Shown here: in pieces, positions 1 to 64,000 of the stretch
Layout: every line of letters begins with the position of its first letter
Position numbering within the stretch: position 1 is the stretch's first letter
Source of the DNA: a virus
IMG/VR virus record: IMGVR_UViG_3300045999_002371
Location: 1-64,000 of that record
Length of the DNA: 64,000 nucleotides
Direction: 5' to 3' (one strand)
The notes under the pieces: model-generated
What the model saw: only the letters and a program-made list of their open reading frames with translations
Databases searched by the model: none
What the model was told of the DNA's origin: nothing
Program-made: the position numbers and the translations under genes

Positions 1-642
1 GTGAATCATTCAAAGTGAAAAAAGCGAATCGTTGAAACAGGTAACTGGCTTCAACAATAATTTAATAATAAATAAACATCGGTGAAACAACCTGCGAAAG
101 ATTTCCCTTAGTGGACAGTACTTGTGTGACGATCAATTTATTTATTTATTATTCATAGTGACTAAGAAACTGCGATTTATTTATTCGGTATTAGTTATCA
201 CTTAATAACTAGTTACTAAGGCAGAAAGTGTGCGGTCGGACTATACGATGCAATAACACCGAAATAAATAATCGATTCGATCATGCTTGCTACGGCGATG
301 CGAATGTAAAAAAAGTATTTACATTCAAGCGGTATTTCAAGGGCGCGGATTAACGATCACGAAACTGATTGTGAATAGCAGTAGGGCTTAGGGAATGAAG
401 TGTGGAGATCGTCATGTAACTAGTGACGGAATGTCTCTACTAGTGAGTGCAGGTGGTAACCAATCCAACCGATTGCACATTGAAACTAGTTACAACAACA
501 ACGATCAGCACTTCTGCTTATGTGTTAATAGTGATCGATCACCATAAATAGTCAGCGAACTATCTTGGTGATCGATCGCTATGAATACATAACTCGATGT
601 ATTCAATTCCACTAGTAACTACAAAAGGAAACGGAATAAAAA
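1..642. other. Long non-coding region rich in inverted repeats
   Basis: No convincing open reading frame lies in these 642 bases. Four AT-rich runs of the AATAAATAA type occur near 65-75, 139-154, 173-184 and 258-271; the copy at 173-188 is inverted relative to the one at 258-273 and the two can pair. GAATGTAAA at 302-310 pairs perfectly with TTTACATTC at 318-326 (7-base loop). GTAACTAGT at 416-424 pairs with ACTAGTTAC at 485-493, enclosing a GTGCA/TGCAC stem (447-451 with 474-478). A long hairpin at 518-592 has its own entry. The region could be an origin, a control region for the rightward genes, or a structured RNA; the sequence does not decide. Confidence 0.6.
518..592. other. 26-bp imperfect hairpin upstream of the first gene
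   Basis: Bases 518-543 pair with 567-592: 23 Watson-Crick pairs, two G-T wobbles and one mismatch. The 23-base apical segment contains a second stem, ATAGT (548-552) with ACTAT (559-563). The wobble positions suggest selection at RNA level, but a dyad of this size can also be a DNA-binding site. It ends about 50 bases before the start codon at 643, so it would sit in the 5' leader of the left-arm transcript if the promoter is upstream. Confidence 0.6.
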
Positions 643-816
643 ATGAAACAACAAACATTCATTGATGCAAAGGGCAACATCGTTGCTCGTGGTCGTATTA
701 CTGAGATCGCTATCGATCTACTACTAAATGACGGAACTCGCTTCTACTCAACTAAATCAGATAACTACACACTCGACTTCATCAAACAACTAGACATCGT
801 AAAGGTAACTAAGTAA
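643..816 (+). CDS. Hypothetical small protein (57 aa)
   Basis: ATG start preceded by AAAGGAA at a normal ribosome-binding distance. The product begins MKQQTFIDAKGNIVARGRI and has alternating hydrophobic residues that look like a small all-beta fold with one helix (EIAIDLLL). Function is not recognised. Its stop overlaps the next start (TAATG), so it is the first cistron of a tightly coupled operon. Confidence 0.65.
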   Translation: MKQQTFIDAKGNIVARGRITEIAIDLLLNDGTRFYSTKSDNYTLDFIKQLDIVKVTK

Positions 817-932
817 TGACGATCATTCTTGATTGCGCTATCTGCGCTAAACCTTCAACCGATTTATGGTTCGTAAAACTAAATGACAAACCTGCTCTTA
901 TTTGCCGACTATGTAATGGAGAAACTAAATGA
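816..932 (+). CDS. Mini zinc-finger protein (38 aa)
   Basis: Starts inside the stop of the previous gene (TAATG) and ends inside the start of the next (ATGA), so translation is probably coupled. Two Cys pairs, C7-x2-C10 and C30-x2-C33, make a minimal treble-clef or zinc-ribbon knuckle that can bind one zinc. Function unknown; a nucleic-acid or protein-binding adaptor is plausible. The size makes it easy to miss, but the conserved-style spacing and exact overlaps support it. Confidence 0.6.
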   Translation: MTIILDCAICAKPSTDLWFVKLNDKPALICRLCNGETK

Positions 933-1225
933 CAACAACTCGCACTTCTAACGCAAAGGCTGGCGATCTAATTGTTGATCGCGTTGCATTCACAGGTAAC
1001 AACCTCTACGGCGTTCTTACTCGTTACGATGAGGTTGTTCACTTAATCGGTCAATTACCGATCGAGTTTGAACAACAACTAAAACTAGATAAACCCGATT
1101 TCATTGTGTACTCGTATAACACTCCAATCGCTTGGCATTCTGACAAGGGCTGGTTTATTCCTGAGGTTAAGTACTCAGTTACAACATCAAAACATCAAAA
1201 CTATGTACGAAGGGCGGTTGCATAA
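929..1225 (+). CDS. Hypothetical protein (98 aa)
   Basis: Overlaps the zinc-finger gene by four bases (ATGA). Soluble protein with mixed alpha/beta character and no recognised motif; Trp, Tyr and Phe are frequent (IAWHSDKGWFIPEVKYS). No function can be assigned. Placement in the coupled small-gene operon suggests an early host-takeover or regulatory role, by inference only. Confidence 0.65.
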   Translation: MTTTRTSNAKAGDLIVDRVAFTGNNLYGVLTRYDEVVHLIGQLPIEFEQQLKLDKPDFIVYSYNTPIAWHSDKGWFIPEVKYSVTTSKHQNYVRRAVA

Positions 1226-1226
1226 C

Positions 1227-1514
1227 ATGGGTCGACTACACGCAGAAGAGTTAGCAAGCGGTGAGTTTGTTCCTACTATTGAACAACAGATCGCAATTCA
1301 CTTCTCTAGTAATTGCTATCCACCTGTTCCACACATCATGATTGAAACTGCTATTGAAGCGATCAATCACTACAACGCTGGTTGGATTAACGAACTGATC
1401 TCGTTACCTGACGGAGTTACTTATCAGGGCAGAGATTCTGCTCGTGCTTACAAGATCATCGAGAACTTTCGTCTCGATGCATGGATAGATAGTGAGGTTA
1501 CTCAACTTGATTAG
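1227..1514 (+). CDS. Hypothetical protein (95 aa)
   Basis: The frame is open further upstream, but the ATG at 1227, one base after the previous stop, avoids a 120-base overlap and starts a well-formed protein (MGRLHAEELASGEFVP). The product is mostly helical and ends in an acidic tail. No family recognised. The following gene starts inside its last codons. Confidence 0.6.
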   Translation: MGRLHAEELASGEFVPTIEQQIAIHFSSNCYPPVPHIMIETAIEAINHYNAGWINELISLPDGVTYQGRDSARAYKIIENFRLDAWIDSEVTQLD

Positions 1515-1605
1515 CATTCTTATTCTTGCGGTTATCGCTGGCGTTATTGGCGTATTACTTGAAAACCTATTTCACGAACTCTCACAAAAGAATCGGGGTA
1601 TCTAA
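1507..1605 (+). CDS. Tiny single-pass membrane protein (32 aa)
   Basis: A TTG start overlaps the end of the previous gene and the stop overlaps the next start (TAATG). Nearly the first 18 residues are hydrophobic (ISILILAVIAGVIGVLL), followed by an amphipathic charged tail (ENLFHELSQKNRGI). One membrane helix is predicted. Too small for a classical holin; could be a membrane-active modulator. The TTG start lowers confidence, but the exact stop/start packing on both sides supports it. Confidence 0.5.
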   Translation: MISILILAVIAGVIGVLLENLFHELSQKNRGI

Positions 1606-1871
1606 TGAGCCAATTCAATCTCGATGAACTCGGATTACTTCACACAATGGTTGAGTTAGCACTCGACAACGCACTCGAACAGGGTGCGCCACAACAGATC
1701 GTTGCGGTACTTCAATCTTCTCTATCAAAGATCGAATCTCGTATTGAAGAAGAGTGCAACATCTTCAATTCATTTCAAGAACTAACTACGCAACTCGATG
1801 ATCTGCACCTTGCATCAAAGATCATTGTGAAAAACCCTGATGCAGTTACAACCGACTACCAAACAAACTAA
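1605..1871 (+). CDS. Hypothetical helical protein (88 aa)
   Basis: Starts in a TAATG overlap. Sequence is acidic and largely helical (LGLLHTMVELALDNALEQ), with heptad-like spacing suggesting a small helical bundle or dimer. No motif recognised. It precedes the AAA+/VWA pair by 24 bases and may be co-transcribed with it. Confidence 0.6.
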   Translation: MSQFNLDELGLLHTMVELALDNALEQGAPQQIVAVLQSSLSKIESRIEEECNIFNSFQELTTQLDDLHLASKIIVKNPDAVTTDYQTN

Positions 1872-1895
1872 TCACCTAGAGAAAACGGAAACCAA

Positions 1896-2777
1896 ATGAC
1901 TACAGAAAACAAGACCCTGTTCGTTCCTACATTGGAAAAGACATCGCACTACATTCCACGCACCTTCGCTGGTGGCGTTACAGAAGATGCGATGTACGAC
2001 TTCGCACAAACTAACAACATGAACATCTTGATCGAAGGCGATGCTGGAACTGGTAAGACAACATCAGCACTTGCTTACGCATCAAAGCGACACATGAACT
2101 TCTTCGCTGTTCCATGTAACTCAGCGATCGACTTCACTCAGTTAATCGGTGGCTTGTTCCCTGATGCTGACGGCAAACTAAAGTGGGTTGACGGCGCGAT
2201 CACAAAGATCGTTCGTGAGGGTGGCTTGCTACTGATTAACGAACTCAACAACGCACCTAAGAACCTGTCTCAGTACCTCATGAGCCTTCTCGATGATCGC
2301 CGTTCAATTACATTGATGTCACATGACAACGAAGTAATCAACGCACACCCTGATCTTCTAGTCGTTGCAGATCAAAATCCAAACTATCGTGGCACTCAGT
2401 TACTTAATGAGGCGTGGAAAGATCGCTTCGAAGTTAAATTGCGATTCGACTACGACACCACCATTGAGAAGAAGATCATCACATCTTCATCTCTACTGGA
2501 ACTTGCAAACGGAATGCGATCAACATCTCGCAGAGAAGATCACGCATCAGATCGTGGAACTATCTTCGAGACACCTGTATCACCACGCATTCTAAAAACA
2601 TTCGAGAAGTTAGCAAAGGGCTTGTCATTCGAGTTTGCTTGCGATGTATTCGTAAACAACTTCACAGATGAAGAGCGACCTGCGGTCAAGATGCTTCTTG
2701 AAGGTACTTCATACAACATTCGAGAAGAACTCGGACTCGATGTTGATGCGATCACAACTGAACACGCAACGGCTTAA
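1896..2777 (+). CDS. MoxR/CobS-like AAA+ ATPase
   Basis: A 293-residue AAA+ ATPase. Walker A is GDAGTGKT (residues 48-56 region) and Walker B is LLLINELN (about 111-118), with Asn in place of the usual Asp before the Glu. The EAWKDRFE segment further on resembles the MoxR/CobS region that carries the arginine finger. ATPases of this class remodel partner complexes together with a VWA-domain protein, and such a protein is encoded immediately downstream. Phage copies are often annotated CobS, but nothing here shows cobalt chelation. RBS GAGAAAACGGAAACC precedes the ATG. Confidence 0.85.
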   Translation: MTTENKTLFVPTLEKTSHYIPRTFAGGVTEDAMYDFAQTNNMNILIEGDAGTGKTTSALAYASKRHMNFFAVPCNSAIDFTQLIGGLFPDADGKLKWVDGAITKIVREGGLLLINELNNAPKNLSQYLMSLLDDRRSITLMSHDNEVINAHPDLLVVADQNPNYRGTQLLNEAWKDRFEVKLRFDYDTTIEKKIITSSSLLELANGMRSTSRREDHASDRGTIFETPVSPRILKTFEKLAKGLSFEFACDVFVNNFTDEERPAVKMLLEGTSYNIREELGLDVDAITTEHATA

Positions 2778-2779
2778 CA

Positions 2780-4780
2780 ATGTGTGCCTGTGGTAAATGT
2801 CCGTCATGTAAACGAAATGGAGTAACTGTGAACTATCACGATGCTATTGAAGAGTGGGAACTCGACATACTTGGTGAAACTCGTGAGTCACTACGATCAC
2901 AAGCGATCAAGGCAGAAGAGAAGAAGCAACGACTAGAGAGATTCACACAATTCTTTGGTCGTGTTAATTCTGCATTCACTTTTCGTAAAGTGACTGTGAC
3001 TGTTGAGAACTCGGCTATGGAAGCACCTGCTTGGTCAGGTGCATCAACTGTCACTTTCAACTCTCGTGTTATTGGTGATCTCAACGATGCTAAATCAATC
3101 GCTGGTATCAAGGGTCTTGATCTTCACGAGATCAGTCACATCTTGTACACATCTCGTGAGGGCTCAGAACTCTTCGACTATGTACGAGATAACAATTACT
3201 TCATGGCATACAACGCACTTGAAGATCAGAGAATCGAAACTCTCTTTACGGCTAAGTATCCGTCAACGATCGATTGGTTTACTGCCACGATCTTGATTCA
3301 CTTCGTTGATAACAAAGAGGCTTTCACTAACTCTTATCCGCTATTGCGTGGTCGTAGGTACTTGCCTGTTGATCTAAGAGCGCAATCTCGTAATGCCTAT
3401 CCTGAACAAGATCAGATCGATGAAATCTGTGCAGTAGTCGATGAATACCGCACTCTTCTATTCCCTGCTGATACTGAAAAAGGAAAGGAACTTATTGCGC
3501 GATTTAATGAGTTACTTCCAAAAGGTAATGGCTCAGGCAACGGCTCAGGTAGTGGCGATAGTGGGTCTGTACGCCCTGCTGGTGCTGGTCAAGAAGGTGA
3601 CTGTGTCATTCGTATCAATGACCCATTCGGTCACGGCAAACGACCACAAGAGGGCTTGGAATCGTCTGCTAACTCACGACCTGTTCCACCAAAGAAGCAG
3701 GAAAAAGATCGTGATCGCTCACAACAACTCGACAAAGAAGATGATGCACAACTGGCTGAACAATTAAAATCAAAACCTGTTATCGATGTTGACATCAACG
3801 ACATTGATTTCGATCTTGATTTCGATGATCTTGATTCAGATCAGGATTCAGATCAGGATTCTGATTCAGATCAATCTTCTAATTCTGCTGGTGATTCTGC
3901 TGGCGAGTTAATCGATACATTGATTAGTGATCTATTAGAAAACATTCTTGATTCTAATGAAACTGAAATCAATGACATCTTGCGACAGATTGGTGGTCTG
4001 CCTTCTCTTACTACCAACAATTCAAAAGAGCCTGAGTTAGATTCATTCCGCGACTTAGCCCCTGATGCAAATACCTTTCAAGCATCGTTGTCATTCGGTC
4101 GTGAGTTAGAGCGATTGAGATCGTCATTCGACCCTGCATGGGATAAATACGAATCACAAGGTCGCTTGTCTGCACATCGCTACTTGCGTGGTGATGATCT
4201 CGATACTGTATTCGATCAATGGAATGAAGGTCGTGAAGATGCGACTGAGATCGAATGCGTGATCTTGTTAGACAACTCAGGTTCAATGTCAGGACACAAA
4301 GCCTCTAGTGCGTACAAAGCCATGTACGCAATTAAGAAGGCACTTGATCGCGTTAATGCAAACACAACTGTTATCACTTTCAATGATCGTGCTAACACTT
4401 TGTATCGTGCAACTGATCGTGTCGGTAACACAATTCGTGATGCTGGTACTGGTGGTGGCACAACTGCTGACGGCGCAATTCAGTACGCAACTAAATTGCT
4501 TGCTGAAACTGAAAAGCCTGTACGAATCTTCTTCGCAATTACTGACGGAGAATGGTCGGGCGATCAGAGAGACAATCACGAAACAATCAAGCGCATGGCT
4601 CGTGCTGGTGTGCTTACTGCATTCGCGTACATTCCTGAAAGTACCGAACCTGTTGAACTAAACGCAGAGAAGTCTCACTATTGCGAGATCGCTTCTGTAA
4701 TTCGTAATCCATTCGATCTTGTTTACATGGCGAAATCAATCGTGAAGTACGCGATCTCTCGCCGTCTCGTAAACAACTAA
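2780..4780 (+). CDS. CobT-like VWA protein with HExxH site
   Basis: A 666-residue multidomain protein. The N terminus carries a Cys cluster (C2, C4, C7, C10). A metallopeptidase-like motif HEISH lies at 116-120 with a downstream LEDQRIE (about 147-153) whose Glu could be the third zinc ligand, as in DUF2201/CobT-type proteins. An Asp/Ser/Gln-rich acidic linker spans roughly 330-385. A C-terminal von Willebrand factor A domain has the MIDAS motif DNSGS (498-502) and a later ITDGEW. It starts two bases after the ATPase gene, forming the classical MoxR-VWA pair, presumably a chaperone-like machine that activates or dismantles a target. The target is unknown. Confidence 0.82.
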   Translation: MCACGKCPSCKRNGVTVNYHDAIEEWELDILGETRESLRSQAIKAEEKKQRLERFTQFFGRVNSAFTFRKVTVTVENSAMEAPAWSGASTVTFNSRVIGDLNDAKSIAGIKGLDLHEISHILYTSREGSELFDYVRDNNYFMAYNALEDQRIETLFTAKYPSTIDWFTATILIHFVDNKEAFTNSYPLLRGRRYLPVDLRAQSRNAYPEQDQIDEICAVVDEYRTLLFPADTEKGKELIARFNELLPKGNGSGNGSGSGDSGSVRPAGAGQEGDCVIRINDPFGHGKRPQEGLESSANSRPVPPKKQEKDRDRSQQLDKEDDAQLAEQLKSKPVIDVDINDIDFDLDFDDLDSDQDSDQDSDSDQSSNSAGDSAGELIDTLISDLLENILDSNETEINDILRQIGGLPSLTTNNSKEPELDSFRDLAPDANTFQASLSFGRELERLRSSFDPAWDKYESQGRLSAHRYLRGDDLDTVFDQWNEGREDATEIECVILLDNSGSMSGHKASSAYKAMYAIKKALDRVNANTTVITFNDRANTLYRATDRVGNTIRDAGTGGGTTADGAIQYATKLLAETEKPVRIFFAITDGEWSGDQRDNHETIKRMARAGVLTAFAYIPESTEPVELNAEKSHYCEIASVIRNPFDLVYMAKSIVKYAISRRLVNN

Positions 4781-4801
4781 CTGTCACTCTCTAGGTGACT
4801 C

Positions 4802-4841
4802 GGTGTGGTGCGTTACTTGTGGAAGGCTGGCGCACCACACC
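4802..4841 (+). other. Intergenic 11-bp hairpin
   Basis: Bases 4802-4812 and 4831-4841 are perfectly complementary (core GTGTGGTGCG with CGCACCACAC), separated by 18 bases. It follows the VWA gene by about 20 bases. There is no downstream T-run, so it is not a standard intrinsic terminator; it could be an mRNA 3'-end stabiliser, a processing site or a protein-binding dyad. Confidence 0.55.
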
Positions 4842-4874
4842 ACTTAAACAATTACAACTAAGGAGAATAAATAA

Positions 4875-5492
4875 ATGAAATCAGCAGAACTCAAAGTAGG
4901 TATTAAGTACGGCGTTATTCCTTCATGGGATTATTCATCGCAAGATAAGAAAGACCCGACAAAGGTGCAACGCAGAGCCGTTGCTCAGGCAGAGTTAGTC
5001 TCACTAGAAAAATACGAATACAAGGTGTATCGATCAGATAATCCTGATGATGCACAATTTACTTCTGCACCAAAGGGAAGTAGATCAGTCGGTTACATCG
5101 TCAAATCTTCTGATTGGGCTGGTGCTACACAAGGTGACATCTACTGGATAGCAAGAGCGCAAGACATCGTTGCTGAGTATGCAACTCTTGAAACTCGTTG
5201 GTCTAAGGAAGAAGCCGAAGAGAAACTTCGTGAGGCTCAATGGAAGGCAGAACGCGAAGCCAAAGAACAACAAGAGAAGATCGAGAAAGATAATGCTCAG
5301 CGATCTATTGATGCGGTTAAAGAATCGCTTCGATCAATTATCGGTAGTCGTGCAGACAAACTCGACTTCGAGATTCGCAATCGCCGTCAAGAAAACGGCG
5401 AATACAAACTAAGCGGTGCTTGCACTATCGATGTACGCACTCTTCAATCACTAATCGAGAAGGTTCTCGAAGCGAGAGACATGGTGGCATAA
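4875..5492 (+). CDS. Hypothetical protein with coiled coil (205 aa)
   Basis: Good RBS (AAGGAGAA) upstream of the ATG. The N-terminal ~95 residues look like a compact beta-rich domain (VGIKYGVIPSWDY, VGYIVKSSDWAG). About residues 112-150 form a long charged helix rich in Glu, Lys and Gln, probably a coiled coil. A final ~55-residue domain follows. No family recognised. It starts a new sub-operon after the hairpin. Confidence 0.7.
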   Translation: MKSAELKVGIKYGVIPSWDYSSQDKKDPTKVQRRAVAQAELVSLEKYEYKVYRSDNPDDAQFTSAPKGSRSVGYIVKSSDWAGATQGDIYWIARAQDIVAEYATLETRWSKEEAEEKLREAQWKAEREAKEQQEKIEKDNAQRSIDAVKESLRSIIGSRADKLDFEIRNRRQENGEYKLSGACTIDVRTLQSLIEKVLEARDMVA

Positions 5493-6197
5493 ATGAGTTA
5501 CTTCTTAGATCGATTCGTAGCGATTCAAGATAAGTACTACAAGAACTATCAAGGCAGTACGCATTACTCGACATGGTTGCGTAACAAACGATTCGACAAC
5601 ATGATCGAACTAAAACAATTACCGAATACCTATCAAGAGATTGAGTACAAGGGGCATTCGATCATTGTGCAGGGCATTCACTATCAATGGTGCGACATCG
5701 TTGATGTGTATGGAAATCCATTTACTAGCACACCTTATGTGTCGGACATAGGAGATCGTGGTGAAATGCAATTCAGCACGATCTTTCTTGCATGGGCTTG
5801 GCGCATTGACGGCGTTGGTGCAGATAAGCCGTTGAACTGGAATAGTGAACACGCAGTTATCTGTGGCAGTCATTCATCAGACAAGATCGAGAAAACGATC
5901 AAACTCGCAAAGAAGCGCATTGATCTTGAAGCAAAGATCGTTGCGGTTCAAGATCAACTGATCGCTATGGCTGATGAACGAATGGCTTACTCAACGGACA
6001 TGAGGGCATTCGTTCCATACAACGCCGTAGTTAACGATCAGGTGTTTATTCAGGGTCATGGTCGGTTGCGTAAGGGCTTAATCGTTGACACAACTGGATC
6101 ACGATTTATTGTCGCTTATGTAACTCCCTCTAATCATCATGATCTGAAATACAAGACACTTCCACTTAGTCGCTTATACATAAAGGAGAATGCGTGA
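5493..6197 (+). CDS. Hypothetical protein (234 aa)
   Basis: ATG follows the previous TAA directly. Central region is Trp/Tyr-rich (HYQWCDIVDVYGNPF); a helix around 135-165 carries alternating charges; the C-terminal ~60 residues (FIQGHGRLRKGLIVDTTGSRFIVAYV region) look like an SH3-like beta barrel. No enzymatic motif recognised. It ends inside the HNH gene start (GTGA). Confidence 0.65.
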   Translation: MSYFLDRFVAIQDKYYKNYQGSTHYSTWLRNKRFDNMIELKQLPNTYQEIEYKGHSIIVQGIHYQWCDIVDVYGNPFTSTPYVSDIGDRGEMQFSTIFLAWAWRIDGVGADKPLNWNSEHAVICGSHSSDKIEKTIKLAKKRIDLEAKIVAVQDQLIAMADERMAYSTDMRAFVPYNAVVNDQVFIQGHGRLRKGLIVDTTGSRFIVAYVTPSNHHDLKYKTLPLSRLYIKENA

Positions 6198-6670
6198 CAA
6201 CTAAGAGCCGAAAGTCTGCTAAAACTTTACAAAGAGAAGCAGACTTAGCACTTGGCGTACAACAATGCGCTAAGTGTGATCATGTGTTTCCACTAAGTAA
6301 CTTTCGATCTGCAAAAACTAAATCAGGAGTTACTTCGTACTGCAAACCTTGCGAAGAGCAATACAAGTTTGAATGGCACTTGAAGCGCAGATTAGAGATC
6401 AAGAACTGGATTTATCACCACTTGAAAACTAATCCTTGCGTTGATTGTGGCGAGAGCGATGTACTCGCACTCGACTTCGACCATGTAAAGGGCGCAAGGA
6501 AGCGTTACAACATCGCTCATGCCTTCATGATAAGTGGCATGACGATCAAGAGATTACAAACTGAGATCGCAAAGTGCGATGTCCGTTGCGGTAAGTGCCA
6601 CAGAATCCGTACACACATGGCTAGTAAGTCATGGAAATACCGAATGGCTATTGAGAAGGGAGATGCTTAA
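6194..6670 (+). CDS. HNH endonuclease
   Basis: A 158-residue zinc-containing HNH nuclease. It has two zinc knuckles: C26-x2-C29 with a CKPC pair near 51-54, and CVDCGE with CGKCH later. The catalytic region includes LDFDHV and a terminal CGKCHRIRTH. This arrangement is typical of free-standing phage HNH endonucleases, which nick or cleave DNA and often act as homing enzymes. GTG start, overlapping the previous gene by four bases, with AAGGAGAATGC as RBS. It is not obviously inside an intron. Confidence 0.85.
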   Translation: MTTKSRKSAKTLQREADLALGVQQCAKCDHVFPLSNFRSAKTKSGVTSYCKPCEEQYKFEWHLKRRLEIKNWIYHHLKTNPCVDCGESDVLALDFDHVKGARKRYNIAHAFMISGMTIKRLQTEIAKCDVRCGKCHRIRTHMASKSWKYRMAIEKGDA

Positions 6671-6841
6671 TTGTTAACTCGTAGAGGTTGGATAGTGCTG
6701 GTAATTATTCCTGCATTGATCTTGGTATCACTATTTACTTATGCAACTCGTGATGTCTGCTATGTGGGCAAGGGTGGCAACTTCTTGGGCTATGGCTCAT
6801 GTACAAAGATGATCGATGAAGTGATTGGGGGAAACAAGTGA
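6671..6841 (+). CDS. Small membrane protein (56 aa)
   Basis: TTG start directly after the HNH stop, with GGGAG at the right spacing. Residues 7-24 (WIVLVIIPALILVSLF) form one membrane helix after a basic N terminus (MLTRRG), followed by an external ~30-residue segment with two cysteines (C30, C44) that could form a disulfide. Function unknown; topology suggests an exported or membrane-anchored mini-protein. Ends inside the next start (GTGA). Confidence 0.55.
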   Translation: MLTRRGWIVLVIIPALILVSLFTYATRDVCYVGKGGNFLGYGSCTKMIDEVIGGNK

Positions 6842-7056
6842 TCGCAACTGTAAAAGAGACGATCGAGATTCTGCAACGCAACTATGGGAATGCACTTGAT
6901 GAGACACTCGTAGTTACTTGGTGGGATTCGAAAGACTTCGAAGAGATGTCAGATGATGCAATTAACATCTGTGACGATGCACTCGATGTCTGTGTAGGTC
7001 ATGTCAACGATACTGTTTGGCAGAATGCAAAGATGCTGAATGAGGGAGAAGAATAA
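6838..7056 (+). CDS. Hypothetical acidic protein (72 aa)
   Basis: GTG start overlapping the membrane protein stop, with GGGGGAAACAA as RBS. Highly acidic (many Asp/Glu) with helix-forming segments at both ends and a TWWDSKDFEEMSDDA middle. No family recognised; acidic early phage proteins often bind host enzymes, but this is only inference. Confidence 0.6.
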   Translation: MIATVKETIEILQRNYGNALDETLVVTWWDSKDFEEMSDDAINICDDALDVCVGHVNDTVWQNAKMLNEGEE

Positions 7057-7221
7057 ATGGCTACATACACAATAACTGCCGAAGTAGATCAACAATGGTT
7101 CGACATACTCGGTCAGATAACAAGACACCAAGACGGATTCGTATGGTGTGATGTAACTACAACTGATGATCGTGTATTACGAACTGCATCAGACGGAACT
7201 CAATTCTTAGGAGACAACTAA
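7057..7221 (+). CDS. Hypothetical small protein (54 aa)
   Basis: ATG immediately follows the previous TAA and the stop overlaps the next start (TAATG). Beta-rich composition (MATYTITAEVDQQWFDILG). No motif recognised. Supported by RBS GAGGGAGAAG and exact gene packing. Confidence 0.55.
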   Translation: MATYTITAEVDQQWFDILGQITRHQDGFVWCDVTTTDDRVLRTASDGTQFLGDN

Positions 7222-7385
7222 TGGGATACGCACAGATCATTCGTAGGGTAGAAGCCCACGAACTAACTAATTGCGATGATTGCGGGAATGATGAACTTAC
7301 TTCATCAGGCAGATTCATAACTGATTCAAGCCACCAACCTGTTATTTGGTTCTGCTTTAACTGCATACAGAAAACAACAAGATAG
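7221..7385 (+). CDS. Zinc-ribbon mini-protein (54 aa)
   Basis: Starts in a TAATG overlap. Two Cys pairs, CDDC near residues 18-21 and CFNC near 45-48, form a probable single-zinc ribbon separated by a beta hairpin. It is the last gene before the structured non-coding block. Likely nucleic-acid or protein binding; function unknown. Confidence 0.6.
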   Translation: MGYAQIIRRVEAHELTNCDDCGNDELTSSGRFITDSSHQPVIWFCFNCIQKTTR

Positions 7386-7389
7386 ATTT

Positions 7390-7646
7390 ATCGAGCAGGG
7401 GTCAACATAGGGTTCAATCGGGTTAATTCATTTCCCGACTCCTTACCTATGAAGGGCGATCATGATCGCATTCGATAGTTACGGCGTAGTCGTACCTGCC
7501 CCTGCTTGATTCCACTATTGGTAGAGATCATCGACACCTAGCAGACTACGGCAGACTGAAAAGGTGTTATGAAAATCTTGCAAGATCGTTGATGCACAAA
7601 TAGGTCAACGCACGACATCGTTCTACTTCTCGATGATCTCTACCAA
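7390..7646 (+). ncRNA. Candidate structured RNA with two stem-closed domains
   Basis: This is a 289-base gene-free stretch (7386-7674). Domain 1 is closed by 7390-7401 pairing with 7499-7510 (12 bp, one G-T). Inside it are CATAGG/CCTATG (7406-7411 with 7446-7451), TCGGG/CCCGA (7418-7422 with 7434-7438), the palindrome GCGATCATGATCGC (7456-7469) and TACG/CGTA (7480-7483 with 7491-7494). Domain 2 is closed by 17 perfect pairs (7518-7534 with 7630-7646). It contains CACCT/AGGTG (7535-7539 with 7562-7566), ATCTTGCAAGAT (7575-7586) and CGTTGA/TCAACG (7587-7592 with 7605-7610). The helices nest without conflict, as expected for a folded RNA. It matches no RNA class I recognise; a DNA replication origin is the main alternative. 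Confidence 0.5.
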
Positions 7647-7674
7647 CTATTCAATTACCTAGAGAGGGTTACAC

Positions 7675-7848
7675 ATGGAAACATCACCACTATTTACAGT
7701 AGAAGAAAAGAATCTGATACTCAATGCACGATTCGTACATGGTGAATCGTTGCAGAGCGTTGCTGATCGATTCGGTACAACTCGTAAACTAATTCGTCAA
7801 GTAGAAAGTAATTACATCAAAATAATGAAGGGGGAAATAAATGAGTGA
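7675..7848 (+). CDS. Sigma-70 region-4-like HTH mini-protein (57 aa)
   Basis: ATG with upstream AGAGAGGG. The middle of the protein reads SLQSVADRFGTTRKLIRQVE, which closely follows the helix-turn-helix of sigma-70 region 4 (the usual form is close to leucine-x-x-VA-x-x-FG-x-TR-x-x-IRQ-x-E). Region 4 contacts the -35 promoter element. The protein has no region 2, so it cannot be a full sigma factor; it may compete with or tether the host factor. It lies between the structured block and a WhiB gene, consistent with transcriptional takeover. Confidence 0.6.
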   Translation: METSPLFTVEEKNLILNARFVHGESLQSVADRFGTTRKLIRQVESNYIKIMKGEINE

Positions 7849-8182
7849 ACTATCATCACACCAAACTGATCTCATCAAATCAATCACGATCGCTAACGAG
7901 TTTCTAAAGATCGTTCGTGGATTCAAGGTTGATTCTGATCGCAAAGACAGTCTGCCTCAGGAGATCAAGGAGTATCTAGCCAATGAACACTTGAACTCAA
8001 TCATGGAAGATCAAGAGATCGAACCTGAGATGTTGATTTGGGGATTCCTGCACATGATCGAGATTCTCTTGAAGTATGCAGAGTTAGACCCTGAGGACTT
8101 AACCAATGTCATGGACTCTTTCGTGAAGTATGTGATCGAAAACCCTGACCAATACACAGATCGGAGTAAGAATGAAGATTGA
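7841..8182 (+). CDS. Hypothetical acidic helical protein (113 aa)
   Basis: Overlaps the HTH gene by eight bases, with GAAGGGGGAAATAA as RBS. The protein is acidic and almost wholly helical (FLHMIEILLKYAELDPEDL). No catalytic or metal motif. Its last codons overlap the WhiB start, so the two are probably translationally coupled. Confidence 0.65.
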   Translation: MSELSSHQTDLIKSITIANEFLKIVRGFKVDSDRKDSLPQEIKEYLANEHLNSIMEDQEIEPEMLIWGFLHMIEILLKYAELDPEDLTNVMDSFVKYVIENPDQYTDRSKNED

Positions 8183-8447
8183 GATCATCAACGCACCATG
8201 TCAGTCAGCAGGTATTGACCCTGAACTATTCTTTCCTGACCCGACAGAGTACGAAAAGATTCAGCAAGCAAAATCTGTGTGCGGTCAATGTCCTGAGATC
8301 ACAAAGAATAAATGTCTCTCATTCGCACTAGAGAATGGTGTTCAGTACGGAATCTTCGGCGGTCTAACAGACAAAGAGCGAAACAATTTACGCCGTAGAG
8401 AAAACAGAAAGTACAAGCAGTATGTATCTGTGATTGGAGAGTACTAG
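8172..8447 (+). CDS. WhiB-like [4Fe-4S] regulator
   Basis: A 91-residue WhiB-family protein. Four Cys (C10, C37, C40, C48) fit the iron-sulfur cluster ligands; the FFP motif follows the first Cys, the G-I-F-G-G turn is at about 60-64, and a basic C-terminal tail (ERNNLRRRENRKYK) would touch DNA. WhiB proteins occur essentially only in Actinobacteria and their phages, where they bind the primary sigma factor and alter promoter choice. The last Cys spacing is seven residues rather than the common five. The neighbouring sigma-4-like gene makes a joint role in transcription control likely. Confidence 0.9.
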   Translation: MKIEIINAPCQSAGIDPELFFPDPTEYEKIQQAKSVCGQCPEITKNKCLSFALENGVQYGIFGGLTDKERNNLRRRENRKYKQYVSVIGEY

Positions 8448-8569
8448 TGGAGTACGCAAAGAATCAGGTAATCATCGAAGTCAATGGTGGCGTTGCAGAA
8501 GTAACTCGTTGCCCTAGTGACATCGAAGTAATCATCATCGATCACGATAACGAGATCAATGGTGAGTAA
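8447..8569 (+). CDS. Hypothetical mini-protein (40 aa)
   Basis: GTG start within TAGTG of the WhiB stop. The product (NQVIIEVNGGVAEVTRCPSD, then a VIIIDHDNE tail) is three or four beta strands; short proteins of this style are frequent in actinophages, with no known function. It ends inside the next gene. Confidence 0.55.
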   Translation: MEYAKNQVIIEVNGGVAEVTRCPSDIEVIIIDHDNEINGE

Positions 8570-8747
8570 GTGGTGGAATGTTATCTTCGAAACAGATTCA
8601 ACCAATGTGGTTGATGCACTTCTAACTGTTCAAGTAGAAGCAGATACACCCGATGAAGCAATCATGTTAGGTAGAGAGCGATTCGAAACTCTCGTACTGC
8701 TACACAATAAATGGCAATTTATAGACATCTCAGAAACGAGTAACTAA
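8559..8747 (+). CDS. Hypothetical protein (62 aa)
   Basis: ATG inside the end of the preceding gene; stop overlaps the next ATG (TAATG). Predicted beta-alpha-beta (WWNVIFETDST, then ADTPDEAIMLGRERFE). The pattern resembles small phage proteins of the type seen at 9978, but no family is named. Confidence 0.55.
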   Translation: MVSKWWNVIFETDSTNVVDALLTVQVEADTPDEAIMLGRERFETLVLLHNKWQFIDISETSN

Positions 8748-8908
8748 TGAAAACTATTGAGGACATCGAATACGAGATCGCGTTCATCGAACAAGAACTG
8801 CAATCTAATGAGTTTCCTTATCTCAGCAAAGATCATCTAACTAATTGGCTATCTGCACTTAACTGGGTTAAAACAAAGTGGGATTACGAAAGGACAACTA
8901 ATGCTTAA
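8747..8908 (+). CDS. Hypothetical helical protein (53 aa)
   Basis: TAATG start. Begins MKTIEDIEYEIAFIEQELQS, a strongly amphipathic helix, then a short Trp-rich segment (LSALNWVKTKW). Likely a helical hairpin or coiled-coil dimer. Overlaps the next start by eight bases. Confidence 0.5.
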   Translation: MKTIEDIEYEIAFIEQELQSNEFPYLSKDHLTNWLSALNWVKTKWDYERTTNA

Positions 8909-9083
8909 TCCAAACGACATAATGCTATTTACTCGTGAAGAGGCGGTTCAACTAAGTGGGCAAGTGCTTACCGATGAACAATGGAAACTAATTAGAAGAG
9001 AGATCGTTACTAACGACACCATGTGGGAAGTAATCGATGAATGTATTCAGAACTCGATCAATGCGGTGCTAGATAATGGTTAA
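8901..9083 (+). CDS. Hypothetical protein (60 aa)
   Basis: Overlaps both neighbours by eight bases. Acidic helical protein (LTDEQWKLIRREIVTNDTMW) without a recognised motif. Kept because overlap geometry and codon use match neighbouring genes. Confidence 0.5.
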   Translation: MLNPNDIMLFTREEAVQLSGQVLTDEQWKLIRREIVTNDTMWEVIDECIQNSINAVLDNG

Positions 9084-9561
9084 TACATTCTTACCTTTCC
9101 CTGACTTCGTAGAGACTGCCAAAGCACTCGATTACAAGCGATTAGGCAAGCAACGAGTAGAGGCGTGGCAGATACTTCAAGCGTTGCGTGGTGAGACTAA
9201 GGGCTGGACTAATCACCCTGCTACAAAGATGTGGCGTGGTCATGAGCGACTTCTATGTGAATACGGAATCGCAATCTGCAAAGAATGGATTGATCGTGGT
9301 TACAAAGACACCATGCTCGATCGATTCGTTGCGGTGCATTCGTTACTACCTGAATGCGAAGTACCTGTGTGGTTGGGTGATTCGTCATTCCATGAATCTC
9401 ATCAGAGCAACTTAAAACGCAAAGATGCAGATCACTACAACTTCAATGTTGAAAACGATCTTCCCTATTTATGGTTTGATCGAATGCTTGGCAACTTCAA
9501 AGTGTTTACGATTGGAAAAAAACCTAGTGAAACTAAACAGAAAACTGGTGCATCGAATTGA
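9076..9561 (+). CDS. Pyrimidine-dimer DNA glycosylase-like protein
   Basis: A 161-residue protein beginning MVNTFLPFPDFVETAKALD, then YKRLGKQRVEAWQIL and WTNHPATKMWRGHERLL. This matches the MSMEG_6728 / Pyr_excise-like group common in actinobacteria and their phages. The family is related by fold to T4 endonuclease V, which removes UV-induced pyrimidine dimers. Whether this branch is an active glycosylase is not established. A UV repair role would suit a phage from sunlit water. Confidence 0.75.
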   Translation: MVNTFLPFPDFVETAKALDYKRLGKQRVEAWQILQALRGETKGWTNHPATKMWRGHERLLCEYGIAICKEWIDRGYKDTMLDRFVAVHSLLPECEVPVWLGDSSFHESHQSNLKRKDADHYNFNVENDLPYLWFDRMLGNFKVFTIGKKPSETKQKTGASN

Positions 9562-9749
9562 AGGACTGGCTCACTACTACCGACATCGCACAACAAACAG
9601 GGCTAAAGATCGACACGATCTACACCTATCGCAAGCGAAACACCCTTCCCGAACCCGATCACATGATCGGCAATCGACCACTATGGAAGCAAGAAACAAT
9701 CGATGAGTGGAACTCTTATCGCACAACTCAAATAGAAACGGAGAAATAA
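9558..9749 (+). CDS. Excisionase-like HTH protein (63 aa)
   Basis: TTG start overlapping the previous stop (TTGA). The sequence LTTTDIAQQTGLKIDTIYTY followed by RNTLPEPDHMIGNRPLW is a MerR/AlpA-type winged helix-turn-helix (HTH_17), the architecture of phage excisionases and small recombination directionality factors. It lies about 550 bases before the integrase, which supports an Xis role; a small transcription regulator is the alternative. Confidence 0.7.
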   Translation: MKDWLTTTDIAQQTGLKIDTIYTYRKRNTLPEPDHMIGNRPLWKQETIDEWNSYRTTQIETEK

Positions 9750-9753
9750 ATAA

Positions 9754-9981
9754 ATGGTTGCAAATGTAATCAGTAGCGAAACATCATCATCAACTCATGT
9801 GATCGAGTTTCCAATGAATGGAAACACTTTCACCGCCAAAGTATTTATTGGTGAGTGGGGCGTTGATGTTGATTGGTTTATTGGTGAGGACTTTATTGCG
9901 ATCGATGATCGCTGGAAGGTTCTGCCAACTGAACTCTATGATCTCGATGATTCGGATTGGGAAGAGATTCTTTATCCATGA
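9754..9981 (+). CDS. Hypothetical acidic protein (75 aa)
   Basis: ATG preceded by GGAGAAATAAATA. Beta-rich first half (VIEFPMNGNTFTAKVFIG) and an acidic tail (DLDDSDWEEILYP). No recognised family. Overlaps the next gene by four bases (ATGA). Confidence 0.55.
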   Translation: MVANVISSETSSSTHVIEFPMNGNTFTAKVFIGEWGVDVDWFIGEDFIAIDDRWKVLPTELYDLDDSDWEEILYP

Positions 9982-10133
9982 GTACCTACAAAGTAACTTT
10001 CGTATGGACACGATCGATCGAAGTCGAATGCGATTCCGAAGATCAAGCGAATCAACTCGGTGAACTATGGCTATCCGAAGCAGTACCGCAGATAGCCCAT
10101 GACACCGAGTGGGATAGCGAACTCGTTGAGTAA
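9978..10133 (+). CDS. Hypothetical acidic protein (51 aa)
   Basis: ATGA overlap with the preceding gene. MSTYKVTFVWTRSIEVECD then SEDQANQLGELWLSEAVP is a beta-beta-alpha pattern seen in small phage DNA-mimic-like proteins. Function unknown. Last gene of the left-arm operon; a terminator follows. Confidence 0.55.
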   Translation: MSTYKVTFVWTRSIEVECDSEDQANQLGELWLSEAVPQIAHDTEWDSELVE

Positions 10134-10213
10134 CTCTCAGCCCTGATCTGGGGCTATTAGAAGTTACTTCAAGCCCACATAAGCAGATTCCCTAAGCCCA
10201 AAGTCACTATTCG

Positions 10214-10249
10214 CCCCTAGCCCCTGATCGGGCTAGGGGCTATTTTTTG
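10214..10249 (+). terminator. Strong intrinsic terminator of the left-arm operon
   Basis: GCCCCTAGCCC and GGGCTAGGGGC form a perfect 11-bp GC-rich stem with a six-base loop (CTGATC), followed within two bases by a run of T. It closes the rightward operon before the integrase gene. A weaker AGCCC/GGGCT element lies about 70 bases upstream. Confidence 0.9.
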
Positions 10250-10257
10250 CATTCGAA

Positions 10258-10289
10258 GTTACTGGTGAGTAACATTACTCATCAGTAAC
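10258..10289. promoter_or_regulatory. Operator-like dyad before the integrase
   Basis: GTTACTGGTGAGTAA (10258-10272) and TTACTCATCAGTAAC (10275-10289) are inverted repeats matching at 14 of 15 positions with a 2-base spacer, a palindrome typical of a dimeric HTH regulator. It sits between the terminator and the integrase start, so it probably controls integrase expression, or binds integrase/excisionase itself. Confidence 0.65.
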
Positions 10290-10306
10290 ATGAAGGGGGG
10301 AAGATC

Positions 10307-11569
10307 ATGGCTTATGTCGTAAAGCGTGGAGATAGGTTTACAGGCTATTACCGAAAGGGCGGAAAACGCCTTTCAGCAGGTACATGGGGCTCGGAGATCG
10401 ATGCCATGTATCACGCCTCAAAAGCAGAGGCATCGGGCGTTAGCGAGCCTTCTAGGGCTGTATTTACCCTATCGACCTACATCGATTCATGGTTGCCGAC
10501 CGCCGATCTCATGCCGATCACTCGCAAGGGCTATCGGTCAGTCCTTGATCGCTATGTCCTGCCCACTCTCGGAGATCGCAAAGTAACTTCGATCGATAGA
10601 CGGGCGATTCAAGAGTTACTTCAAGGGCTCAGGGGTCAGGGGATAGGTTCAGCCACCCTGAATCAGATCAAGGCATCGCTAGGGTCTGCCCTCTCCCAGT
10701 TAGTCGATACAGGAGAATTAACTCAGAACCCTACTCATGGGATTCGTATTAAGGCGAAACAGTTAGACATCTCGAATGTCGTAGAGCCCGAAGAGTTTAA
10801 GGCGATCATTCAGCACCTACCGACCGAAGGGGCTCAGTTATTCGCCCGATTCTTAGTCGCATCAGGTTGCCGATTCGGGGAAGCCACCGAGATCAGGGTC
10901 AAAGACATCAACCTAAAGACAGGCGAAGTCTATGTCCAAAGGCGAGTCAGCGATCTAGGGTCAAGCCATACCAGCAGGTTTCTAGTCGTAGAAGCCACAA
11001 AGTCGGGTCATAAGCGAAGCCTTATGTTAAGCAAAGCCTTACTACAAGAGATTCAGGGCTATGTCATAGCAAAAGCCCTATCAAAAGATGACCTGTTGTT
11101 CCCAAGAACGATCATCTTAACAACAGGTAAACTAAAGACTTCTCGTGGAGAAATGTCTAAGCGACCATTCGCCCAAGACGGAAAACTGTTCCAGCATGGA
11201 ACTCTGTACGCCTATACACATGGGCGTTGCCGATGTGAGGCTTGCCGAGAGTCGGTGCGAAAGCACAGGCAAAAGGCAAAGCCATACCAAAAGCGACAGG
11301 GATTCATCGACCATACGAGCCACCTACCACGAGATGTATGGAGAACTACATGGAACAAGGCAATAGCCAAGTCAGGCATCGGGTGGAGTCCTAGAACCCA
11401 TGATCTCAGACACGCTAACGCTACCCAACTTCTAAAAAGTGGGGTAGATGTGCATGAGGTCAAGGAACGCTTAGGACATCAGTCGATAAAGACGACAGAG
11501 CGATACCTACATCGCCTTCGTCACAACCAGTCAAAGGCATCAGAAAGTGTCAATGACTTTTTGGAGTGA
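10307..11569 (+). CDS. int: Tyrosine integrase with inserted Cys motif
   Basis: A 420-residue site-specific recombinase. Residues about 1-50 resemble an arm-binding domain, 53-150 the SAM-like core-binding domain, and 155-410 the catalytic domain. Catalytic residues visible are R189 (SGCRFGE), K232, H365-x2-R368 (HDLRHAN), H391 (LGHQS) and Y400 (TTERYLH). Between the Lys and the second Arg lies an unusual segment (about 297-330) with HGTLYAYTHGRCRC and C313. This resembles the HGT-Y-GCRC-C module found in other actinophage proteins and may bind zinc. The enzyme would integrate and, with the HTH protein at 9558, excise the prophage. ATG with a GGGGGG-type RBS. Confidence 0.9.
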   Translation: MAYVVKRGDRFTGYYRKGGKRLSAGTWGSEIDAMYHASKAEASGVSEPSRAVFTLSTYIDSWLPTADLMPITRKGYRSVLDRYVLPTLGDRKVTSIDRRAIQELLQGLRGQGIGSATLNQIKASLGSALSQLVDTGELTQNPTHGIRIKAKQLDISNVVEPEEFKAIIQHLPTEGAQLFARFLVASGCRFGEATEIRVKDINLKTGEVYVQRRVSDLGSSHTSRFLVVEATKSGHKRSLMLSKALLQEIQGYVIAKALSKDDLLFPRTIILTTGKLKTSRGEMSKRPFAQDGKLFQHGTLYAYTHGRCRCEACRESVRKHRQKAKPYQKRQGFIDHTSHLPRDVWRTTWNKAIAKSGIGWSPRTHDLRHANATQLLKSGVDVHEVKERLGHQSIKTTERYLHRLRHNQSKASESVNDFLE

Positions 11570-11571
11570 TG

Positions 11572-12147
11572 ATGAAACTAACACGAAGAGGCAAGATCGT
11601 ATTCGGATCGCTATTTACGGCGATCTTCGTAGCAAGTGGGGTAGTGGTACTGCCACCAGCCTTCTCGCCTACGAAAGCCGAAGCACAGATCGAGCAGAAG
11701 CAATACCAAAAGCGATACCAAGAGCGAGCCCTAGCCAAGTACGAGAACGCACACAGACTAACTAAGACAGAGTTAGTCAACCTGCTTCACGCAGTTGGCT
11801 TCGAAGGGCAAGCCTTACGCTATGCGTGGGCTATCGCTATGAAGGAATCAAGAGGAAACCCTCTCTCCCACAACGGCAATCGAGAGACAGGGGATAACTC
11901 ATTCGGGTTATTCCAAGTCAACATGATTGATTCATTGGGACAAGATCGTAGGGACAAGTTCAGTTTGGAGTACAACGCCCAACTGTTGAATCCTGTGGTC
12001 AATGCTCAGATTGCTTATCACATGAGCAATCAAGGCAAGAACTGGAGAGCATGGAAAGGTGTCAACAACTCAGTAGTCAAAGAGTGGTTGAAGCAGTTCC
12101 CTGAGTCTCGTGCTAAAGCACTAGCAAAAGGAAAAGCAACAGAGTAA
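11572..12147 (+). CDS. Secreted lysozyme/transglycosylase-like protein
   Basis: Start candidates are GTG 11566, ATG 11569 and ATG 11572; the last is best spaced from GGAG. An N-terminal hydrophobic segment (IVFGSLFTAIFVASGVVVL) then PTKAEA is a signal peptide or anchor. A KQYQKRYQER linker follows. The C-terminal domain holds AWAIAMKESRGNP (likely catalytic Glu) and NSFGLFQVNM, features of lysozyme-like lytic transglycosylases. The same signature recurs in the tape-measure protein (50254-52614), so the domains are related. It may be an endolysin with its own signal or a superinfection or entry factor. It nearly abuts the integrase. Confidence 0.75.
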   Translation: MKLTRRGKIVFGSLFTAIFVASGVVVLPPAFSPTKAEAQIEQKQYQKRYQERALAKYENAHRLTKTELVNLLHAVGFEGQALRYAWAIAMKESRGNPLSHNGNRETGDNSFGLFQVNMIDSLGQDRRDKFSLEYNAQLLNPVVNAQIAYHMSNQGKNWRAWKGVNNSVVKEWLKQFPESRAKALAKGKATE

Positions 12148-12158
12148 GCAATAGGAGA

Positions 12159-12182
12159 AGCCCCGTCAGAAATGGCGGGGCT
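12159..12182 (+). terminator. GC-rich hairpin after the lysozyme-like gene
   Basis: AGCCCCG (12159-12165) pairs with CGGGGCT (12176-12182), extendable by two pairs, around a six-base loop. Only a weak T-run (ATCTT) follows, so termination may be partial. Confidence 0.55.
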
Positions 12183-12192
12183 ATCTTCGAAG

Positions 12193-12220
12193 TAACTCTA
12201 CCTGGCAGCCAGGTGAGTTA
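12193..12220. promoter_or_regulatory. Operator-like dyad before 12239
   Basis: ACCTGGC-A-GCCAGGT (12200-12214) is a perfect palindrome extended on both sides by TAACTC (12193-12198) and GAGTTA (12215-12220), with one unpaired T. It lies 19 bases before the ATG at 12239 and overlaps where a promoter would be. Probably a regulator-binding site; an integrase core site is a less likely alternative. Confidence 0.55.
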
Positions 12221-12238
12221 GTTAGTTAGGGGGCGAAC

Positions 12239-12655
12239 ATGGCAAGTGGCGGTATGCAGGACTGGCAGTCAATGAGCCATAGCAAAGCAAAGCCATACCA
12301 GAAGCCATACCAGAAGCAAGAGCAGTTCCCAAAGGAATACCACAAGGACAAGCAGTGGGTTCAAGACGAACTGCCCTTTACCGATAAGCCTTGGCGTGAG
12401 AGATCTCTTACTGATACTGAAGTAGAAGAACTCTTTTGGCGCGATTTAGTTCAGTTAGGCTGGAAGTTTCAAGCCTATGGAGAGAACCCAAGAAGCAGGA
12501 ACATTGTGTTGCCTTGCCCATACTGTGAGTTAGTTATTGATAGCCACACCATCATCACAGAGTCAAATGCCAAGAAGATGAAAGACAAGTATTACTGCGA
12601 GCAGATCCTTAGAAAGCACAAGGGTCTTGAATGCAAAGCCATACTAGAAGACTAA
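12239..12655 (+). CDS. Hypothetical zinc-binding protein (138 aa)
   Basis: RBS AGGGGG then ATG. The N-terminal 50 residues are low complexity with a tandem KPYQKPYQK. The C-terminal part has an LPCPYCE knuckle followed by two further Cys (YYCEQIL, LECKA), a likely zinc site. The KxYQK element is also found in the two genes upstream. Function unknown. Last plus-strand gene before the convergent terminator. Confidence 0.65.
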   Translation: MASGGMQDWQSMSHSKAKPYQKPYQKQEQFPKEYHKDKQWVQDELPFTDKPWRERSLTDTEVEELFWRDLVQLGWKFQAYGENPRSRNIVLPCPYCELVIDSHTIITESNAKKMKDKYYCEQILRKHKGLECKAILED

Positions 12656-12704
12656 GCAATAGCAAAAGCCCTACCAAAAGGCAGGGCTTCCGCTTTGTAT
12701 TGCT
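12655..12704. terminator. Bidirectional terminator between convergent arms
   Basis: Nested inverted repeats: AGCAATA (12655-12661) with TATTGCT (12698-12704), enclosing AAGCCCT (12666-12672) with AGGGCTT (12683-12689). It lies between two stop codons facing each other and can serve both strands. The outer arm begins in the last base of the 12239-12655 stop codon. Confidence 0.8.
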
Positions 12705-12707
12705 AGA

Positions 12708-14732
12708 TTACTTAGGTTGATTGTCTGTAATTAGTTTTACTTCGCAAGCATCAGTTGTGCAGTAAGCCTCACCAATAGCATCAGCAGCCATTCCTGCATA
12801 GACACCAGAGAAGTCAATAGGGAACAGTTGCATTACGCCCTGCTCTTCGTACTCCTTCTCAGTGATCTGTGTGTATGGCATCTGAGGATAGACATGGTTA
12901 CCACTAGGCAAGAATGAAACAGTCTTAAGTTGACCATCGTACATATGCAAAGCCGTACCAATAGCCGAGGCTTCCTTCTCTGGATCAAATGAGATCGTTA
13001 CAGAGACAGAGTTATCTGACCAATAGCGTTGAGCAGTAGCAGCAAGTGCCATCTTCTCGTAGATACTTACATCCTTCTCACTTCGCTTTGCATCAGACTT
13101 GATAGGGAAGAAGACAACGGAAGTCGTATCAGGAGACTCACTTGCTGGTTCTACTCTGTAGTTAGCAAGTTTGAATAGTGGAAGCATTGGATCGTTGTTT
13201 GAGAAACGAATTGCACGATTGAAGTACTGACCACCTACAGTCCAGTGAACTCCTGGAGATTCTCCAGCAAGGATCGAAACTGTTCCTGATGGCTTAACTG
13301 TTGTCATCTTGATTGACTCACGGATACCAAGCCACTCTGAGTAGTTGGTGTCGTATGACTTGATGACTTTGTAGCCTTCATCCATCCATTGACGCAGGAC
13401 TGGAAGTCCCTTGTTGTCTGCAAAGTTTGCAACACCAGAGACTGATGTACCGATGCGACGATTGCGTTGCATGATTGCGTTGGTCTCTTCCCAGTGAGTT
13501 GGAAGAAGTGTCACAGTCTTTGCGTAGAGATAGGCGAACTTCAATGTGCGCTTGAAATCTTCAAGGTCTGTGTGACGATTGAGATAGGTCTCTACCAATG
13601 TGCAGCACTCGTAGGACTCTAGTGATTGCTCAGCACATGGGTTATACCCTGCAATACGCCAGTCCTTGTTGTTGATTGGATCAGCAAGGCGACCATATTG
13701 CTTGGAGATGTCCATCCAAATAACTCCTGGCTCTCCATTGCGAGCAATACCTTCGATGATCCCATCAAGGTTATCGCCCACGTTGACAGCCACAGAGTTG
13801 TTAGACATCCAGCCATGAGTCATACGCTCTGGATACTTCTCGTAGTTCTTTAGGTTCAAGAACTCTTCATCATCGATGCGACCGATCAATAGTTCTGCAG
13901 AGCGACGGACGTTGCCAGATACAACGCATACACCGATCATGTTGCCGATGTCTGCGATGTCACGACGAGTCAACTTCTGACCAGCACGATCCTTGAATAG
14001 GTCATGGATGTACTGGTGCATCTTGATTAGCGGGTCTGCTCCTGCTGCTGTGCCACCGAAGGTGCGGATTGGTTCGCCTGCTGGACGGATCGCTTCGTAA
14101 TTAAATATTGGAGTCTTCGTATCTGGCTTGAGGTAGGCATTGATGAGGGTGGCTGTTGATTCAACCCAACCCTCTCTGGTGTCTGGGATGTCATAGGCGT
14201 ATTCTCCTTGTGGTGCATAGATGATGAACTCTTTGTCTGCTCCCTTGTCATCAAAGCCCACACCGACTCCGAGCATTGATGCCTCCATGAGGAATGCGAA
14301 AGGCTTTGCTGGATCTGTCTTGACCATCGATCCAGTTGAGACGAAGGCACAGTTCTGCAACGCTGCAGAGTTGCGATGCTCATTGACTAGTGGGGTTCCC
14401 ATAACCCATAGACCTCGTCCAGGTGGTGTCCACTTCAAGTTCCATAAGCGATCGAATGCTTCTTTGGCTGAGGCTGCTGCCTTTGCATCTGACCATGGCA
14501 AACGGTTTGTCTTTGCGTGATCCTTCTGTAATGAGTACATGCCGTTGATGACTCGTTCACATACATCAACCCATGTCTCCTTCGTACCATCTGCCTTGAG
14601 GCGAGAATAGGTACGCAAGAAAGTAATCTCTCCCACTGAGTTGCCCGCTGCATCTTGATAACCGAACGGCGCTTTCTTTGAGCGATACGGTCCAATGAAA
14701 TCCTCAGTCAGTTTGAAAGATAATGTTGTCAT
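12708..14732 (-). CDS. nrdJ: B12-dependent ribonucleoside-triphosphate reductase
   Basis: Class II (adenosylcobalamin) monomeric reductase that makes dNTPs. The frame opens at 14744, but ATG at 14732 (MTTLSFKLTEDF) follows AGGGGT and is preferred. Residue numbers below count from the upstream ATG: C132 (LQNCAF) and C381 fit the active-site redox pair; C370 in NPCAEQ fits the thiyl-radical Cys with E372 two residues on; PSGTVSILAGESP is conserved; the tail AYCTTDACE has two Cys five apart, the shuttle pair seen in the Lactobacillus enzyme. Spacing 370/372/381 equals that enzyme's 408/410/419. No host subunit is needed. Last gene of the minus-strand arm. Confidence 0.93.
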   Translation of the reverse strand: MTTLSFKLTEDFIGPYRSKKAPFGYQDAAGNSVGEITFLRTYSRLKADGTKETWVDVCERVINGMYSLQKDHAKTNRLPWSDAKAAASAKEAFDRLWNLKWTPPGRGLWVMGTPLVNEHRNSAALQNCAFVSTGSMVKTDPAKPFAFLMEASMLGVGVGFDDKGADKEFIIYAPQGEYAYDIPDTREGWVESTATLINAYLKPDTKTPIFNYEAIRPAGEPIRTFGGTAAGADPLIKMHQYIHDLFKDRAGQKLTRRDIADIGNMIGVCVVSGNVRRSAELLIGRIDDEEFLNLKNYEKYPERMTHGWMSNNSVAVNVGDNLDGIIEGIARNGEPGVIWMDISKQYGRLADPINNKDWRIAGYNPCAEQSLESYECCTLVETYLNRHTDLEDFKRTLKFAYLYAKTVTLLPTHWEETNAIMQRNRRIGTSVSGVANFADNKGLPVLRQWMDEGYKVIKSYDTNYSEWLGIRESIKMTTVKPSGTVSILAGESPGVHWTVGGQYFNRAIRFSNNDPMLPLFKLANYRVEPASESPDTTSVVFFPIKSDAKRSEKDVSIYEKMALAATAQRYWSDNSVSVTISFDPEKEASAIGTALHMYDGQLKTVSFLPSGNHVYPQMPYTQITEKEYEEQGVMQLFPIDFSGVYAGMAADAIGEAYCTTDACEVKLITDNQPK

Positions 14733-14903
14733 AACCCCTACCATTTCTATAAATGTCTAAATACCCCTCTGTGGGTTGCTTAGTATTGCGCTTGGAAACC
14801 TATCATGCATCTGCTAACTTTGCGAAGTACTATTGCCAAAAGAAAATGGTCAACTACGGGTGAGATATGTTTCACACCCTGTTAACTGCTGTTATCAGAT
14901 AAG

Positions 14904-16409
14904 TTAATCTTCGATTGATTCGGAGATAATCTTTGTAACTGTATCTTCTCGGAGAGCCTCTGGCAACTCACGCAGTGCCTGAGCACGATCTCCGAAGATG
15001 GCAGAGAGAACTCCACCAGAGGATTGACGGCTGGCTGTGATCTGAATGAACTCTTTATTCTGATCCATGTCGTTGACATTGCCCACTAACTTCAGGAGGC
15101 GATCAATCTCTTGAGATAGATTTGGATCTGCGTATCCGCCATTCATTTCCTCAGCAAAACGCATAAAAGCAACTCTTTGCCCCTGCATTTCGATAATTGC
15201 AGTCAGTAATGACTTGAGTTGATCCTTGGTCTTTACCTCTACTGGAAGATTAAATGCACAAGTATTTTGCGGCTTGAACGCTGGGCAGTTAGATGCAACG
15301 AAGCAGGTATCGCATTGACGCAGGGATGTTTGTTGTGTCTGAACGACAGGGACATCCATCAGAACATCTTTGCCATCATCGTCAGTCTCAACAATAGTCT
15401 TCATCTTGAACCCGAAGACAGGCAAGTTTGTCATCTCTTCAGGGGCTCTTTCTACTGCTCCACTGCGCTCCACTTTCCTCCCTTCCACTCCACTGTTATC
15501 AGAAGCGGATAGATCTAATCCCATCAACCCCGTCATCAACTCTTCTCTATTATCAGATAAGTTCTTGTCATTACCGCCCTCGATAATGTGGAAGTTGGGT
15601 GATTTCTTGTCCATGGATTCCTCTAATTTCTTGTATGACCAGACCGCTACTCTAGTGGCTTCAAGGGTACTATCTTTGACAAACTCCGAATAGTCTAGCC
15701 CAGCCTTGTCTACGATGTTCTTGTAGCGAGGTCGTGCCTGATCCTTCATCTTCTTCGGGTAACGCACTAGTCGTGCCCCATCCCAGATGATCGTCTCACC
15801 TCTACGCATGGGCGATAGCCATGACAATGTGCTGGCTGTGACAAATGGTATGGATCTTAGGTTGTCTGGCTTGGCACATCCAAGGGCGTGATAGTTTACC
15901 TTGAACTGGTTGGAGTAGGTCCGTGTCAGAGCGGCCAAGTTAGTTACTGACTCGATCTCGTCATTAGGTATAGCCACATTGTGGAAGTTTCTTGACATCT
16001 CTGCCAACTTACTCTGTCCATACTCTTGATGCCAGATGACCCATAGTTTAGGGTCGTTACTGAAAAAGGAACGCTGTTGCTCTATCCATTCAAGGCCGAG
16101 TACTTGTGAGTCAAACTCTAGGAATCCTTCAGCGCGATCTGCATTGTTGACAAGGAACTCTTGGTAGTCAGCGGCCAAGTCAATTAGTTCCTGACGAGAC
16201 AGTCCAGCCTTGTCAGCCTGTGATGCCCCTGACTCGATGTAGACCTTAGTCTCTGGATCGAAGTGCTCGCTGATAAGCCAGACCTTGGTCTTAGGCAAGC
16301 CACGCTTACGAAGACCCCAAAAGTTGAGTCCCATCGACTCAACCTTTTGACCTTCTAGCAGGGTGCGGTTAGAGCCAACTTCTACCCCTGAGAAGATAAG
16401 TTTAGTCAT
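14904..16409 (-). CDS. Hypothetical protein, possibly TGT/DpdA-like barrel (501 aa)
   Basis: The N-terminal ~290 residues show a repeating strand-helix pattern: KVYIESGASQ, a LEFDSQVLG segment, LWVIWHQEYGQSKL, and VNYHALGCAKPDNLRSIPFV followed by STLSWLSPMRRG. This order (SGA, conserved Asp, H-x-G, late S-x-SW) resembles tRNA-guanine transglycosylase-like barrels, including phage DpdA DNA-modification enzymes. The match is by eye and tentative. A Ser/Asn-rich linker follows, then a Cys cluster (CDTCFVASNCPAFKPQNTC) that could hold a metal. No deazaguanine biosynthesis gene is visible in the window. It overlaps the next upstream gene by eight bases. Confidence 0.4.
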   Translation of the reverse strand: MTKLIFSGVEVGSNRTLLEGQKVESMGLNFWGLRKRGLPKTKVWLISEHFDPETKVYIESGASQADKAGLSRQELIDLAADYQEFLVNNADRAEGFLEFDSQVLGLEWIEQQRSFFSNDPKLWVIWHQEYGQSKLAEMSRNFHNVAIPNDEIESVTNLAALTRTYSNQFKVNYHALGCAKPDNLRSIPFVTASTLSWLSPMRRGETIIWDGARLVRYPKKMKDQARPRYKNIVDKAGLDYSEFVKDSTLEATRVAVWSYKKLEESMDKKSPNFHIIEGGNDKNLSDNREELMTGLMGLDLSASDNSGVEGRKVERSGAVERAPEEMTNLPVFGFKMKTIVETDDDGKDVLMDVPVVQTQQTSLRQCDTCFVASNCPAFKPQNTCAFNLPVEVKTKDQLKSLLTAIIEMQGQRVAFMRFAEEMNGGYADPNLSQEIDRLLKLVGNVNDMDQNKEFIQITASRQSSGGVLSAIFGDRAQALRELPEALREDTVTKIISESIED

Positions 16410-16890
16410 CCCAGAACTCTAGTTCCTTGGGATTAGCAGCGGCATTAGACTTAGCCACATTGACTCGGTTGATGGAGTTCTCAATCTCAGACCATTGACG
16501 AACCTTCTTTGGCGCATCAGGACGGCGCTCCACAGCAAGGAACCCAGGGTTCATAAACATAACTGCAGGGATACCCTGCTCTTCAAATACCCATGCACAC
16601 ATGGCTGGGTCTGCATCCACATACATCTCGATAGGTGCACGAGAGCGGCTCATAATAAACTGGCGCTTCTTGAGGTCTTCACCTTCAAGATGATAGGAGT
16701 AGTCAATCAGATCATCGTAGTTGATGATTCCGTGAGAGTGAAGCCAGTGCTCTGCATCTTCTTTCTTGCGAGAGGTTCTGATAGCGACTCTGTTGTTGAT
16801 GTTCAAAGCATAGTAGAGCATGACTCCTGCTCTGATTGGATCGCCTGAGTCTGAACTTAATACGCCGTCTAGTGATAGTAATACGTTCAC
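16402..16890 (-). CDS. HAD-like protein, nucleophile apparently lost
   Basis: 162 residues. VLLSLDGVLSSDSG matches HAD motif I (hhhDxDGxh), but the first Asp is Ser (S6) and only D8 remains. AIRTSRK fits motif II and DADPAMCAWVFEEQGIPAV fits the C-terminal motif. The fold is probably HAD, but phosphatase chemistry normally needs the missing Asp, so a binding or altered role is possible. Sits between the putative transglycosylase-like gene and a nucleotidyltransferase gene in the same operon. Confidence 0.6.
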   Translation of the reverse strand: MNVLLSLDGVLSSDSGDPIRAGVMLYYALNINNRVAIRTSRKKEDAEHWLHSHGIINYDDLIDYSYHLEGEDLKKRQFIMSRSRAPIEMYVDADPAMCAWVFEEQGIPAVMFMNPGFLAVERRPDAPKKVRQWSEIENSINRVNVAKSNAAANPKELEFWDD

Positions 16891-16891
16891 G

Positions 16892-17830
16892 TTAGTCCCT
16901 TGTTCGGTAAGTTGCTGCTCTCCTGATTAGTGTCTGTGTGTCTGGTAGTTCGATCCCGTAAGTCTCTTCTGCCTGCTTGTCCTTGTACTGTTTCCAGTAA
17001 TCGTGCATCTGTCGAAGCGCTGGTACTGTTCCGTACTTCTTACCTGCTTGCCAACGGTAGTTGTACACATCTGCATACCCACCACCACTAGGGCTGAAAG
17101 CATAGCGACGACTATGGTGTATGTCCTCAAATAACATAGAGCCATGCATCAGTAACTGCTGTACTCGGAACTCGGCGTTACGACGTGCTGCATCGTTCTG
17201 TGCACCTTTGAGGTCTGCTAATGCTTGTGAGTAGCGCATAACAACATCAGATGCGCTCTGTAAGTCACGTTGTGCAGCCTTCTCTCCTACTGGATTGATA
17301 GGTGCAGACTGCTTCTCTGGGAAGACTGTCCAATCGTTATGGGTTAGGTCATAAGCAGCATAAGGATTGATTGTACGAATATCTGTAGCGCCAGGATTAA
17401 CATAGAAAGTTACTTCAAATCCATTCCAGTCTTTTGTATCTGGCTGTAGATGCTCACGGAAATCTTCATTGAGCATCTTGCTGATCTCTGTATCGCCCAG
17501 TCCGTTGTATTCTGGATGAGCCTTGCGGAACTGGATATAGTCAACGCCGATTAAGACATCTAAGTCTCCTGGTTCACGAGCAGCAGACCACTGATAAGAG
17601 ACTGCAGAACCTGCAAGCCATACTCGTGTCCATAGATCAGGATGACGATAGGTCTCGTTGAGGAAGCCAAACAATACTTGTAGAAGCCCATTACGAACCC
17701 AGCCCTTGAGCGTTGTTCCAGAGAACAGTTCAGGATCTAGAGTATCTTCTGGTTGGGAGAAGTACGATGTCGGTAGAGCCTGTATGGATACAGGTCCAAC
17801 ATATCGGTCTAATCCATCAGGGCGATTCAT
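16892..17830 (-). CDS. Nucleotidyltransferase-fold protein (312 aa)
   Basis: The segment VWLAGSAVSYQWSAAREPGD followed by LDVLIGVD is the pol-beta-type nucleotidyltransferase signature (GS, then D-x-D around residues 74-96); a later FEVTFYVNP could carry the third carboxylate region. The C-terminal half is helical. Such proteins transfer nucleotides to RNA, protein or small molecules; the substrate is not evident. Downstream HAD-like and barrel proteins suggest a modification pathway, by inference only. Confidence 0.65.
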   Translation of the reverse strand: MNRPDGLDRYVGPVSIQALPTSYFSQPEDTLDPELFSGTTLKGWVRNGLLQVLFGFLNETYRHPDLWTRVWLAGSAVSYQWSAAREPGDLDVLIGVDYIQFRKAHPEYNGLGDTEISKMLNEDFREHLQPDTKDWNGFEVTFYVNPGATDIRTINPYAAYDLTHNDWTVFPEKQSAPINPVGEKAAQRDLQSASDVVMRYSQALADLKGAQNDAARRNAEFRVQQLLMHGSMLFEDIHHSRRYAFSPSGGGYADVYNYRWQAGKKYGTVPALRQMHDYWKQYKDKQAEETYGIELPDTQTLIRRAATYRTRD

Positions 17831-17847
17831 ACCCTTAGTTTAGGTGG

Positions 17848-18123
17848 TTATTCCGCTTGGCGGTTTGCTAAAGCCTCAGCAATGCGTGCTTTTGCCATTT
17901 CTTCTGGAGTTGGCGGCATTAACTTGGCGATAACAGCCTTCGAGATACGATCAGCAAGTAGTTGTGTCTCAATGTCATCAACTAACTCCTTGCAGCATCC
18001 AAATATGTCGTATGTAGTTGCTTGTCGTGCAACTGTGTCGCTGGCAGGAAACACATGAGTCGATAGTGTCCCATCCTCGTTAATAACGATGCTAAAACCT
18101 GCTTGGATCTTCTGATCTTCCAT
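17848..18123 (-). CDS. Hypothetical protein (91 aa)
   Basis: Starts in an ATG/stop overlap with the 18123 gene. Beta hairpin start (AGFSIVINEDGTLSTHVF) followed by helices and an Ala/Glu-rich tail (EEMAKARIAEALANRQAE). No motif recognised. Confidence 0.65.
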   Translation of the reverse strand: MEDQKIQAGFSIVINEDGTLSTHVFPASDTVARQATTYDIFGCCKELVDDIETQLLADRISKAVIAKLMPPTPEEMAKARIAEALANRQAE

Positions 18124-18671
18124 TAGTTCATTCCTAACAATTTTTGTTTACGTTGGGCTACACCGATTGCTACTGGACAAAAATCACACAAGTAAGTCTT
18201 TTGTCCTGGGGTATCTTTGTACTTACCCATACCTTCTTTGATACGGTCTTTTTCTGTCTTAGGGATAAGCATGAGATCGCTCTTGTGCCAGTCTGAACAG
18301 CCATCCTTTGGCTTGTTGTGCTGCTTGTAGCACTTCATCGCATCTTCCATGAACATAGAACGTGAGTCATAGAAGGTCTCATCGATTGATGCTAGACCTG
18401 CTGATCCACCACCCTTAATTTGGCTGATGATTTCTCGCTTAGATTCTTGGTGTGCCCATGCACGAAGAGGCAATACAAACAACTTACCTTTGTGTGGCTC
18501 TCCCGAAGGGAAGACGTGAGACTCACATGCAACTGCAAGGAGATGATCTAACTCTGGCTCACCATCGTATGGTGGCAATTCGTCTAATGATTGACAGACA
18601 AGACAATAAAGCAGCCGAAACATCGGCTCTTGGTCTTTAGGTTTTTCACCCAGAATTGGTACGTTACTCAT
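18123..18671 (-). CDS. Hypothetical Cys-rich protein (182 aa)
   Basis: Contains LYCLVCQSL near residues 22-26, single Cys in the middle (MKCYKQH, DGCSDW), and YLCDFCPVA near the end, suggesting one or two zinc or iron-sulfur sites. No family recognised. Has an RBS-like AAGGAGC before the ATG. Confidence 0.65.
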   Translation of the reverse strand: MSNVPILGEKPKDQEPMFRLLYCLVCQSLDELPPYDGEPELDHLLAVACESHVFPSGEPHKGKLFVLPLRAWAHQESKREIISQIKGGGSAGLASIDETFYDSRSMFMEDAMKCYKQHNKPKDGCSDWHKSDLMLIPKTEKDRIKEGMGKYKDTPGQKTYLCDFCPVAIGVAQRKQKLLGMN

Positions 18672-18709
18672 TGTGCTCCTTGTAGTAGTCCGACTATCCT
18701 AACAGATCA

Positions 18710-18892
18710 TTAATCGAATTGTTTAGGCTTTCTTGATTGTTGGTACTGCATCCTTGGCTCTTTGGTGACTTTTTGAGACTCACCGTACGCACGATTCTTT
18801 GACTTACCGCCTATTCGACGATCATTGAACAAGTTGTGTGGTTGTCTACGCTCAAACTCACCAGGGTCTGGTGCTCCAAGTGTTGTTCGCAC
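18710..18892 (-). CDS. Basic disordered mini-protein (60 aa)
   Basis: Very rich in Arg, Lys, Gln, Asn and Pro (NLFNDRRIGGKSKNRAYGES). No hydrophobic core, so intrinsically disordered. The phrase NDRR also occurs in the 19609-19836 product (MIFNDRRKGA), hinting at related origin. First of a block of such proteins reaching to 23045. Confidence 0.5.
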   Translation of the reverse strand: MRTTLGAPDPGEFERRQPHNLFNDRRIGGKSKNRAYGESQKVTKEPRMQYQQSRKPKQFD

Positions 18893-18894
18893 GA

Positions 18895-19083
18895 TTAACG
18901 GCCAAATCTTCCAACTGTTGATGGCATTCGAACAGGCTTAGTACCCATTGAGCCTCCTAGTTTTGGTGTAACCATTGGAGCAGGTCGCATACCTGAAGAC
19001 CCTGATCCAAATGAGCCTATTGTTGAAGGCATTGGAATTGGTCGAGTTGTGCTACCAAATTGTCTAGGAGAAATGTTTGACAT
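18895..19083 (-). CDS. Low-complexity Gly/Ser/Pro/Met protein (62 aa)
   Basis: Contains an internal repeat: IPMPSTIGSFGSG near the start and VRMPSTVGRFGR at the end. No folded domain expected. It lies three bases from the next gene upstream, in the same operon. Confidence 0.5.
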   Translation of the reverse strand: MSNISPRQFGSTTRPIPMPSTIGSFGSGSSGMRPAPMVTPKLGGSMGTKPVRMPSTVGRFGR

Positions 19084-19085
19084 TG

Positions 19086-19403
19086 TTACATCCGTTCCGT
19101 GCTAATAGCACGGCCACCTTCTGCGTGTACCCAACCACCACTCTGCTTTCGTTGTGGTTCAGGCTTGTCGTACTTTGCCTTCCACGCCGCATCTCCTGCT
19201 GCTCGCATTTTTGATTGGTTACTTTCCCATGCGTTTTGAGCAAGTTTTTTATCTACTGCTGCTGAGAGTGCTTGTCCTTGTGGAGTGGCTGCGCCTTTTT
19301 GCTTTAAACTTGCGACCCATTCGTCTGCAGATTGCACAGGGCGTCGATTGGGAGATGCTGCTCTGTTAGGAACAGCACCAGGGTTCTTTTTAAATAGACC
19401 CAT
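19086..19403 (-). CDS. Hypothetical basic protein (105 aa)
   Basis: MGLFKKNPGAVPNRAASPNR is a disordered basic N terminus; the middle (SADEWVASLKQKG, then AAVDKKLAQNAWESNQ) is helical; the tail is Gly/Arg-rich. Function unknown. Possibly DNA-binding or virion-internal, by composition only. Confidence 0.55.
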   Translation of the reverse strand: MGLFKKNPGAVPNRAASPNRRPVQSADEWVASLKQKGAATPQGQALSAAVDKKLAQNAWESNQSKMRAAGDAAWKAKYDKPEPQRKQSGGWVHAEGGRAISTERM

Positions 19404-19405
19404 AA

Positions 19406-19606
19406 TTACTTACCTGGGTTTACCTTGTTTGGATACTCAGTTGTTGCAAATCCATAGCCATAGAATGGGTGTAGTGATTGACGATTCGCAAGAGTTGCTG
19501 ATGACTCAGTTCCTACCTCTGTATCTGGGCGAACTTTACGGTACTTGCCGTCTGTTGCGCCTTCGTCTAATCCTGCGTTCATTGAACGTGATGTATTAAC
19601 TGTCAT
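19406..19606 (-). CDS. Hypothetical disordered protein (66 aa)
   Basis: Polar, Ser/Thr/Asn-rich with a short aromatic patch (LHPFYGYGFATTEYPNK). No motif recognised. Two bases separate it from each neighbouring gene. Confidence 0.5.
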   Translation of the reverse strand: MTVNTSRSMNAGLDEGATDGKYRKVRPDTEVGTESSATLANRQSLHPFYGYGFATTEYPNKVNPGK

Positions 19607-19608
19607 TG

Positions 19609-19836
19609 TTATTTGCCTTTCGGTGTTGTATGTGTGTAATCATGATTACCCCAACTACGGTCACCCATTTTTCCTGCGTCATAATTCTTTGCTGCTTGTG
19701 CGTACGCAGACTTCTTATCTAAACCACCATCTCGTTGAAAGGCTGTTCCTTGTTGCAAGCGTGCAGCCTCTTCATGCACAGCCATACGCTCTTTACGTGC
19801 TGCTGTTGCGCCTTTACGACGGTCATTGAATATCAT
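19609..19836 (-). CDS. Hypothetical basic helical protein (75 aa)
   Basis: MIFNDRRKGATAARKERMAV is basic, then a helical Ala/Glu/Gln segment and a Tyr/His tail. Overlaps the 19833 gene by four bases. Function unknown. Confidence 0.5.
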   Translation of the reverse strand: MIFNDRRKGATAARKERMAVHEEAARLQQGTAFQRDGGLDKKSAYAQAAKNYDAGKMGDRSWGNHDYTHTTPKGK

Positions 19837-20033
19837 GCCATCTTACCTTTCACTCGTTGTGCATTGCGTTGTGTGACGCAAGAGAGGCAGTGACCTCTGT
19901 TTGCCATAAATTCTACAGGGTTCATAACTACTCCACAGGTTGGACATGGAGCAGATCCGTTGTAACGGGTTGCGTTCTCAGCAATCTGTCGAGCCTGTAA
20001 CTCCATCGATAGCATGCCGTCTCCATCGCTCAT
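19833..20033 (-). CDS. Small zinc-ribbon protein (66 aa)
   Basis: CPTCG near residues 29-33 and HCLSC near 53-57 make a four-Cys zinc ribbon. Helical N terminus (MLSMELQARQIAENA) and basic C terminus. Probably nucleic-acid binding or structural; no family recognised. Confidence 0.6.
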   Translation of the reverse strand: MSDGDGMLSMELQARQIAENATRYNGSAPCPTCGVVMNPVEFMANRGHCLSCVTQRNAQRVKGKMA

Positions 20034-20308
20034 TACTCTGTCCCTACTCGCATATTGGCTCCAAATCGAAGAGGTTCTCTTACTGCAGTTCCTGGATCTT
20101 GTGCAGCACTTGATTGGTCAGAGAATTGAGAAGAGGAAAGACTTCCTCCAACTAGAGCGGCTTGTCCAGCAACTCTTGCTGCGCCTTTGGCGCCCTTGAC
20201 GCCAAAACGAGCCGTTGTCATAGCACCTCTTGCAGCACCTCGCGCTGCTACACCTGCTGCTCCACGAAGTATCCCTCCGATTGCTATTGCTGCTACTGGA
20301 ATTGGCAT
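20033..20308 (-). CDS. Ala/Gly-rich hydrophobic protein (91 aa)
   Basis: The first 70 residues are Ala/Gly-rich and hydrophobic with regularly spaced Arg (AAIAIGGILRGAAGVAARGA), which could insert in or associate with a membrane. A polar tail follows (SSSQFSDQSSAAQDPGT). The phrase SSSQF also appears in the 22385-22627 product. Function unknown. Confidence 0.5.
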   Translation of the reverse strand: MPIPVAAIAIGGILRGAAGVAARGAARGAMTTARFGVKGAKGAARVAGQAALVGGSLSSSQFSDQSSAAQDPGTAVREPLRFGANMRVGTE

Positions 20309-20694
20309 TAATTAGACCCCAATGCGTTACGTTCTGCTGCTTGGTATCCAGCGACTCCACCAGAGAACCACGAGATACGAGGTTCAGTATAGTTGCGATC
20401 CACCGTTACGATGTCATCAATTCCAGGTTGTGTTCTCTCGTATCCATAACGCTCTGGAAATAGTTGGATTTGTGGCAGAGGTGGGCGAACCATTGCCTGG
20501 ATGTCTGCTCCAGGAATGTTCATCACCATGAGAGCCTGTGAGGTTAAGCGCTCTGCATTTGTTGACCATGGGCCGTTGTATTGGTAACGCTTTGCCACCT
20601 GATCAGGTTTGATCGGTGCACGCCAAGGCTTAGTATGGTCGTAAACTCCATCAAATTTTTGTGTCATCCGATTGCTCCTCTGTGAGTTACCCAA
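20308..20694 (-). CDS. Hypothetical protein (128 aa)
   Basis: Basic disordered N terminus, then a Pro-rich, partly hydrophobic middle (ALMVMNIPGADIQAMVRPPL) and a C-terminal segment (EPRISWFSGGVAGYQAAERN). The start codon lies within the end of the 20664 gene. No family recognised. Confidence 0.6.
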   Translation of the reverse strand: MGNSQRSNRMTQKFDGVYDHTKPWRAPIKPDQVAKRYQYNGPWSTNAERLTSQALMVMNIPGADIQAMVRPPLPQIQLFPERYGYERTQPGIDDIVTVDRNYTEPRISWFSGGVAGYQAAERNALGSN

Positions 20695-21326
20695 GTAGTT
20701 GCTTGTACTTGATGAGGAAGTGGAACCTCTAACTCTCCAGCAGCATGCTGGTATGCACGAACAAAGTGCTTGTAACGACCTAGTGAACTAAGGCCTAAAT
20801 CTTGAGACATAGTTCCAGTTTGTCGTGGCTCTTCAGCCTTCTTTCCTTTTCCTTGCCCAATGAATGGACGACCCATCGCAATATCATATGCGTGACGGTC
20901 AATTGTCACTGCGTGTGGACTGCTTGGATCATTAATGTTGTGGAAGAAGTTAGTAACTTTGTGTCCACCAAGAACCTGTTCAGGATCTTCTCCTTGATGG
21001 ATACGACGTGCTTTCTCAACGTTTGCTGGAAGAAGAGCACCTTGTACTGTGCCAGTTTTTCTTAACTCATGCGATTCTCGAACGTTACGTTCCCAGTCAC
21101 TCAACGGAGAGAGTGCAGCAATAACTCCTGCACCACGTCGAACATCTCCCCCACCAACTCTAGAGGCTTCTTCGTGTGCTTTCTCGTACCACTCATGTCC
21201 ACCCTTTACAAAATCTGGGGATGCTTGACGATACTTACCAATAATGTTTTCAACATGTCCCTTGAATTGAGACTCTGCTAAGTTCTTATCCCAGCGACCA
21301 TGTGGGTCAACACCAAATTTAGCCAT
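20664..21326 (-). CDS. HhH-GPD glycosylase-like protein (220 aa)
   Basis: Order of motifs: VENIIGKYRQAS, GAGVIAALSPLSDWERNV, KVTNFFHNINDP, then HAVTIDRHAYDIAMG, and a final QATTWVTHRG. This resembles a phage family related in fold to helix-hairpin-helix DNA glycosylases, with the VTIDRH Asp as possible catalytic residue. It is the only clearly folded protein within the block of disordered small proteins. Function as base-excision enzyme is inferred, not shown. Confidence 0.5.
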   Translation of the reverse strand: MAKFGVDPHGRWDKNLAESQFKGHVENIIGKYRQASPDFVKGGHEWYEKAHEEASRVGGGDVRRGAGVIAALSPLSDWERNVRESHELRKTGTVQGALLPANVEKARRIHQGEDPEQVLGGHKVTNFFHNINDPSSPHAVTIDRHAYDIAMGRPFIGQGKGKKAEEPRQTGTMSQDLGLSSLGRYKHFVRAYQHAAGELEVPLPHQVQATTWVTHRGAIG

Positions 21327-21327
21327 G

Positions 21328-21861
21328 TTAGTTCCACGTTGGTCTCAAGTAGGCGAGCATCGCCTGACGACGTGCATTGATTTCTCCTGGCTGGTTAGCC
21401 TGTGTATTTGCCTTACCATCGTTAACGAGGTGAGGAGCAGGAGTAAGATGAGTTTGTGGTGCGCTACGAGGAATCATGTATGACACTGCGCCATCTCGAT
21501 TCACAAGTGTTGCTTTCATCTGACGGGCGATACCCATGTCAGGGTTAAATTCTTCAGGCCAGTAGTACATGGATGGCTCAATACGCTCACCCTTGTGTAC
21601 ACCACGTTGATAGGCTTTCTGGTTAACACGGTTCTTGATGCTATCCAACAAACGGTCATCACGACGTGAGCGGATAGTGCCAAGGTAACCATCTGGGTAT
21701 TCCGCAGATGGAACTCTTCCGACACCAATACGGAGTGAATCCATAGTGTCACGGGCTACAGGAGTACCTGCACCACCTTGATTGTTGTATCCAGCAAGAC
21801 CACCGCCACCTAGCGACTGCCAGTTCTGCGATGGTGAAAAGTTGTTATATCCGCCAGCCAT
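21328..21861 (-). CDS. Hypothetical Gly/Asn-rich protein (177 aa)
   Basis: Low-complexity N terminus (SLGGGGLAGYNNQGGAG), a central basic region (TIRSRRDDRLLDSIKNR) and a Pro-rich tail. Resembles virion-associated or RNA-binding low-complexity proteins in composition only. Abuts its neighbour by one shared base. Confidence 0.55.
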   Translation of the reverse strand: MAGGYNNFSPSQNWQSLGGGGLAGYNNQGGAGTPVARDTMDSLRIGVGRVPSAEYPDGYLGTIRSRRDDRLLDSIKNRVNQKAYQRGVHKGERIEPSMYYWPEEFNPDMGIARQMKATLVNRDGAVSYMIPRSAPQTHLTPAPHLVNDGKANTQANQPGEINARRQAMLAYLRPTWN

Positions 21862-22388
21862 TATCGATTCTTTTCTTTTGGCTTTTTCTTTGTGTTACGA
21901 ACTGTATCGAAGGTCTGTACATCGTACATAGCGTCCTCTTTACGTTCTTCCATCTTCTTTGTGGCTTCTTTTTTACTTGTGTAGACACGAGAGGCATCTA
22001 GTTGTACACCGCTCTTTGGATTTTTTGAGTCTACCCATGAGCCGATGTTTACATTCTTATCTTTAGTTCCTAAACGTACTTTTTCTGAGAACTTCGCAAC
22101 TTCATTTGCGCTTAACTTAGGGTCTTTACTTCCTGTATTAACCTTCTTTGTGTTAATACGGCGACCCTGTACATCACGCTCTCCACCAACTGCGTAACCA
22201 ACTGCTGGTTTTTCATCGGTTGTAACGCCAGTGTGCACGTTCATAGTTAGACCACGCTCTACGCCCTGTGGGTCTACCAATGGCTTTGCATTTGTGCGTG
22301 CTGCAAACTCAACTGCACTCAACGCAGGGTGAACACCCTCAGGTCGAATGAGTTTTTCAGGTCGAATTGCAGGACGCTTTCTGCTCAC
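21861..22388 (-). CDS. Hypothetical Lys-rich protein (175 aa)
   Basis: Basic throughout, with a folded-looking middle (GLTMNVHTGVTTDEKPAVGY) and a highly charged C terminus (KKEATKKMEERKED, ending KKKPKEKNR). No recognised family. Overlaps the 22385 gene by four bases. Confidence 0.55.
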   Translation of the reverse strand: MSRKRPAIRPEKLIRPEGVHPALSAVEFAARTNAKPLVDPQGVERGLTMNVHTGVTTDEKPAVGYAVGGERDVQGRRINTKKVNTGSKDPKLSANEVAKFSEKVRLGTKDKNVNIGSWVDSKNPKSGVQLDASRVYTSKKEATKKMEERKEDAMYDVQTFDTVRNTKKKPKEKNR

Positions 22389-22627
22389 TGGCTTCTACCT
22401 GAACCTTGAGATTGAGGAAGAGTAGTTGTGGATGCAGTGTCATCCCAACTAAAGGTTGTTCCTCTAGTTTTAGATGAGTACGCCAAAGGTCCACCCTTAC
22501 CAATTGACTGATTACGCCACGCAGTTGCCTGCGCTGCACTTCCAGTTGTTGCTTTACTTAATGACAGTGGAGGTGTCATATCTGGTTGTACTGGCTTAAA
22601 CTGACTCGATGAAATTGAGCCACTCAT
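22385..22627 (-). CDS. Hypothetical Ser/Thr-rich protein (80 aa)
   Basis: Polar, disordered (MSGSISSSQFKPVQPDM). Shares the SSSQF phrase with the 20033-20308 product. Function unknown. Confidence 0.5.
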   Translation of the reverse strand: MSGSISSSQFKPVQPDMTPPLSLSKATTGSAAQATAWRNQSIGKGGPLAYSSKTRGTTFSWDDTASTTTLPQSQGSGRSQ

Positions 22628-22628
22628 T

Positions 22629-23045
22629 TTAGTAGGTGCTATCTACGCCGCTGTTAAAGTTAGGTGCTTGTCGTCCCATAACTGAAGGAACAATTCGTGC
22701 ATTTGCCATCGTTGCTCCTGCTTCGCTATTGATTGGAGCAGGCATCTTTGCAGTGATGCGGTGTTGTGCACCCTTACGCTCAACGTTCTGACGATTTGCT
22801 TTGTTCATGATTGTTGGATCGCCAGCCTGTGTGTTCTTCTTAGGCATTAACTTTCCAGCAAGTGGTGTTGCACTTGGTGCAGCAAAAGCACTTGTTGCGC
22901 TACCCATGTATGCTCGTGCGCCTGTTGCAACGATCTGCTCTGGTGTTGGGTTAGAATTCATTCTCTTACCTACCGATTCATGATGATTTGAAGGTGCGCC
23001 CATGCGACGACGCATTGCGTGACCCATATCTGTCCAATTGGCCAT
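22629..23045 (-). CDS. Hypothetical disordered protein (138 aa)
   Basis: Starts MANWTDMGHAMRRRMGAPSN. Ala/Pro/Asn-rich with many Met and Arg, no predicted core. First gene, in transcription order, of the disordered small-protein block that continues down to 18710. Confidence 0.55.
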   Translation of the reverse strand: MANWTDMGHAMRRRMGAPSNHHESVGKRMNSNPTPEQIVATGARAYMGSATSAFAAPSATPLAGKLMPKKNTQAGDPTIMNKANRQNVERKGAQHRITAKMPAPINSEAGATMANARIVPSVMGRQAPNFNSGVDSTY

Positions 23046-23082
23046 TGTGACTCCTTAGTCTTGTTCCAAGGATACGTCTGTT

Positions 23083-23376
23083 TTAGTTGGCTGTAATAGC
23101 AAACACAATGGCGCTGATCTCACCGTCACGAGATTCAATAGTGGTAAATCCTGGAATACAGGATAAATCCATGCCTCGTGGGGCTACGTAGCCTCTGGCG
23201 ATTGCGATTGCTTTGACTGCCTGGTTTACCGCTCCTGCACCTACAGCACGAAGTTTTACTTCCTTCTTGTCGTAGATTGCGTGAGCGATTGCTGAGGCAA
23301 CACTCTGAGGGTTTGAAGAGGCGCTGACACGTAGGAACGGTTCTTCAGCAGAAATAGGTGAAATTGATTCTGTCAC
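23083..23376 (-). CDS. SpoVS-like protein
   Basis: 97 residues from a GTG at 23376; the frame extends to 23421 but the GTG has AAAGGAC upstream. Conserved features: FLRVSASSNPQSVASAIAHA, then LRAVGAGAVNQAVKAIAIAR and GMDLSCIPGFTTI. This is the stage V sporulation protein S fold (Alba-like, about 86 residues in bacilli), which probably binds nucleic acid. In spore formers it affects septation and sporulation; in a phage of a presumably non-sporulating host its role is unknown. A hairpin upstream may occlude its RBS. Confidence 0.85.
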   Translation of the reverse strand: MTESISPISAEEPFLRVSASSNPQSVASAIAHAIYDKKEVKLRAVGAGAVNQAVKAIAIARGYVAPRGMDLSCIPGFTTIESRDGEISAIVFAITAN

Positions 23377-23386
23377 AGTTATTAGT

Positions 23387-23424
23387 CCTTTGGTTCGAGT
23401 TAGTGTGCCGCTCCTAACCAAAGG
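23387..23424 (-). promoter_or_regulatory. Hairpin covering the SpoVS-like RBS
   Basis: CCTTTGGTT (23387-23395) and AACCAAAGG (23416-23424) are perfect inverted repeats with a 20-base loop. On the minus strand the 3' arm contains the AAAGGA of the SpoVS-like RBS, 9 bases before its GTG. Folding would hide the RBS. There is no T-run after the stem, so termination is less likely than translational control. Confidence 0.5.
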
Positions 23425-23430
23425 GTAAGG

Positions 23431-24033
23431 CTAAAGTCTTGCTTGGTCTCGGTATTTAGGGTCTTCAATTTGTTTGGCTACTGCCTTCTCGATTTCATCA
23501 ATCGCAGTTTTTCCAGCAAGCCTTCCTAGAGCGTAGGCATCTGCAGCATTGTCATCATTGAACTCTATGCCCCACCTCTTGTAGATTTGCATCAACATCT
23601 CTTGCTTTTTGGCGTTTCCTTTACCTGAGGCGTACTTCTTCAATGTCATTGGCGGAACTTTCAATGGGTAGCGACAGTTCTCATCTTCACCAAAGTAATC
23701 GTAGATCGCCATCTTGACTACCGCAGCCAACTCCCCAAGGACTAGGGCTGAGTGACTAGCAAGGACTGAACCTTCCATGGCAATGTCTGTGATGCCGTGA
23801 TTCTCGGACACATAATCAAGGGTGTCTATCAACCACTGGCGAATATCTACAAGCCGTTCAATACCAAAATACGGAGACTTGTATACCCATGTGATGTGTT
23901 TTTCTGGTTCTGCAATACTTACTGCAGACAAAGCAAACCCCGTTAACGATTGGTCAATACCAATCGCAACGAGGACTTGCTCATCTGTTAAACCGCCATC
24001 AAACAGTTTTGTTGGCACGGACGGCTCTTTCAT
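23431..24033 (-). CDS. RuvC-like Holliday junction resolvase
   Basis: 200 residues with RNase H-like fold signatures: VAIGIDQSLTGFAL (D27), DIAMEGSV (E87), and FNDDNAADAYALG (D161 and D165), the four acidic residues expected for RuvC. It would cleave four-way junctions or branched replicated DNA before packaging. Overlaps the end of the DUF6378-like gene by 35 bases. Confidence 0.85.
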   Translation of the reverse strand: MKEPSVPTKLFDGGLTDEQVLVAIGIDQSLTGFALSAVSIAEPEKHITWVYKSPYFGIERLVDIRQWLIDTLDYVSENHGITDIAMEGSVLASHSALVLGELAAVVKMAIYDYFGEDENCRYPLKVPPMTLKKYASGKGNAKKQEMLMQIYKRWGIEFNDDNAADAYALGRLAGKTAIDEIEKAVAKQIEDPKYRDQARL

Positions 24034-24295
24034 CTATGACCATCTCAATGGTCCCAAGATAACCTGCCCCGTCCGTCAAGTTATCTCTCTTGTGCATGTA
24101 TGACTCTCGTGCAATCTTTACCCAAGCCATCGCTAGTCCCACTTGTTCTTCAGTAATGTCAATACCGAAAATAACTTCCCAACCCTTTTTAATTCGGTTG
24201 AAGTTATCAAGAGGATGATCGTAAGTGTAGTTACGATCCCCAGTGATTAAACTCTGCGCTTCTTCAAGCACAGTTGGCTTATGGGAGTCGGACAT
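23999..24295 (-). CDS. DUF6378-like protein (98 aa)
   Basis: The frame opens at 24364 but ATG at 24295 (MSDSHKPTVLEEAQSLI) with AGGAAAAT in front is preferred. Motif series VLEEAQSLITGDR, then YTYDHPLDNFNRI, then DGAGYLGTIE matches a phage family usually labelled DUF6378, of unknown function and possibly related to MazG-like nucleotide hydrolases. Overlaps the subtilase stop. Confidence 0.7.
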   Translation of the reverse strand: MSDSHKPTVLEEAQSLITGDRNYTYDHPLDNFNRIKKGWEVIFGIDITEEQVGLAMAWVKIARESYMHKRDNLTDGAGYLGTIEMVIDERAVRANKTV

Positions 24296-25178
24296 ATTTT
24301 CCTGTCTGGAACTCGTTCTTAGTAGCAACAGCCGTTGCCGCCAATGCATTAAAAGTCTCGTCAAAGGTTGCTTTTCTGTTCAGTAACCACCAACCAGCCA
24401 TCGCTGCAGTTGCTCCTGATGTACCTGCAGTAAAACGCAAAGTTCCGTCTAATTGCCTTGCATTCCAGCGACCGTTTAAAAAGAAATCAGTCTGCCCTTG
24501 TGCGCCATTGCTGTAACGAGCAATGTATGGAGATGCGTTTGGGTCATACTCAAGAGGCTGTGAACCAGGCCATGGATTGTCTGTTGCTCCAACAGAGACT
24601 GTGTCTGTCAAACACGCAGGAGCGTGTGTTGCAGTGCGATTACCGTTGTTACCAACAGCAGCAACTACTGGAACATTTACTGCTTTAAGTGCCGCAATGT
24701 TTTCAGCCAATCCTGCTGGAACCTTACAGTTCGTAAAGATTGCACCTTGAGAGATGCTGACAACTGCAATGTTGTGTTTGACTCGGTTAGCAACAACCCA
24801 GTTAAGTGCGTTTTGCACGTCAGACAATGAATACAGACCTTGGTTACCACGAGAGGTCATACCTACAATACGAATAGGAATAACTTTTGCTGATGGGTTG
24901 AACCGAAGAACCAAAGAGATCATCTGTGTTCCATGACTAAAGTTTCTGTCTGTTGTTGCTGGAAGATTTGCAGCGCCTGGGCCTTCCATAATCTGTTGAC
25001 CATTTGGACACTTAAATGATGACAGTAAACATACCTCGTAAGAGATACTGTCTTTAAACAACGCTGTGTTTGTTCCGTTATCAATAACAACAACTGCTGG
25101 TGGTACCTCTGCGTGTACTGGTACCGCCGTGGTACCAAGTACCATAATTGATACAAGTAGTGTAAGTAGTTTTTTCAT
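24279..25178 (-). CDS. Secreted subtilisin-like serine protease
   Basis: 299 residues. Signal peptide: MKKLLTLLVSIMVLGTTAVP with a VHA cleavage-like site. S8 catalytic triad: D33 (VVVIDNG), H82 (FSHGTQM) and S254 (AGTSGATAAMA); oxyanion Asn about 178 (AVGNNGN). Cys at 50, 57, 151 and 189 could form disulfides outside the cell. There is no obvious pro-domain. Exported proteases are rare in phages. It may act on surface proteins of the host, aid release or alter a lysogen. Operon position between recombination genes does not explain it. Confidence 0.88.
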   Translation of the reverse strand: MKKLLTLLVSIMVLGTTAVPVHAEVPPAVVVIDNGTNTALFKDSISYEVCLLSSFKCPNGQQIMEGPGAANLPATTDRNFSHGTQMISLVLRFNPSAKVIPIRIVGMTSRGNQGLYSLSDVQNALNWVVANRVKHNIAVVSISQGAIFTNCKVPAGLAENIAALKAVNVPVVAAVGNNGNRTATHAPACLTDTVSVGATDNPWPGSQPLEYDPNASPYIARYSNGAQGQTDFFLNGRWNARQLDGTLRFTAGTSGATAAMAGWWLLNRKATFDETFNALAATAVATKNEFQTGKYVRLP

Positions 25179-25663
25179 GTGTTGAACTTATCCTTTCGTC
25201 CCGTTCGTACGTCGTTAGTTCGACGAGTGATCTCTCTAGATACCAGCGCCACATCCCGTTCAAAGTTGTTGTACACAACCTCTAACATCTTGCGATACGC
25301 ATAAGCATTCATATAACGTTCCTCAACGTCTATGAAGTCTGGATCAGCCATCACCTGAGCCTTCATCATTGTCACTCGTTCACCCTTAACCTTACTGGTG
25401 TCTTTCATAATCAGCAACTTTGCCTCAAGCATGTCTCGGCGCTTTTCAAGCACCTTCTCGTCTACCTGTGATGCGGCTAACTGTCCCGCTACGAAATTAG
25501 ACCAGGCTGTCAGGCGTGTAAACAAGGCGCTGAGTTCATCGCTCTCCAAAAGGGAAATGTCCTTGGGCATAGGTGGCTGCTTGTCCTGCTCAGGCCACAG
25601 GTTGATGTTCTGCGCCTTCATCTTCTCAACAGCCTGCTTTGATCCATCACCTAGGTTTAACAT
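25175..25663 (-). CDS. Hypothetical coiled-coil protein (162 aa)
   Basis: Predominantly helical with heptads (VDEKVLEKRRDMLEAKLLIM, later VEERYMNAYAYRKMLEVV) and a basic tail. Overlaps the subtilase start by four bases and abuts the Cas4-like nuclease, with which it is probably co-expressed. Could be a recombination accessory factor; no family recognised. Confidence 0.65.
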   Translation of the reverse strand: MLNLGDGSKQAVEKMKAQNINLWPEQDKQPPMPKDISLLESDELSALFTRLTAWSNFVAGQLAASQVDEKVLEKRRDMLEAKLLIMKDTSKVKGERVTMMKAQVMADPDFIDVEERYMNAYAYRKMLEVVYNNFERDVALVSREITRRTNDVRTGRKDKFNT

Positions 25664-26508
25664 TATTCCTCAATCTGGTTGCACTGCTTGCAACCGTCTT
25701 CGCCTACATTGCAATCAGGCATAACTCCAGCCTCGACTGCCTTGATGATCTTCTCTGCTTTGAAGAAGATCCTATCCACAACTTCGTAGTCAGCCTTGAT
25801 CGTGAACTCTTTGTACGCTTGGTTTGACTTTAACTCGTACAAAAAAACAATCTCTTTAGGCGCTTCAGCACCAAACATACGCTTGGCTAACTCTAAATAC
25901 ATCTGTCCCTGCAACAAGTGACCTCTGAATGGGCGACGAATGTTCTTCCATGCCTTGTTCAAGTCACCATCTGCATCGTACAAAAGGTCAGGTGCTTCAA
26001 AGCGTAATGTTCCTTCACCAATAGATTTGATCTCAATAAGGAAATCATCACCTAGACCTTTGACCCAGCCATCAGTATGTCCTGCAATACGCAACTCTGG
26101 ATCAAGCATCTTGACCTCGTCATAACGCAGTGTGGTGCACTTGCAATGCTGACACTTTGCAGGTGATAGGCCAGAGGTAATTCCTTTGCAGTTCACACAC
26201 TTGAAGTCTCCCCAGAGATTGCCCATCTCATAGATGCGGTTCTGCCACTTCTCATGGATGAAGTGACCCTCATCAAAGATGTTCTGCAGTGTCAGTCCTG
26301 GGTTCTTCTCCATCTTCTTACCACCAGTAAGTAGGTAGTAAGAGTAACGATGACAGAAGTCAGCCTTGATCATTTCAGAAGGGTGAAGCACTGTGGTGCT
26401 TCGATCTCCTGGTGCCTTCTTCATAAGATGACGTTCAATGTGACCAGTAAGACGGGTATCTGTCTTCTTAGTATCTAAATACTTCTGGAAGTCTGTCTTG
26501 GAAGGCAT
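25663..26508 (-). CDS. Cas4-like PD-(D/E)XK exonuclease
   Basis: 281 residues. Nuclease core: IAGHTDGWVK (D146) and FLIEIKS (E159, K161), then HLLQGQMYLEL as the RecB-type QhxxY-like helix. An internal Cys cluster (C104, C107, C119, C122) and C-terminal Cys (DCNVGEDGCKQC) suggest a zinc ribbon and possibly an iron-sulfur cluster as in Cas4/AddB nucleases. Probably end-resection for phage recombination with RecA. There is no CRISPR locus in the window, so an adaptation role is unlikely. Confidence 0.8.
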   Translation of the reverse strand: MPSKTDFQKYLDTKKTDTRLTGHIERHLMKKAPGDRSTTVLHPSEMIKADFCHRYSYYLLTGGKKMEKNPGLTLQNIFDEGHFIHEKWQNRIYEMGNLWGDFKCVNCKGITSGLSPAKCQHCKCTTLRYDEVKMLDPELRIAGHTDGWVKGLGDDFLIEIKSIGEGTLRFEAPDLLYDADGDLNKAWKNIRRPFRGHLLQGQMYLELAKRMFGAEAPKEIVFLYELKSNQAYKEFTIKADYEVVDRIFFKAEKIIKAVEAGVMPDCNVGEDGCKQCNQIEE

Positions 26509-26849
26509 TAGTAATCCTTATCTATACTGAAAATAAACTCTTCTAGGGTCTGTGTGGTCTTCTTAGTCTTCTTTAGTTTTTGCCACTTTCGCATTAGGGC
26601 GTTTCGTTCTCGGTGGCTGAGTCCTCCCCAAATTCCATGAGGCTCGTCTCGTCGGACTGCATCCCATAAACACTCTGCTCGTACTGGACAAGGGTTCTTT
26701 CCTGTTTCACCAAAACAAAATGATTTGGCTTTGTTAGCGATCTCTTTGTACTGCTCCTTGTCACGAGGAGGGTAGAAGATATCTGTGTCTTGGCCTGAGC
26801 ATCGTGCTTTGTATCTCCATGCGTACTCTGGTTCATCAAAGTCTTCCAT
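26508..26849 (-). CDS. Second WhiB-like protein, altered Cys spacing
   Basis: 113 residues. WhiB features: C17 (ARCSGQDTDIFYPP), C45, C54 and C60 (NPCPVRAECLWDA) and the GIWGG turn with SHRERNAL. The usual C-x2-C is replaced by C45-x8-C54, an insertion of six residues in the cluster loop. It sits among recombination genes rather than with the left-arm regulators. Likely binds the host sigma factor; the changed loop could alter cluster chemistry. Confidence 0.88.
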   Translation of the reverse strand: MEDFDEPEYAWRYKARCSGQDTDIFYPPRDKEQYKEIANKAKSFCFGETGKNPCPVRAECLWDAVRRDEPHGIWGGLSHRERNALMRKWQKLKKTKKTTQTLEEFIFSIDKDY

Positions 26850-27162
26850 GGTTGTCTAGGTTCTCTCTCATCTCTAGGAAGTCGTCTTCAAGAAGGATTA
26901 CATAGTTCACCCCATCAAGGTGGAGGCCAAACACTGGCATTCTTCCATCAAGGATTGCTTCGGTAGTTATCTTCTTTAATTCGTCTGATTTAATAGTTTT
27001 GGTTTTCTTGCCTGTCCACTTATGTTCAATCAGTAAATCTGATGATCGTACATCACCCTTACGAGACCAGAAGGCTCCAGAGGCAGCGTTAGTAGACCCA
27101 CCAACTTTCTTAGCAAGTCTCTTCTCGTGCTTCTGGGACTGCTTCTGACCTTCAGTCTTCAA
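26836..27162 (-). CDS. Hjc-like PD-(D/E)XK nuclease (108 aa)
   Basis: TTG start overlapping the previous gene. KVGGSTNAASGAFWSRKGDV (D37) then LLIEHKWTGKK (E46, K48) is the compact Holliday-junction-resolvase/restriction-like nuclease core. Small proteins of this kind are common in phages and cut branched DNA. It may be redundant with the RuvC-like protein at 23431. Confidence 0.72.
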   Translation of the reverse strand: MKTEGQKQSQKHEKRLAKKVGGSTNAASGAFWSRKGDVRSSDLLIEHKWTGKKTKTIKSDELKKITTEAILDGRMPVFGLHLDGVNYVILLEDDFLEMRENLDNHGRL

Positions 27163-27394
27163 GTTCTATTTTGCCTTCCTCATAACCTTCGATTAATCTT
27201 GGTACAAGAAAGAACAATGCTTCTCTCCAAAAACAGGTACCGCAACCACAGAACGGTTCTCCTGACAAGGTCTCAGGAATTACATCCTCAGTACCATCCC
27301 AGACCGCTTCAAAGAGCATATCGGTGTAATCCTCTACGCCCTTCTCCAGTACCTGCGCCCACTCTTCGTCATTAACTACAAACTTCTTAGTCAT
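27152..27394 (-). CDS. Hypothetical acidic protein (80 aa)
   Basis: ATG at 27394 (MTKKFVVNDEEWAQVLEKG) overlaps the RecA stop by eight bases and is preferred to 27430. Strongly acidic; contains FCGCGTCFW, a possible metal knuckle. Function unknown. Confidence 0.6.
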   Translation of the reverse strand: MTKKFVVNDEEWAQVLEKGVEDYTDMLFEAVWDGTEDVIPETLSGEPFCGCGTCFWREALFFLVPRLIEGYEEGKIELED

Positions 27395-28433
27395 CGCTGT
27401 CCTCCGCCATTGGTAGATCTGATGTTTCAAAGACTAACTTCTGAATCTGTTCTTTCAGATCCACTTCTTCACGAATGCTTGAAATTACTGGGTCAATACC
27501 TTGCCACTTTCGCTCACCAAAGTAGTACCAGCCACCCTTACGTTGAATAATCTCCTTAACTACCGCTAGTGATGCAACCTCTTTTGCAAAGTCGTACTCA
27601 CCTGCTGGACAATCTCCACCATCGGCAAAGTAGAAATCAAAGTATGCAACACGCTGTGGTGGTGCAGTCTTGTTCTTTAATGTTCGAACCTTGATGCGTT
27701 GACCTACACGATTTTTATTGCCGCTAGGTCCAACCTCAATCCACTCGTCTCTGCGGATCTCGCAACGAGTAAAGAATGCATAGTTCTTTCCTTCACCACC
27801 AGGAGTGGTACGAGGATCACCGTGCATCACACCAATCTTCATGCGGTACTGGTTGATTATGAGACCGAGCACTGGACGTTCATCCTCAACCAGACTGCGC
27901 TTGATTGCAGAACCAACTACACGAAAGAATTTGTTAGTTAAGAGTGCTCCTCTTCCAACAGTCATTTCATTCATGTCCTTCTCCATTTCGGGGGCTGGTG
28001 AAAGGGCAGGAAGGGAGTCAATAACAATGGCATCTACTGACTTTGATTCTGCGAACTCTATGACGGCTTGATAAGCCTCTTCCATAATGTTTGTTTCAAT
28101 AACAATTACTCTGCTGGTATCAACTCCGCACATCTCTGCGTACTCTGGTACCCACTGCTCAGCAGCAACCCAGACAGTCGTGTGGTCTTCTTTTAATGCT
28201 TGGTTTGCTGCGATCGTTTTAAGCGCGACCGCTGTCTTTCCATGCGATGGCTCGCCAATGAGTTCGTTCCATTGATTACCAGGGAAACCACCACCAAGAA
28301 CATAATCAAGAGTGGTAGAGCCACTAGTAATGCGAGGGATAAGATCAGACCGAATGTCAGACGCAATAACCACCACATTATTACCAAACTTTTTGTTAAG
28401 GGTTGCAACAATTTTTCGTGCTTCATCATTCAT
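27387..28433 (-). CDS. RecA-like recombinase
   Basis: 348 residues. Walker A GEPSHGKTA (60-68, cf. canonical GPESSGKT), Walker B-like VDAIVIDSLPAL, loop region MTVGRGALLTNKFFRV, and GLIINQYRMKIGVMHGDPRT followed by a Gly-Gly-Glu-Gly-Lys segment typical of RecA L2. Phage RecA/UvsX-type strand exchange for repair and recombination-dependent replication. Overlaps the zinc-ribbon gene by four bases. Confidence 0.92.
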   Translation of the reverse strand: MNDEARKIVATLNKKFGNNVVVIASDIRSDLIPRITSGSTTLDYVLGGGFPGNQWNELIGEPSHGKTAVALKTIAANQALKEDHTTVWVAAEQWVPEYAEMCGVDTSRVIVIETNIMEEAYQAVIEFAESKSVDAIVIDSLPALSPAPEMEKDMNEMTVGRGALLTNKFFRVVGSAIKRSLVEDERPVLGLIINQYRMKIGVMHGDPRTTPGGEGKNYAFFTRCEIRRDEWIEVGPSGNKNRVGQRIKVRTLKNKTAPPQRVAYFDFYFADGGDCPAGEYDFAKEVASLAVVKEIIQRKGGWYYFGERKWQGIDPVISSIREEVDLKEQIQKLVFETSDLPMAEDSDD

Positions 28434-28828
28434 CCGTCAATTCTCCCAATAATCCCTTGCGGGTTCCAGTTGCTTTGCACATCATTACCGATAGCAGTCT
28501 TAGCACTGCCCTCAACTTTTGCTCCAGTCAGTGCTCCATAACGACTTCCTGATTGACTAATTGGATAGCCACAGTCATAACAGCGTGGTGCAGCATTCTG
28601 AACAGACATGTAATTAGTTCCACCACACTCTGGGCATGATGCTGTCTGTGATGCACTCTGTGCTCGTGATGCAGGTTGCTGTGGTTGCACAGGTTGAAAC
28701 TGAGTCATCGGTTGTTGCGAGGGTGGCATAGGGTTATTTACAGGACGAGGTGCTGCAACAGGAACCTGTTGTTGCGGTGCCTGTGGCTGTGCACCTAGTT
28801 GCTTTGCCCACCAGTCTGCATTACTCAC
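28430..28828 (-). CDS. Pro/Gln-rich zinc-ribbon protein (132 aa)
   Basis: GTG at 28828, overlapping the polymerase stop (GTGA) with GGGGAGA in front, is preferred to ATG 28843. Residues about 15-60 are Pro/Gln/Ala-rich and disordered; then CPECGG and CYDCGYP form a zinc ribbon; a Gly/Ser tail follows. Located between polymerase and RecA genes, suggesting a replisome or transcript-binding accessory protein. Confidence 0.65.
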   Translation of the reverse strand: MSNADWWAKQLGAQPQAPQQQVPVAAPRPVNNPMPPSQQPMTQFQPVQPQQPASRAQSASQTASCPECGGTNYMSVQNAAPRCYDCGYPISQSGSRYGALTGAKVEGSAKTAIGNDVQSNWNPQGIIGRIDG

Positions 28829-30828
28829 TTTGCTTCTCCCCACTTGTTTACTATCTTTACATCTGCAATAAGAGGAACTGTAATCTCTGGTAGGTGGATA
28901 CCTTCCATCGACACACGGATTGCTTCGGCTGTCTCTTCTGCTAGATCTTCACGAGCAACGGTAACCAATTCATCGTGGATAGTCAAAACGACATTCACAT
29001 CTGGTTCATCAGTAAAACAAGAATGTGCTCTAACAATCGCTAATTTCATTAAATCTGCAGCAGATCCTTGAATTACTGTATTAAATGCCTGACGATCTGC
29101 TCGTGACTTTAGTCCTCTGTCTTGGCTCTTTAACTCTGGGATGTAACGACGACGGCCAAAGATAGTTTCGACGTATGGTATAGGAGACTTTCCAGTTGCC
29201 TGTCGAATTACTTTTGCTTTGTACTTAGAGATGTCATGGAACTGTGCCTCAAATCTAGTCAATAAATCCTTAGCATCTGTAACAGAACAACCAATGCTCT
29301 GTGCAATCTTCTCTGGTCCAACACCGTAAGCAATCGATAGAACCAATACCTTTCCAGCCTTACGATCTACACCCATAGTGTCACCAATAGTTGTGTAGAT
29401 GTCTCCACCAGACCTGTAGTTCTCTACCATAATTGGATCACCTGAGAAGGCTGCAATAATGCGTGGCTCAATCTGTGAGTAGTCAGCAACAATTAGTTTG
29501 TGTCCAGGTGGTGCGATAAACAGATTGCGAATTAGTTTTCCGTACTCTCCGCTACTAGGGATGTTCTGTAGGTTAGGGTCACTACTGGAGAAACGCCCTG
29601 TCTCTGCTCCATGCGCTTTAAAGTTTGTGTGTACCTTGCCATTAATCATGAGGCTCTTCTTGTCCACAATCTTCTCTTTACCCATAGTGGTGCGAGTAAT
29701 TTCTCCACCTAGGTACGGCATAACATAAGTTGTCATCAACTTGTTAAGATCTTGATACTCAAGGATTGCATCTACGAGTTCATCCTTCTTGCGGTAGAAC
29801 TCCAGTGCATCAGAAGACACTGAGTAGTGACGGATGTTTAATGCTTCTGGGTTACTTGCAGCAACCTCTTGACCCTTTGTAGTGAGTGCAATACGGATAC
29901 GCAGGTTAGGACGAATACCTCTACCACCTTCTTCTTTAGGTGAGAACAGTAACTCTTGCTTTTCTTTTACTGAGTTCATGGAGAAAGGTTTTCCTGTTAA
30001 CTTCCACGCCTTTGCTCGTGCAAGATCGATGTCTTTCTCAAGACGTGCCTTCAGCAAAGTAAGTTCTTTAACATCGATGTTGGCCCCTGATAGTTCCATA
30101 TCGCATAGGGCTGCAACTACATCCATCTCTAATGCCCATACACGCTTAAGACTTCCTTCTAACTTAGGCTCTAGCGCCTTGTACAACTTCCACGTTACCT
30201 CTGAATCAAACCCTGAGTAGTAAGCAACATCGCTGAAGGAGTGAACCTCAACCATTGCTCCAATACCTTTTTCAACTTTGATCTTGAGTGTTCGCTCTGC
30301 ACAAGCAGCAAGTCCTAGCATGTTCTTGTTTCGATTATCAATAATGAATGAAGCCATCATCGTGTCAAAGAATGGTTTCTTAGGAACTTCTCCACGGAAA
30401 TACTTTGCGATTGATTTTAAATCAAACTTAACATTGTGACCGATCTTTAACTTATCGCTAAAGAACAGTGGCTTCAAGGCTTTGAATACATCTCCTGGAA
30501 GAAGTTGTGCTGGTGGTGCATCAAATACTGGAGTCCACTTGGCTTCGTTCTTTGAGTAGTCTGCATCCTTCAACTCTTTACCTGCAGCAAGTTTGCGTTG
30601 ACCACTAAGCAGTAACTCTTTATCCCATCGAAGGAACTCACCGTTAGGGTGACCCATCGGTATAACATCAGTGCGACCTTCTGTCGCTAAGGAAAGCCAC
30701 ATAACATCGTTGACTACAGGCTGGATTCTATTCTCGCCAACTGTTTCAACGTCGAATGCAAAGGCATCTACCTTGGAGTAAAACTCAACAAGATCTTTTA
30801 GTTGTTCTTTTGTTGTAATGATATTCAT
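28825..30828 (-). CDS. Family A DNA polymerase with 3'-5' exonuclease
   Basis: 667 residues. Exonuclease motif I FAFDVETV (D26, E28), exo II region KIGHNVKFDLK, exo III YYSGFDSEVTW. Polymerase motif A VADYSQIEPRIIAAFSGD (about 446), motif B RKAGKVLVLSIAYGVG, and motif C LTIHDELV (about 617). No 5'-3' exonuclease domain, as usual for phage Pol A. It is the replicative polymerase of this phage. Confidence 0.95.
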   Translation of the reverse strand: MNIITTKEQLKDLVEFYSKVDAFAFDVETVGENRIQPVVNDVMWLSLATEGRTDVIPMGHPNGEFLRWDKELLLSGQRKLAAGKELKDADYSKNEAKWTPVFDAPPAQLLPGDVFKALKPLFFSDKLKIGHNVKFDLKSIAKYFRGEVPKKPFFDTMMASFIIDNRNKNMLGLAACAERTLKIKVEKGIGAMVEVHSFSDVAYYSGFDSEVTWKLYKALEPKLEGSLKRVWALEMDVVAALCDMELSGANIDVKELTLLKARLEKDIDLARAKAWKLTGKPFSMNSVKEKQELLFSPKEEGGRGIRPNLRIRIALTTKGQEVAASNPEALNIRHYSVSSDALEFYRKKDELVDAILEYQDLNKLMTTYVMPYLGGEITRTTMGKEKIVDKKSLMINGKVHTNFKAHGAETGRFSSSDPNLQNIPSSGEYGKLIRNLFIAPPGHKLIVADYSQIEPRIIAAFSGDPIMVENYRSGGDIYTTIGDTMGVDRKAGKVLVLSIAYGVGPEKIAQSIGCSVTDAKDLLTRFEAQFHDISKYKAKVIRQATGKSPIPYVETIFGRRRYIPELKSQDRGLKSRADRQAFNTVIQGSAADLMKLAIVRAHSCFTDEPDVNVVLTIHDELVTVAREDLAEETAEAIRVSMEGIHLPEITVPLIADVKIVNKWGEAK

Positions 30829-30848
30829 GATCCCTCAATCTTTATAGT

Positions 30849-30888
30849 GAGAAGGGGCCTGGAAACGGAAGTAAACAGACCCCTTCTC
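30849..30888 (-). other. Hairpin between SSB and polymerase genes
   Basis: GAGAAGGGG (30849-30857) and CCCCTTCTC (30880-30888) form a perfect 9-bp stem with a 22-base loop in the gap between the SSB stop and the polymerase start. No T-run follows on the minus strand; it may stabilise the SSB message or be an RNA processing site, letting SSB be made in excess of polymerase. Confidence 0.5.
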
Positions 30889-30900
30889 TTGGAAGTACAG

Positions 30901-31548
30901 TTACGCTACAGAGCGAGCAACCTCAAGCATTTCGGAGCGAGGGGTCTCCCTAATTACTTCTGCTGTGAACGGAACAGCGGCTGCTACAAGTTCATTGACA
31001 GCGTCACTGCTTAACTTCCATTCCTCTGCTAGATCTCGGCCACGAACGAAGTTGAGGGTGTACTGCGTAGTTGGGCCCATACCTAGTCGAGAAATTTCCC
31101 AGAACTCTTTGTCAAGAGGTCCCTTACGTTCATCATCATGCGCCTTCTTAATCTGGCGAGCAAGTGATGGTGGTGCTGTAAGAATTTGAACGCCCTGTGT
31201 CTCACCACTGAGAACAAGGACATTGAATGCGAACTTTCCACGAGGCTTATCGCCTAGTACATCGCATAGTGGGCAGTTGTCGCCCAAGCAAACAAAGGAC
31301 TTCTTACCCTTAGGGCGTTCAATCCAGTGTTGTTCGTATGAAGCAAATGGGCGATCTTCGAGGAACTTTACAAGTTGTGGTTCTTCGGAGAAACGGAAGT
31401 CAGTTGGAAAATCTCCATCTGTCTTTGTGACGAGAGCATCGATTGCATCCCATCCCTGTTGTACGGTTGTTCCTACTTTAGGAACTGCAGTTTCGCTATC
31501 CTCGTCGAGGTATGCGTCTGCGTCTACCTGTGGCTTTGTAATTGGCAT
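30901..31548 (-). CDS. Zinc-containing ssDNA-binding protein (gp32-like)
   Basis: 215 residues. YEQHWIERPKGKKSFVCLGD then NCPLCDVLGDKPRGKFAFNV gives H74, C87, C92 and C95, the zinc-knuckle within an OB fold as in T4 gp32-type and actinophage SSBs. The position directly before the polymerase gene supports replication use. The C terminus is less acidic than in T4 gp32. Confidence 0.72.
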   Translation of the reverse strand: MPITKPQVDADAYLDEDSETAVPKVGTTVQQGWDAIDALVTKTDGDFPTDFRFSEEPQLVKFLEDRPFASYEQHWIERPKGKKSFVCLGDNCPLCDVLGDKPRGKFAFNVLVLSGETQGVQILTAPPSLARQIKKAHDDERKGPLDKEFWEISRLGMGPTTQYTLNFVRGRDLAEEWKLSSDAVNELVAAAVPFTAEVIRETPRSEMLEVARSVA

Positions 31549-31606
31549 GTGTTTCTTTCTGGTAATGAGGCACTAGCGACGTCTGTGTTATTGCACAGAT
31601 TCTCAA

Positions 31607-32086
31607 TCACTTTTGGCTCTCGGTGGATGTGATGTCCTTCCAGCGCTTTACTAAAGCCTCTGTCAGGTCTTCGTGTTGGCTCCACTCTACACGAGCAGAA
31701 CCTAGTAACCCTCTACGATTGAACTCATCAATCGAAGATTCTATTAGTGCACGAGTATAAACTCGGTTGCCTCCAGTCTTCTCACCTTTGAGTGTCTTAG
31801 ACCGAAGACGGTATGGAGCACGAGGAATGTATCCCTTGCGTTCCCATAAGCGGATAGTGACAATAGTCTTTTCCAATGCAAGTGCTAACGCACCGATTGT
31901 AAACACCTCTGTCTCTACTCCACCTAACGTTTTAATGACTGGGTTTGCATCCCAACCATTACTCTCACCGCTTTTACGACGAGAAACTTTTGGATCTAGA
32001 TCACGGCGTTTCTTCTTTGAGCCAGGGACGTATTCAAGGTCAGCAAATGCTGCCTCGATCTCATCTTGTCCTCGTAGTCCTGCCAT
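31607..32086 (-). CDS. MerR-type HTH DNA-binding protein (159 aa)
   Basis: VFTIGALALALEKTIVTIRL followed by WERKGYIPRAPYRL and GNRVYTRALIESSIDEF is a MerR-like winged helix-turn-helix (roughly 60-135). A basic N terminus precedes it and a helical tail follows. It lies between helicase and SSB genes; it could regulate the replication operon or act as a replication/segregation DNA-binding factor. Confidence 0.75.
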   Translation of the reverse strand: MAGLRGQDEIEAAFADLEYVPGSKKKRRDLDPKVSRRKSGESNGWDANPVIKTLGGVETEVFTIGALALALEKTIVTIRLWERKGYIPRAPYRLRSKTLKGEKTGGNRVYTRALIESSIDEFNRRGLLGSARVEWSQHEDLTEALVKRWKDITSTESQK

Positions 32087-32089
32087 GTC

Positions 32090-32524
32090 TTATCGCTTAT
32101 TCATCACTAACGCCCACACAATCTTCTGTGGATACATTAGATCAATCTCTGCTTCTGTAAGTTCGTCATTGTAAAGAGCAGCCATTAGCGCATCTTCATC
32201 TACAACACGGATGGTCTTGTACAGTTGTTCTTCCATTCCTTTTTCAATAATGATTTCATCTGCCACAAGTTCATCGATCTTACGTGATACACGACGCTGT
32301 TTTACAACAGCGCCAAATCCATTAACCTCTTCAGGTAATTCAATGATGACGTTTCCCTTGTCGTCTACTTCACCCAGTTCATCTAACTGAGTAAACAAAC
32401 GCTCACGGACTTCCTTCTGTTGTTTCTCAAGGAATTCAATTTGTTGTTTTAAGAAGGAGTATTCTCTCGCATCTTTAATAAGCGGATCTTCTTCTCTTGC
32501 TTCTGTTGCTTTTACTCTTGCCAT
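32090..32524 (-). CDS. Hypothetical coiled-coil protein (144 aa)
   Basis: An N-terminal helix with heptads (FLKQQIEFLEKQQKEVRERL) is followed by a beta hairpin (GNVIIELPEEVNGFGAVVKQ) and helical tail. Resembles small phage proteins found next to helicases, but no named family. Three bases separate it from the MerR-like gene. Confidence 0.62.
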   Translation of the reverse strand: MARVKATEAREEDPLIKDAREYSFLKQQIEFLEKQQKEVRERLFTQLDELGEVDDKGNVIIELPEEVNGFGAVVKQRRVSRKIDELVADEIIIEKGMEEQLYKTIRVVDEDALMAALYNDELTEAEIDLMYPQKIVWALVMNKR

Positions 32525-32532
32525 GTTTCCCC

Positions 32533-34089
32533 CTATGGTCTTGCTTTCTGTAAGAACCCTATCAAACTTCCAACGGTAAGGTCGACGCCACCTTTTGCGT
32601 TAATGCCCTGACCATCGATAACCGCATCGGCTACTGCGTTCTTCTGCTGGAGCATATCATGTTGTCGCTCTTCTATCGAATCGGCGATCAGCATGTCTTG
32701 AATAGTGATACTAGGCCAACGGCTAGAGGCTCTCTTGATTCGACCATTGCGTTGGACGGCAAGTCCTGCACTCCATGGTAGATCGTAGTTGACCAGTAGG
32801 TTAGCGATGGGCAAATCTACACCATACCCACCAGCATCTGAGGATATAAACACACGACACTCTGGGTCTGTCAGGAACTTGGTCTTGCTTGCTTCTTTCT
32901 CTTTGGCATTCATGTAGCCCGTGTACAGAGTTCCACCAACTGCCTCTTGAATACTCTCTAGCATTCCTACCCACGAAGTGAAGATAACTACCTTTGCCTC
33001 TGGGTCAGTATCTAGGTGATCGTTTACATAAGTCTTTAGCGCATCTAACTTAGGGGTCTTTGTTACTCCTTCTAACAAACCTCTAGTCTTGAGACTGTTG
33101 ACGTATGCACTGCCTTCTCCAAGATGCTCATCAAATTTATCTGCGCTCTTGTGTAAGAGGTTTGGATCATCACACAGCATACGAAGAGCAGTTATCTTAG
33201 ACATAATTGATCCACGCAACTGATCTACAGGACTGCCAGGTTTGCTGTCATGTCCGTAGTGAGCAAGCAGTGAGAAGTTAGCACCAAGTAACTGCTGTGC
33301 TTCAAATAGTTCGTTACTTAGTTCATCCGCGATGAAGTTATAGAGCGAAGAAGTCTTCTTATCAAGGGAGATAAACATAGGGTCACGATGAATAGTGTCT
33401 GGAAGATATGGAGCAACGTCTGCATCTGTCTGAACCTTTCGAACGGAGGAACTCTTCATCTTTTCATGGAACAATGGAAGGTTGCGATAGCGTTGCACTC
33501 CACCAAAGTGATTGCGAACAATAAATGTCTGATCAAACAAATCAAATCTACCTAGAAGAGTTGAGTCTACAAACTGCATGATGCTGTAGACCTCTTCGGG
33601 TCTGCCATTCTCAATAGGTGTTCCCGTTAATGCAAACCTGATCGGTACACTGGCAGATAGTTTCTTGACAGCCTTTGACCTCTTTGACTTAAAGCCTTTG
33701 ATTGCTGTGGCTTCATCACAGACGATGGCTCCCCACTCCTGATCCTTGATCAGATCCCAATCTCCTACGACAGTCTCGTAGTTGCAGATGACATAATCTG
33801 TACGCTCTTCCCATCGCTTTGCACGGACTGGCTTAGAGCCATCGATCACGGTGGTGGTGGAGTCAGAGAACTTCTGTATCTCTTTCTGCCACTGATACTT
33901 CAGACTTGATAGGGCTATGACTAATACTGGCTTTGTAATTACACCGTTGTCTTTTAACTCCTCAACCGATGCGATAGTCATGCAGGTCTTACCTAGACCC
34001 ATCTCATAGGCAACAAGCATCTTCTTGCGCTCTACCATACGAGTTACAGCCTCTACCTGGTAGGGCTTGAGTGTGCCTGTAAACGTCAT
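32533..34089 (-). CDS. SNF2-family DEAD-box-like helicase
   Basis: 518 residues. TLKPYQVEAVTRMVERKKML followed by YEMGLGKTCMTI (motif I), VCDEATAIKG (motif II as DEAT), ALTGTPIENGRPEEVYS (motif III), and C-terminal KVVIFTSWVGML, VFISSDAGGYGVDL and VQRNGRIKRASS (motifs V-VI). Superfamily 2 ATPase that translocates on duplex or branched DNA; phage members act in replication fork remodelling or recombination. Confidence 0.9.
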   Translation of the reverse strand: MTFTGTLKPYQVEAVTRMVERKKMLVAYEMGLGKTCMTIASVEELKDNGVITKPVLVIALSSLKYQWQKEIQKFSDSTTTVIDGSKPVRAKRWEERTDYVICNYETVVGDWDLIKDQEWGAIVCDEATAIKGFKSKRSKAVKKLSASVPIRFALTGTPIENGRPEEVYSIMQFVDSTLLGRFDLFDQTFIVRNHFGGVQRYRNLPLFHEKMKSSSVRKVQTDADVAPYLPDTIHRDPMFISLDKKTSSLYNFIADELSNELFEAQQLLGANFSLLAHYGHDSKPGSPVDQLRGSIMSKITALRMLCDDPNLLHKSADKFDEHLGEGSAYVNSLKTRGLLEGVTKTPKLDALKTYVNDHLDTDPEAKVVIFTSWVGMLESIQEAVGGTLYTGYMNAKEKEASKTKFLTDPECRVFISSDAGGYGVDLPIANLLVNYDLPWSAGLAVQRNGRIKRASSRWPSITIQDMLIADSIEERQHDMLQQKNAVADAVIDGQGINAKGGVDLTVGSLIGFLQKARP

Positions 34090-34256
34090 TGGTTATCTAT
34101 GGGGGTAGGTGCGGTTGCTAGAGTTCCGCATAGGGCGCATTCCATATCTAGCATGTACAGAGAAATTTCTCCGTCCTCAAACATCGCTTGTACATTCCAT
34201 AGCATTGATCCGCATACGCAAATATGTAAGGGGCGGTCTTTATCTCGCAAGTCCAT
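34086..34256 (-). CDS. Zinc-ribbon mini-protein (56 aa)
   Basis: ATG overlaps the primase stop (TGATG) and the stop overlaps the helicase ATG. CVCG near residues 13-16 and CALCG near 41-45 form a zinc ribbon; the middle is helical (LWNVQAMFEDGEISLYML). Exact stop/start packing on both sides supports a real gene between primase and helicase. Confidence 0.6.
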   Translation of the reverse strand: MDLRDKDRPLHICVCGSMLWNVQAMFEDGEISLYMLDMECALCGTLATAPTPIDNQ

Positions 34257-35221
34257 CATAAGTACGCCGCCTTGCCGTAGATCATGTCTCGTGCTGACTC
34301 GATGCTCTTATGTATGTCACTCTCAATCATGTCACCGACATCTTTTACATCGATGCCTGTGTAGTTAAAGTAAGAAAGTTCAATACCGTACTTACGAGCA
34401 TGAGCACGCATCTCTTCTGATGCCTTCTGTCCAGCGCCATCGTTATCGAATGCGGCGATCACCCTTGGTGCACGGCGCATTATCTTTACCTGCTCAACGC
34501 TAGGCATCGCTCCATACGTAGATATTGCACTGTAACCAAGTCCGACTAGTCTGACCGCATCGAGTGGGGACTCCACAACAAGTAGTGGCGCATCTTCTCT
34601 CAGTATCTGCACATTGAAAACTGTCTTTGACTTCTTAACTCCCTGCGGTTGATTGCGGAAGAAGCGACCACGAGCACCCTTCTCTTGCCAACCCCACAAT
34701 GAAAAGTCATCGGGGTCTCTGATAGGGAGTATCCATGCAGCGTTCTTCTCATCCCACAACACTCCGCAAGTCTCTACGGCTTCTTGTGTTAGGAATCGTT
34801 TCTTTAATTCAATTGCTGGTGGTGTTGTATACACAGCCAAACGAGCCTCTGACATTCCAATCGGATGTGCTTCGGCTTGAATGTACTCTGGCAATTCCTT
34901 GATGCGCCTCATCAGTATGTCGATAGGCATATCTTCTTTGTCGTTTACATACTCACGGGCTTCGTGGTAATCAATACCTTTGATGTCTGCAACTAGTGTG
35001 TAGATGTTGCCCTTGTAACCGCAAGAGAAACAGATGTGTGCACCAGTCTCGGAGTTGATCCACCAAGAAGGGTTGTGATCTTCTTTACCTGTGCGCTTCT
35101 TGTGCATTGGGCACAAGCCATTGACCTCGATACCACGCTGTGCATACAGCGGGAGGTCTAGGGAAAGGAGAACACGCTCTACATCAATCACATGCGGTTC
35201 CAGTTCGAACAGTAAACACAC
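34256..35221 (-). CDS. DnaG-like primase
   Basis: 321 residues. N-terminal CHC2-type zinc site: C37-x2-H40 (GLCPMH) and C64-x2-C67 (HICFSCGYKG). Toprim part: PLLVVESPLDAVRLVGLGY, AISTYGA and VIAAFDNDGAG. Synthesises RNA primers with the DnaB-like helicase encoded just upstream; the two genes overlap by about 34 bases. Confidence 0.9.
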   Translation of the reverse strand: MCLLFELEPHVIDVERVLLSLDLPLYAQRGIEVNGLCPMHKKRTGKEDHNPSWWINSETGAHICFSCGYKGNIYTLVADIKGIDYHEAREYVNDKEDMPIDILMRRIKELPEYIQAEAHPIGMSEARLAVYTTPPAIELKKRFLTQEAVETCGVLWDEKNAAWILPIRDPDDFSLWGWQEKGARGRFFRNQPQGVKKSKTVFNVQILREDAPLLVVESPLDAVRLVGLGYSAISTYGAMPSVEQVKIMRRAPRVIAAFDNDGAGQKASEEMRAHARKYGIELSYFNYTGIDVKDVGDMIESDIHKSIESARDMIYGKAAYL

Positions 35222-36438
35222 TTTAACATCTCGTCCTCATCATGGAAGCAGCCAGTCTCCCAGCGCCATGTCAACGCTGTCTCGCTAGGTCCACAGTTAC
35301 GAGATGCAACAATCTTTAACAAACGAATCTCTTCATCTTCTTCTACTGGTTCAAGACCAAGGATTACATCTGAGTCTTGAAAGAATGAAGATGAGTAACC
35401 GATTGAATCGGCAGTAACTTTTCCAGCACGCATCTTCCACAACAGAGTCTGTGTAGTAATGATTACTGGCTTCTGAATTCTCTGGGCTAGACGCTTCAAT
35501 CCACGAGTGATGTTAGTGATTGCTTGTGGCGTATTCATCTCACCACTTACTTCGTCAAGCATCAAGTACACACCATCTACAAACACGATGTCTGGCTTTG
35601 TCTGTTCGATCTTTGCAGCAAGTGATGAGACTGTAATTCCGTTAACCGCATCTACCAAGTGGAAAGAGTGCTCCTTCTCCATCTCATTGAGTGTGTCAAT
35701 GTATCGAGCCTCTTCTGCTGGCAATAACTTTCCACGACGCAAACGACCGTGTGAGATGTGGGCACGCATCGCATCATGACGTTGTTGTTGTTCGTGGTTG
35801 TTCATCTCAAAAGATTGGAACATAGGGATCTTCCCACCTCTGTGCACGTTGATCGCCATCTGTAATGCGATCTGTGACTTACCAGTTTTAGGTGGAGCGA
35901 TGATAGTGATTAACTGACCAGACTGCAGTCCTGCAGTTGCTTCATCAATCTTTGCAAAGCCTGTAGGAATACCTAAGAAGGTTGAGTTCTGTAGAGACTG
36001 ATACTCCTTATAACGTTCTTCTGTGTTCTTTGTAAGGTCGATTTCGTGAGTTCCAAGGACACCTTGCTCATTAACCTTAGTGATCGTCGCTTCCATAGCA
36101 AGAAGAGCAGCATCATGATCGTTGTCTTGTAGTTGCTCGATAGCATTCTCAAGACCTTGACGAGTAAGGAGTCGACGACGGAAGTCCACTATGGTGTCAA
36201 GTAAATACTCGATGTTGTCTTGTACATCTAAGACTTTGTAATTTGGGTAATGATCTTTAACTGTTACAGCAGTAGGTACTTCGCTGTACTCGCCATAATG
36301 CTTACGTACAAAATCCCAAACTCTCTTGTTGTCATCATCTAAGAACCATGCATTGGTAACACCACGTTGTAGTGCTGGAACAATGTCTCGATCTCGAATG
36401 ACCTTGCTGACCAAGCGATGCTCATTGTCAGATGCCAT
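35188..36438 (-). CDS. DnaB-like replicative helicase
   Basis: 416 residues. N-terminal helical domain, then RecA-type core with Walker A IIAPPKTGKSQIAL (181-188), Walker B-like DIVFVDGVYLM, and QKPVIITTQTLLW plus SRNCGPSE in the DnaB H4 region. A short C-terminal extension with a CVYC pair overlaps the primase start. Hexameric 5'-3' helicase; loaded by the DnaC-like product of 37752-38474. Confidence 0.9.
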   Translation of the reverse strand: MASDNEHRLVSKVIRDRDIVPALQRGVTNAWFLDDDNKRVWDFVRKHYGEYSEVPTAVTVKDHYPNYKVLDVQDNIEYLLDTIVDFRRRLLTRQGLENAIEQLQDNDHDAALLAMEATITKVNEQGVLGTHEIDLTKNTEERYKEYQSLQNSTFLGIPTGFAKIDEATAGLQSGQLITIIAPPKTGKSQIALQMAINVHRGGKIPMFQSFEMNNHEQQQRHDAMRAHISHGRLRRGKLLPAEEARYIDTLNEMEKEHSFHLVDAVNGITVSSLAAKIEQTKPDIVFVDGVYLMLDEVSGEMNTPQAITNITRGLKRLAQRIQKPVIITTQTLLWKMRAGKVTADSIGYSSSFFQDSDVILGLEPVEEDEEIRLLKIVASRNCGPSETALTWRWETGCFHDEDEMLKCVYCSNWNRM

Positions 36439-36455
36439 TTAGTGCCCCCTCTTAC

Positions 36456-37019
36456 TTATTTTTCAAACGTCAAGTTTATTACACATCTATACAGGCTCTC
36501 TACAGGTGAGGAAGAGGCATGGTACTGAAGCCCATCAAATAGTATCCCAGTTCCCATTTTGGGAGAAATCCGTAACGCCTCATTCAAATCATCAACCTTA
36601 GGGATGACACCTTGCTGCCAAAACTTATCGAAGAAGACAGTATCACCATCTGAGTCATTAACGTAGTACAGAAAAACTAAGTGAGGAGCATCTCTGTCTA
36701 TGTGAGGTAGGTGATGCTCGGAACTTAGTTGTCTAGTTAAGATGTTACTTTTTAAACGATAAAGTTCTTTGTTTTTTGCGTCTACACCGTGCTTATCAAA
36801 AAACTTTCCAGCAATACCCATTGTTTTTTTGAACATCGGATCTGATGGGGTAATGCTAGAAACAAACTGAAAACTATCAAACGAGGAGGGCAAGGCACCT
36901 CCGTCATTTCGAACAGTTGTAGTTGTTGGCATAAAAGACCAAGAAGATAGGGACAGTAAACTTTCTCTAAACTCTTCTTGTTCTTGGGTACTAATGAAGT
37001 CATTGTCAACGATAAACAT
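36456..37019 (-). CDS. 2-oxoglutarate/Fe(II) oxygenase-like protein
   Basis: 187 residues. LPHIDRDAPHLVFLYYVNDS gives the H106-x-D108 pair; ILFDGLQYHASSSPVESLYR gives H167 and R178, completing the His-Asp-His iron site and the 2-oxoglutarate-binding Arg of the double-stranded beta-helix family. Likely a prolyl-hydroxylase-type oxygenase; phage versions can modify proteins or nucleic acid bases. Substrate unknown. Confidence 0.8.
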   Translation of the reverse strand: MFIVDNDFISTQEQEEFRESLLSLSSWSFMPTTTTVRNDGGALPSSFDSFQFVSSITPSDPMFKKTMGIAGKFFDKHGVDAKNKELYRLKSNILTRQLSSEHHLPHIDRDAPHLVFLYYVNDSDGDTVFFDKFWQQGVIPKVDDLNEALRISPKMGTGILFDGLQYHASSSPVESLYRCVINLTFEK

Positions 37020-37033
37020 CTGTGTTCACCCCC

Positions 37034-37450
37034 CTATAGATTCTTTAACTCTATACCTGCTGATCCATACCGTGCAACTCTTCCTGGAACGTCAATGACT
37101 CCACGCAAATTTGGACGGTAAGGAATTCCTGCAACTAACTCATCTGGGTTCTCGTAGAGTTGCCAGTAGTTAAATGGATTTACAACACGTTTTTCTAACT
37201 TGTCGAATGCCTTCTCAAGCAACTCCTCAGTCCAGCCCTGGTCTTCATAACCAGCCAACTCAAGAGAGATGCCGTAGTTGTTTGCAAGGTTCCACAACTT
37301 GTTGGCGTTCTGTAGGTCGACGTTACCAATCTTGTAATCAATCTTCTTTGACAAAAGTTTTCTGGTCTCTTCTTCAACCAACGTAATGACTACGTCAGTA
37401 AGGCACACAACCTGTGGAGAGGAGACATTTGAAATGTCTCCGCCTTTCAT
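37034..37450 (-). CDS. Hypothetical protein (138 aa)
   Basis: Helical N terminus (VVITLVEEETRKLLSKKIDY), a middle segment (ISLELAGYEDQGWTEELLE) and a basic C-terminal tail. No family recognised. Overlaps the SWIM-finger gene by four bases, with which it is likely co-translated. Confidence 0.62.
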   Translation of the reverse strand: MKGGDISNVSSPQVVCLTDVVITLVEEETRKLLSKKIDYKIGNVDLQNANKLWNLANNYGISLELAGYEDQGWTEELLEKAFDKLEKRVVNPFNYWQLYENPDELVAGIPYRPNLRGVIDVPGRVARYGSAGIELKNL

Positions 37451-37755
37451 ATGACCTCTACTTTAGCGTACTTGACCACGAAGTCACGAAACTTCTTCGG
37501 GTCATCGCTTGCCTCTACCGCTAAGTCCTCAGAAATCTCTGTAGGAACAAGAATTGAGTAGTGACCTTTGTTGTACCGCATCTTGTTCTGAACAAATAAC
37601 ACATGCTTACATGAGGCTGTCTTACGCCATACAGGACAGTTGCATCGTGTCTTCTTTGATTCAGTATCGACTTCAACTTCAAAAATGCCAGCAGCCTGAG
37701 CAGAAATAAACACTTGAACGGTTCTCCATGGAGTTTCCATGCTCATACCTCTCAT
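37447..37755 (-). CDS. SWIM zinc-finger protein (102 aa)
   Basis: RCNCPVWRKTASCKHVLFV fits the SWIM motif CxC-xn-CxH. The preceding beta strands (TVQVFISAQAAGIFEVEVD) are the usual lead-in. SWIM proteins bind DNA or proteins and several function with Rad51-type recombinases; association with RecA here would be consistent but is inference. Overlaps the helicase-loader stop by four bases. Confidence 0.78.
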   Translation of the reverse strand: MRGMSMETPWRTVQVFISAQAAGIFEVEVDTESKKTRCNCPVWRKTASCKHVLFVQNKMRYNKGHYSILVPTEISEDLAVEASDDPKKFRDFVVKYAKVEVI

Positions 37756-38474
37756 TGTGCTGCTCGCAGGTCAGAACCAATGATAGGGACTCGGATAAAT
37801 GCTTCGTGTGCGAAACTTGCCATCGCTTCCTTGTACTCCGTTTCCCAATCTTCTAGTCTAACATTTGTAGTTACGATTGTGGGCAGAGCCTTGTCGTATC
37901 TTAGTCTAAGGATCTCATCAAATGAACTGTCATCATACTTAGACCCGTACTCTTTACCGAGATCATCGATCACAAGTATGCGAACATTAAGCCAGTCAAA
38001 CTTCGAGCGTCCGTGAAAGCCGTCAAGTTCATAAACCATATTGCGCTTATCATCGTGATCCGCATCGAAGGTTGACTTTTTTCTGGACAAAAATTCTGGG
38101 TAGGTCATGTAGTAGATCGGCCTAGCGCTTAACCCGTAATCAGATGCGGTGAGTCCCAAGATCTTTGCAGCCTCTACGTCATCTTCTGGAAGTCTGCGAA
38201 TAAACTCCATAGCCGCAACTACTGCGTGAGTCGTCTTACCAATTCCTGGACCGCCATCAAACAAGAGACCAACACCATTGATACCGATGTTGCCGATCTG
38301 CTTGATGACCTGACCACCGATCGCATCATCAATCCACGTTGCTACCTCGCTAGGAAACTCTCCAGCCCTATCGATGATGTCTTGTTGCTCAAGACCTAGG
38401 AAGCGACGTGGGATGTTAGAGGTTCTAAGAAGCCAGTGTTTCTTTAGTGCTGATAACTGATTGATGTCGTACAT
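37752..38474 (-). CDS. DnaC-like helicase loader ATPase
   Basis: 240 residues. Walker A LLFDGGPGIGKTTHAV, Walker B region VRILVIDDLGKEYGSKYDD, sensor 1 ALPTIVTTNVRLED and a C-terminal Arg (FIRVP). This is the IstB/DnaC AAA+ group that opens and loads DnaB. It is encoded with DnaB and primase in one operon. Confidence 0.85.
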   Translation of the reverse strand: MYDINQLSALKKHWLLRTSNIPRRFLGLEQQDIIDRAGEFPSEVATWIDDAIGGQVIKQIGNIGINGVGLLFDGGPGIGKTTHAVVAAMEFIRRLPEDDVEAAKILGLTASDYGLSARPIYYMTYPEFLSRKKSTFDADHDDKRNMVYELDGFHGRSKFDWLNVRILVIDDLGKEYGSKYDDSSFDEILRLRYDKALPTIVTTNVRLEDWETEYKEAMASFAHEAFIRVPIIGSDLRAAQ

Positions 38475-38676
38475 ACCGCCCCCATTTAATCTTGTCCCAA
38501 ATTCGTTCGTGCCAGTAGTAAATACCTACCTTAACAACTGTTTCCCAAAAAGCAATTAATGCTGAAAGAGTTCCTTCTCCAGTAATAACAAAAACCACAG
38601 CAAATGAGGAGAGTGTCCCAAAGACTCTGTAACTAATAGACTTGGTAAGAGACCTAGCCTTCGTTACCTTCATCAT
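38425..38676 (-). CDS. DUF2061 membrane protein (83 aa)
   Basis: ATG ATG at 38676/38673 with GGGGAGG in front, rather than the upstream codon at 38700. ARSLTKSISYRVFGTLSSFA, then VVFVITGEGTLSALIAFWET and VGIYYWHERIWDKIKWG are the hallmark of the DUF2061 family (two membrane helices, unknown function). Overlaps the helicase loader by 50 bases. Confidence 0.82.
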   Translation of the reverse strand: MMKVTKARSLTKSISYRVFGTLSSFAVVFVITGEGTLSALIAFWETVVKVGIYYWHERIWDKIKWGRYVRHQSVISTKETLAS

Positions 38677-38761
38677 GTCCTCCCCATTTTTTATCAACAA
38701 AATAAACCATCACATAAGCAATTACAAGAGAGGCAATAATAGCAAGTACTTCCTCTGACAT
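38654..38761 (-). CDS. Tiny membrane protein (35 aa)
   Basis: MSEEVLAIIASLVIAYVMVY is a single hydrophobic helix, followed by FVDKKWGGHDEGNEG, a charged tail. Overlaps the start of the DUF2061 gene, and its own start abuts the 38762 stop. The overlap with a second membrane gene suggests paired expression. Function unknown. Confidence 0.5.
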   Translation of the reverse strand: MSEEVLAIIASLVIAYVMVYFVDKKWGGHDEGNEG

Positions 38762-39523
38762 TTAAATTCCCATTTCTTTTCGTTTTTGTGTTGCAGAAAT
38801 AGCCTGAATCTCTTGAGAAAGTTCAACTTGCTCAATCTTGTACCCAACATCTCGTCCGTAGACGATGTTCGTTATGTTTGGGAATCTTAGGACCATAGCG
38901 TTTTTCATTGCTAGGTCTTTGTCAATGTAGGACTTTACTTGATCAAAAGTTAATGGATCCTTCTCACTGGTTCCGTAGGTGTTACGAACACCGAGAACTA
39001 CTTGATCGGTTCTCTTTCCAGCCTCATTGTAGAGGGCGTGGTGTCCTTCATGCCACGGTTGATAGCGACCAAGCATAAGTGTTGTAGGAGCAGACCAGTC
39101 GTGCAAACCAAAATGCTTTATGATTTGTGTAGCCTTTTGAGCCTGGTTTAATTCGTGGTCGTTATAGATTACGTCAAAGTTAACTGGCTTTTCAAACATC
39201 TTGTTGGTGTCTTCAAACCTACTCTCTTGAATGGTGTTCATCCAAATAAGAATGTCTGGCTTACCAAATGCTGCACGAGTTAGGTCGGTTGGACATACAA
39301 AATCCACAATAACTGGAGCAACACCTTGTTTAGAAATGAGTCTTGCCATCTCACCCATACGACGTGCTTGCTCAATACGGTCGTCAACGGTAAACCCTAG
39401 ATCAGAGTTTACTGTTGCACGTACCTCATCTGCATTCAGGTGAATAGCATTAATTCTTTCCTTTAGTGTTTTTGCTAATTCAGTTTTACCTGATCCAGGC
39501 AATCCAATTATTTGAATTATCAC
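38762..39523 (-). CDS. Fused P-loop kinase and HxGH nucleotidyltransferase
   Basis: 253 residues. The N-terminal half is an APS-kinase-like P-loop kinase: IGLPGSGKTELAKTL (Walker A 7-14), then HLNADEVRATVNSDLGFTVD and VAPVIVDFVCPT. The C-terminal ~105 residues are a cytidylyltransferase-like domain: TLMLGRYQPWHEGHHAL (H158, H161), VVLGVRNTYGTSEKDPLTFD, and ISATQKRKEMG near the end (the ISxTxxR-type motif). Domain order is opposite to NadR. It could activate and phosphorylate a small molecule such as an APS/PAPS or NAD-like precursor; the substrate cannot be read from sequence. Confidence 0.78.
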   Translation of the reverse strand: MIIQIIGLPGSGKTELAKTLKERINAIHLNADEVRATVNSDLGFTVDDRIEQARRMGEMARLISKQGVAPVIVDFVCPTDLTRAAFGKPDILIWMNTIQESRFEDTNKMFEKPVNFDVIYNDHELNQAQKATQIIKHFGLHDWSAPTTLMLGRYQPWHEGHHALYNEAGKRTDQVVLGVRNTYGTSEKDPLTFDQVKSYIDKDLAMKNAMVLRFPNITNIVYGRDVGYKIEQVELSQEIQAISATQKRKEMGI

Positions 39524-39526
39524 TTG

Positions 39527-39835
39527 TTAGATAGCAACCTTGTACTCAAGCGCACCAGTAAATGCTGTTGGCTTTCCTTTTGCATCGACTGCTCCAGTCG
39601 CAACCATCTTCACAGACTTACGAGGTGTGTGCTTCTGCACTTGTTCTTTAACCCAACGCTTTGCAGCAGACGCATTCTTCCATGCGGTGTACTCACTAAT
39701 TCCTTCTGCGGGTTGCATAGAGTTCACTGACTCACCAGCCTCACGTTGTGCGCTGACAATAGCCAGCCAACCGCCAGCCTTCTCAGGATTGAGTGTGATT
39801 GTTGCTACAAATGTTGCTTTGACTCTCTTAGCCAT
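39527..39835 (-). CDS. Hypothetical basic protein (102 aa)
   Basis: MAKRVKATFVATITLNPEKA, a middle EGISEYTAWKNASAAKRWVK and a beta C terminus (FTGALEYKVAI) suggest a small beta-alpha-beta DNA-binding-type fold. GAGGAG is the RBS, located inside the overlapping tiny membrane gene. No family recognised. Confidence 0.6.
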   Translation of the reverse strand: MAKRVKATFVATITLNPEKAGGWLAIVSAQREAGESVNSMQPAEGISEYTAWKNASAAKRWVKEQVQKHTPRKSVKMVATGAVDAKGKPTAFTGALEYKVAI

Positions 39836-39968
39836 TCTTATTCTCCTCTAGTAGTTTTCTTATTTGTTTTTGTAAAAAGATGTTCTCTCTCCAAAACAAA
39901 CCCATCACAGTTACTGAACCAGCAAGTGCAATAATGATTGCAATCATTGTCCCTGTATCTAAAATCAT
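39828..39968 (-). CDS. Tiny membrane protein (46 aa)
   Basis: MILDTGTMIAIIIALAGSVT then VMGLFWRENIFLQKQIRKLL: one membrane helix plus an amphipathic charged helix. Overlaps both neighbours by a few bases. The topology resembles small holin or spanin-like accessory proteins, but no lysis gene is next to it. Confidence 0.5.
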   Translation of the reverse strand: MILDTGTMIAIIIALAGSVTVMGLFWRENIFLQKQIRKLLEENKNG

Positions 39969-40942
39969 TTATCTGCTCCTAATCTTTTTTCGTATCGCTC
40001 TAACTGTGCACGACCAGACAACGAGTTCTGGAAGACCTTGCCATCGCTGGCGGTTAGGGTTGAGACCTTAACAGAGGTATCGACCTTAGCATTTACTTTG
40101 TTAAGCCCCAAATTCTCACGGGCTTGGTTCATCTTCTTGCCAAATGATGCAAGGTACAACTTGTAGAGGTGGGGTGCCTCATCCCCAATGTTCTGGAAGT
40201 TGCGCTCATCTGCCATAAACAGTTTGAGCAACTCCAACTCGATTAGGGGAGTGGTCTGGTATTGCTTGCGGAACTTACTGAGTGCTCCCGACAACTGACG
40301 CACGTTGACTGTCCCTGGCAGGAGCGGGTAGCGTTTACCAACTCGATATGAGAATTCAGCAGCGACGTCCATGGGAGTCCACTCATGCTCAGGTCGCTTG
40401 CCTCTGGTCTTTGGGTCTGACTTGCGGATCTTCGGCTGAACAGCATCCCGCTCCTCAACAAGGCCGAAGCCTGCAAGATTGTCTGAATCATCTTCCCATT
40501 TTCTCATAGGCACTCGTATCTCTTTCATTGAAACACCTTCGGTGTTTCTAATATCTTTTAATTGATTACTATCTTTGCTATTAGGTACTAATGACTTATT
40601 AGTAATATGGCTACGTGACTTATAGTCATGTGAGGTGTGGACATTTGCGTCCCCTAAGTTAGGGAACTCTAGCGTCCCGTTTGGGCTTGTAATGTCCAGT
40701 AAGTCTATCCCACGGTATCCGTTGGCTCTCTTGGTTCGAGTTCGCTTGATGAAGCCAGCCTCTTCCAAGGCGATAAGGCCTCTACGGACGGTCTTCTCAT
40801 GGACATTGCCAGTCTCTATACCAAGTTGGGCTGCTGAGGCCTTTAAACGGCCTTCAGAGCCCGCTAAATGGCATATGGTGGCCAACAGTCGGAACTGATA
40901 ATCGGTTAGGTTGGCGCTATAAGCCTCGTGTGGGATTCTCAC
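39965..40942 (-). CDS. Winged-helix replication-initiation-like protein (325 aa)
   Basis: N-terminal winged helix (LTDYQFRLLATICHLAGSEG, then VHEKTVRRGLIALEEAGFIK) as in replication initiators and DnaD-like loaders; a polar linker (about 105-190); and a C-terminal helical domain (MDVAAEFSYRVGKRYPLLPG, QLSGALSKFRKQY). It lies just upstream of helicase loader and helicase genes in the operon, fitting an origin-binding or loader role. Confidence 0.65.
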   Translation of the reverse strand: MRIPHEAYSANLTDYQFRLLATICHLAGSEGRLKASAAQLGIETGNVHEKTVRRGLIALEEAGFIKRTRTKRANGYRGIDLLDITSPNGTLEFPNLGDANVHTSHDYKSRSHITNKSLVPNSKDSNQLKDIRNTEGVSMKEIRVPMRKWEDDSDNLAGFGLVEERDAVQPKIRKSDPKTRGKRPEHEWTPMDVAAEFSYRVGKRYPLLPGTVNVRQLSGALSKFRKQYQTTPLIELELLKLFMADERNFQNIGDEAPHLYKLYLASFGKKMNQARENLGLNKVNAKVDTSVKVSTLTASDGKVFQNSLSGRAQLERYEKRLGADK

Positions 40943-41523
40943 GGCGTGTCGTCACCAAATGGGTTAATGTCCTTGGAGTTCAACTCTTCCTCCAGCCGTG
41001 CCGTGATGGTGTCCATCAAGGTGTCTAGGACTGAGGATGCGATGTAGGCAGAGAATACTTCGATGAAAGAGGTAAGGCTCTCCTGCATGGCATCGAAGAG
41101 TTCCTCTGTGGTGTCCTCCGTGTAGTCCATCTCGATGGGATTAAGTGTTCCCTTGATGTTCCACATCTCAAGGCCAAAATCCTCCAGCGAGTGAATGACC
41201 ATGTGAGCCTCATCTGAGTCATCCCATGCAATAGCAAGGATGTCATCTGGGGTGATCAGGTTAAGGAGTTCCTTGATTGGATTGGCGCAGATGGTTATCT
41301 GTTCTGAGTCATCCTCTAACCCATCGATAGTAGTCTCTACATCTACATAGAGTTTAAAGTCTGCGCCTTGTTCTTTGACAGCATTGATCGCAGTCTCTGT
41401 GAATACGCCTCTAGTGATTACTGGAATAAGAACTTCACTCACATCTTCTTTGCCGAGTAATTCTACAAGCGGGTAATACACATCAGCGCTTGGATCAAAA
41501 GTTAATAAGATCATCCGTTTCAT
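40939..41523 (-). CDS. Hypothetical acidic protein (194 aa)
   Basis: Alternating strands and helices in the first half (MILLTFDPSADVYYPLVELL, SEVLIPVITRGVFTETAIN, ITICANPIKELL), suggesting a Rossmann-like alpha/beta domain, then acidic helices. No nucleotide motif recognised. Overlaps the winged-helix gene by four bases. Confidence 0.62.
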   Translation of the reverse strand: MKRMILLTFDPSADVYYPLVELLGKEDVSEVLIPVITRGVFTETAINAVKEQGADFKLYVDVETTIDGLEDDSEQITICANPIKELLNLITPDDILAIAWDDSDEAHMVIHSLEDFGLEMWNIKGTLNPIEMDYTEDTTEELFDAMQESLTSFIEVFSAYIASSVLDTLMDTITARLEEELNSKDINPFGDDTP

Positions 41524-41532
41524 GTTGTGCCC

Positions 41533-41802
41533 CTATAGTCGTGGTAATCGTTGTTGTACAACCCTTGGTTTATTTAGAAATTTGCTAAGTAGAAGTGCAA
41601 CTGTAGCAATAGCAGGTACAGCAATTATGAACTGCGTGTTTAATGGGGCTTGAGAGATCAAGGCGCCAAAACTTAACGGCAATGTTAAGAACTTGTTGAG
41701 TACAGGAACACCGAAGAAACCTGCTGTAACAAGTTCTATAAACTCAATTACGTAAGTAACTGCGACTCCAGCAATCAGTATCGTGATAAGTAGGTCAACC
41801 AT
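41533..41802 (-). CDS. Membrane protein, two to three helices (89 aa)
   Basis: Hydrophobic segments at about 3-28 (LLITILIAGVAVTYVIEFIE), 38-53 and 58-75 (FIIAVPAIATVALLLSKFL), with a basic C-terminal tail (NKPRVVQQRLPRL). Size and topology would suit a holin, and it lies directly after the tail genes, but no endolysin is adjacent. Confidence 0.6.
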   Translation of the reverse strand: MVDLLITILIAGVAVTYVIEFIELVTAGFFGVPVLNKFLTLPLSFGALISQAPLNTQFIIAVPAIATVALLLSKFLNKPRVVQQRLPRL

Positions 41803-41812
41803 GACCTGGAGC

Positions 41813-43753
41813 CTACACCGTCAGGTTGGTATATTCCACTCCATCATAAGTAGAGAGTCGCCAAAATGAGTTGGGAGGAACCCAGTTATTAAGGGTCTTT
41901 CCCAACCTAGGGATCTTTAGAGGCTTGTTGGGGTAGGCATGTGTGAAAGAGGAGTTGTCTGTGCCTTCCCATACCGCCCCGTATTCTGAGGGAAGTGATC
42001 CATCAAAGTACTCTGTCGCAATTTGAGACTGCTCGAACTGTACTAAGTCTACGTAGTACGTGCCAGAGTCATTGAAGAGAATCTTCACTTTTGCATAAGA
42101 CACTATCGATCCTGAGTCAGTCAATGCTGTCATACTCACTCTGCTGAATGAATCAGTGATTGCAAACTCAGACTCAAACTCCTCAAGAAGGTTGTCCTCT
42201 TCGTCAAAGAATGCAATTAAACCAGTGACAGCAACGGAGTCATCAGAAGACACGTAGAAAGATAGGGTGTAGTACTTACCAGCAGTTGCTGGGATATTGT
42301 AATCCGTCTCTATGCTACCTGTTGTAGCCACCACAAACTTACCGCTGTAATTCCCAGAGTAACCATCAGATGGAACTGCGGCATCTTGAGTAAAGTTGGC
42401 TCCCGTTAAGGTCCAGTCAGAATCATCTACTTCAAAGGATGGGTTCTTTATGTAATTAATTTTTGCAGAGTCAAGGAATACTGAGATTGCTCGTGCTTCG
42501 TCATACTCTACTGTGTCACCTAACTGCACGCACACTTGGTCTACGTAATAAGTTCCTGCAGCGCTATACGCGATTTGAAGACTTGCATATGATGCATCTG
42601 CTGGGGTTGTAAATACTTTTGATGAACTCTTCCAAGTGTTGTTTGCAGCAACTGCTGTTGCAGATTGAGTGGTGCCAGTAATAGAGCCATTCTTATCGTA
42701 GAACTTGATAGAGAGCGTTATGTTTCCAGCACTAGATGGAGACTTTAACTTACAAGATACAACGTACTCTGTGTCTGGAAGAATCGGTACTCCTCGTGTG
42801 ATGGGAGTGGAATTCCCCAGTTGCATAGCACCAGAGCCTGAAGCAACAATCTTGCCTGTGTATTGGTTATCAATAACATTTGTTCCAGTGGCTGGTACTT
42901 GCTCCGTGCTAGAGGTTAGTGTCGCGTTGGTTGCAGTCCAGTTTCCGATTGACTCGTAGAATGTAGAGTCTTGAACTGATAGTAAAAGATTTGTTGACAA
43001 AGTAGTTGTTGGAGCAAACCCAGTCAAAGACTCTGCATAAGCATCGATACCTGTTTGCAATCCTTTGTGAGAGTACATAAATAGTGCTTCACGAATAAGT
43101 CTTTTTTGATTTTTTACTGGGATGGAGGGTTCGGGTGTTAATCCCAAACTAAGTGAGTTCTGACCTAAAGTTGAAAAGGCAATTCCTTCTGAAGAATGTT
43201 GTGGTCTTAACACATCTAGTTGTGTTAAAAACTGTTCATGAGTAAATGATATTCCACCCATAAACTTGTACAGAGCAGAGGTCTCGTCTGTAACTCCTAA
43301 GGGGCTTTGGATTTCGCTGGTAAATACTTTAGGGATTATGTCCATAACCCTCTTGTGAACACCGTGATTAAATGGGATTAAGTCAGTTATTCTTCCAGCG
43401 TTAACCCAAATTTTTTGGTCTGTGAATAGAAAAACTCCGTAATAGATTTGACGACCAGAAACGATAGGTGTTTGTTCTGGGTTTTCTTCGCCGTCTAGAA
43501 AAGATAGCCTTGTAACATTTCCTTCGGTTGCATCTTCTTCCCAAACTAACACACCGTCTTCTGAAGTTTCTGGGAATCCAAATTGATTTCTTACAAGTTT
43601 AATTTTTGTAAATGCGCCTGTAGGGGATTGCCACGTAACTTCTGTTTTTGCGAAGTCAATCACAGTCAAAGACATAGGCTCAACTGAGTAAGCCAGTTTT
43701 GGACTTACACCATAGTTGGCGCTTCCGTAAACAAAATTACCGTATTTAGCCAC
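41813..43753 (-). CDS. Tail protein I-like / fibre with carbohydrate-binding modules
   Basis: 646 residues. The N-terminal ~230 residues resemble baseplate-associated gpI-type proteins (HKRVMDIIPKVFTSEIQSPL, and QFLTQLDVLRPQ). Two consecutive beta-sandwich modules follow, each beginning with a yIxNPSF/TNLLxS-type start and ending YYVDxVxxxxG (about 265-425 and 435-600), as in carbohydrate-binding modules. The C terminus (FWRLSTYDGVEYTNLTV) may attach to the next fibre component. Probably contacts the host surface. Confidence 0.7.
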   Translation of the reverse strand: MAKYGNFVYGSANYGVSPKLAYSVEPMSLTVIDFAKTEVTWQSPTGAFTKIKLVRNQFGFPETSEDGVLVWEEDATEGNVTRLSFLDGEENPEQTPIVSGRQIYYGVFLFTDQKIWVNAGRITDLIPFNHGVHKRVMDIIPKVFTSEIQSPLGVTDETSALYKFMGGISFTHEQFLTQLDVLRPQHSSEGIAFSTLGQNSLSLGLTPEPSIPVKNQKRLIREALFMYSHKGLQTGIDAYAESLTGFAPTTTLSTNLLLSVQDSTFYESIGNWTATNATLTSSTEQVPATGTNVIDNQYTGKIVASGSGAMQLGNSTPITRGVPILPDTEYVVSCKLKSPSSAGNITLSIKFYDKNGSITGTTQSATAVAANNTWKSSSKVFTTPADASYASLQIAYSAAGTYYVDQVCVQLGDTVEYDEARAISVFLDSAKINYIKNPSFEVDDSDWTLTGANFTQDAAVPSDGYSGNYSGKFVVATTGSIETDYNIPATAGKYYTLSFYVSSDDSVAVTGLIAFFDEEDNLLEEFESEFAITDSFSRVSMTALTDSGSIVSYAKVKILFNDSGTYYVDLVQFEQSQIATEYFDGSLPSEYGAVWEGTDNSSFTHAYPNKPLKIPRLGKTLNNWVPPNSFWRLSTYDGVEYTNLTV

Positions 43754-43766
43754 AGACTATTGCTCC

Positions 43767-44159
43767 TTAAGGACTGACTATGTCGCCGTAAACAACCCAA
43801 GAATCAGCATCTATCTTCATCAGAGTTGCTACTGAGTATTGTCCATTCAAAGCAACTGTACCAGTTGCGACTGATGAGTTGAGGTCTGCTACGTCCTCTG
43901 TAGTAATTGACACTTCTCCAGTTCCGTTTTGAACTACAACAAAGGTCTGACCAATACTGAACTCGTAAGTTGAGTCGTCAGGAATTGTAAGACTTACAGA
44001 AGAACTGCTCGAAAACACAATTGCTTTACCAGTGTCATTTACACCAAGGGTGTAGGAAGTCGAGGAACTGTCAACAACTCCACGTTGGTGTGATTGAGGT
44101 ACAGCAGAGGCAACTGGAACCCATTCGGATCCAGACCACACATACGATGATTTTGCCAT
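43767..44159 (-). CDS. Tail fibre/appendage protein (130 aa)
   Basis: Ser/Thr/Val-rich beta protein (SYTLGVNDTGKAIVFSSSSS, GQTFVVVQNGTGEVSITTED) typical of beta-helical fibre tips or attachment domains. Encoded between the other fibre genes. No catalytic motif. Confidence 0.6.
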   Translation of the reverse strand: MAKSSYVWSGSEWVPVASAVPQSHQRGVVDSSSTSYTLGVNDTGKAIVFSSSSSVSLTIPDDSTYEFSIGQTFVVVQNGTGEVSITTEDVADLNSSVATGTVALNGQYSVATLMKIDADSWVVYGDIVSP

Positions 44160-44160
44160 T

Positions 44161-44733
44161 TCAGCCTCCCATCAGCATCAGGGTGTCATTGAGTGAGCCA
44201 GTTCCACCAGAAGTAATTGTGATGTCAACATCTGTAGATGAATCAACCCAGATTGTTCCAGCAGCAAACGAAGAGCCTGTTGGCTGAGTGGCTGAGTAGA
44301 TAACTGGAACAAGTTCTTTAGAGCGGGTAAAAATGTGACCACTTGAGTTTACGTACGTAACGACTGAGTCACTAGAGTTTTTAAAACTTACAATATTTGC
44401 TGTCTGACTTGACTTAGCCTTTACGGTAAGTCCGACCTCGTCGTTCGCAGTCGATAGGATTGTAGACCCACCACTCAAGGATACATAGTCGTTGTACACA
44501 TCACTTAGACCATACTCAATGTTTGCAAGACGATCTTTGAGTGTATTCCAGTTAGTGGTGACTTGATCAAAGTCCCCTACCCACCCAGAGCCAGTCTTGA
44601 TGTAGGTTCCAATATTTGCCTGTAAAGAGTTGACTTCTTCTTGAAGACTGTTTACGTGTTCGGCAAGGACAGTGTCGGAGAAGTCAACCTTTGTAGTAAA
44701 GGACTTCACCGCTGCGGGATATGCTGCTGTCAC
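44161..44733 (-). CDS. Tail fibre-like structural protein (190 aa)
   Basis: A coiled-coil N terminus (VLAEHVNSLQEEVNSLQANI) leads into beta-rich repeats (GLTVKAKSSQTANIVSFKNS). This is the usual plan of short trimeric fibres. Located within the baseplate module. Confidence 0.65.
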   Translation of the reverse strand: MTAAYPAAVKSFTTKVDFSDTVLAEHVNSLQEEVNSLQANIGTYIKTGSGWVGDFDQVTTNWNTLKDRLANIEYGLSDVYNDYVSLSGGSTILSTANDEVGLTVKAKSSQTANIVSFKNSSDSVVTYVNSSGHIFTRSKELVPVIYSATQPTGSSFAAGTIWVDSSTDVDITITSGGTGSLNDTLMLMGG

Positions 44734-44800
44734 GCTGTACTTCCTTCCAGACCTTGAGGTCTATTTTCTCTGGTTTGCCCCATATTTACTGCCTGAACTA

Positions 44801-45499
44801 TTACGCGACTTGGTTAATAGTTAGAATTACTGAAGGTATTCCTGGCACAACTCCACTGGGAGCAACTGCTGGAAGGAAGATACCTGTGTTAGTAACAGAC
44901 CCAACTACCTCAAAATAGTCTCCAGCCTTTGCTACTCCGTAAAAATTCCAGGCAGCAATAAACTCTGCGGTCGCTCCTTGGATAGCCACCTTGCTTGCTG
45001 AGTAAGGTACGTTTGACCCATTCTTTCTAAGCCAGATATATGCGTGCTCGGTGTTAGCACTAGATTTGTCAAACTGTGCTGAAAATTGGATGTTGTACGT
45101 TCCTGCTTGATCAACTCTCATCTTGGAACTGTCTACAAGTTTTACACCGCTCTCTACTTCTACAGTGTCGCACTGCATTGGGTAGACAGTGTTTATTGCA
45201 GCAGCGTTCATCGTTTGGGTGTTGTGCCATGCCCCATAACTAAAAAGACCTTTGTTACTTTCTTCTTTCCCAAATTCACCTATCCATAATGGAAACTCTG
45301 GGTCTCCACCTTGGTACATTATGAACACTCCATGACCGATTACTGGAGGGTTTGCTGTTGACTGTATTGGCCATACCCAATCAGTTATCTCAGCACCTGT
45401 TGCCTGTGACTGTACCTTAAGGCGCCGTAAATTTTTAGGGTCTTTGTTGTCAACAACAACCGCCCTGTAAACTCCATGAAGCCTCTTAATCGAGTCCAT
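44801..45499 (-). CDS. Baseplate spike-like protein (gp5 OB domain)
   Basis: 232 residues. The N-terminal ~85 residues match the gp5/VgrG-type OB fold (GVYRAVVVDNKDPKNLRRLK, WVWPIQSTANPPVIGHGVFI, DPEFPLWIGEFG). The C-terminal ~130 residues form a C1q/TNF-like jelly roll (YNIQFSAQFDKSS, AYIWLRKNGSNVP). Starts in the stop of the J-like gene. Probably the central membrane-piercing spike or a spike-linked receptor module. Confidence 0.75.
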   Translation of the reverse strand: MDSIKRLHGVYRAVVVDNKDPKNLRRLKVQSQATGAEITDWVWPIQSTANPPVIGHGVFIMYQGGDPEFPLWIGEFGKEESNKGLFSYGAWHNTQTMNAAAINTVYPMQCDTVEVESGVKLVDSSKMRVDQAGTYNIQFSAQFDKSSANTEHAYIWLRKNGSNVPYSASKVAIQGATAEFIAAWNFYGVAKAGDYFEVVGSVTNTGIFLPAVAPSGVVPGIPSVILTINQVA

Positions 45500-47058
45500 T
45501 AGATAGTTCCGATAGTTATGTTGTCCTCTTGGAATCGGAAGATCTCATCTGCTCCGCCAACAACCGTGTCTAAACCAGGATCTCCCGCTATGTGAAGAGC
45601 AGTAACCTTTACTGTTTTTACTCCAGGAACTTGATTGAGTGCAAACTCAATATCTTGTGGGTAGATTGTGTCTTGGAAGTTCATTCCGTTATAACCAAAA
45701 GAACTTAACAAAGTCTGTTTAAGAGCAAGTTCAATTTCTGCAGTTGTGTACTGGTCTTGTTTGGCGTACTCAAGTGTTATGAAAAGATCCACGTAGGTAG
45801 GTGGTTGAATGGTCACAGTCGTTCCCAACAAAATCTTATCTGACAAGTAAGTTTCAACATCTTCTTTTAGTCGATCATACTCAACCGTTGGATTTCCTAA
45901 ATCATCGAGTCCAGGAGCAAGGTCTGAGTCAATAGAACTTCTACTTGGTGCAATATAAACTGTAACAGAGGTCCACACCTCTGCAAGAGCGTTTGCTTTA
46001 CCAACTCCGCTTACTGCGAGGGAAAGGTCTTCGTAGTCTTGAAGAGTCACAGCACGGTTTGCTGCTCGTAACGCTGCTGGTGCAGAAACACGGATTTGCG
46101 CTGTTGTCTCTGGATCAGATCCACCAATTGCTGGGTCGGCATTTGTTACTGTAATAATTGCTTGTAAAGCCGTTGTCTCGTTAGTAGACAGTCCAGGAAC
46201 ATAGATAATGTCAACAAGTGTGTCACTCGGTACGTTACCGATCAATCCACCACCTACCATGTAGTTAACACGGATCTCTGAGTGAATTGTTGGGATAACG
46301 CCAGAGACACCATCTCCAAACAAGATGAACACATTGTTGTTTGCATCTGTGTTTACTTGATACACAAGATCGGTAGGACCACTATCTAATAGGTGTTGAA
46401 CTTGTGTCCACTTCGAATACACATCGCCGTCTTGAACATAGAGTTCTGTTGTTCCGTCAACAGACGGGGTTTCTCCTAGTTCAAACAGCATGCTAGGAAG
46501 CCCAGTAGAGGTACCGATCAGTTCACCATAGGTGTTTGCGTTGTCAGATACGACAGTTACGTAACGACCTTCTACTGCTGATACTTCTTCAGTTCCTGGA
46601 GTTTCATCTACTTGTGCATCTACAATTGCATCTGCCTGAGTTGTGAAGTAGAGGGTGCTGACTATGTCTCCAGAAATCACGTCTCCAGAGAGGACTGTGC
46701 CAGCAGGAATAGTCACTGCTTCATCAGACGTATTAGAGAAGGTTAAAGAGACAAAGGCTTGACGATAGCCAGCGGGGATATACCCGTAGGTTTGTGCAAT
46801 ATTGATGACGCTGTCTCGCTGAGTAGCGGTAGTGATGAGTGACTCGTTTGCGTTTCTGTCAATGTAGTAAGAGATCAGGTCACCCATGTAGGCAAACGCC
46901 TCAATCAGAGCAACGCCAAAGTCAGAAGGATCAGACGCTGTCCAGTTAGGAAGACGGTCTTGAACACGAGCAATCAACTCGTCACGTAGTACGTAGTAAT
47001 CTTTGCTTGTATAGTCAACTGAGATTGGGATACTTGAAACTGGTGTTACGTCACTCAT
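45499..47058 (-). CDS. Baseplate J-like wedge protein
   Basis: 519 residues. TSKDYYVLRDELIARVQDRL, DPSDFGVALIEAFAYMGDLI followed by SYYIDRNANES, and a later SDPETTAQIRVSAPAALRAANRAV with YVDLFITLEYAK, as in gpJ/T4 gp6-type baseplate wedge proteins. It builds the baseplate ring together with the gp25-like protein whose gene overlaps it by four bases. Confidence 0.9.
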   Translation of the reverse strand: MSDVTPVSSIPISVDYTSKDYYVLRDELIARVQDRLPNWTASDPSDFGVALIEAFAYMGDLISYYIDRNANESLITTATQRDSVINIAQTYGYIPAGYRQAFVSLTFSNTSDEAVTIPAGTVLSGDVISGDIVSTLYFTTQADAIVDAQVDETPGTEEVSAVEGRYVTVVSDNANTYGELIGTSTGLPSMLFELGETPSVDGTTELYVQDGDVYSKWTQVQHLLDSGPTDLVYQVNTDANNNVFILFGDGVSGVIPTIHSEIRVNYMVGGGLIGNVPSDTLVDIIYVPGLSTNETTALQAIITVTNADPAIGGSDPETTAQIRVSAPAALRAANRAVTLQDYEDLSLAVSGVGKANALAEVWTSVTVYIAPSRSSIDSDLAPGLDDLGNPTVEYDRLKEDVETYLSDKILLGTTVTIQPPTYVDLFITLEYAKQDQYTTAEIELALKQTLLSSFGYNGMNFQDTIYPQDIEFALNQVPGVKTVKVTALHIAGDPGLDTVVGGADEIFRFQEDNITIGTI

Positions 47059-47456
47059 AGCGTCTCCTGGTAGATCGGGTTGGTTCCTTGAATGTAAGCA
47101 ACACCAATAACTGTCTCAACTTGAGTATTATTGGGGAGGTCATACACTGTACTAACATTGATTATGCCAGTAAATTCGTCAAAAGTCGTGGTTACAGACT
47201 GGAGAGTAAGCAGAGGCAGTTGGATTTCAAAGGCTGCCTGTGTTTCACGTTCAATTAAGATAGAGGCGTCTTCCTGCGTACTAAATACTGAGTAAGGGAT
47301 CTCTGTACCGAACAGAGGCTGCATCACACGCTCTCGCAGTGCAGTACCTAAAACAGACCTTACACGGTCTGCCCATATCTTTTGCTGGTCACTTGAGACA
47401 GCGACCTTTCCGTAAGGATCAATCCGAAACGGAAGAGAGATTGCTACTTCAGCCAT
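47055..47456 (-). CDS. gp25-like baseplate wedge protein
   Basis: 133 residues with the gpW/gp25 pattern: ISLPFRIDPYGKVAVSSDQQ, VRSVLGTALRERVMQPLFGT, and AFEIQLPLLTLQSV. This lysozyme-like-fold protein connects sheath and wedge. Context (J-like upstream in protein order, hub gene adjacent) fits. Confidence 0.9.
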   Translation of the reverse strand: MAEVAISLPFRIDPYGKVAVSSDQQKIWADRVRSVLGTALRERVMQPLFGTEIPYSVFSTQEDASILIERETQAAFEIQLPLLTLQSVTTTFDEFTGIINVSTVYDLPNNTQVETVIGVAYIQGTNPIYQETL

Positions 47457-48712
47457 TATTTACCCACCCATCTACTTGGTGTAACTTTAAACCCAGCATT
47501 AGATTTATTGACTAACATTTGAGGAGCACGAAGTGTAGTAACTGTTGGCTTACTTGATACTCCTGTACTTAACTCTTGTTGTATGTTTCTGACAGGTACC
47601 ACAGAGGCAGATTCGGGACGAAATGCTGAAGATTTGTTTCTTCCCGTTCCGTCTGTCATGCAAGTAAACTCAACTTCATACCGACCATCGTAGTAGCATT
47701 GATGGAGTGTCTTTTTTACAATCCAGTTTCCGTCAGTAGTAGAACCAGTTCCATTAATCTCCACAGTTCTGTATGGAGCAATTCGTGGGTCACCCTGGCT
47801 TGCAGTATCTGCAGTGATTGAAAAACGAGAGAGTTGAGCATGGGCATTAGCAATAAGTTCTGCCATGTGTGCATTACCTGTCATGGCACCTGGCAGTGCC
47901 TCGACAAATAACGGGTCTGCATTTGAGGTTCTTAAGTTCTTACCAACTGTAGTAGGGGACTTTGACGAAGAGTAGAACTTTGCCGTTACAGGATCAACTC
48001 CATGAACAATCTTATCTTTCTTAGAGTTAGAATCCTTGTCCATGTAGTCTCCTACTTTTGGCTTAAACATATCCAAAGTCTGAGAATTGAACTCGCTCCA
48101 AATATTTCCAACAGGATCAAAGAAAGAAAGTACTGGGATAGTTGTTATGAACTTGTCAATCATTTTGTCAATAGGATGAAAATGCAACTCTGTTCCACTG
48201 ACCTGTGCTACGTAACCAATACGACCAGCAAGTTCTTGTATCTTTTCCCAGTAGGTGTGGTTGAGCATAGACTGCTGACTAAAGATCATTGGATGAGGCG
48301 TTACTACAGGCTTTAGTTTAAACTTCTTAGCAATCTCAATGACGATGTCTGGAGCAGTTTTGTTCTTCCAGATTTTGTTTCCGCCCTCTTTTAAAGGGAG
48401 AGAAGCACCTATTGCTCTAATTGTCACTGGACGACGAAGTGTTTGCTGTGTGATCGGTGTGTAATCTACGATATACCCAAAGAACTCACCTACAATATTA
48501 TTTGAGGTCTTCCACTTTAGTGCTACAGTCGCTCCTGTTTTGAGGCCTTTGTAAAAGACATTGCTGTCTCGTAGGTAGGTTATCTCTAACACATCTTGTT
48601 TTCCTGCTTCTTGCATTAGTGTGAACCCTTTTGGTATAACTTTAAAACTTGGAAAGTCTGGGTAGTTAACAGTAAAGGATGTTCCTAAACGATTCTGTGT
48701 GGTTTTATTCAT
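47456..48712 (-). CDS. Baseplate hub protein (gpD/gp27-like)
   Basis: 418 residues. Features of the late-control D/VgrG hub: VLEITYLRDSNVFYKGLKTG, FFGYIVDYTPITQQTLRRPV, DIVIEIAKKFKLKPVV and LAGRIGYVAQVSGTELHFHP. Overlaps the LysM/X-like gene by eight bases. The hub holds the spike and initiates tube polymerisation. Confidence 0.85.
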   Translation of the reverse strand: MNKTTQNRLGTSFTVNYPDFPSFKVIPKGFTLMQEAGKQDVLEITYLRDSNVFYKGLKTGATVALKWKTSNNIVGEFFGYIVDYTPITQQTLRRPVTIRAIGASLPLKEGGNKIWKNKTAPDIVIEIAKKFKLKPVVTPHPMIFSQQSMLNHTYWEKIQELAGRIGYVAQVSGTELHFHPIDKMIDKFITTIPVLSFFDPVGNIWSEFNSQTLDMFKPKVGDYMDKDSNSKKDKIVHGVDPVTAKFYSSSKSPTTVGKNLRTSNADPLFVEALPGAMTGNAHMAELIANAHAQLSRFSITADTASQGDPRIAPYRTVEINGTGSTTDGNWIVKKTLHQCYYDGRYEVEFTCMTDGTGRNKSSAFRPESASVVPVRNIQQELSTGVSSKPTVTTLRAPQMLVNKSNAGFKVTPSRWVGK

Positions 48713-48980
48713 TAGGAATCCTTAGTACAGTTCCTGGGAGGATATTCAAAGGGTCAATAATTTCTGGATTAATGTCCATAATTTGCCACCACAAATTGGT
48801 AGACCCAAGAAACTTTAGAGAAACTCTGTCTAGACGATCTGTTTCAACCCAGGTGTAAGAGAAGTAAGCAACACTGTAACTTGGGAACAATCTAAATACT
48901 GTTAACTCATAGGTGTCAGTTCGTGAGTCGTAAGCCTTAAACAAAGGGCCATCAGCGTATCTGCTGTCTAGGTAAATCAT
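48705..48980 (-). CDS. Tail X/LysM-like baseplate protein (91 aa)
   Basis: TWVETDRLDRVSLKFLGSTN then LWWQIMDINPEIIDPLNILP followed by GTVLRIP, the LysM-type end seen in gpX and T4 gp53-type proteins. Encoded between the hub and the 48980 gene as in other contractile tails. Confidence 0.82.
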   Translation of the reverse strand: MIYLDSRYADGPLFKAYDSRTDTYELTVFRLFPSYSVAYFSYTWVETDRLDRVSLKFLGSTNLWWQIMDINPEIIDPLNILPGTVLRIPNE

Positions 48981-50254
48981 TAAATGAATCCCCCATTTCT
49001 TTGTCTGATTCGTGCTAAGTCAACAGGAGGTTGAGTAACTTGGATTGGAGTCCCAGGACCATCGTTGTAACGGCCGCAAACAAATCTTACTGTTGACAGG
49101 ATAGGAACCATTCTGTTGTTAAACATCGCATGGTTAATTGAGATTTCATTAATACGTATTCTGTAACGCATTCCAGCGCCCAGATGAAGTTCTAGTGAGG
49201 AAGGGATTAACCATCCAGCATCAGCAGTTAATCCATTAAACTTGGAAGTAAAGGTTGCTCGTGGACCGTTTATAGTCTTAAAGAAGTACTCTAAGTCATA
49301 CATAGTTCCACGATCGTAAATTTGTTTTCTTTCAGCAATAGGTACATCAATTTGGCCATAAGGGTAAGCACCTACAAGCGAACCATCTGACTTTAAATGA
49401 TTAAAGTCTGCAATTCTATTAAGTAGTACTTCAAAAACAACTGTACTTGTAATGAGGTTAGCACTTACGGGGTTGAATACTTCACCTCCTGAAGACATGT
49501 ACTCAGGGTCCATCTGTGATTGAACGCCCCAGCCCATACTTACAGTTGTAGGGTTGTAAAGAAATTTAAATCCATACATCTGTTTGTCAAGTTTTACTAC
49601 ATCTTTTTTTTGCGAGTTAGCAATATTCTTGACGTACTCTCTATCCATCTGGATAGTTCCACGTCCACCATTGACTCCACGCCAAGCACTATAGGCATCG
49701 TTAAACACTGGAGCATTTATTGGGAATCCCTTGGTGTCTGCTGTTCCACCTATTGAGTCTGCAGAGATACCTTGTCCTAAATATGCTCCAGCAACCAACG
49801 GTGCGTTGTACTTGTACTCTGTAGAGAACTCAACGTTACCTCCTTGATCGGTGACGGTATTTGTTGTTGAATTCCCGTTAGCACCTGGTTTTTCTGGTAC
49901 CGAAGGCTTCTTACCTAGAATTGTGTTGATCTTGTTTTGTGTATCAACCTTCTTCTTTTCCAACGCAACAATATCTTTCTTGGTTGCTGTAATTCTGTCA
50001 CGAATTATTTGACGAGCAGCCAATAGGTTATCAATGACAGTTGGATTGGTCTCTGTCTGTAAATCTTCAGTAATACCTTTGATAAGTTTTTCGTCTTTAG
50101 TGATGTTCTCTTTTTTTGTTTTAATGTCTTTTTCAATAGACTTAACTTGATCCCTGTAAGCATTGAGGGCATTTTTTACGTAGGCAGCATCTTGAATTCT
50201 TTGTCGTTCATTACGAATGCCTGAACCGCCTGTATAACGTCGTCTTGGCGCCAT
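48980..50254 (-). CDS. Baseplate/tube-adaptor protein with coiled coil (424 aa)
   Basis: The N-terminal ~110 residues form a long charged coiled coil (VKSIEKDIKTKKENITKDEK). The C-terminal domain (YGFKFLYNPTTVSMGWGVQS, VVFEVLLNRIADFNHL, YRIRINEISINHAMFNNRMV) resembles the contractile-injection-system tube-adaptor domain (CIS-tube-like) that joins hub and LysM protein. Adjacent genes agree. Confidence 0.68.
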   Translation of the reverse strand: MAPRRRYTGGSGIRNERQRIQDAAYVKNALNAYRDQVKSIEKDIKTKKENITKDEKLIKGITEDLQTETNPTVIDNLLAARQIIRDRITATKKDIVALEKKKVDTQNKINTILGKKPSVPEKPGANGNSTTNTVTDQGGNVEFSTEYKYNAPLVAGAYLGQGISADSIGGTADTKGFPINAPVFNDAYSAWRGVNGGRGTIQMDREYVKNIANSQKKDVVKLDKQMYGFKFLYNPTTVSMGWGVQSQMDPEYMSSGGEVFNPVSANLITSTVVFEVLLNRIADFNHLKSDGSLVGAYPYGQIDVPIAERKQIYDRGTMYDLEYFFKTINGPRATFTSKFNGLTADAGWLIPSSLELHLGAGMRYRIRINEISINHAMFNNRMVPILSTVRFVCGRYNDGPGTPIQVTQPPVDLARIRQRNGGFI

Positions 50255-52614
50255 TATGAACCACCTATCATTGATATCTCTTTATCATGGTCAAGGTAGT
50301 CCTTAACCTTTTTGGCAAAACGAATAGCGTCTTGATCTGTTGCTTGATCAAACTTAATGGTGACATTAACGGTCTTACTTCCTGATTGAAGTTGAGTTGG
50401 CATTGACGCTCCGTAACCAACGTCTCCTCCACCAGTGATGCCTAACTTCTTTGAAGTATTAGTCCAAGCATTCGTCCATTTTGTTCCGCCCTTTGAAATG
50501 TCATACGCAATACGGGCATTGATTGCTGGATCGTAAAGACTCTCTGGACCTGTGTATCCAATTCCTGCATACTCTTTTAAGTACTGTTCGTTTCTTCTTT
50601 TGCCTAAATTACCAATCATGTTTACTTGGAATAACCCAAGGGAGTAATCTCCTGTTTTTGCATTAGGGTTTAATGCACTAGGACGGCCACCTGACTCTGC
50701 ACGGACTACACGGAAGGCTGTTTCTAGAGAGGAGCCACTAAACCCTGCACCAGAAAGAACACTTATAAGTTCTGAGTTACTCAATGCTCCTTTAGCAACT
50801 GGACCATCAATTGACATGGTTGCACCAATCGAAGCGCTTGAATTGCTTGCAGCACCAGTGCCAAGAAGTTCACTTGATATAGGGGAAACAAATCCGCTTA
50901 CGTATTGTCCTCCCAATAAAGATGTAGCACCCGTATACCCAGCAGGATCTACTGGGTTGTTCTTTCCTTTTCGTAGTTCAAAGTGTAAGTGTGGTCCACT
51001 AGAGTTTCCTGTATCTCCAGACTTTCCAATTCTTTGTCCTGCTTTAACGGTGTCCCCTGCGTTCACTTCTTTTGCACTGAGGTGCCCGTAGATACTCTGC
51101 ATACCGTCAGCGTGTTCAATCATTACTGCTGTTCCGTAGCCTGCGTCTAGAACTTGGTTAGAAACAACTCCATCTTTCCAAGAGATAACTGGAGTTCCAA
51201 TTGGGACTGCGTAATCTGTTCCCTTATGTGTTCCGTTAGTACCGCTCCACATATCGCCCTTGTCACCGTACGCAGCGGTTATTCCTGCTGCAACTGGCGC
51301 AGTACCTGAGGCTCCGCCCTTACCGAATCCTCCACCATAACCAGAGCGTCCTCCACCTTTTCCTCCAGTAAACGCCTGCACAAGCCTACTAATACCAGCA
51401 CTAAACAGAGATGCAGTTACAGCAAGTCCAGCACCAACGTTGGTAGCGCCAACTCCTCCAACTAAACCCTTCATCTGGGATAGAGGTTGGATAACATTTT
51501 CTAGGGCACGGTTAAATGCTTCAACTGTATCTGCAGCATTTTCAAATCCTTTAATCATTGATGATTCGCCTTTAGTCATCAACGATGTTTGAGAGGCGTT
51601 TAGTCGTCCTTGAGCAGTGAGCATTGTGTTTGAATTTTTATCTGTGCCTTGTGCATTTCCACGTTTTGCAAGATCTGGATCTCGTCCAGCAGATAGGTCG
51701 ATCATTGCTTGGTACAGCATCTCTTGCTGTGCAGGATCAAACCCCATAGTCCTTAAGTTTGCACCCAGTGCTCCACGCTGATAAGACTCACGTACTTGTT
51801 GAGTGGTTGCTTTTCCTCCACCCATTACATTCATCAACTCTTTTGCAAGTTGTCCTGGAGTTTTTTCTTTTCCAGAAGCATCTCGTGTGCTGATACCGTA
51901 CTGATAGAGGTTTGCTGCCATAGGGCCAGTTTGGAATCCAGCAATAGCCTGTGTTGCTACGGCGTTGTCCATTCCTAAGTACTTATAGGCTCCACCAATT
52001 TGAGCAGAAGCCTGTAGATAGTTTGCGCTTCCTGGTGTGTATCCACGACCAGCAAGTCCTGCGGCAACAATTGCATCAGAACCGACGCTCGAAATTCCTC
52101 CACCCATTGCGCCAAACGTTGCACGCTGTAATTGATTACGACTAATTCCTGGTGCTGTTAATCCTGCTTGGTAGTAACCAAGTGCACGACCCATAGTCAG
52201 TGAGAGATCAGGAGTTGCAGCGTAAGCACCAGCAGGCAGTGCCATCGCCATCTTTGCTATACCACCAAAAGCCTTAAACGTGTCTGCTGTTACCTCTGCA
52301 GGTTCTCTTCCTTCTTCAGCAAAAGAGGTTTTGCTTCTTGATATCTGACTAGTTCCACCAGCATTAGACATGCCTGTTGGTGCAGGAGGCTGTGTAAACC
52401 GTGCATTATCTGTGCCTGTTCCAGGGCGGGTTGTTCCTTGACCCAACCCCATTGCACCGCCAGAGGTGTTTATAGCAGCACTTACATTTGTGAATGCCTT
52501 ACCAGCAACAGCGTTTAACTTTTCAATAGACTTATAAAGGGACTCAACCTCTTTGGTTAGACCACGGGTCTCTGTAGTCAGCGACTTGATGTTCGCAACC
52601 ATCTTGTTAGCCAT
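50254..52614 (-). CDS. Tape-measure/tail lysin with M23 and lysozyme domains
   Basis: 786 residues. The N-terminal ~430 residues are helical with Ala/Gly-rich stretches, typical of tape-measure proteins. M23 peptidase domain at about 450-560: GTHKGTDYAVPIGTPVISW (zinc His about 462, Asp about 466) and GPHLHFELRKG (about 543). A lysozyme-like domain at about 610-725 has VVRAESGGRP and YSLGLFQVNMIG. Two different peptidoglycan-cutting domains in one virion protein would open the wall during DNA injection. Short for a tape measure in a contractile tail, consistent with a short tail or a split role. Confidence 0.85.
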   Translation of the reverse strand: MANKMVANIKSLTTETRGLTKEVESLYKSIEKLNAVAGKAFTNVSAAINTSGGAMGLGQGTTRPGTGTDNARFTQPPAPTGMSNAGGTSQISRSKTSFAEEGREPAEVTADTFKAFGGIAKMAMALPAGAYAATPDLSLTMGRALGYYQAGLTAPGISRNQLQRATFGAMGGGISSVGSDAIVAAGLAGRGYTPGSANYLQASAQIGGAYKYLGMDNAVATQAIAGFQTGPMAANLYQYGISTRDASGKEKTPGQLAKELMNVMGGGKATTQQVRESYQRGALGANLRTMGFDPAQQEMLYQAMIDLSAGRDPDLAKRGNAQGTDKNSNTMLTAQGRLNASQTSLMTKGESSMIKGFENAADTVEAFNRALENVIQPLSQMKGLVGGVGATNVGAGLAVTASLFSAGISRLVQAFTGGKGGGRSGYGGGFGKGGASGTAPVAAGITAAYGDKGDMWSGTNGTHKGTDYAVPIGTPVISWKDGVVSNQVLDAGYGTAVMIEHADGMQSIYGHLSAKEVNAGDTVKAGQRIGKSGDTGNSSGPHLHFELRKGKNNPVDPAGYTGATSLLGGQYVSGFVSPISSELLGTGAASNSSASIGATMSIDGPVAKGALSNSELISVLSGAGFSGSSLETAFRVVRAESGGRPSALNPNAKTGDYSLGLFQVNMIGNLGKRRNEQYLKEYAGIGYTGPESLYDPAINARIAYDISKGGTKWTNAWTNTSKKLGITGGGDVGYGASMPTQLQSGSKTVNVTIKFDQATDQDAIRFAKKVKDYLDHDKEISMIGGS

Positions 52615-52616
52615 GA

Positions 52617-52811
52617 CTACCCCTTTCTACTAGTTTTGCTGGCTATCTCTAGCCAGTTTCCTCGTTCTCTTACTGACAAAGATTTGATCTCTGTCAGTGT
52701 CCATCCGCTGTACTCGTTAGTTAAGACCGACCATTCCGCAAGTAAATGCGTATATGGAGTGACGCTAGAAGCGAAACAAGGCCCCGAAATTAACGGGAAC
52801 AGATACCTCAC
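52617..52811 (-). CDS. Small tail-assembly protein, possible frameshift partner (64 aa)
   Basis: GTG at 52811 lies inside the 3' end of the 52765-53574 gene, and the frame is shifted by +1 relative to it. LLAEWSVLTNEYSGWTLTEI then KSLSVRERGNWLEIA resembles the C-terminal extension of tail assembly chaperones. Either translated from its own GTG by coupling, or made as an extension by a ribosomal frameshift; I see no clear slippery heptamer. Confidence 0.5.
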   Translation of the reverse strand: MRYLFPLISGPCFASSVTPYTHLLAEWSVLTNEYSGWTLTEIKSLSVRERGNWLEIASKTSRKG

Positions 52812-53574
52812 TTTCGCAGTCAGGGCATGTCACCTTAACCACATCAAACTGAGGTCCACACAAGCGCTTGTTGATTGCGTCACTAATCGTGCGACGATCT
52901 ACAAGGCCCAAATTCTGTACTTGAAGTTTGCTGAGTACTGGTGAGTCATCGATCTTTATCACTGTATTCTCTAGCATGATGGTTGTTAGTTCCGCAGATG
53001 TCTTGTCAGAGTTCAGTAGCATTTCTTTTTGAGTGATGCCTGTAGGAAGTTGAACTGTGTATTTACGGGTTTTTCCATCTACAGTAAACACTCGATCGTT
53101 TATTGGATCCATCAAAGCCTTGACTTTAATGTCTGTATCAAGATCGATCTGTACGGTCTTTACTTCTTCGCAACCTTCGCAGTAGCCACCAAGATCAGCA
53201 GTCTTACCAAAAGTTGCTTTCATAATTCCTAGAACAAGCATGTCTCTGTCACCAGAGAGGAGTTGATCCAGTAACTTTTCATCGGCTTTTTGATTACCAA
53301 CTCGAACTGTTCCACGACTAAGGATCGTTAACATCGCTTTACCGATGTTAGAAGTACGAGCAATCGCTTCTTCATCAGAGCCGTTTAGTTCACGAACCTC
53401 GGCATCCGTGATGATCTCCCCAGTGGCTGTTAAGTAGCCACCAGGGAGAGTCACAGTATTGTCCGAAGGAGATGTAATCTTTACTTCTTCCTGTACTGGC
53501 GTTTCTGCCAGTGCAGAGTTAATCAAGTTATTTGCCAATGCGGGATTAGCCGCTGCACTAATTGTTTTCGTCAT
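52765..53574 (-). CDS. T4 gp26-like baseplate/tail assembly protein (269 aa)
   Basis: VTLPGGYLTATGEIITDAEV then VRELNGSDEEAIARTSNIGK and MLVLGIMKATFG match the T4-type baseplate hub/assembly family. Zinc-binding pairs occur: YCEGCEE (about 131-134) and VTCPDCESEV near the C terminus. Position before the tape-measure gene is where tail assembly chaperones normally lie. Confidence 0.72.
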   Translation of the reverse strand: MTKTISAAANPALANNLINSALAETPVQEEVKITSPSDNTVTLPGGYLTATGEIITDAEVRELNGSDEEAIARTSNIGKAMLTILSRGTVRVGNQKADEKLLDQLLSGDRDMLVLGIMKATFGKTADLGGYCEGCEEVKTVQIDLDTDIKVKALMDPINDRVFTVDGKTRKYTVQLPTGITQKEMLLNSDKTSAELTTIMLENTVIKIDDSPVLSKLQVQNLGLVDRRTISDAINKRLCGPQFDVVKVTCPDCESEVSVPVNFGALFRF

Positions 53575-53586
53575 GTTAGTCCTTTG

Positions 53587-54192
53587 TTAGTATGTAGCCG
53601 CTGATGCTTCGTAGTTTGTTGCCCAGTTGATGTCAAAGCCTTCATGTACAAGTGTCATCTGCTCTACGAGTAGTGCGTTGTCACCTGCGTTTAGGTCTGA
53701 GTATGCAACTGATGTAGGCCATGCGTTGTACACTTTGAAGCGCATCGCTACGTGATCCTCTGATGTTGTTGTTGTGTCGTTTGCATTTGGTGATCCAGGG
53801 ATTGGGTGTGATAGAACTGCAATCTCTAGGTCACAACGAAAGTTCTGATCTACTCCACGAGTTGTTCCAGCAGCAGTTACTGTTGCGAATAAGTTACGCA
53901 TCCAATCCCAGTTCTGCTTTGTTCCTAGGACTACGCCACGCTGTAGTGTTAGGGGTGTGAAAGTTGTCTGACCAGGAATCTGGTGGACAGTGGTGTTGTA
54001 ACCACCTTCACGGTAAGGGATAGAGTCAGTTGCAACCGACAATCCCGACACAGAGGTAAAGCCAATAGTTGCCTGAGTTAGACCAAGGCCATTATTAGCA
54101 AACCCTCCTTGTGGTTGAAACGTAACTAAAAATCGAAAGTTACGTAATGGATCAGTCAGTAGTGTTGACCGATTGTTAATTACTGTTGCCAT
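53587..54192 (-). CDS. Tail tube protein (T4 gp19-like)
   Basis: 201 residues. PLRNFRFLVTFQPQGG, FTSVSGLSVATDSIPYREGG, TTFTPLTLQRGVV, and FKVYNAWPTSVAYSDLNAGD followed by VEQMTLVHEGFDI are the standard gp19/phage tube sequence path. It polymerises inside the sheath. Confidence 0.92.
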   Translation of the reverse strand: MATVINNRSTLLTDPLRNFRFLVTFQPQGGFANNGLGLTQATIGFTSVSGLSVATDSIPYREGGYNTTVHQIPGQTTFTPLTLQRGVVLGTKQNWDWMRNLFATVTAAGTTRGVDQNFRCDLEIAVLSHPIPGSPNANDTTTTSEDHVAMRFKVYNAWPTSVAYSDLNAGDNALLVEQMTLVHEGFDINWATNYEASAATY

Positions 54193-54212
54193 TTATTTGT
54201 TTCTCCTTCGGT

Positions 54213-55715
54213 TTAGTTCAGCGTCTTTTGGCTGAGGTCGATGACGATGAACTCTGCTGGGTATTGCAACGCAACACCAACCTGGATATGGACTTCGCCG
54301 TTGGCGATTGATTGTGCACTGTTGTTCTCAGCATCACACTTAACGAAGTAAGCCTGTGCTGGAGTTGTGCCACGTAGACCACCTTGGTTTCTGTATTCGC
54401 CAAGGAACACATTGAGGACTGTGCGGATTTGTGCCCACAATTTTTCCTCATTGTTTTCGAAGATAGCGAACTCAGTAAGGTTCTTGATGTTCTTACGGAT
54501 GTAGATGAGAGAGCGACGCATATTGACATACTTGTTAGCAGTGCCATCTTGCTTCAATGTGCGAGCACCCATTACAGAGAGACCAGCGCCAGGAATCTGA
54601 CGGATTGGGTTTACTGGAGATGTGCTTGCGTTCATTGTGTCTAGTTCTGCAGATGAGAAAGACTTCTCTACAGATACGATTCCCTGGATTGCTGCACCGA
54701 TACCTGCTGGAGCCTTGAACACTCCACGGCTTGCATCAGTTGCAAGGTATAGACCTGTTACAGCACCTGCTGGACCAATCTTGCGGAGGGCTCCCGCACC
54801 ACGACCTAGTGGGTCAGCAATAAACAGGTGTGGGTAGTAGACAGCAGCGTTGCTTGAGTCTGTAAGTGAACCAGCAAAAGACACTGCGTTTGCAACCGTT
54901 AGATTTGGATCAGTATCAATAACAACAAATCCGTTGTTTGATTCTGACCATGAGGTTGCTGCGTCAAATACATCTGCAACACCTGATGATAATGCGTTAA
55001 CTCCAGGTAAGAAGAATACAAGTGGGCGATCAAGTGATGTGAAGTCTTCAAAGACTGAAGCAGAGGCTCCTTTATAGGCTGTGTAGTCAGCAGCGACTAC
55101 AGCAGTTCCGTTTGATCCACCTGTTAGAGGGTAAGTGTTTGTACTAGGAGTTCCTGAGTCACTGTTGCTGATTGTAATGCTTGGTGATACTAGGTTGATT
55201 ACTGTCTCTGCATAGTCACTGGACGTTGAGTCATCAAATACGATGTTCTCATAACGTTCAAGCAAAATATCATCGGAGATGTCATCTGCTACACCAGATT
55301 CTTTGTAAAGAGTAAGGGTGTAAGTTCCATTTACAGATCCAGGAGCAATAGTAACACGAAGGTTGTTACCATCTGTTCCCGCATTTTTTGCTGTAACTGT
55401 TGCTATAACATCATCTCCTGAAGTAACAATGTCTGTTGTTGCAGCATCAGCATCTGAGTGTAGAACTCTCTTTACATAAAGTTCACGTCCACCATTTGCA
55501 AAGAATGAGCCAACCTGGAAGGTTGCTGGGTATGAGGCGTTGTAGCCTCCAAAGTTCTTAGTAAATTCATACCAAGATGAAACAAGCGTTACGGCTTCTG
55601 GGCCTTGTGCAAAAGGTGCAACAACTGCGCCAGCAGCATTAGCAGTAACACCACCTGGTAGTGGTGCTGGTAGTAGGCGTTCACTGATGTAAACACCTGG
55701 GCGGCTATATGCCAT
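54213..55715 (-). CDS. Tail sheath protein
   Basis: 500 residues. SRPGVYISERLLPAPLPGGV at the N terminus, LVSSWYEFTKNFGGYNASYP, HLFIADPLGRGAGALRKIGP, and C-terminal RQIPGAGLSVMGARTLKQDG with GVALQYPAEFIVIDLSQ. Contractile sheath of the myovirus tail. Confidence 0.95.
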   Translation of the reverse strand: MAYSRPGVYISERLLPAPLPGGVTANAAGAVVAPFAQGPEAVTLVSSWYEFTKNFGGYNASYPATFQVGSFFANGGRELYVKRVLHSDADAATTDIVTSGDDVIATVTAKNAGTDGNNLRVTIAPGSVNGTYTLTLYKESGVADDISDDILLERYENIVFDDSTSSDYAETVINLVSPSITISNSDSGTPSTNTYPLTGGSNGTAVVAADYTAYKGASASVFEDFTSLDRPLVFFLPGVNALSSGVADVFDAATSWSESNNGFVVIDTDPNLTVANAVSFAGSLTDSSNAAVYYPHLFIADPLGRGAGALRKIGPAGAVTGLYLATDASRGVFKAPAGIGAAIQGIVSVEKSFSSAELDTMNASTSPVNPIRQIPGAGLSVMGARTLKQDGTANKYVNMRRSLIYIRKNIKNLTEFAIFENNEEKLWAQIRTVLNVFLGEYRNQGGLRGTTPAQAYFVKCDAENNSAQSIANGEVHIQVGVALQYPAEFIVIDLSQKTLN

Positions 55716-55746
55716 TTTTTCTCCTAACTAGTTGGGTAAGGGTTCC

Positions 55747-56424
55747 TTATGGTGCCGTTATTGTGATCGGATCTACAGCGGTAAACTCGCCACGACCAAT
55801 GACTTGGCTGCCAGTTGTACCTGTAACGTTGAGTTCTTGGACCTTGTATAGTTTGTTGAATGTGGTAGGAGCGATCTCACTAGAGATACGCACCGTTATT
55901 GCGTTTACGAATAAACGCTTTCCTTGCTCTGTAATATCTCGCTTAGAGATATCAAGAACATCCAGACGACGTGTAGTTCCGAACTGGGTATCTGGACCCA
56001 CGTTCAAAACTGCAAATCGCAATGGAATCTTTGTGTACAGCAACTGCGCCAAGATTTGACGGTCATGGCGTGGCTGACGTGCATATGTAGTAATTTGGTA
56101 ATCAATATTTACTGGGATTGGATAGTCCATAGTCTTATCGTGCAGATCTGAGTCCCAGTCAACACCTGTTGCCATAGTGTCTGGGTCTGCGTAATAAGGA
56201 GCGTTTACTTTACCGCGATGTGCACGATCAAATGCTTCTGCAATATCAATCATGTCAATAGTGATGTAAGGGTATGACTGACTGCGGATTTCCTGATCAG
56301 GCTGACCAAACCACACGCCTACTTTGCGTTGTGGTCCATCTTCAGTAACGGACTTTTGGTCAGTAACTACCATGTCCTTAAGAAGATTGCGAAGTGCTTC
56401 ATCTTCGTCTAATAAGAAACTCAT
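55747..56424 (-). CDS. Virion structural protein, tail terminator-like (225 aa)
   Basis: Beta-rich protein with SYPYITIDMIDIAEAFDRAH and DYPIPVNIDYQITTYARQPR, typical of neck/tail-completion proteins encoded just before the sheath. No catalytic motif. Overlaps the 56421 gene by four bases. Confidence 0.65.
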   Translation of the reverse strand: MSFLLDEDEALRNLLKDMVVTDQKSVTEDGPQRKVGVWFGQPDQEIRSQSYPYITIDMIDIAEAFDRAHRGKVNAPYYADPDTMATGVDWDSDLHDKTMDYPIPVNIDYQITTYARQPRHDRQILAQLLYTKIPLRFAVLNVGPDTQFGTTRRLDVLDISKRDITEQGKRLFVNAITVRISSEIAPTTFNKLYKVQELNVTGTTGSQVIGRGEFTAVDPITITAP

Positions 56425-56738
56425 AGGTGAGCCTCCAGATGCTTGAATAGGCGGTTGACTAAAAAGTTCTCTGACTCAGCGGTGCGGTTTGCTGTATGAC
56501 GAATTGCCCCACTAGGTTGTCTGTCGGGGGTTCCATACTCATGATCAAGTGCCTCTGCATGATGCTTCTCATTCACATTAGCAGTAAAGCCGTCCTTGTT
56601 ATAGGCCACACTCATGCCGCTCACGACGTGCGATGGCCATCCAGTTGCTTTAGCCTCTGCACGAAGATGCGCTCCTACAAGACGGGAGGTCTCGTGGCTT
56701 GCTTTATGGATAGAGTTAAGGACGTGGTCTTTCTTCAC
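56421..56738 (-). CDS. HK97 gp10-like tail-completion protein (105 aa)
   Basis: Helical start (VLNSIHKASHETSRLVGAHL) with VVSGMSVAYNKDGFTANVNE and HHAEALDHEYGTPDRQPSGA, the usual path of HK97-gp10-like neck proteins (the E-Y/F-G-T signature). Position next to the terminator-like protein agrees. Confidence 0.7.
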   Translation of the reverse strand: MKKDHVLNSIHKASHETSRLVGAHLRAEAKATGWPSHVVSGMSVAYNKDGFTANVNEKHHAEALDHEYGTPDRQPSGAIRHTANRTAESENFLVNRLFKHLEAHL

Positions 56739-56923
56739 TTTTTTTTCCTGGCTTTCGCAACGGATTTGCCAGCAACTTTTCCACCGACGTAGCCTGCGAT
56801 AAGACCAGTAATAATTGGTTGTTTGTCTTTAGGACGACCGCCGAACATGCCACGCATGAAATTCTCGACTTCGTCTTTGCCGTTTAATTCAGCGGCACGC
56901 TCATACCAAGGCTTATAGCCCAT
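56735..56923 (-). CDS. Hypothetical basic protein (62 aa)
   Basis: ATG at 56923 (MGYKPWYERAAELNGKDEVE) with AAGGGGA is preferred over 57007. C terminus is Gly-rich then Lys-rich (GLIAGYVGGKVAGKSVAKAR), possibly a membrane-interacting or DNA-associated tail. A minus-strand terminator ends about 78 bases upstream of this start. Confidence 0.6.
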   Translation of the reverse strand: MGYKPWYERAAELNGKDEVENFMRGMFGGRPKDKQPIITGLIAGYVGGKVAGKSVAKARKKK

Positions 56924-57000
56924 AATTAATCCCCTTATCGCAAGCAGTGGGACTGCACAGGCACCGCAGTGGTGATCTGATATTGCAATGATAAATGAAA

Positions 57001-57020
57001 AAGCCACCCGTAGGTGGCTT
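57001..57020 (-). terminator. Intrinsic terminator, minus strand
   Basis: AAGCCACC and GGTGGCTT form a perfect 8-bp stem with a four-base loop. On the minus strand the stem is followed by T-rich sequence (TTTTTCATTT). It separates the lysine-rich micro-gene cassette from the tail-completion genes. Confidence 0.85.
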
Positions 57021-57025
57021 AGTCA

Positions 57026-57199
57026 TTACTTCTTTTTAATCTTTTTAACTATGGCTTTATCCATCTTGGTGTCATCTTCTTGAGACTTAGGCTTTCGGTG
57101 CTTCTTGTCCATCTTATCAAACATTGCCTTCTGCGCTTTGTCTAGACCCTTGGTGGTCTTGGCATCCTGCTTCTTGTCTGAGGCTTTGGTGTATTTCAC
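57026..57199 (-). CDS. Lys-rich micro-protein (57 aa)
   Basis: GTG start in a TAGTG overlap with the previous stop. About one third of residues are Lys (KAMFDKMDKKHRKPKSQEDD). Ends just before the terminator. Basic and disordered; probable nucleic-acid-associated protein, function unknown. Confidence 0.5.
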   Translation of the reverse strand: MKYTKASDKKQDAKTTKGLDKAQKAMFDKMDKKHRKPKSQEDDTKMDKAIVKKIKKK

Positions 57200-57342
57200 T
57201 ACATGCCTTTTTTCTTGTTCATAGTCATCTTTGGCGCCTTACCCTTTTTAAGGGCTTTGAAGTCAGCGCCAGTGATCTTGTCTGTTGGCTTTGCTGCCCC
57301 AGCAATCTTCTGCTGCTTAGGAGTAAGAGTCTTCTTTATCAC
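57199..57342 (-). CDS. Lys-rich micro-protein (47 aa)
   Basis: GTG start overlapping the preceding stop (GTGATAA). The core LTPKQQKIAGAAKPTDKITG then ADFKALKKGK recurs, from memory, in small proteins of many marine and freshwater phages, always of unknown function. Basic C terminus. Confidence 0.6.
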   Translation of the reverse strand: MIKKTLTPKQQKIAGAAKPTDKITGADFKALKKGKAPKMTMNKKKGM

Positions 57343-57458
57343 TTCTTGTCCTTTGAACTCTTCTTGATGTCTTTCTTCTTGATCTTGCCTTTATGAGGAC
57401 CTTTACCGTACTTTGGATGGGTCTTGTCTTTCTGTCCACAGCCGCATGTAGCGCACAT
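57339..57458 (-). CDS. Cys/Lys-rich micro-protein (39 aa)
   Basis: MCATCGCGQKDKTHPKYGKG has three Cys in seven residues plus a His, a possible metal knuckle, followed by a Lys-rich tail. Overlaps the next gene start by four bases. Confidence 0.55.
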   Translation of the reverse strand: MCATCGCGQKDKTHPKYGKGPHKGKIKKKDIKKSSKDKK

Positions 57459-57460
57459 AG

Positions 57461-57622
57461 TTACTTGCCTTTCGATTGTTTTGAGGCCCACATGTTGTCA
57501 ACGAGATTTGGGTAAGGACGACCAGCCTTTGCTGCTCGTGCCTTTGCCGCACTCTTTGCTGATGATGACAACGGTGTAGACTTCTTCTTTGGGTTTTTGG
57601 TATTCCAAACTTCTTTAGCCAT
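57461..57622 (-). CDS. Basic micro-protein (53 aa)
   Basis: MAKEVWNTKNPKKKSTPLSS, an Ala/Lys helix (AKSAAKARAAKAGRPYPNLV) and a WASKQSKGK tail. Starts at the stop of the DUF6321-like gene. Function unknown. Confidence 0.5.
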   Translation of the reverse strand: MAKEVWNTKNPKKKSTPLSSSAKSAAKARAAKAGRPYPNLVDNMWASKQSKGK

Positions 57623-57885
57623 TAGCAATCCCACTTTCTTAATGCTAGAGCCTTGCGTGTTGGCTTGCCGTTCTTCTCCATAGGACCTTCCATTCCGCCC
57701 ATGCGTGCACAGAATGACTTACGTCGTGCTGCAGACTTAGGAGACTTCTTTGCTTGCTTTGCAGATACTGGAGGTTTTAAATCTGAACCAGGGTTTGCCT
57801 TTTCGTAGGACTTACGTCCCTTCTCGTTAAGACCGCCCTTTGAATTCTTACCTTCTTTGCGTTGCCATGCCTCTGACTTAGCCAT
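57622..57885 (-). CDS. DUF6321-like basic protein (87 aa)
   Basis: KSEAWQRKEGKNSKGGLNEK, then GRKSYEKANPGSDLKPPV and FCARMGGMEGPMEKNGKPTR followed by KALALRKWDC: the standard path of the DUF6321 family found in many aquatic phages. Function unknown; conserved Arg/Lys and Cys suggest nucleic acid or metal binding. Confidence 0.8.
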   Translation of the reverse strand: MAKSEAWQRKEGKNSKGGLNEKGRKSYEKANPGSDLKPPVSAKQAKKSPKSAARRKSFCARMGGMEGPMEKNGKPTRKALALRKWDC

Positions 57886-58105
57886 TCTTCTTATGCCAAT
57901 CTTTAGTCGCCTTTACTCCTTGGGCAATTGTCTTTGCCCCAGCCTTCTTTGTCAGGTTTATCTTGTCGTATGCTCCACCTCGTTTTGCGTGGTCTACGAT
58001 TACATCACCCTGCTTGTTCTTCTTGATGGTGTGCACTTCACGGGCTGGCTTACCAGGTACTTTGATGCCAATTTTTATTGGTTTTTCTACTTTTTTCTCA
58101 GGCAT
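57878..58105 (-). CDS. Hypothetical basic protein (75 aa)
   Basis: Beta strands in the first half (EKPIKIGIKVPGKPAREVHT) then a helix (GAKTIAQGVKATKDWHKKNG). Overlaps the DUF6321-like gene by eight bases. No family recognised. Confidence 0.58.
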   Translation of the reverse strand: MPEKKVEKPIKIGIKVPGKPAREVHTIKKNKQGDVIVDHAKRGGAYDKINLTKKAGAKTIAQGVKATKDWHKKNG

Positions 58106-58239
58106 TACTTTCTCCTAAATAATTTTGATAAAAGTACAAAAAGTTTATTCTCTAAGTTTCCTTCAGGAGTTTCACCGTAATGGTGCCAAGAGTAGTGCTT
58201 ACGATCTTGCATAGCCTTTGAAAAGTATCTACGAGGCAT
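58105..58239 (-). CDS. Hypothetical basic micro-protein (44 aa)
   Basis: TAATG overlaps at both ends. MPRRYFSKAMQDRKHYSWHH then a helix (NLENKLFVLLSKLFRRK). Composition suggests an amphipathic basic peptide. Function unknown. Confidence 0.5.
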   Translation of the reverse strand: MPRRYFSKAMQDRKHYSWHHYGETPEGNLENKLFVLLSKLFRRK

Positions 58240-58397
58240 TACTTCTTCTTCTTTTTGGCCATGCCTGCTTCGCTCATTGCAATAGCGACAGCCTGCTTCT
58301 TTGACTTTACTACTGGACCCTTTTTAGATCCGCTATGAAGTTTGCCTTCTTTATACTCTTTCATAACTTTTTCTACTTTACCTTTTTTAACCGCCAT
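58239..58397 (-). CDS. DUF6496-like Lys-rich protein (52 aa)
   Basis: VEKVMKEYKEGKLHSGSKKG then PVVKSKKQAVAIAMSEAGMA followed by a poly-Lys end matches the DUF6496 family, small proteins widespread in bacteria and phages with no established role. TAATG overlap with the acidic gene upstream. Confidence 0.8.
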   Translation of the reverse strand: MAVKKGKVEKVMKEYKEGKLHSGSKKGPVVKSKKQAVAIAMSEAGMAKKKKK

Positions 58398-58519
58398 TAA
58401 CTATCCTCCCAATCAAGGTCTTCCTCGTCTAAGGCGTGCTTGTCATAGTCGAGGTCATCCAAGTCTACCTCTTCATCCTCAAAGAGCGAAGGGTCTAACT
58501 CTGTCTCAAAGTCATCCAT
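58397..58519 (-). CDS. Highly acidic micro-protein (40 aa)
   Basis: Nearly half of the residues are Asp or Glu (DPSLFEDEEVDLDDLDYDKH). It immediately precedes the string of lysine-rich micro-genes. It may be a charge partner for the basic proteins or a DNA mimic; neither is shown. Confidence 0.5.
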   Translation of the reverse strand: MDDFETELDPSLFEDEEVDLDDLDYDKHALDEEDLDWEDS

Positions 58520-58540
58520 GATCTCTCCCTATCTTTCGTA

Positions 58541-59767
58541 CTAGCCTAAGAACACCACTGCAGACAACCAAGCAGAAGCCTCATGTGGAATAACTCCTCC
58601 ACTAGTGCCGATGGTTATGTACGAAGCATCAGATGTTCCATATTTCTGCACTAACACCACATGATCTACTGACGGTCTGTAACCTGTAGGTAGAGTAAAA
58701 GCCACAGTCTCACCTGTTCCTCCACTTACGTTTCCACGTAAGAACACTACGTCGTTTAATTTACGGTAGGCAACATTGTTTCCAACAAAACTATTATCAA
58801 AAGAATTTACTGAAACCCAACCACTGTCAGATACGGCAGCCTCAGCACCCTGAACCCCCTGTGTACCTTGTGTCCCTGTAGTTCCTTGGGCGCCATCTGT
58901 ACCTTGTGTGCCTTGAGTTCCCTCTCCAGTTGCTCCTTGGGTTCCTTCAGCGCCTTGAGAACCGCTTGTACCCTGCGTACCTTCTGTACCCTGAGTACCA
59001 GCGCCCGTTGCTCCTTGAGAACCAACTGCACCCTGTGTTCCAAGTGTTCCTTGAGCACCATTTGCTCCTTGTGTACCTTGAGTTCCTGCACCAGTTGCTC
59101 CTTGAGTACCAAGTGTTCCTTGAGAACCAGTGGCTCCTTGAACTCCTTGAACAGAAGCGCCCTGAGTACCTTGAGTTCCTTGAGCCTGTGCAAATCCTGC
59201 ACCAGCAGTTCCTTGCGTTCCTTGCACACCACGGTTTCCTTGTACGCCTTGAGTTCCCTGTGCTCCTACATCTCCGTCTACACCTTTTGTACCTTGTGAG
59301 CCTTGTGTGCCTTGGGCTCCAAGACGCCCCTGTGCTCCTTGTGCTCCTTCAGTACCACGAGAACCTTGCACACCTTGAGTACCTTGAGCACCATCTACCG
59401 CAGCAGTCCCTTGTGCACCACGAGTTCCTTGTGCACCACTTGATCCTGCTGAACCTTGAACACCTTGCGAACCGCGAGTTCCTTGTGTACCTTGCGTTCC
59501 GTTATCGCCATCAACACCTTGTGCACCAGCACGACCCTGCACACCTTGCGTGCCGTTAGTTCCGTTAGAGCCACCAGTACCTTGGGCACCAGTTGCACCA
59601 CGAGATCCTTGAACTCCAGTACGACCCTGTACGCCCTGCGTGCCTTGTGATCCTTCAAGACCGTCATTGGTCTCGATGCTCTGAACACGGCTGTTGAGAT
59701 CTTGTAGAGATGCATTGAGAGTTGTATCCCAATTTGCTTGGCCCCTAGTAGGTAGAGTGAATGTCAT
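58541..59767 (-). CDS. Collagen-like tail fibre protein (408 aa)
   Basis: Residues about 42-310 are Gly-x-y triplets dominated by GTQ, GVQ, GAQ and GSQ, which would form a collagen-like triple helix. Proline is almost absent and Gln/Thr/Ala take its place. The N terminus (MTFTLPTRGQANWDTTLNAS) is the usual phage fibre anchor; the C-terminal ~90 residues (SGWVSVNSFDNSF to LSAVVFLG) are a beta-rich tip. Long plus-strand frames opposite the repeat are shadows. Confidence 0.85.
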   Translation of the reverse strand: MTFTLPTRGQANWDTTLNASLQDLNSRVQSIETNDGLEGSQGTQGVQGRTGVQGSRGATGAQGTGGSNGTNGTQGVQGRAGAQGVDGDNGTQGTQGTRGSQGVQGSAGSSGAQGTRGAQGTAAVDGAQGTQGVQGSRGTEGAQGAQGRLGAQGTQGSQGTKGVDGDVGAQGTQGVQGNRGVQGTQGTAGAGFAQAQGTQGTQGASVQGVQGATGSQGTLGTQGATGAGTQGTQGANGAQGTLGTQGAVGSQGATGAGTQGTEGTQGTSGSQGAEGTQGATGEGTQGTQGTDGAQGTTGTQGTQGVQGAEAAVSDSGWVSVNSFDNSFVGNNVAYRKLNDVVFLRGNVSGGTGETVAFTLPTGYRPSVDHVVLVQKYGTSDASYITIGTSGGVIPHEASAWLSAVVFLG

Positions 59768-59782
59768 GAGAGATTACCTTTC

Positions 59783-60388
59783 TTACGAGCCATACTCACC
59801 AGTGCCATAACCATCAAACCCATAGTTATTATTGGTGTTGATAGTTGCAGCAGTCTGGTATGGGATTGATTGAAATTGCGGATCATTAACGAGTTCTTCA
59901 GCATTGACCTGATTGCAATCGATAGTGACGACTGAATAGCGCTCTTTGTAGAGACCACGAGGAAGGACACGGGTAGGAACGAACACGGTGTCATGAAATA
60001 CGACACGGTCTTTAATGTGTAACGCTGGATCTGTGATCATTGCTGGAAGAAGTCTATTGATATCTGCTACAGCAACTACTAAGCGCAATGTATCCGTGGT
60101 GTAGTAACCGCGCTCATTCATGATGTTAGTGCCACGAAGTTGTTGGGCCATAATTACAGGGAGTTTGAATGGCTCAGTCCAGCGGCGACCCTTACCCTCT
60201 TCCTGGTTAGAGACGTCGTAGATGGGATCAACAAAGATGTCGTAATCTGCAGCCAGGGCTTCGGCATCCCAGAGCCACCAGTCCACCTCAGTACCTACGG
60301 GGTCACGAAGTTCGTCAACGATGCCTTCATCCATTGACATAGTTTCGTAGTCGATCTTAAACCGACCCTGCACCTTGTTACCACGCAT
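59783..60388 (-). CDS. Virion structural/neck protein (201 aa)
   Basis: ATG at 60388 (MRGNKVQGRFKIDYETMSMD) is preferred to an in-frame TTG at 60409, which falls in a dyad. GTEVDWWLWDAEALAADYDI and RVVFHDTVFVPTRVLPRGLY are beta-rich, typical of head-tail joining or minor structural proteins. The C terminus is Asn/Gly/Tyr-rich. Adjacent to fibre genes. Family not recognised. Confidence 0.6.
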   Translation of the reverse strand: MRGNKVQGRFKIDYETMSMDEGIVDELRDPVGTEVDWWLWDAEALAADYDIFVDPIYDVSNQEEGKGRRWTEPFKLPVIMAQQLRGTNIMNERGYYTTDTLRLVVAVADINRLLPAMITDPALHIKDRVVFHDTVFVPTRVLPRGLYKERYSVVTIDCNQVNAEELVNDPQFQSIPYQTAATINTNNNYGFDGYGTGEYGS

Positions 60389-60403
60389 AGTAAGATTATC
60401 TCT

Positions 60404-60456
60404 TATCAAACATAAAACTGTACCCTATACCCTTTACCATAGTGTATAGTTTGATA
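60404..60456. promoter_or_regulatory. Divergent control region with inverted repeats
   Basis: Between divergent genes (60388 minus, 60495 plus). TATCAAAC (60404-60411) and GTTTGATA (60449-60456) are perfect inverted repeats, enclosing a second pair CTATAC and GTATAG. The AT-rich core contains -10-like TATAGT on the plus strand. Likely a shared operator/promoter, not a terminator. Confidence 0.5.
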
Positions 60457-60494
60457 GTCCAAGACTTTAGAGACAATGGCAGGAGTTTATTATT

Positions 60495-60668
60495 ATGGCA
60501 GTTTATACAGTGGGTTTTTGGGCCCTTACTCTTACGGGCACTAAAGGTGACAAAATTAACTCTTTTTCAGGAGAGTTTGAGTCTGAACTGGAAGCATTGG
60601 AAAGTCTGAATGATGCCTTCCGTGAAGAGTATGATGGCAACTTTATAAGTGAGATTGAAGTACTCTAA
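60495..60668 (+). CDS. Hypothetical small protein (57 aa)
   Basis: ATG with AGGAG upstream. Beta strands (MAVYTVGFWALTLTGTKGDK) then an acidic helix (ESELEALESLNDAFREEYDG). First gene of a two-gene plus-strand island inside the minus-strand arm. No family recognised. Confidence 0.62.
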   Translation: MAVYTVGFWALTLTGTKGDKINSFSGEFESELEALESLNDAFREEYDGNFISEIEVL

Positions 60669-60691
60669 CCAGTCACTAGGGGGCAGCAGTA

Positions 60692-61417
60692 GTGCGTGTA
60701 TTTAGAAGTAAAACTTTTTTTGTTCGACCTGACGTAGGAGTACCTGAGGCGTACCCAGTTGTTTCTTCGTACAAGGTTATCCCAGAATGGTTTAAACGTC
60801 TTTCTCCATACATGGCTATTGGTGGGGGCAGTGTTCTCACTAGGGGATTGCAATTAGGAGGTGGGGGGCCAAACCTCACAGTAAAGAAGTGTGTCCCATT
60901 TTTAGACGCACTCAGTACTGGTTACATGATCTGTGCTAATGCGGATGTTCAAGTTGTTATTGAGAACGGGGAACAGCAGTTTAAGTGGACAGCCTTCAGT
61001 ACTTTTGTTACTTCTCATATCCCTGGTCAACTTGGAGAGTTCACAGTCCCTGAAACCTATAGTAAACAACCTTGGAAATGGATGAACCCGTGGTTTGTTC
61101 AAACTCCTCCAGGATATAGTTGCTTGATAACTCACCCCCTAAATAGACCTGATCTTCCTTTTTACACTTTTAGTGGAGTTATTGACACAGACAGCCATGA
61201 TATAAACATTAATCTTCCTTTTATTTTAAAAAAAGATTGGGAAGGAATAATTGAAAGGGGAACTCCACTTGCACAAGTTTTTCCTTTTAAGAGAGATGAC
61301 TGGAAATTAGAGACTGGGTTAGCCTACGAACATGACAGACATTTACGAGTTCATAAAACGACTATTCACTCTCGCTATAAGAAGTTATTTTGGTCAAAAA
61401 AGGTTTACTCTAGTTAA
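60692..61417 (+). CDS. DUF6065-like protein A (241 aa)
   Basis: GTG start with AGGGGG. VIPEWFKRLSPYM, CVPFLDALSTGYMICANAD, TPPGYSCLITHPLNRPDLPF, INLPFILKKDWEGIIERGTP and LAQVFPFKRDDWK form the conserved path of a phage protein family of unknown function (I believe DUF6065). It is a paralogue of the convergent gene 61410-62171; the two stops overlap by eight bases. Strongly beta-rich; perhaps a cupin- or dUTPase-like beta barrel. Confidence 0.7.
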   Translation: MRVFRSKTFFVRPDVGVPEAYPVVSSYKVIPEWFKRLSPYMAIGGGSVLTRGLQLGGGGPNLTVKKCVPFLDALSTGYMICANADVQVVIENGEQQFKWTAFSTFVTSHIPGQLGEFTVPETYSKQPWKWMNPWFVQTPPGYSCLITHPLNRPDLPFYTFSGVIDTDSHDININLPFILKKDWEGIIERGTPLAQVFPFKRDDWKLETGLAYEHDRHLRVHKTTIHSRYKKLFWSKKVYSS

Positions 61418-62171
61418 ACGCTTTTCTAGTCCATGCGTTCCTTTTGTACCAACCATGTAAAGTGCTTCGTGCTTTTTGACGTGAACGAGCGCTCTCTTCA
61501 TATAGGTTCGGGTTTAATTCTGCTTTCCACTCTTCTCTCTTAAAGGGGAAAACCTGCGCTATTGGAGTCCCTGCAGGGATTACTCCATAAAAATCTTTTT
61601 TAATAAAAACAGGGAAATTTCCACCACTTGTAAACTTGTCATTATCTATAACCCCTGTAACGGTTACGAATGGCAAATCAAATCTGTTTATAGGGTGGGT
61701 GTACAAAGCGCTATATCCTGCGGGTAGTTTGACTGCCCACGGAACTCTCCACGCCAAGTGTGTGTCGGCACACCCCATGGGTATAGGAAGTGTTGGGTTT
61801 AGATTTTGATCTCGAACTTCTACAGGCGCTAACGTTCCTGTCCAACTTAACTTAGATTTGGTTTCTTCTTCTGGGTCAACAGTTATCCAGATGTCTGTCC
61901 AAAGCGTAATGGTGTACCCCAAAGTAATTCCGTCAAAAAATGAAATACAACTTTTGAATCCTAAATCTGGAAGAAAGGACTCTTTTCTGGGGTCAAAACG
62001 ATTGCTCGTACGAAAAAAAGTAGCGTCTTTATACCAATCAGGAAGAAAGTTTTTTGCAGGAGAGGGAGGATCTAGTTGTGACAACTCTAGGCGTTGATCA
62101 GATAAAGTAGCACCTGTAGCACAAAACTCAATCTTTTTTGTAGAGGAGTTTTGCTTCAAGAAGTTTTTCAT
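61410..62171 (-). CDS. DUF6065-like protein B (253 aa)
   Basis: Same architecture as 60692-61417: FLPDWYKDATFF, CISFFDGITLGYTITLWTD, LPAGYSALYTHPINRFDLPF, FPVFIKKDFYGVIPAGTPIA then QVFPFKREEWKAE. The two proteins are clearly homologous but not nearly identical, so the duplication is old. It is longer by about 12 residues, most of the difference at the ends. Overlaps the sulfotransferase gene by 44 bases. Confidence 0.72.
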   Translation of the reverse strand: MKNFLKQNSSTKKIEFCATGATLSDQRLELSQLDPPSPAKNFLPDWYKDATFFRTSNRFDPRKESFLPDLGFKSCISFFDGITLGYTITLWTDIWITVDPEEETKSKLSWTGTLAPVEVRDQNLNPTLPIPMGCADTHLAWRVPWAVKLPAGYSALYTHPINRFDLPFVTVTGVIDNDKFTSGGNFPVFIKKDFYGVIPAGTPIAQVFPFKREEWKAELNPNLYEESARSRQKARSTLHGWYKRNAWTRKAFN

Positions 62172-62961
62172 CTATTCTCCAGTTTGTATAGGTTACCTTG
62201 TTATTGGGGTCTTTCAGAACCGTTTCATACGCCTGTAAAAACAACAGATCGCCTTCTTCTGGAGTAGATACTATGCTCTCTGTTATAGGGATGTCAACAC
62301 CGTAGGTCTCTTGTAACTTTGTCAGAGTGTCAACACTCAACACATTTTTCCAAAAACCTGTATACCCATTACCCATAGGAGTTAATGCTTTTTTTACAGT
62401 TTTTTCTTTTTCTTCTAGTTCCACTGGGGTTCCTACTAGCCTAGTCAATAAAGCAAGTTCTTTACTCCTCGTTTCAGCGTCCTTAGAGGTTAGTGCGTCG
62501 TAGTTAACCACAGGAAAATGTTTTTTCCACAAATTAAAGTTGTAGTAAAAAAAGAAAAAAGACTTTACTTGTAAAGAAGCAACAAATTCTGAAGAATTTA
62601 TAGGTACATCTACCTTGTCGAAAGCAGCGTAAGAAAGTAAGTTGTCAAGTAGATTACGCTCTACAACAAGGGTAGTGACTCCTTTTTCTGCCAGTAGAGT
62701 AGAGTGTAGAGAAGAAATCCCTTCTTCAGGCACTACTTTTCCGTCTTGTAGTCCAACAAAAGGTGCATTGTAAAAAGGGTGAGCGCCCACAACGTACTCA
62801 GAATAACGTGTAGGAAGAGGTGTGCTCCCCAACGAATACGGCAAGTAATATGGGAGGGCTAAACTTTTAGCAATACTTCGTACTACTAAGTGTGTTCCTG
62901 ATCTAGGTATAGTTAGAACCACTATCTTAGTGGCTGGTTGCTCCATGTTATTGCTCCTCAT
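62128..62961 (-). CDS. Sulfotransferase-like protein (277 aa)
   Basis: VVLTIPRSGTHLVVRSIAKS (residues 14-33) matches the 5'-phosphosulfate loop and VVERNLLDNLLSYA (99-112) the 3'-phosphate-binding motif of PAPS-dependent sulfotransferases. A conserved YDALTSKDAETRSKELALLT and GNGYTGFWKNVLS region agree with the C-terminal PAPS contact. It would move sulfate onto a sugar, lipid, peptide or virion component; acceptor unknown. A second in-frame ATG five codons on is an alternative start. Confidence 0.75.
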   Translation of the reverse strand: MRSNNMEQPATKIVVLTIPRSGTHLVVRSIAKSLALPYYLPYSLGSTPLPTRYSEYVVGAHPFYNAPFVGLQDGKVVPEEGISSLHSTLLAEKGVTTLVVERNLLDNLLSYAAFDKVDVPINSSEFVASLQVKSFFFFYYNFNLWKKHFPVVNYDALTSKDAETRSKELALLTRLVGTPVELEEKEKTVKKALTPMGNGYTGFWKNVLSVDTLTKLQETYGVDIPITESIVSTPEEGDLLFLQAYETVLKDPNNKVTYTNWRIDEKLLEAKLLYKKD

Positions 62962-62973
62962 TACTCCTAATGA

Positions 62974-63264
62974 TTAGGGAAGTTCAGTTGGGTATGGTTC
63001 AATAGGGACGATCCAAGTTAACAGGATCTCATCCCAACCTAAAGAATCTTCTGGTTCTGGTCTTCGAAATATCTCACCAAAAAAGTCACCACCTATGAAA
63101 GCATGCCCAGTCTCCTCTGTCTGTAAAACCACAGAGTCTGCGGCCTCACTTTCCAGGAACACGTGCTTAAGTTCTACAGGTAGTGGTTCTTTAAAGTACA
63201 AGACATTCTTAACAAAGTTATTCTCATCTAAAAAAGCGTAGTAATACTCATCATTAGTTACCAT
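62974..63264 (-). CDS. Hypothetical acidic protein (96 aa)
   Basis: MVTNDEYYYAFLDENNFVKN is a beta hairpin start common to phage fibre-associated proteins; ends SLGWDEILLTWIVPIEPYPT. Similar small proteins encoded after fibre genes can be fibre-assembly chaperones; this is inference. Overlaps the fibre gene by seven bases. Confidence 0.58.
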   Translation of the reverse strand: MVTNDEYYYAFLDENNFVKNVLYFKEPLPVELKHVFLESEAADSVVLQTEETGHAFIGGDFFGEIFRRPEPEDSLGWDEILLTWIVPIEPYPTELP

Positions 63265-64000
63265 GATATGTACACACTTCCGTTATTTCCAGCCGTTGCG
63301 GCAACTCTAGGAGCAGAGGGGCCTTGACCTGAGCCATAACCACCATTACCACCATTAGGTCCCCCACCTGGAGCAGTTGCAGGGCTGAAGTTGTTTGCAG
63401 CAGTAGATCCTGGAGGCGCTCCGCCACCACCTGCTCCGTTACCGAATGCACCAGTTGCACCAGCACCACCGCCACCGCCACTAGTTAATGGGGTTCCGTT
63501 GATTCCTGTAGTGCCTCCCGAACCTCCAGGAGTTGAATTAGGAGCAAAAGAGCCATAACCTGCGGCTGAACCGCCACCGCCACCTCCACCAACGCTTAGG
63601 CTGATGCTAGTGTTCTGTGGGACAGACTGAGTAGAACTGCCTGTGTATCCAGCACCGCCACCTCCACCTGCGCCTGGCCATGAGTTAGAAGATGGCTTTC
63701 CAGATCCTCCACCGCCACCTCCTCCTCCACGGTTAGAGTAGGAGACCGTCGTTACTCCTAGAGGAATAAAGGCTGTAGTTGTAGATGCAGCAAAAGCAGA
63801 GCCTGATGCATAAGGCACCATTGCGTTACTTGTTCCAGAGGTAGCAGATGTTCCATTAGCGTTTACCGCAACAACAGTTCCTGTAAAACTTGTAGTTGTA
63901 GTTAGCCCTGAGAAGGACACTGTTCCTGACCCCGTGTTAGTGGCATTTCCACCATTTGCATAACCTGTGTAAGTGCTAATCGCTTTACCGCCAGTAGCAC
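63258..64000 (-). CDS. Glycine-rich tail fibre protein, 5' end beyond window
   Basis: The frame stays open from the GTG at 63920 to the window edge with coding-like sequence (ISTYTGYANGGNATNTGSGT), so the true start lies beyond 64000. The visible ~247 residues are beta-rich then Gly-rich with long Gly runs separated by Ser/Asn, a fold seen in glycine-rich adhesin tips of phage fibres. It ends SVYISW. Likely receptor-binding; partial. Confidence 0.75.
   Translation of the reverse strand, partial: ATGGKAISTYTGYANGGNATNTGSGTVSFSGLTTTTSFTGTVVAVNANGTSATSGTSNAMVPYASGSAFAASTTTAFIPLGVTTVSYSNRGGGGGGGGSGKPSSNSWPGAGGGGGAGYTGSSTQSVPQNTSISLSVGGGGGGGSAAGYGSFAPNSTPGGSGGTTGINGTPLTSGGGGGAGATGAFGNGAGGGGAPPGSTAANNFSPATAPGGGPNGGNGGYGSGQGPSAPRVAATAGNNGSVYISW

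Follow-up and report, generated by a model that had tools for sequence, protein, structure and literature searches.

A structured RNA in a phage early operon, founder of a new RNA family in actinobacterial-type phages

The locus and its two RNA domains

The window, a stretch of 64,000 nucleotides (positions 1 to 64,000 of IMG/VR virus record IMGVR_UViG_3300045999_002371), carries a tightly packed operon in which two small genes (7221-7385 and 7675-7848) are separated by 289 bases, 7386-7674, without a credible gene (Table 1). A preliminary description had already called this gap gene-free and described it as a structured non-coding element. Supporting this, the gap folded as RNA reaches -93.8 kcal/mol compared with -69.1 +/- 4.7 in dinucleotide shuffles, none of which, in 200, folds as well (z -5.26), and its two domains are each significant separately (z -4.8 for domain I and -5.2 for domain II). 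Both closing helices, 7390-7401 with 7499-7510 and 7518-7534 with 7630-7646, lie exactly where they had been placed, and comparison extends the first by the U.G pair 7402/7498. The nested palindromes fared unequally: that at 7575-7586 survives in domain II, where it forms helix 4, whereas that at 7456-7469 is contradicted by the pairing of P4. The latter hairpin belongs to the single-sequence minimum-energy fold, which was misled by the palindrome; in the comparative structure 7453-7460 pairs with 7489-7497.

Table 1. Genes and RNA elements at and around the gap, in window coordinates.
Feature	Position	Strand	Remark
Upstream gene, 54 aa, zinc-ribbon-like	7221..7385	+	stop codon ends 4 nt before P1
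Domain I, three-way junction (P1, P2/P3, P4/P5)	7390..7510	+	comparative structure
P1 5' strand, 13 bp	7390..7402	+	partner 7498-7510; innermost pair U7402.G7498 invariant
Junction strand YAA (CAA here)	7403..7405	+	last two bases nearly invariant
P2 arm	7406..7451	+	7406-7411 pairs with 7446-7451
P2 apical hairpin	7418-7422/7434-7438	+	varies between members
P4 5' strand (AGG-GCGAU)	7453..7460	+	partners 7489-7493 and 7495-7497; A7494 bulged
Conserved asymmetric internal loop CAUGA/UA enclosing P5	7461..7488 (loop strands 7461-7465, 7487-7488)	+	alignment
P5, variable hairpin	7467-7469/7484-7486	+	enclosed by CAUGA/UA loop
P1 3' strand	7498..7510	+	partner 7390-7402
Domain II, a further conserved RNA that this phage group carries as an optional module	7514..7650	+	alignment A5, 9 members
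Domain II closing helix, 17 bp	7518-7534/7630-7646	+	fully (100%) paired across the 9 sequences; compensatory change in 6 pairs
Domain II inner helix	7558-7560/7621-7623	+	A5
Domain II inner helix	7563-7568/7614-7619	+	A5
Domain II helix 4 (palindrome 7575-7586)	7575-7578/7583-7586	+	A5
Domain II inner helix	7587-7593/7604-7610	+	A5
Downstream gene, 57 aa, sigma-70 region-4-like HTH	7675..7848	+	just under Pfam cut-off; missing or replaced in relatives
WhiB gene, same operon, context only	8172..8447	+	Pfam PF02467, E 9e-18

The earlier impression that no known RNA class is represented here also holds. A gathering scan of the window against the 4,227 families of Rfam 15, among them riboswitches, ribozymes, tRNA, tmRNA, GOLLD and ROOL, returned 0 matches, a tRNA was looked for in the gap and none was found, and a scan of the window at E<=10 gave only chance matches far below the cut-offs. 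Scans of relatives gave only a tRNA elsewhere and chance matches.

The core conserved across the domain I family reads GU-YAA ... GAAGG-RCRNU-CAYGA ... A-GNCGU-A-CCUGC, and the window has P1, P2, P4 and P5 with covariation together with GU-YAA...GAAGG...CAYGA...UACCUGC. Members are 90-142 nt long and close with a P1 of 11-13 bp that ends sharply (pairing is 72% at position 12, 56% at 13 and 26% at 14). Invariant or near-invariant bases cluster at the junction and at the asymmetric loop CAYGA/NA between P4 and P5, as they might in an RNA presenting a binding surface. This loop resembles a kink-turn (3-nt bulge plus tandem sheared G-A pairs), with the second sheared pair not conserved. Mimicry of the 16S rRNA 3' end (GUAGCCGUACC, CUCCUU) was rejected, since those letters vary while their pairing is kept.

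The two domains had been taken for one element, a view that does not survive comparison, as most relatives carry domain I without domain II. Domain II occurs only behind domain I, at the same place, in this phage group and is absent from close relatives; model R2 detected no tenth member in 68 sources. Across the nine members of A5, 14 of 40 pairs are doubly changed and 96% of cells are paired. Filled sites have imperfect flank repeats. Inverted repeats are present, as is what may be a 9-bp duplication in decay. An ordinary mobile or transposable element was nevertheless rejected, because all nine copies sit at one site. Domain II looks like a second RNA that is optional and is acquired or lost whole.

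Elsewhere in the window, a second WhiB gene lies at 26595-26819 on the minus strand. Near the left end, an inverted repeat at 518-592 (arms of 27 bases, 89%; centre TGATCGATCA) may be an operator or a further RNA hairpin. At 11055-12965, in and around a lysozyme-like gene, AAGCCATACCAAAAGC-like repeats of 22 bases are dispersed, encoding KPYQK peptides in places and lying outside the gene elsewhere. A long array of 9-base-stepped repeats (GTxCCTTGxGxxCC) at 58836-59619 is probably a minus-strand coding region for a collagen-like Gly-X-Y protein.

Distribution and covariation of domain I

An exact-word scan identified a single contig, L060, that carries the two domains in the corresponding position; its P1 is rewritten from TCGAGCAGGGG/CCCCTGCTTGA in the window to TTAGGTGAGGG/CCCTCACCTAA. 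Searches with neighbouring genes and a nucleotide profile recovered domain I from nearly all relatives and domain II from only nine distinct ones. A pattern of the domain I core reached phages without other similarity, up to 72% GC, and later patterns raised the number of distinct sequences to about 80, from unrelated actinobacterial-type phages (37-72% GC). Model R1 matches the window, which is in its training set, at 7390-7511 (81.6 bits, E 7e-17), and had no match in decoy loci or, with default filters, in the whole D29 genome. BLAST matches in Sebastisaurus and Vendetta were discarded as lying inside genes with no model match. A pattern scan of a genome collection gave no true matches, but its pattern excluded the common CTGCG form and the scan is therefore uninformative on prophages in bacterial genomes.

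Whole-record searches found one copy of domain I in 52 of 53 matching records and two in the other. This 98.9-kb phage carries two divergent domain I RNAs on opposite strands (L319:1909-2013, minus; L320:1882-1984, plus), and the L319 copy lies within about 1 kb where no genes are called, with a very strong hairpin immediately after it.

Alignment A4 comprises 33 domain I sequences and 31 proposed pairs, 23 of which are changed on both sides. Its cells are paired in 89.6% of cases versus 67.9% in shuffles, 250 are doubly changed versus 88, and the covariation score is 0.602, compared with 0.201 for shuffles and at most 0.145 for slid structures, in which partners are displaced. A blind RNAalifold run recovers P1, P2 and P4. 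The pattern is repeated in 16 held-out members (0.616 versus 0.161), whose alignment was fitted to the model and whose own letters were not used in building it; P4 is 100% paired in the 33 A4 sequences and in 16 of 16 held-out members. In relatives, many compensatory changes were found in both of the closing helices first proposed, so that on this point the preliminary description withstands the refutation it had set for itself. Domain I pairs are G-U in 127 cells versus A-C in 23 (64 versus 23 without the two near-invariant U.G columns), and the plus strand is therefore the structured one.

By every test available, domain I is the founding member of a new RNA family. Literature searches of open papers gave no description of it, and none was found in annotation either. 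The novelty lies in the RNA family itself; how it acts may turn out to be of a familiar type.

Genomic surroundings and the Cluster K mycobacteriophages

The contexts of domain I differ: the HTH/WhiB early operon here, a place between the maturation protease gene and the scaffold or capsid genes, a position before HNH/terminase genes, or one beside DnaB, RecT/RuvC or SSB-like genes (gene calls in the high-GC contigs being heuristic). Even among close relatives the gene that follows may be the HTH, a 110-aa protein, an inserted gene, or else domain II intervenes. In most members, the window included, domain I starts 4-12 nt past a stop codon, without room for a promoter of its own, and in about 17 a start codon with a Shine-Dalgarno sequence follows within 30 nt (17-29 nt after P1). 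Other members sit in gaps of hundreds of bases, and for L319 and L321 no same-strand upstream ORF was called within some 400 nt. Among 36 members without a close start codon, nine have a strong hairpin directly 3' where about two are expected; some of these members are related, and the excess is limited. Domain I has the orientation of its operon in nearly all cases with clear neighbours.

Several individual loci are unusual. In L203 and L292 an ORF can be read through the RNA (e.g. ...AEKDAHEA...), probably by chance, though the core might be both coding and structural. The large terminase gene of L204 (reverse strand, element at 3098-3191) is in two pieces, in the order ATPase part, Acb2-like gene (PF24729, E 6e-16), domain I RNA, nuclease part; an Acb2-like gene also lies upstream of the RNA in L210.

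BLAST with one member gave a match in an unannotated gap of Mycobacterium phage Curiosium, and this proved to be a member that has diverged (E 3.5e-8 and 37 bits in an unfiltered search). Its P1 is intact, and P4 changes from AGG/CCU to AGC/GCU, so that a G-C pair becomes C-G in the Cluster K P4. With Curiosium as query, 194 mycobacteriophage records match, 122 of them at a cover of at least 80% and the rest mostly in the downstream hairpin alone. The divergent form lies between genes in Cluster K phages including Adephagia, CrimD and Anaya, and R1 scores it at 38-44 bits in Adephagia, CrimD, Validus and Chris. A quick first-pass genome search misses this form, and absence in other named phages is not proved by such a search.

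Within Cluster K, domain I is cleanly present or absent, its site being bounded by a stop codon on one side and by a fixed hairpin on the other. TM4, ShedlockHolmes, Amelie and Yuna (L312, L313, L314 and L315) have the same neighbourhood and downstream hairpin without the RNA, and provide a natural empty site. A conserved CCCCCGC...GCGGGGG hairpin and an SAS-like box persist where a Cluster K early operon is missing the RNA; in Curiosium, Adephagia and CrimD the SAS-like box (GGGATAGGAGCCA) is downstream of the RNA.

Possible action of domain I and likeness to known RNAs

Phages normally carry a single domain I, in operons of very different kinds, and gain or lose it whole. The varied neighbours, together with the lone copy in 52 of 53 records, speak against an origin and against control of any one particular gene. 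What favours a small trans-acting RNA, made alone or from operon transcripts, is that copies are single, that the operons they lie in are arbitrary, that the ends are sealed and that terminator-like hairpins follow where space allows; I judge the chances of this reading evenly balanced. Domain I would be transcribed with the operon, or by itself where a longer gap ends in a terminator-like hairpin; P1 would seal its ends to give a stable RNA, which would act in trans by binding a conserved host component. Domain II is a second structured RNA, less common, that is inserted immediately behind domain I in certain relatives of this phage. The occurrence of domain I in very different phages suggests a common host target. 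More tentatively, it may represent a new class of phage RNA acting in trans on a conserved actinobacterial target, such as an RNase, a defence protein, RNA polymerase or the ribosome, and common to otherwise unrelated phages, from freshwater groups to mycobacteriophages. The regulatory RNA suggested in the preliminary description is plausible.

A stop codon 4-12 nt upstream and, in about 17 members, a start codon within 30 nt also fit a cis-acting operon element, the main rival to action in trans. Like HK022 put, EAR and Tn916 canT, such a nascent RNA would bind RNA polymerase so that terminators or pauses downstream are ignored, a mechanism for which single RNA antiterminators provide precedent (PMC11658703, PMC9378689). 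The shared direction of RNA and operon speaks for it, as does location: several phages have the RNA where the late operon starts, on the HNH-terminase side (L220, L223, L252, L255, L256), and in Cluster K early operons it comes just before the conserved hairpin. The sole two-copy phage has its copies on opposite strands, like putL and putR. I nonetheless find this mechanism rather doubtful: the RNA may stand at the start or in the middle of an operon, and in early or late ones, without regularity; one copy is all that several phages have despite long operons; the hairpin persists in TM4 and others where the RNA is missing; L229 has a convergent gene immediately after domain I; and the architecture is unlike put. 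A riboswitch or protein-binding leader controlling the next gene would account for the compact conserved core and for those members in which a ribosome site and start codon closely follow P1. It is improbable, however, given that the next gene differs among close relatives and across phages, that distances reach several hundred nt, and that alternative pairing to the ribosome site was not seen; as the leader of one particular gene, domain I can be dismissed, its neighbours being too varied. Nor is the partnership once suggested with the sigma-4-like and WhiB genes supported, as the downstream gene varies even within the closest group and is altogether different in other phages.

With its tips variable, its placement sporadic and conserved bases close to a three-way junction, domain I would suit a small self-cleaving ribozyme processing phage transcripts, but no Rfam ribozyme model matches and a ribozyme would have no need of a closing stem fixed at 11-13 bp; I consider this more improbable still. 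Least probable of all is a structure acting as DNA (an origin, packaging or recombination site). Its helices are palindromic and its presence or absence is cassette-like, but G-U is kept and A-C avoided on one strand, and position is not fixed relative to replication or packaging genes. A replication origin had also been offered in the preliminary description. GC skew has no switch at 7.4 kb, its cumulative peak falling at 12-14 kb where gene direction changes, and the site has no repeat family or iterons, while G-U is kept far above A-C on this strand; for want of a skew signal, rolling-circle and theta origins were rejected.

The proposed small trans-acting RNA belongs to a well-supported family of about 80 distinct phage sequences and more than 100 named mycobacteriophage records. 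Adephagia and CrimD have the RNA where TM4, Amelie and ShedlockHolmes naturally lack it, a contrast that makes a test of function straightforward in M. smegmatis.

Among known RNAs, GOLLD and ROOL are several hundred nt long and have their own Rfam models; like domain I they are structured, phage- or prophage-associated and of unclear function, and domain I has no Rfam match to either. The Cluster A small RNAs (the right-end RNA of D29, L5 and StarStuff, and the D29 63-64 intergenic RNA) are abundant, non-coding and of unknown function (PMC5712189). They share with domain I a non-coding, intergenic place in actinophages, but R1 has no match in D29, and identity with the 63-64 RNA was rejected on this ground. 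In Cluster K, the SAS, 13 bp and present in 11-19 copies per genome, is another conserved non-coding feature, as is the ESAS, and domain I lies upstream of the SAS-like box; the portion of the Cluster K genome paper drawn on here does not mention the RNA (PMC3203893). The HK022 put RNA, two stem-loops in about 70 nt, occurs twice per genome close to early promoters (PMC9378689), an anatomy that was looked for in domain I and not found. Unlike put, domain I is a three-way junction of 90-142 nt, one per genome and anywhere in the operon. It nevertheless resembles put, EAR and canT as a short structured RNA lying co-directionally in operons of phages or mobile elements, whose action, if any, would proceed without a dedicated phage protein adjoining.
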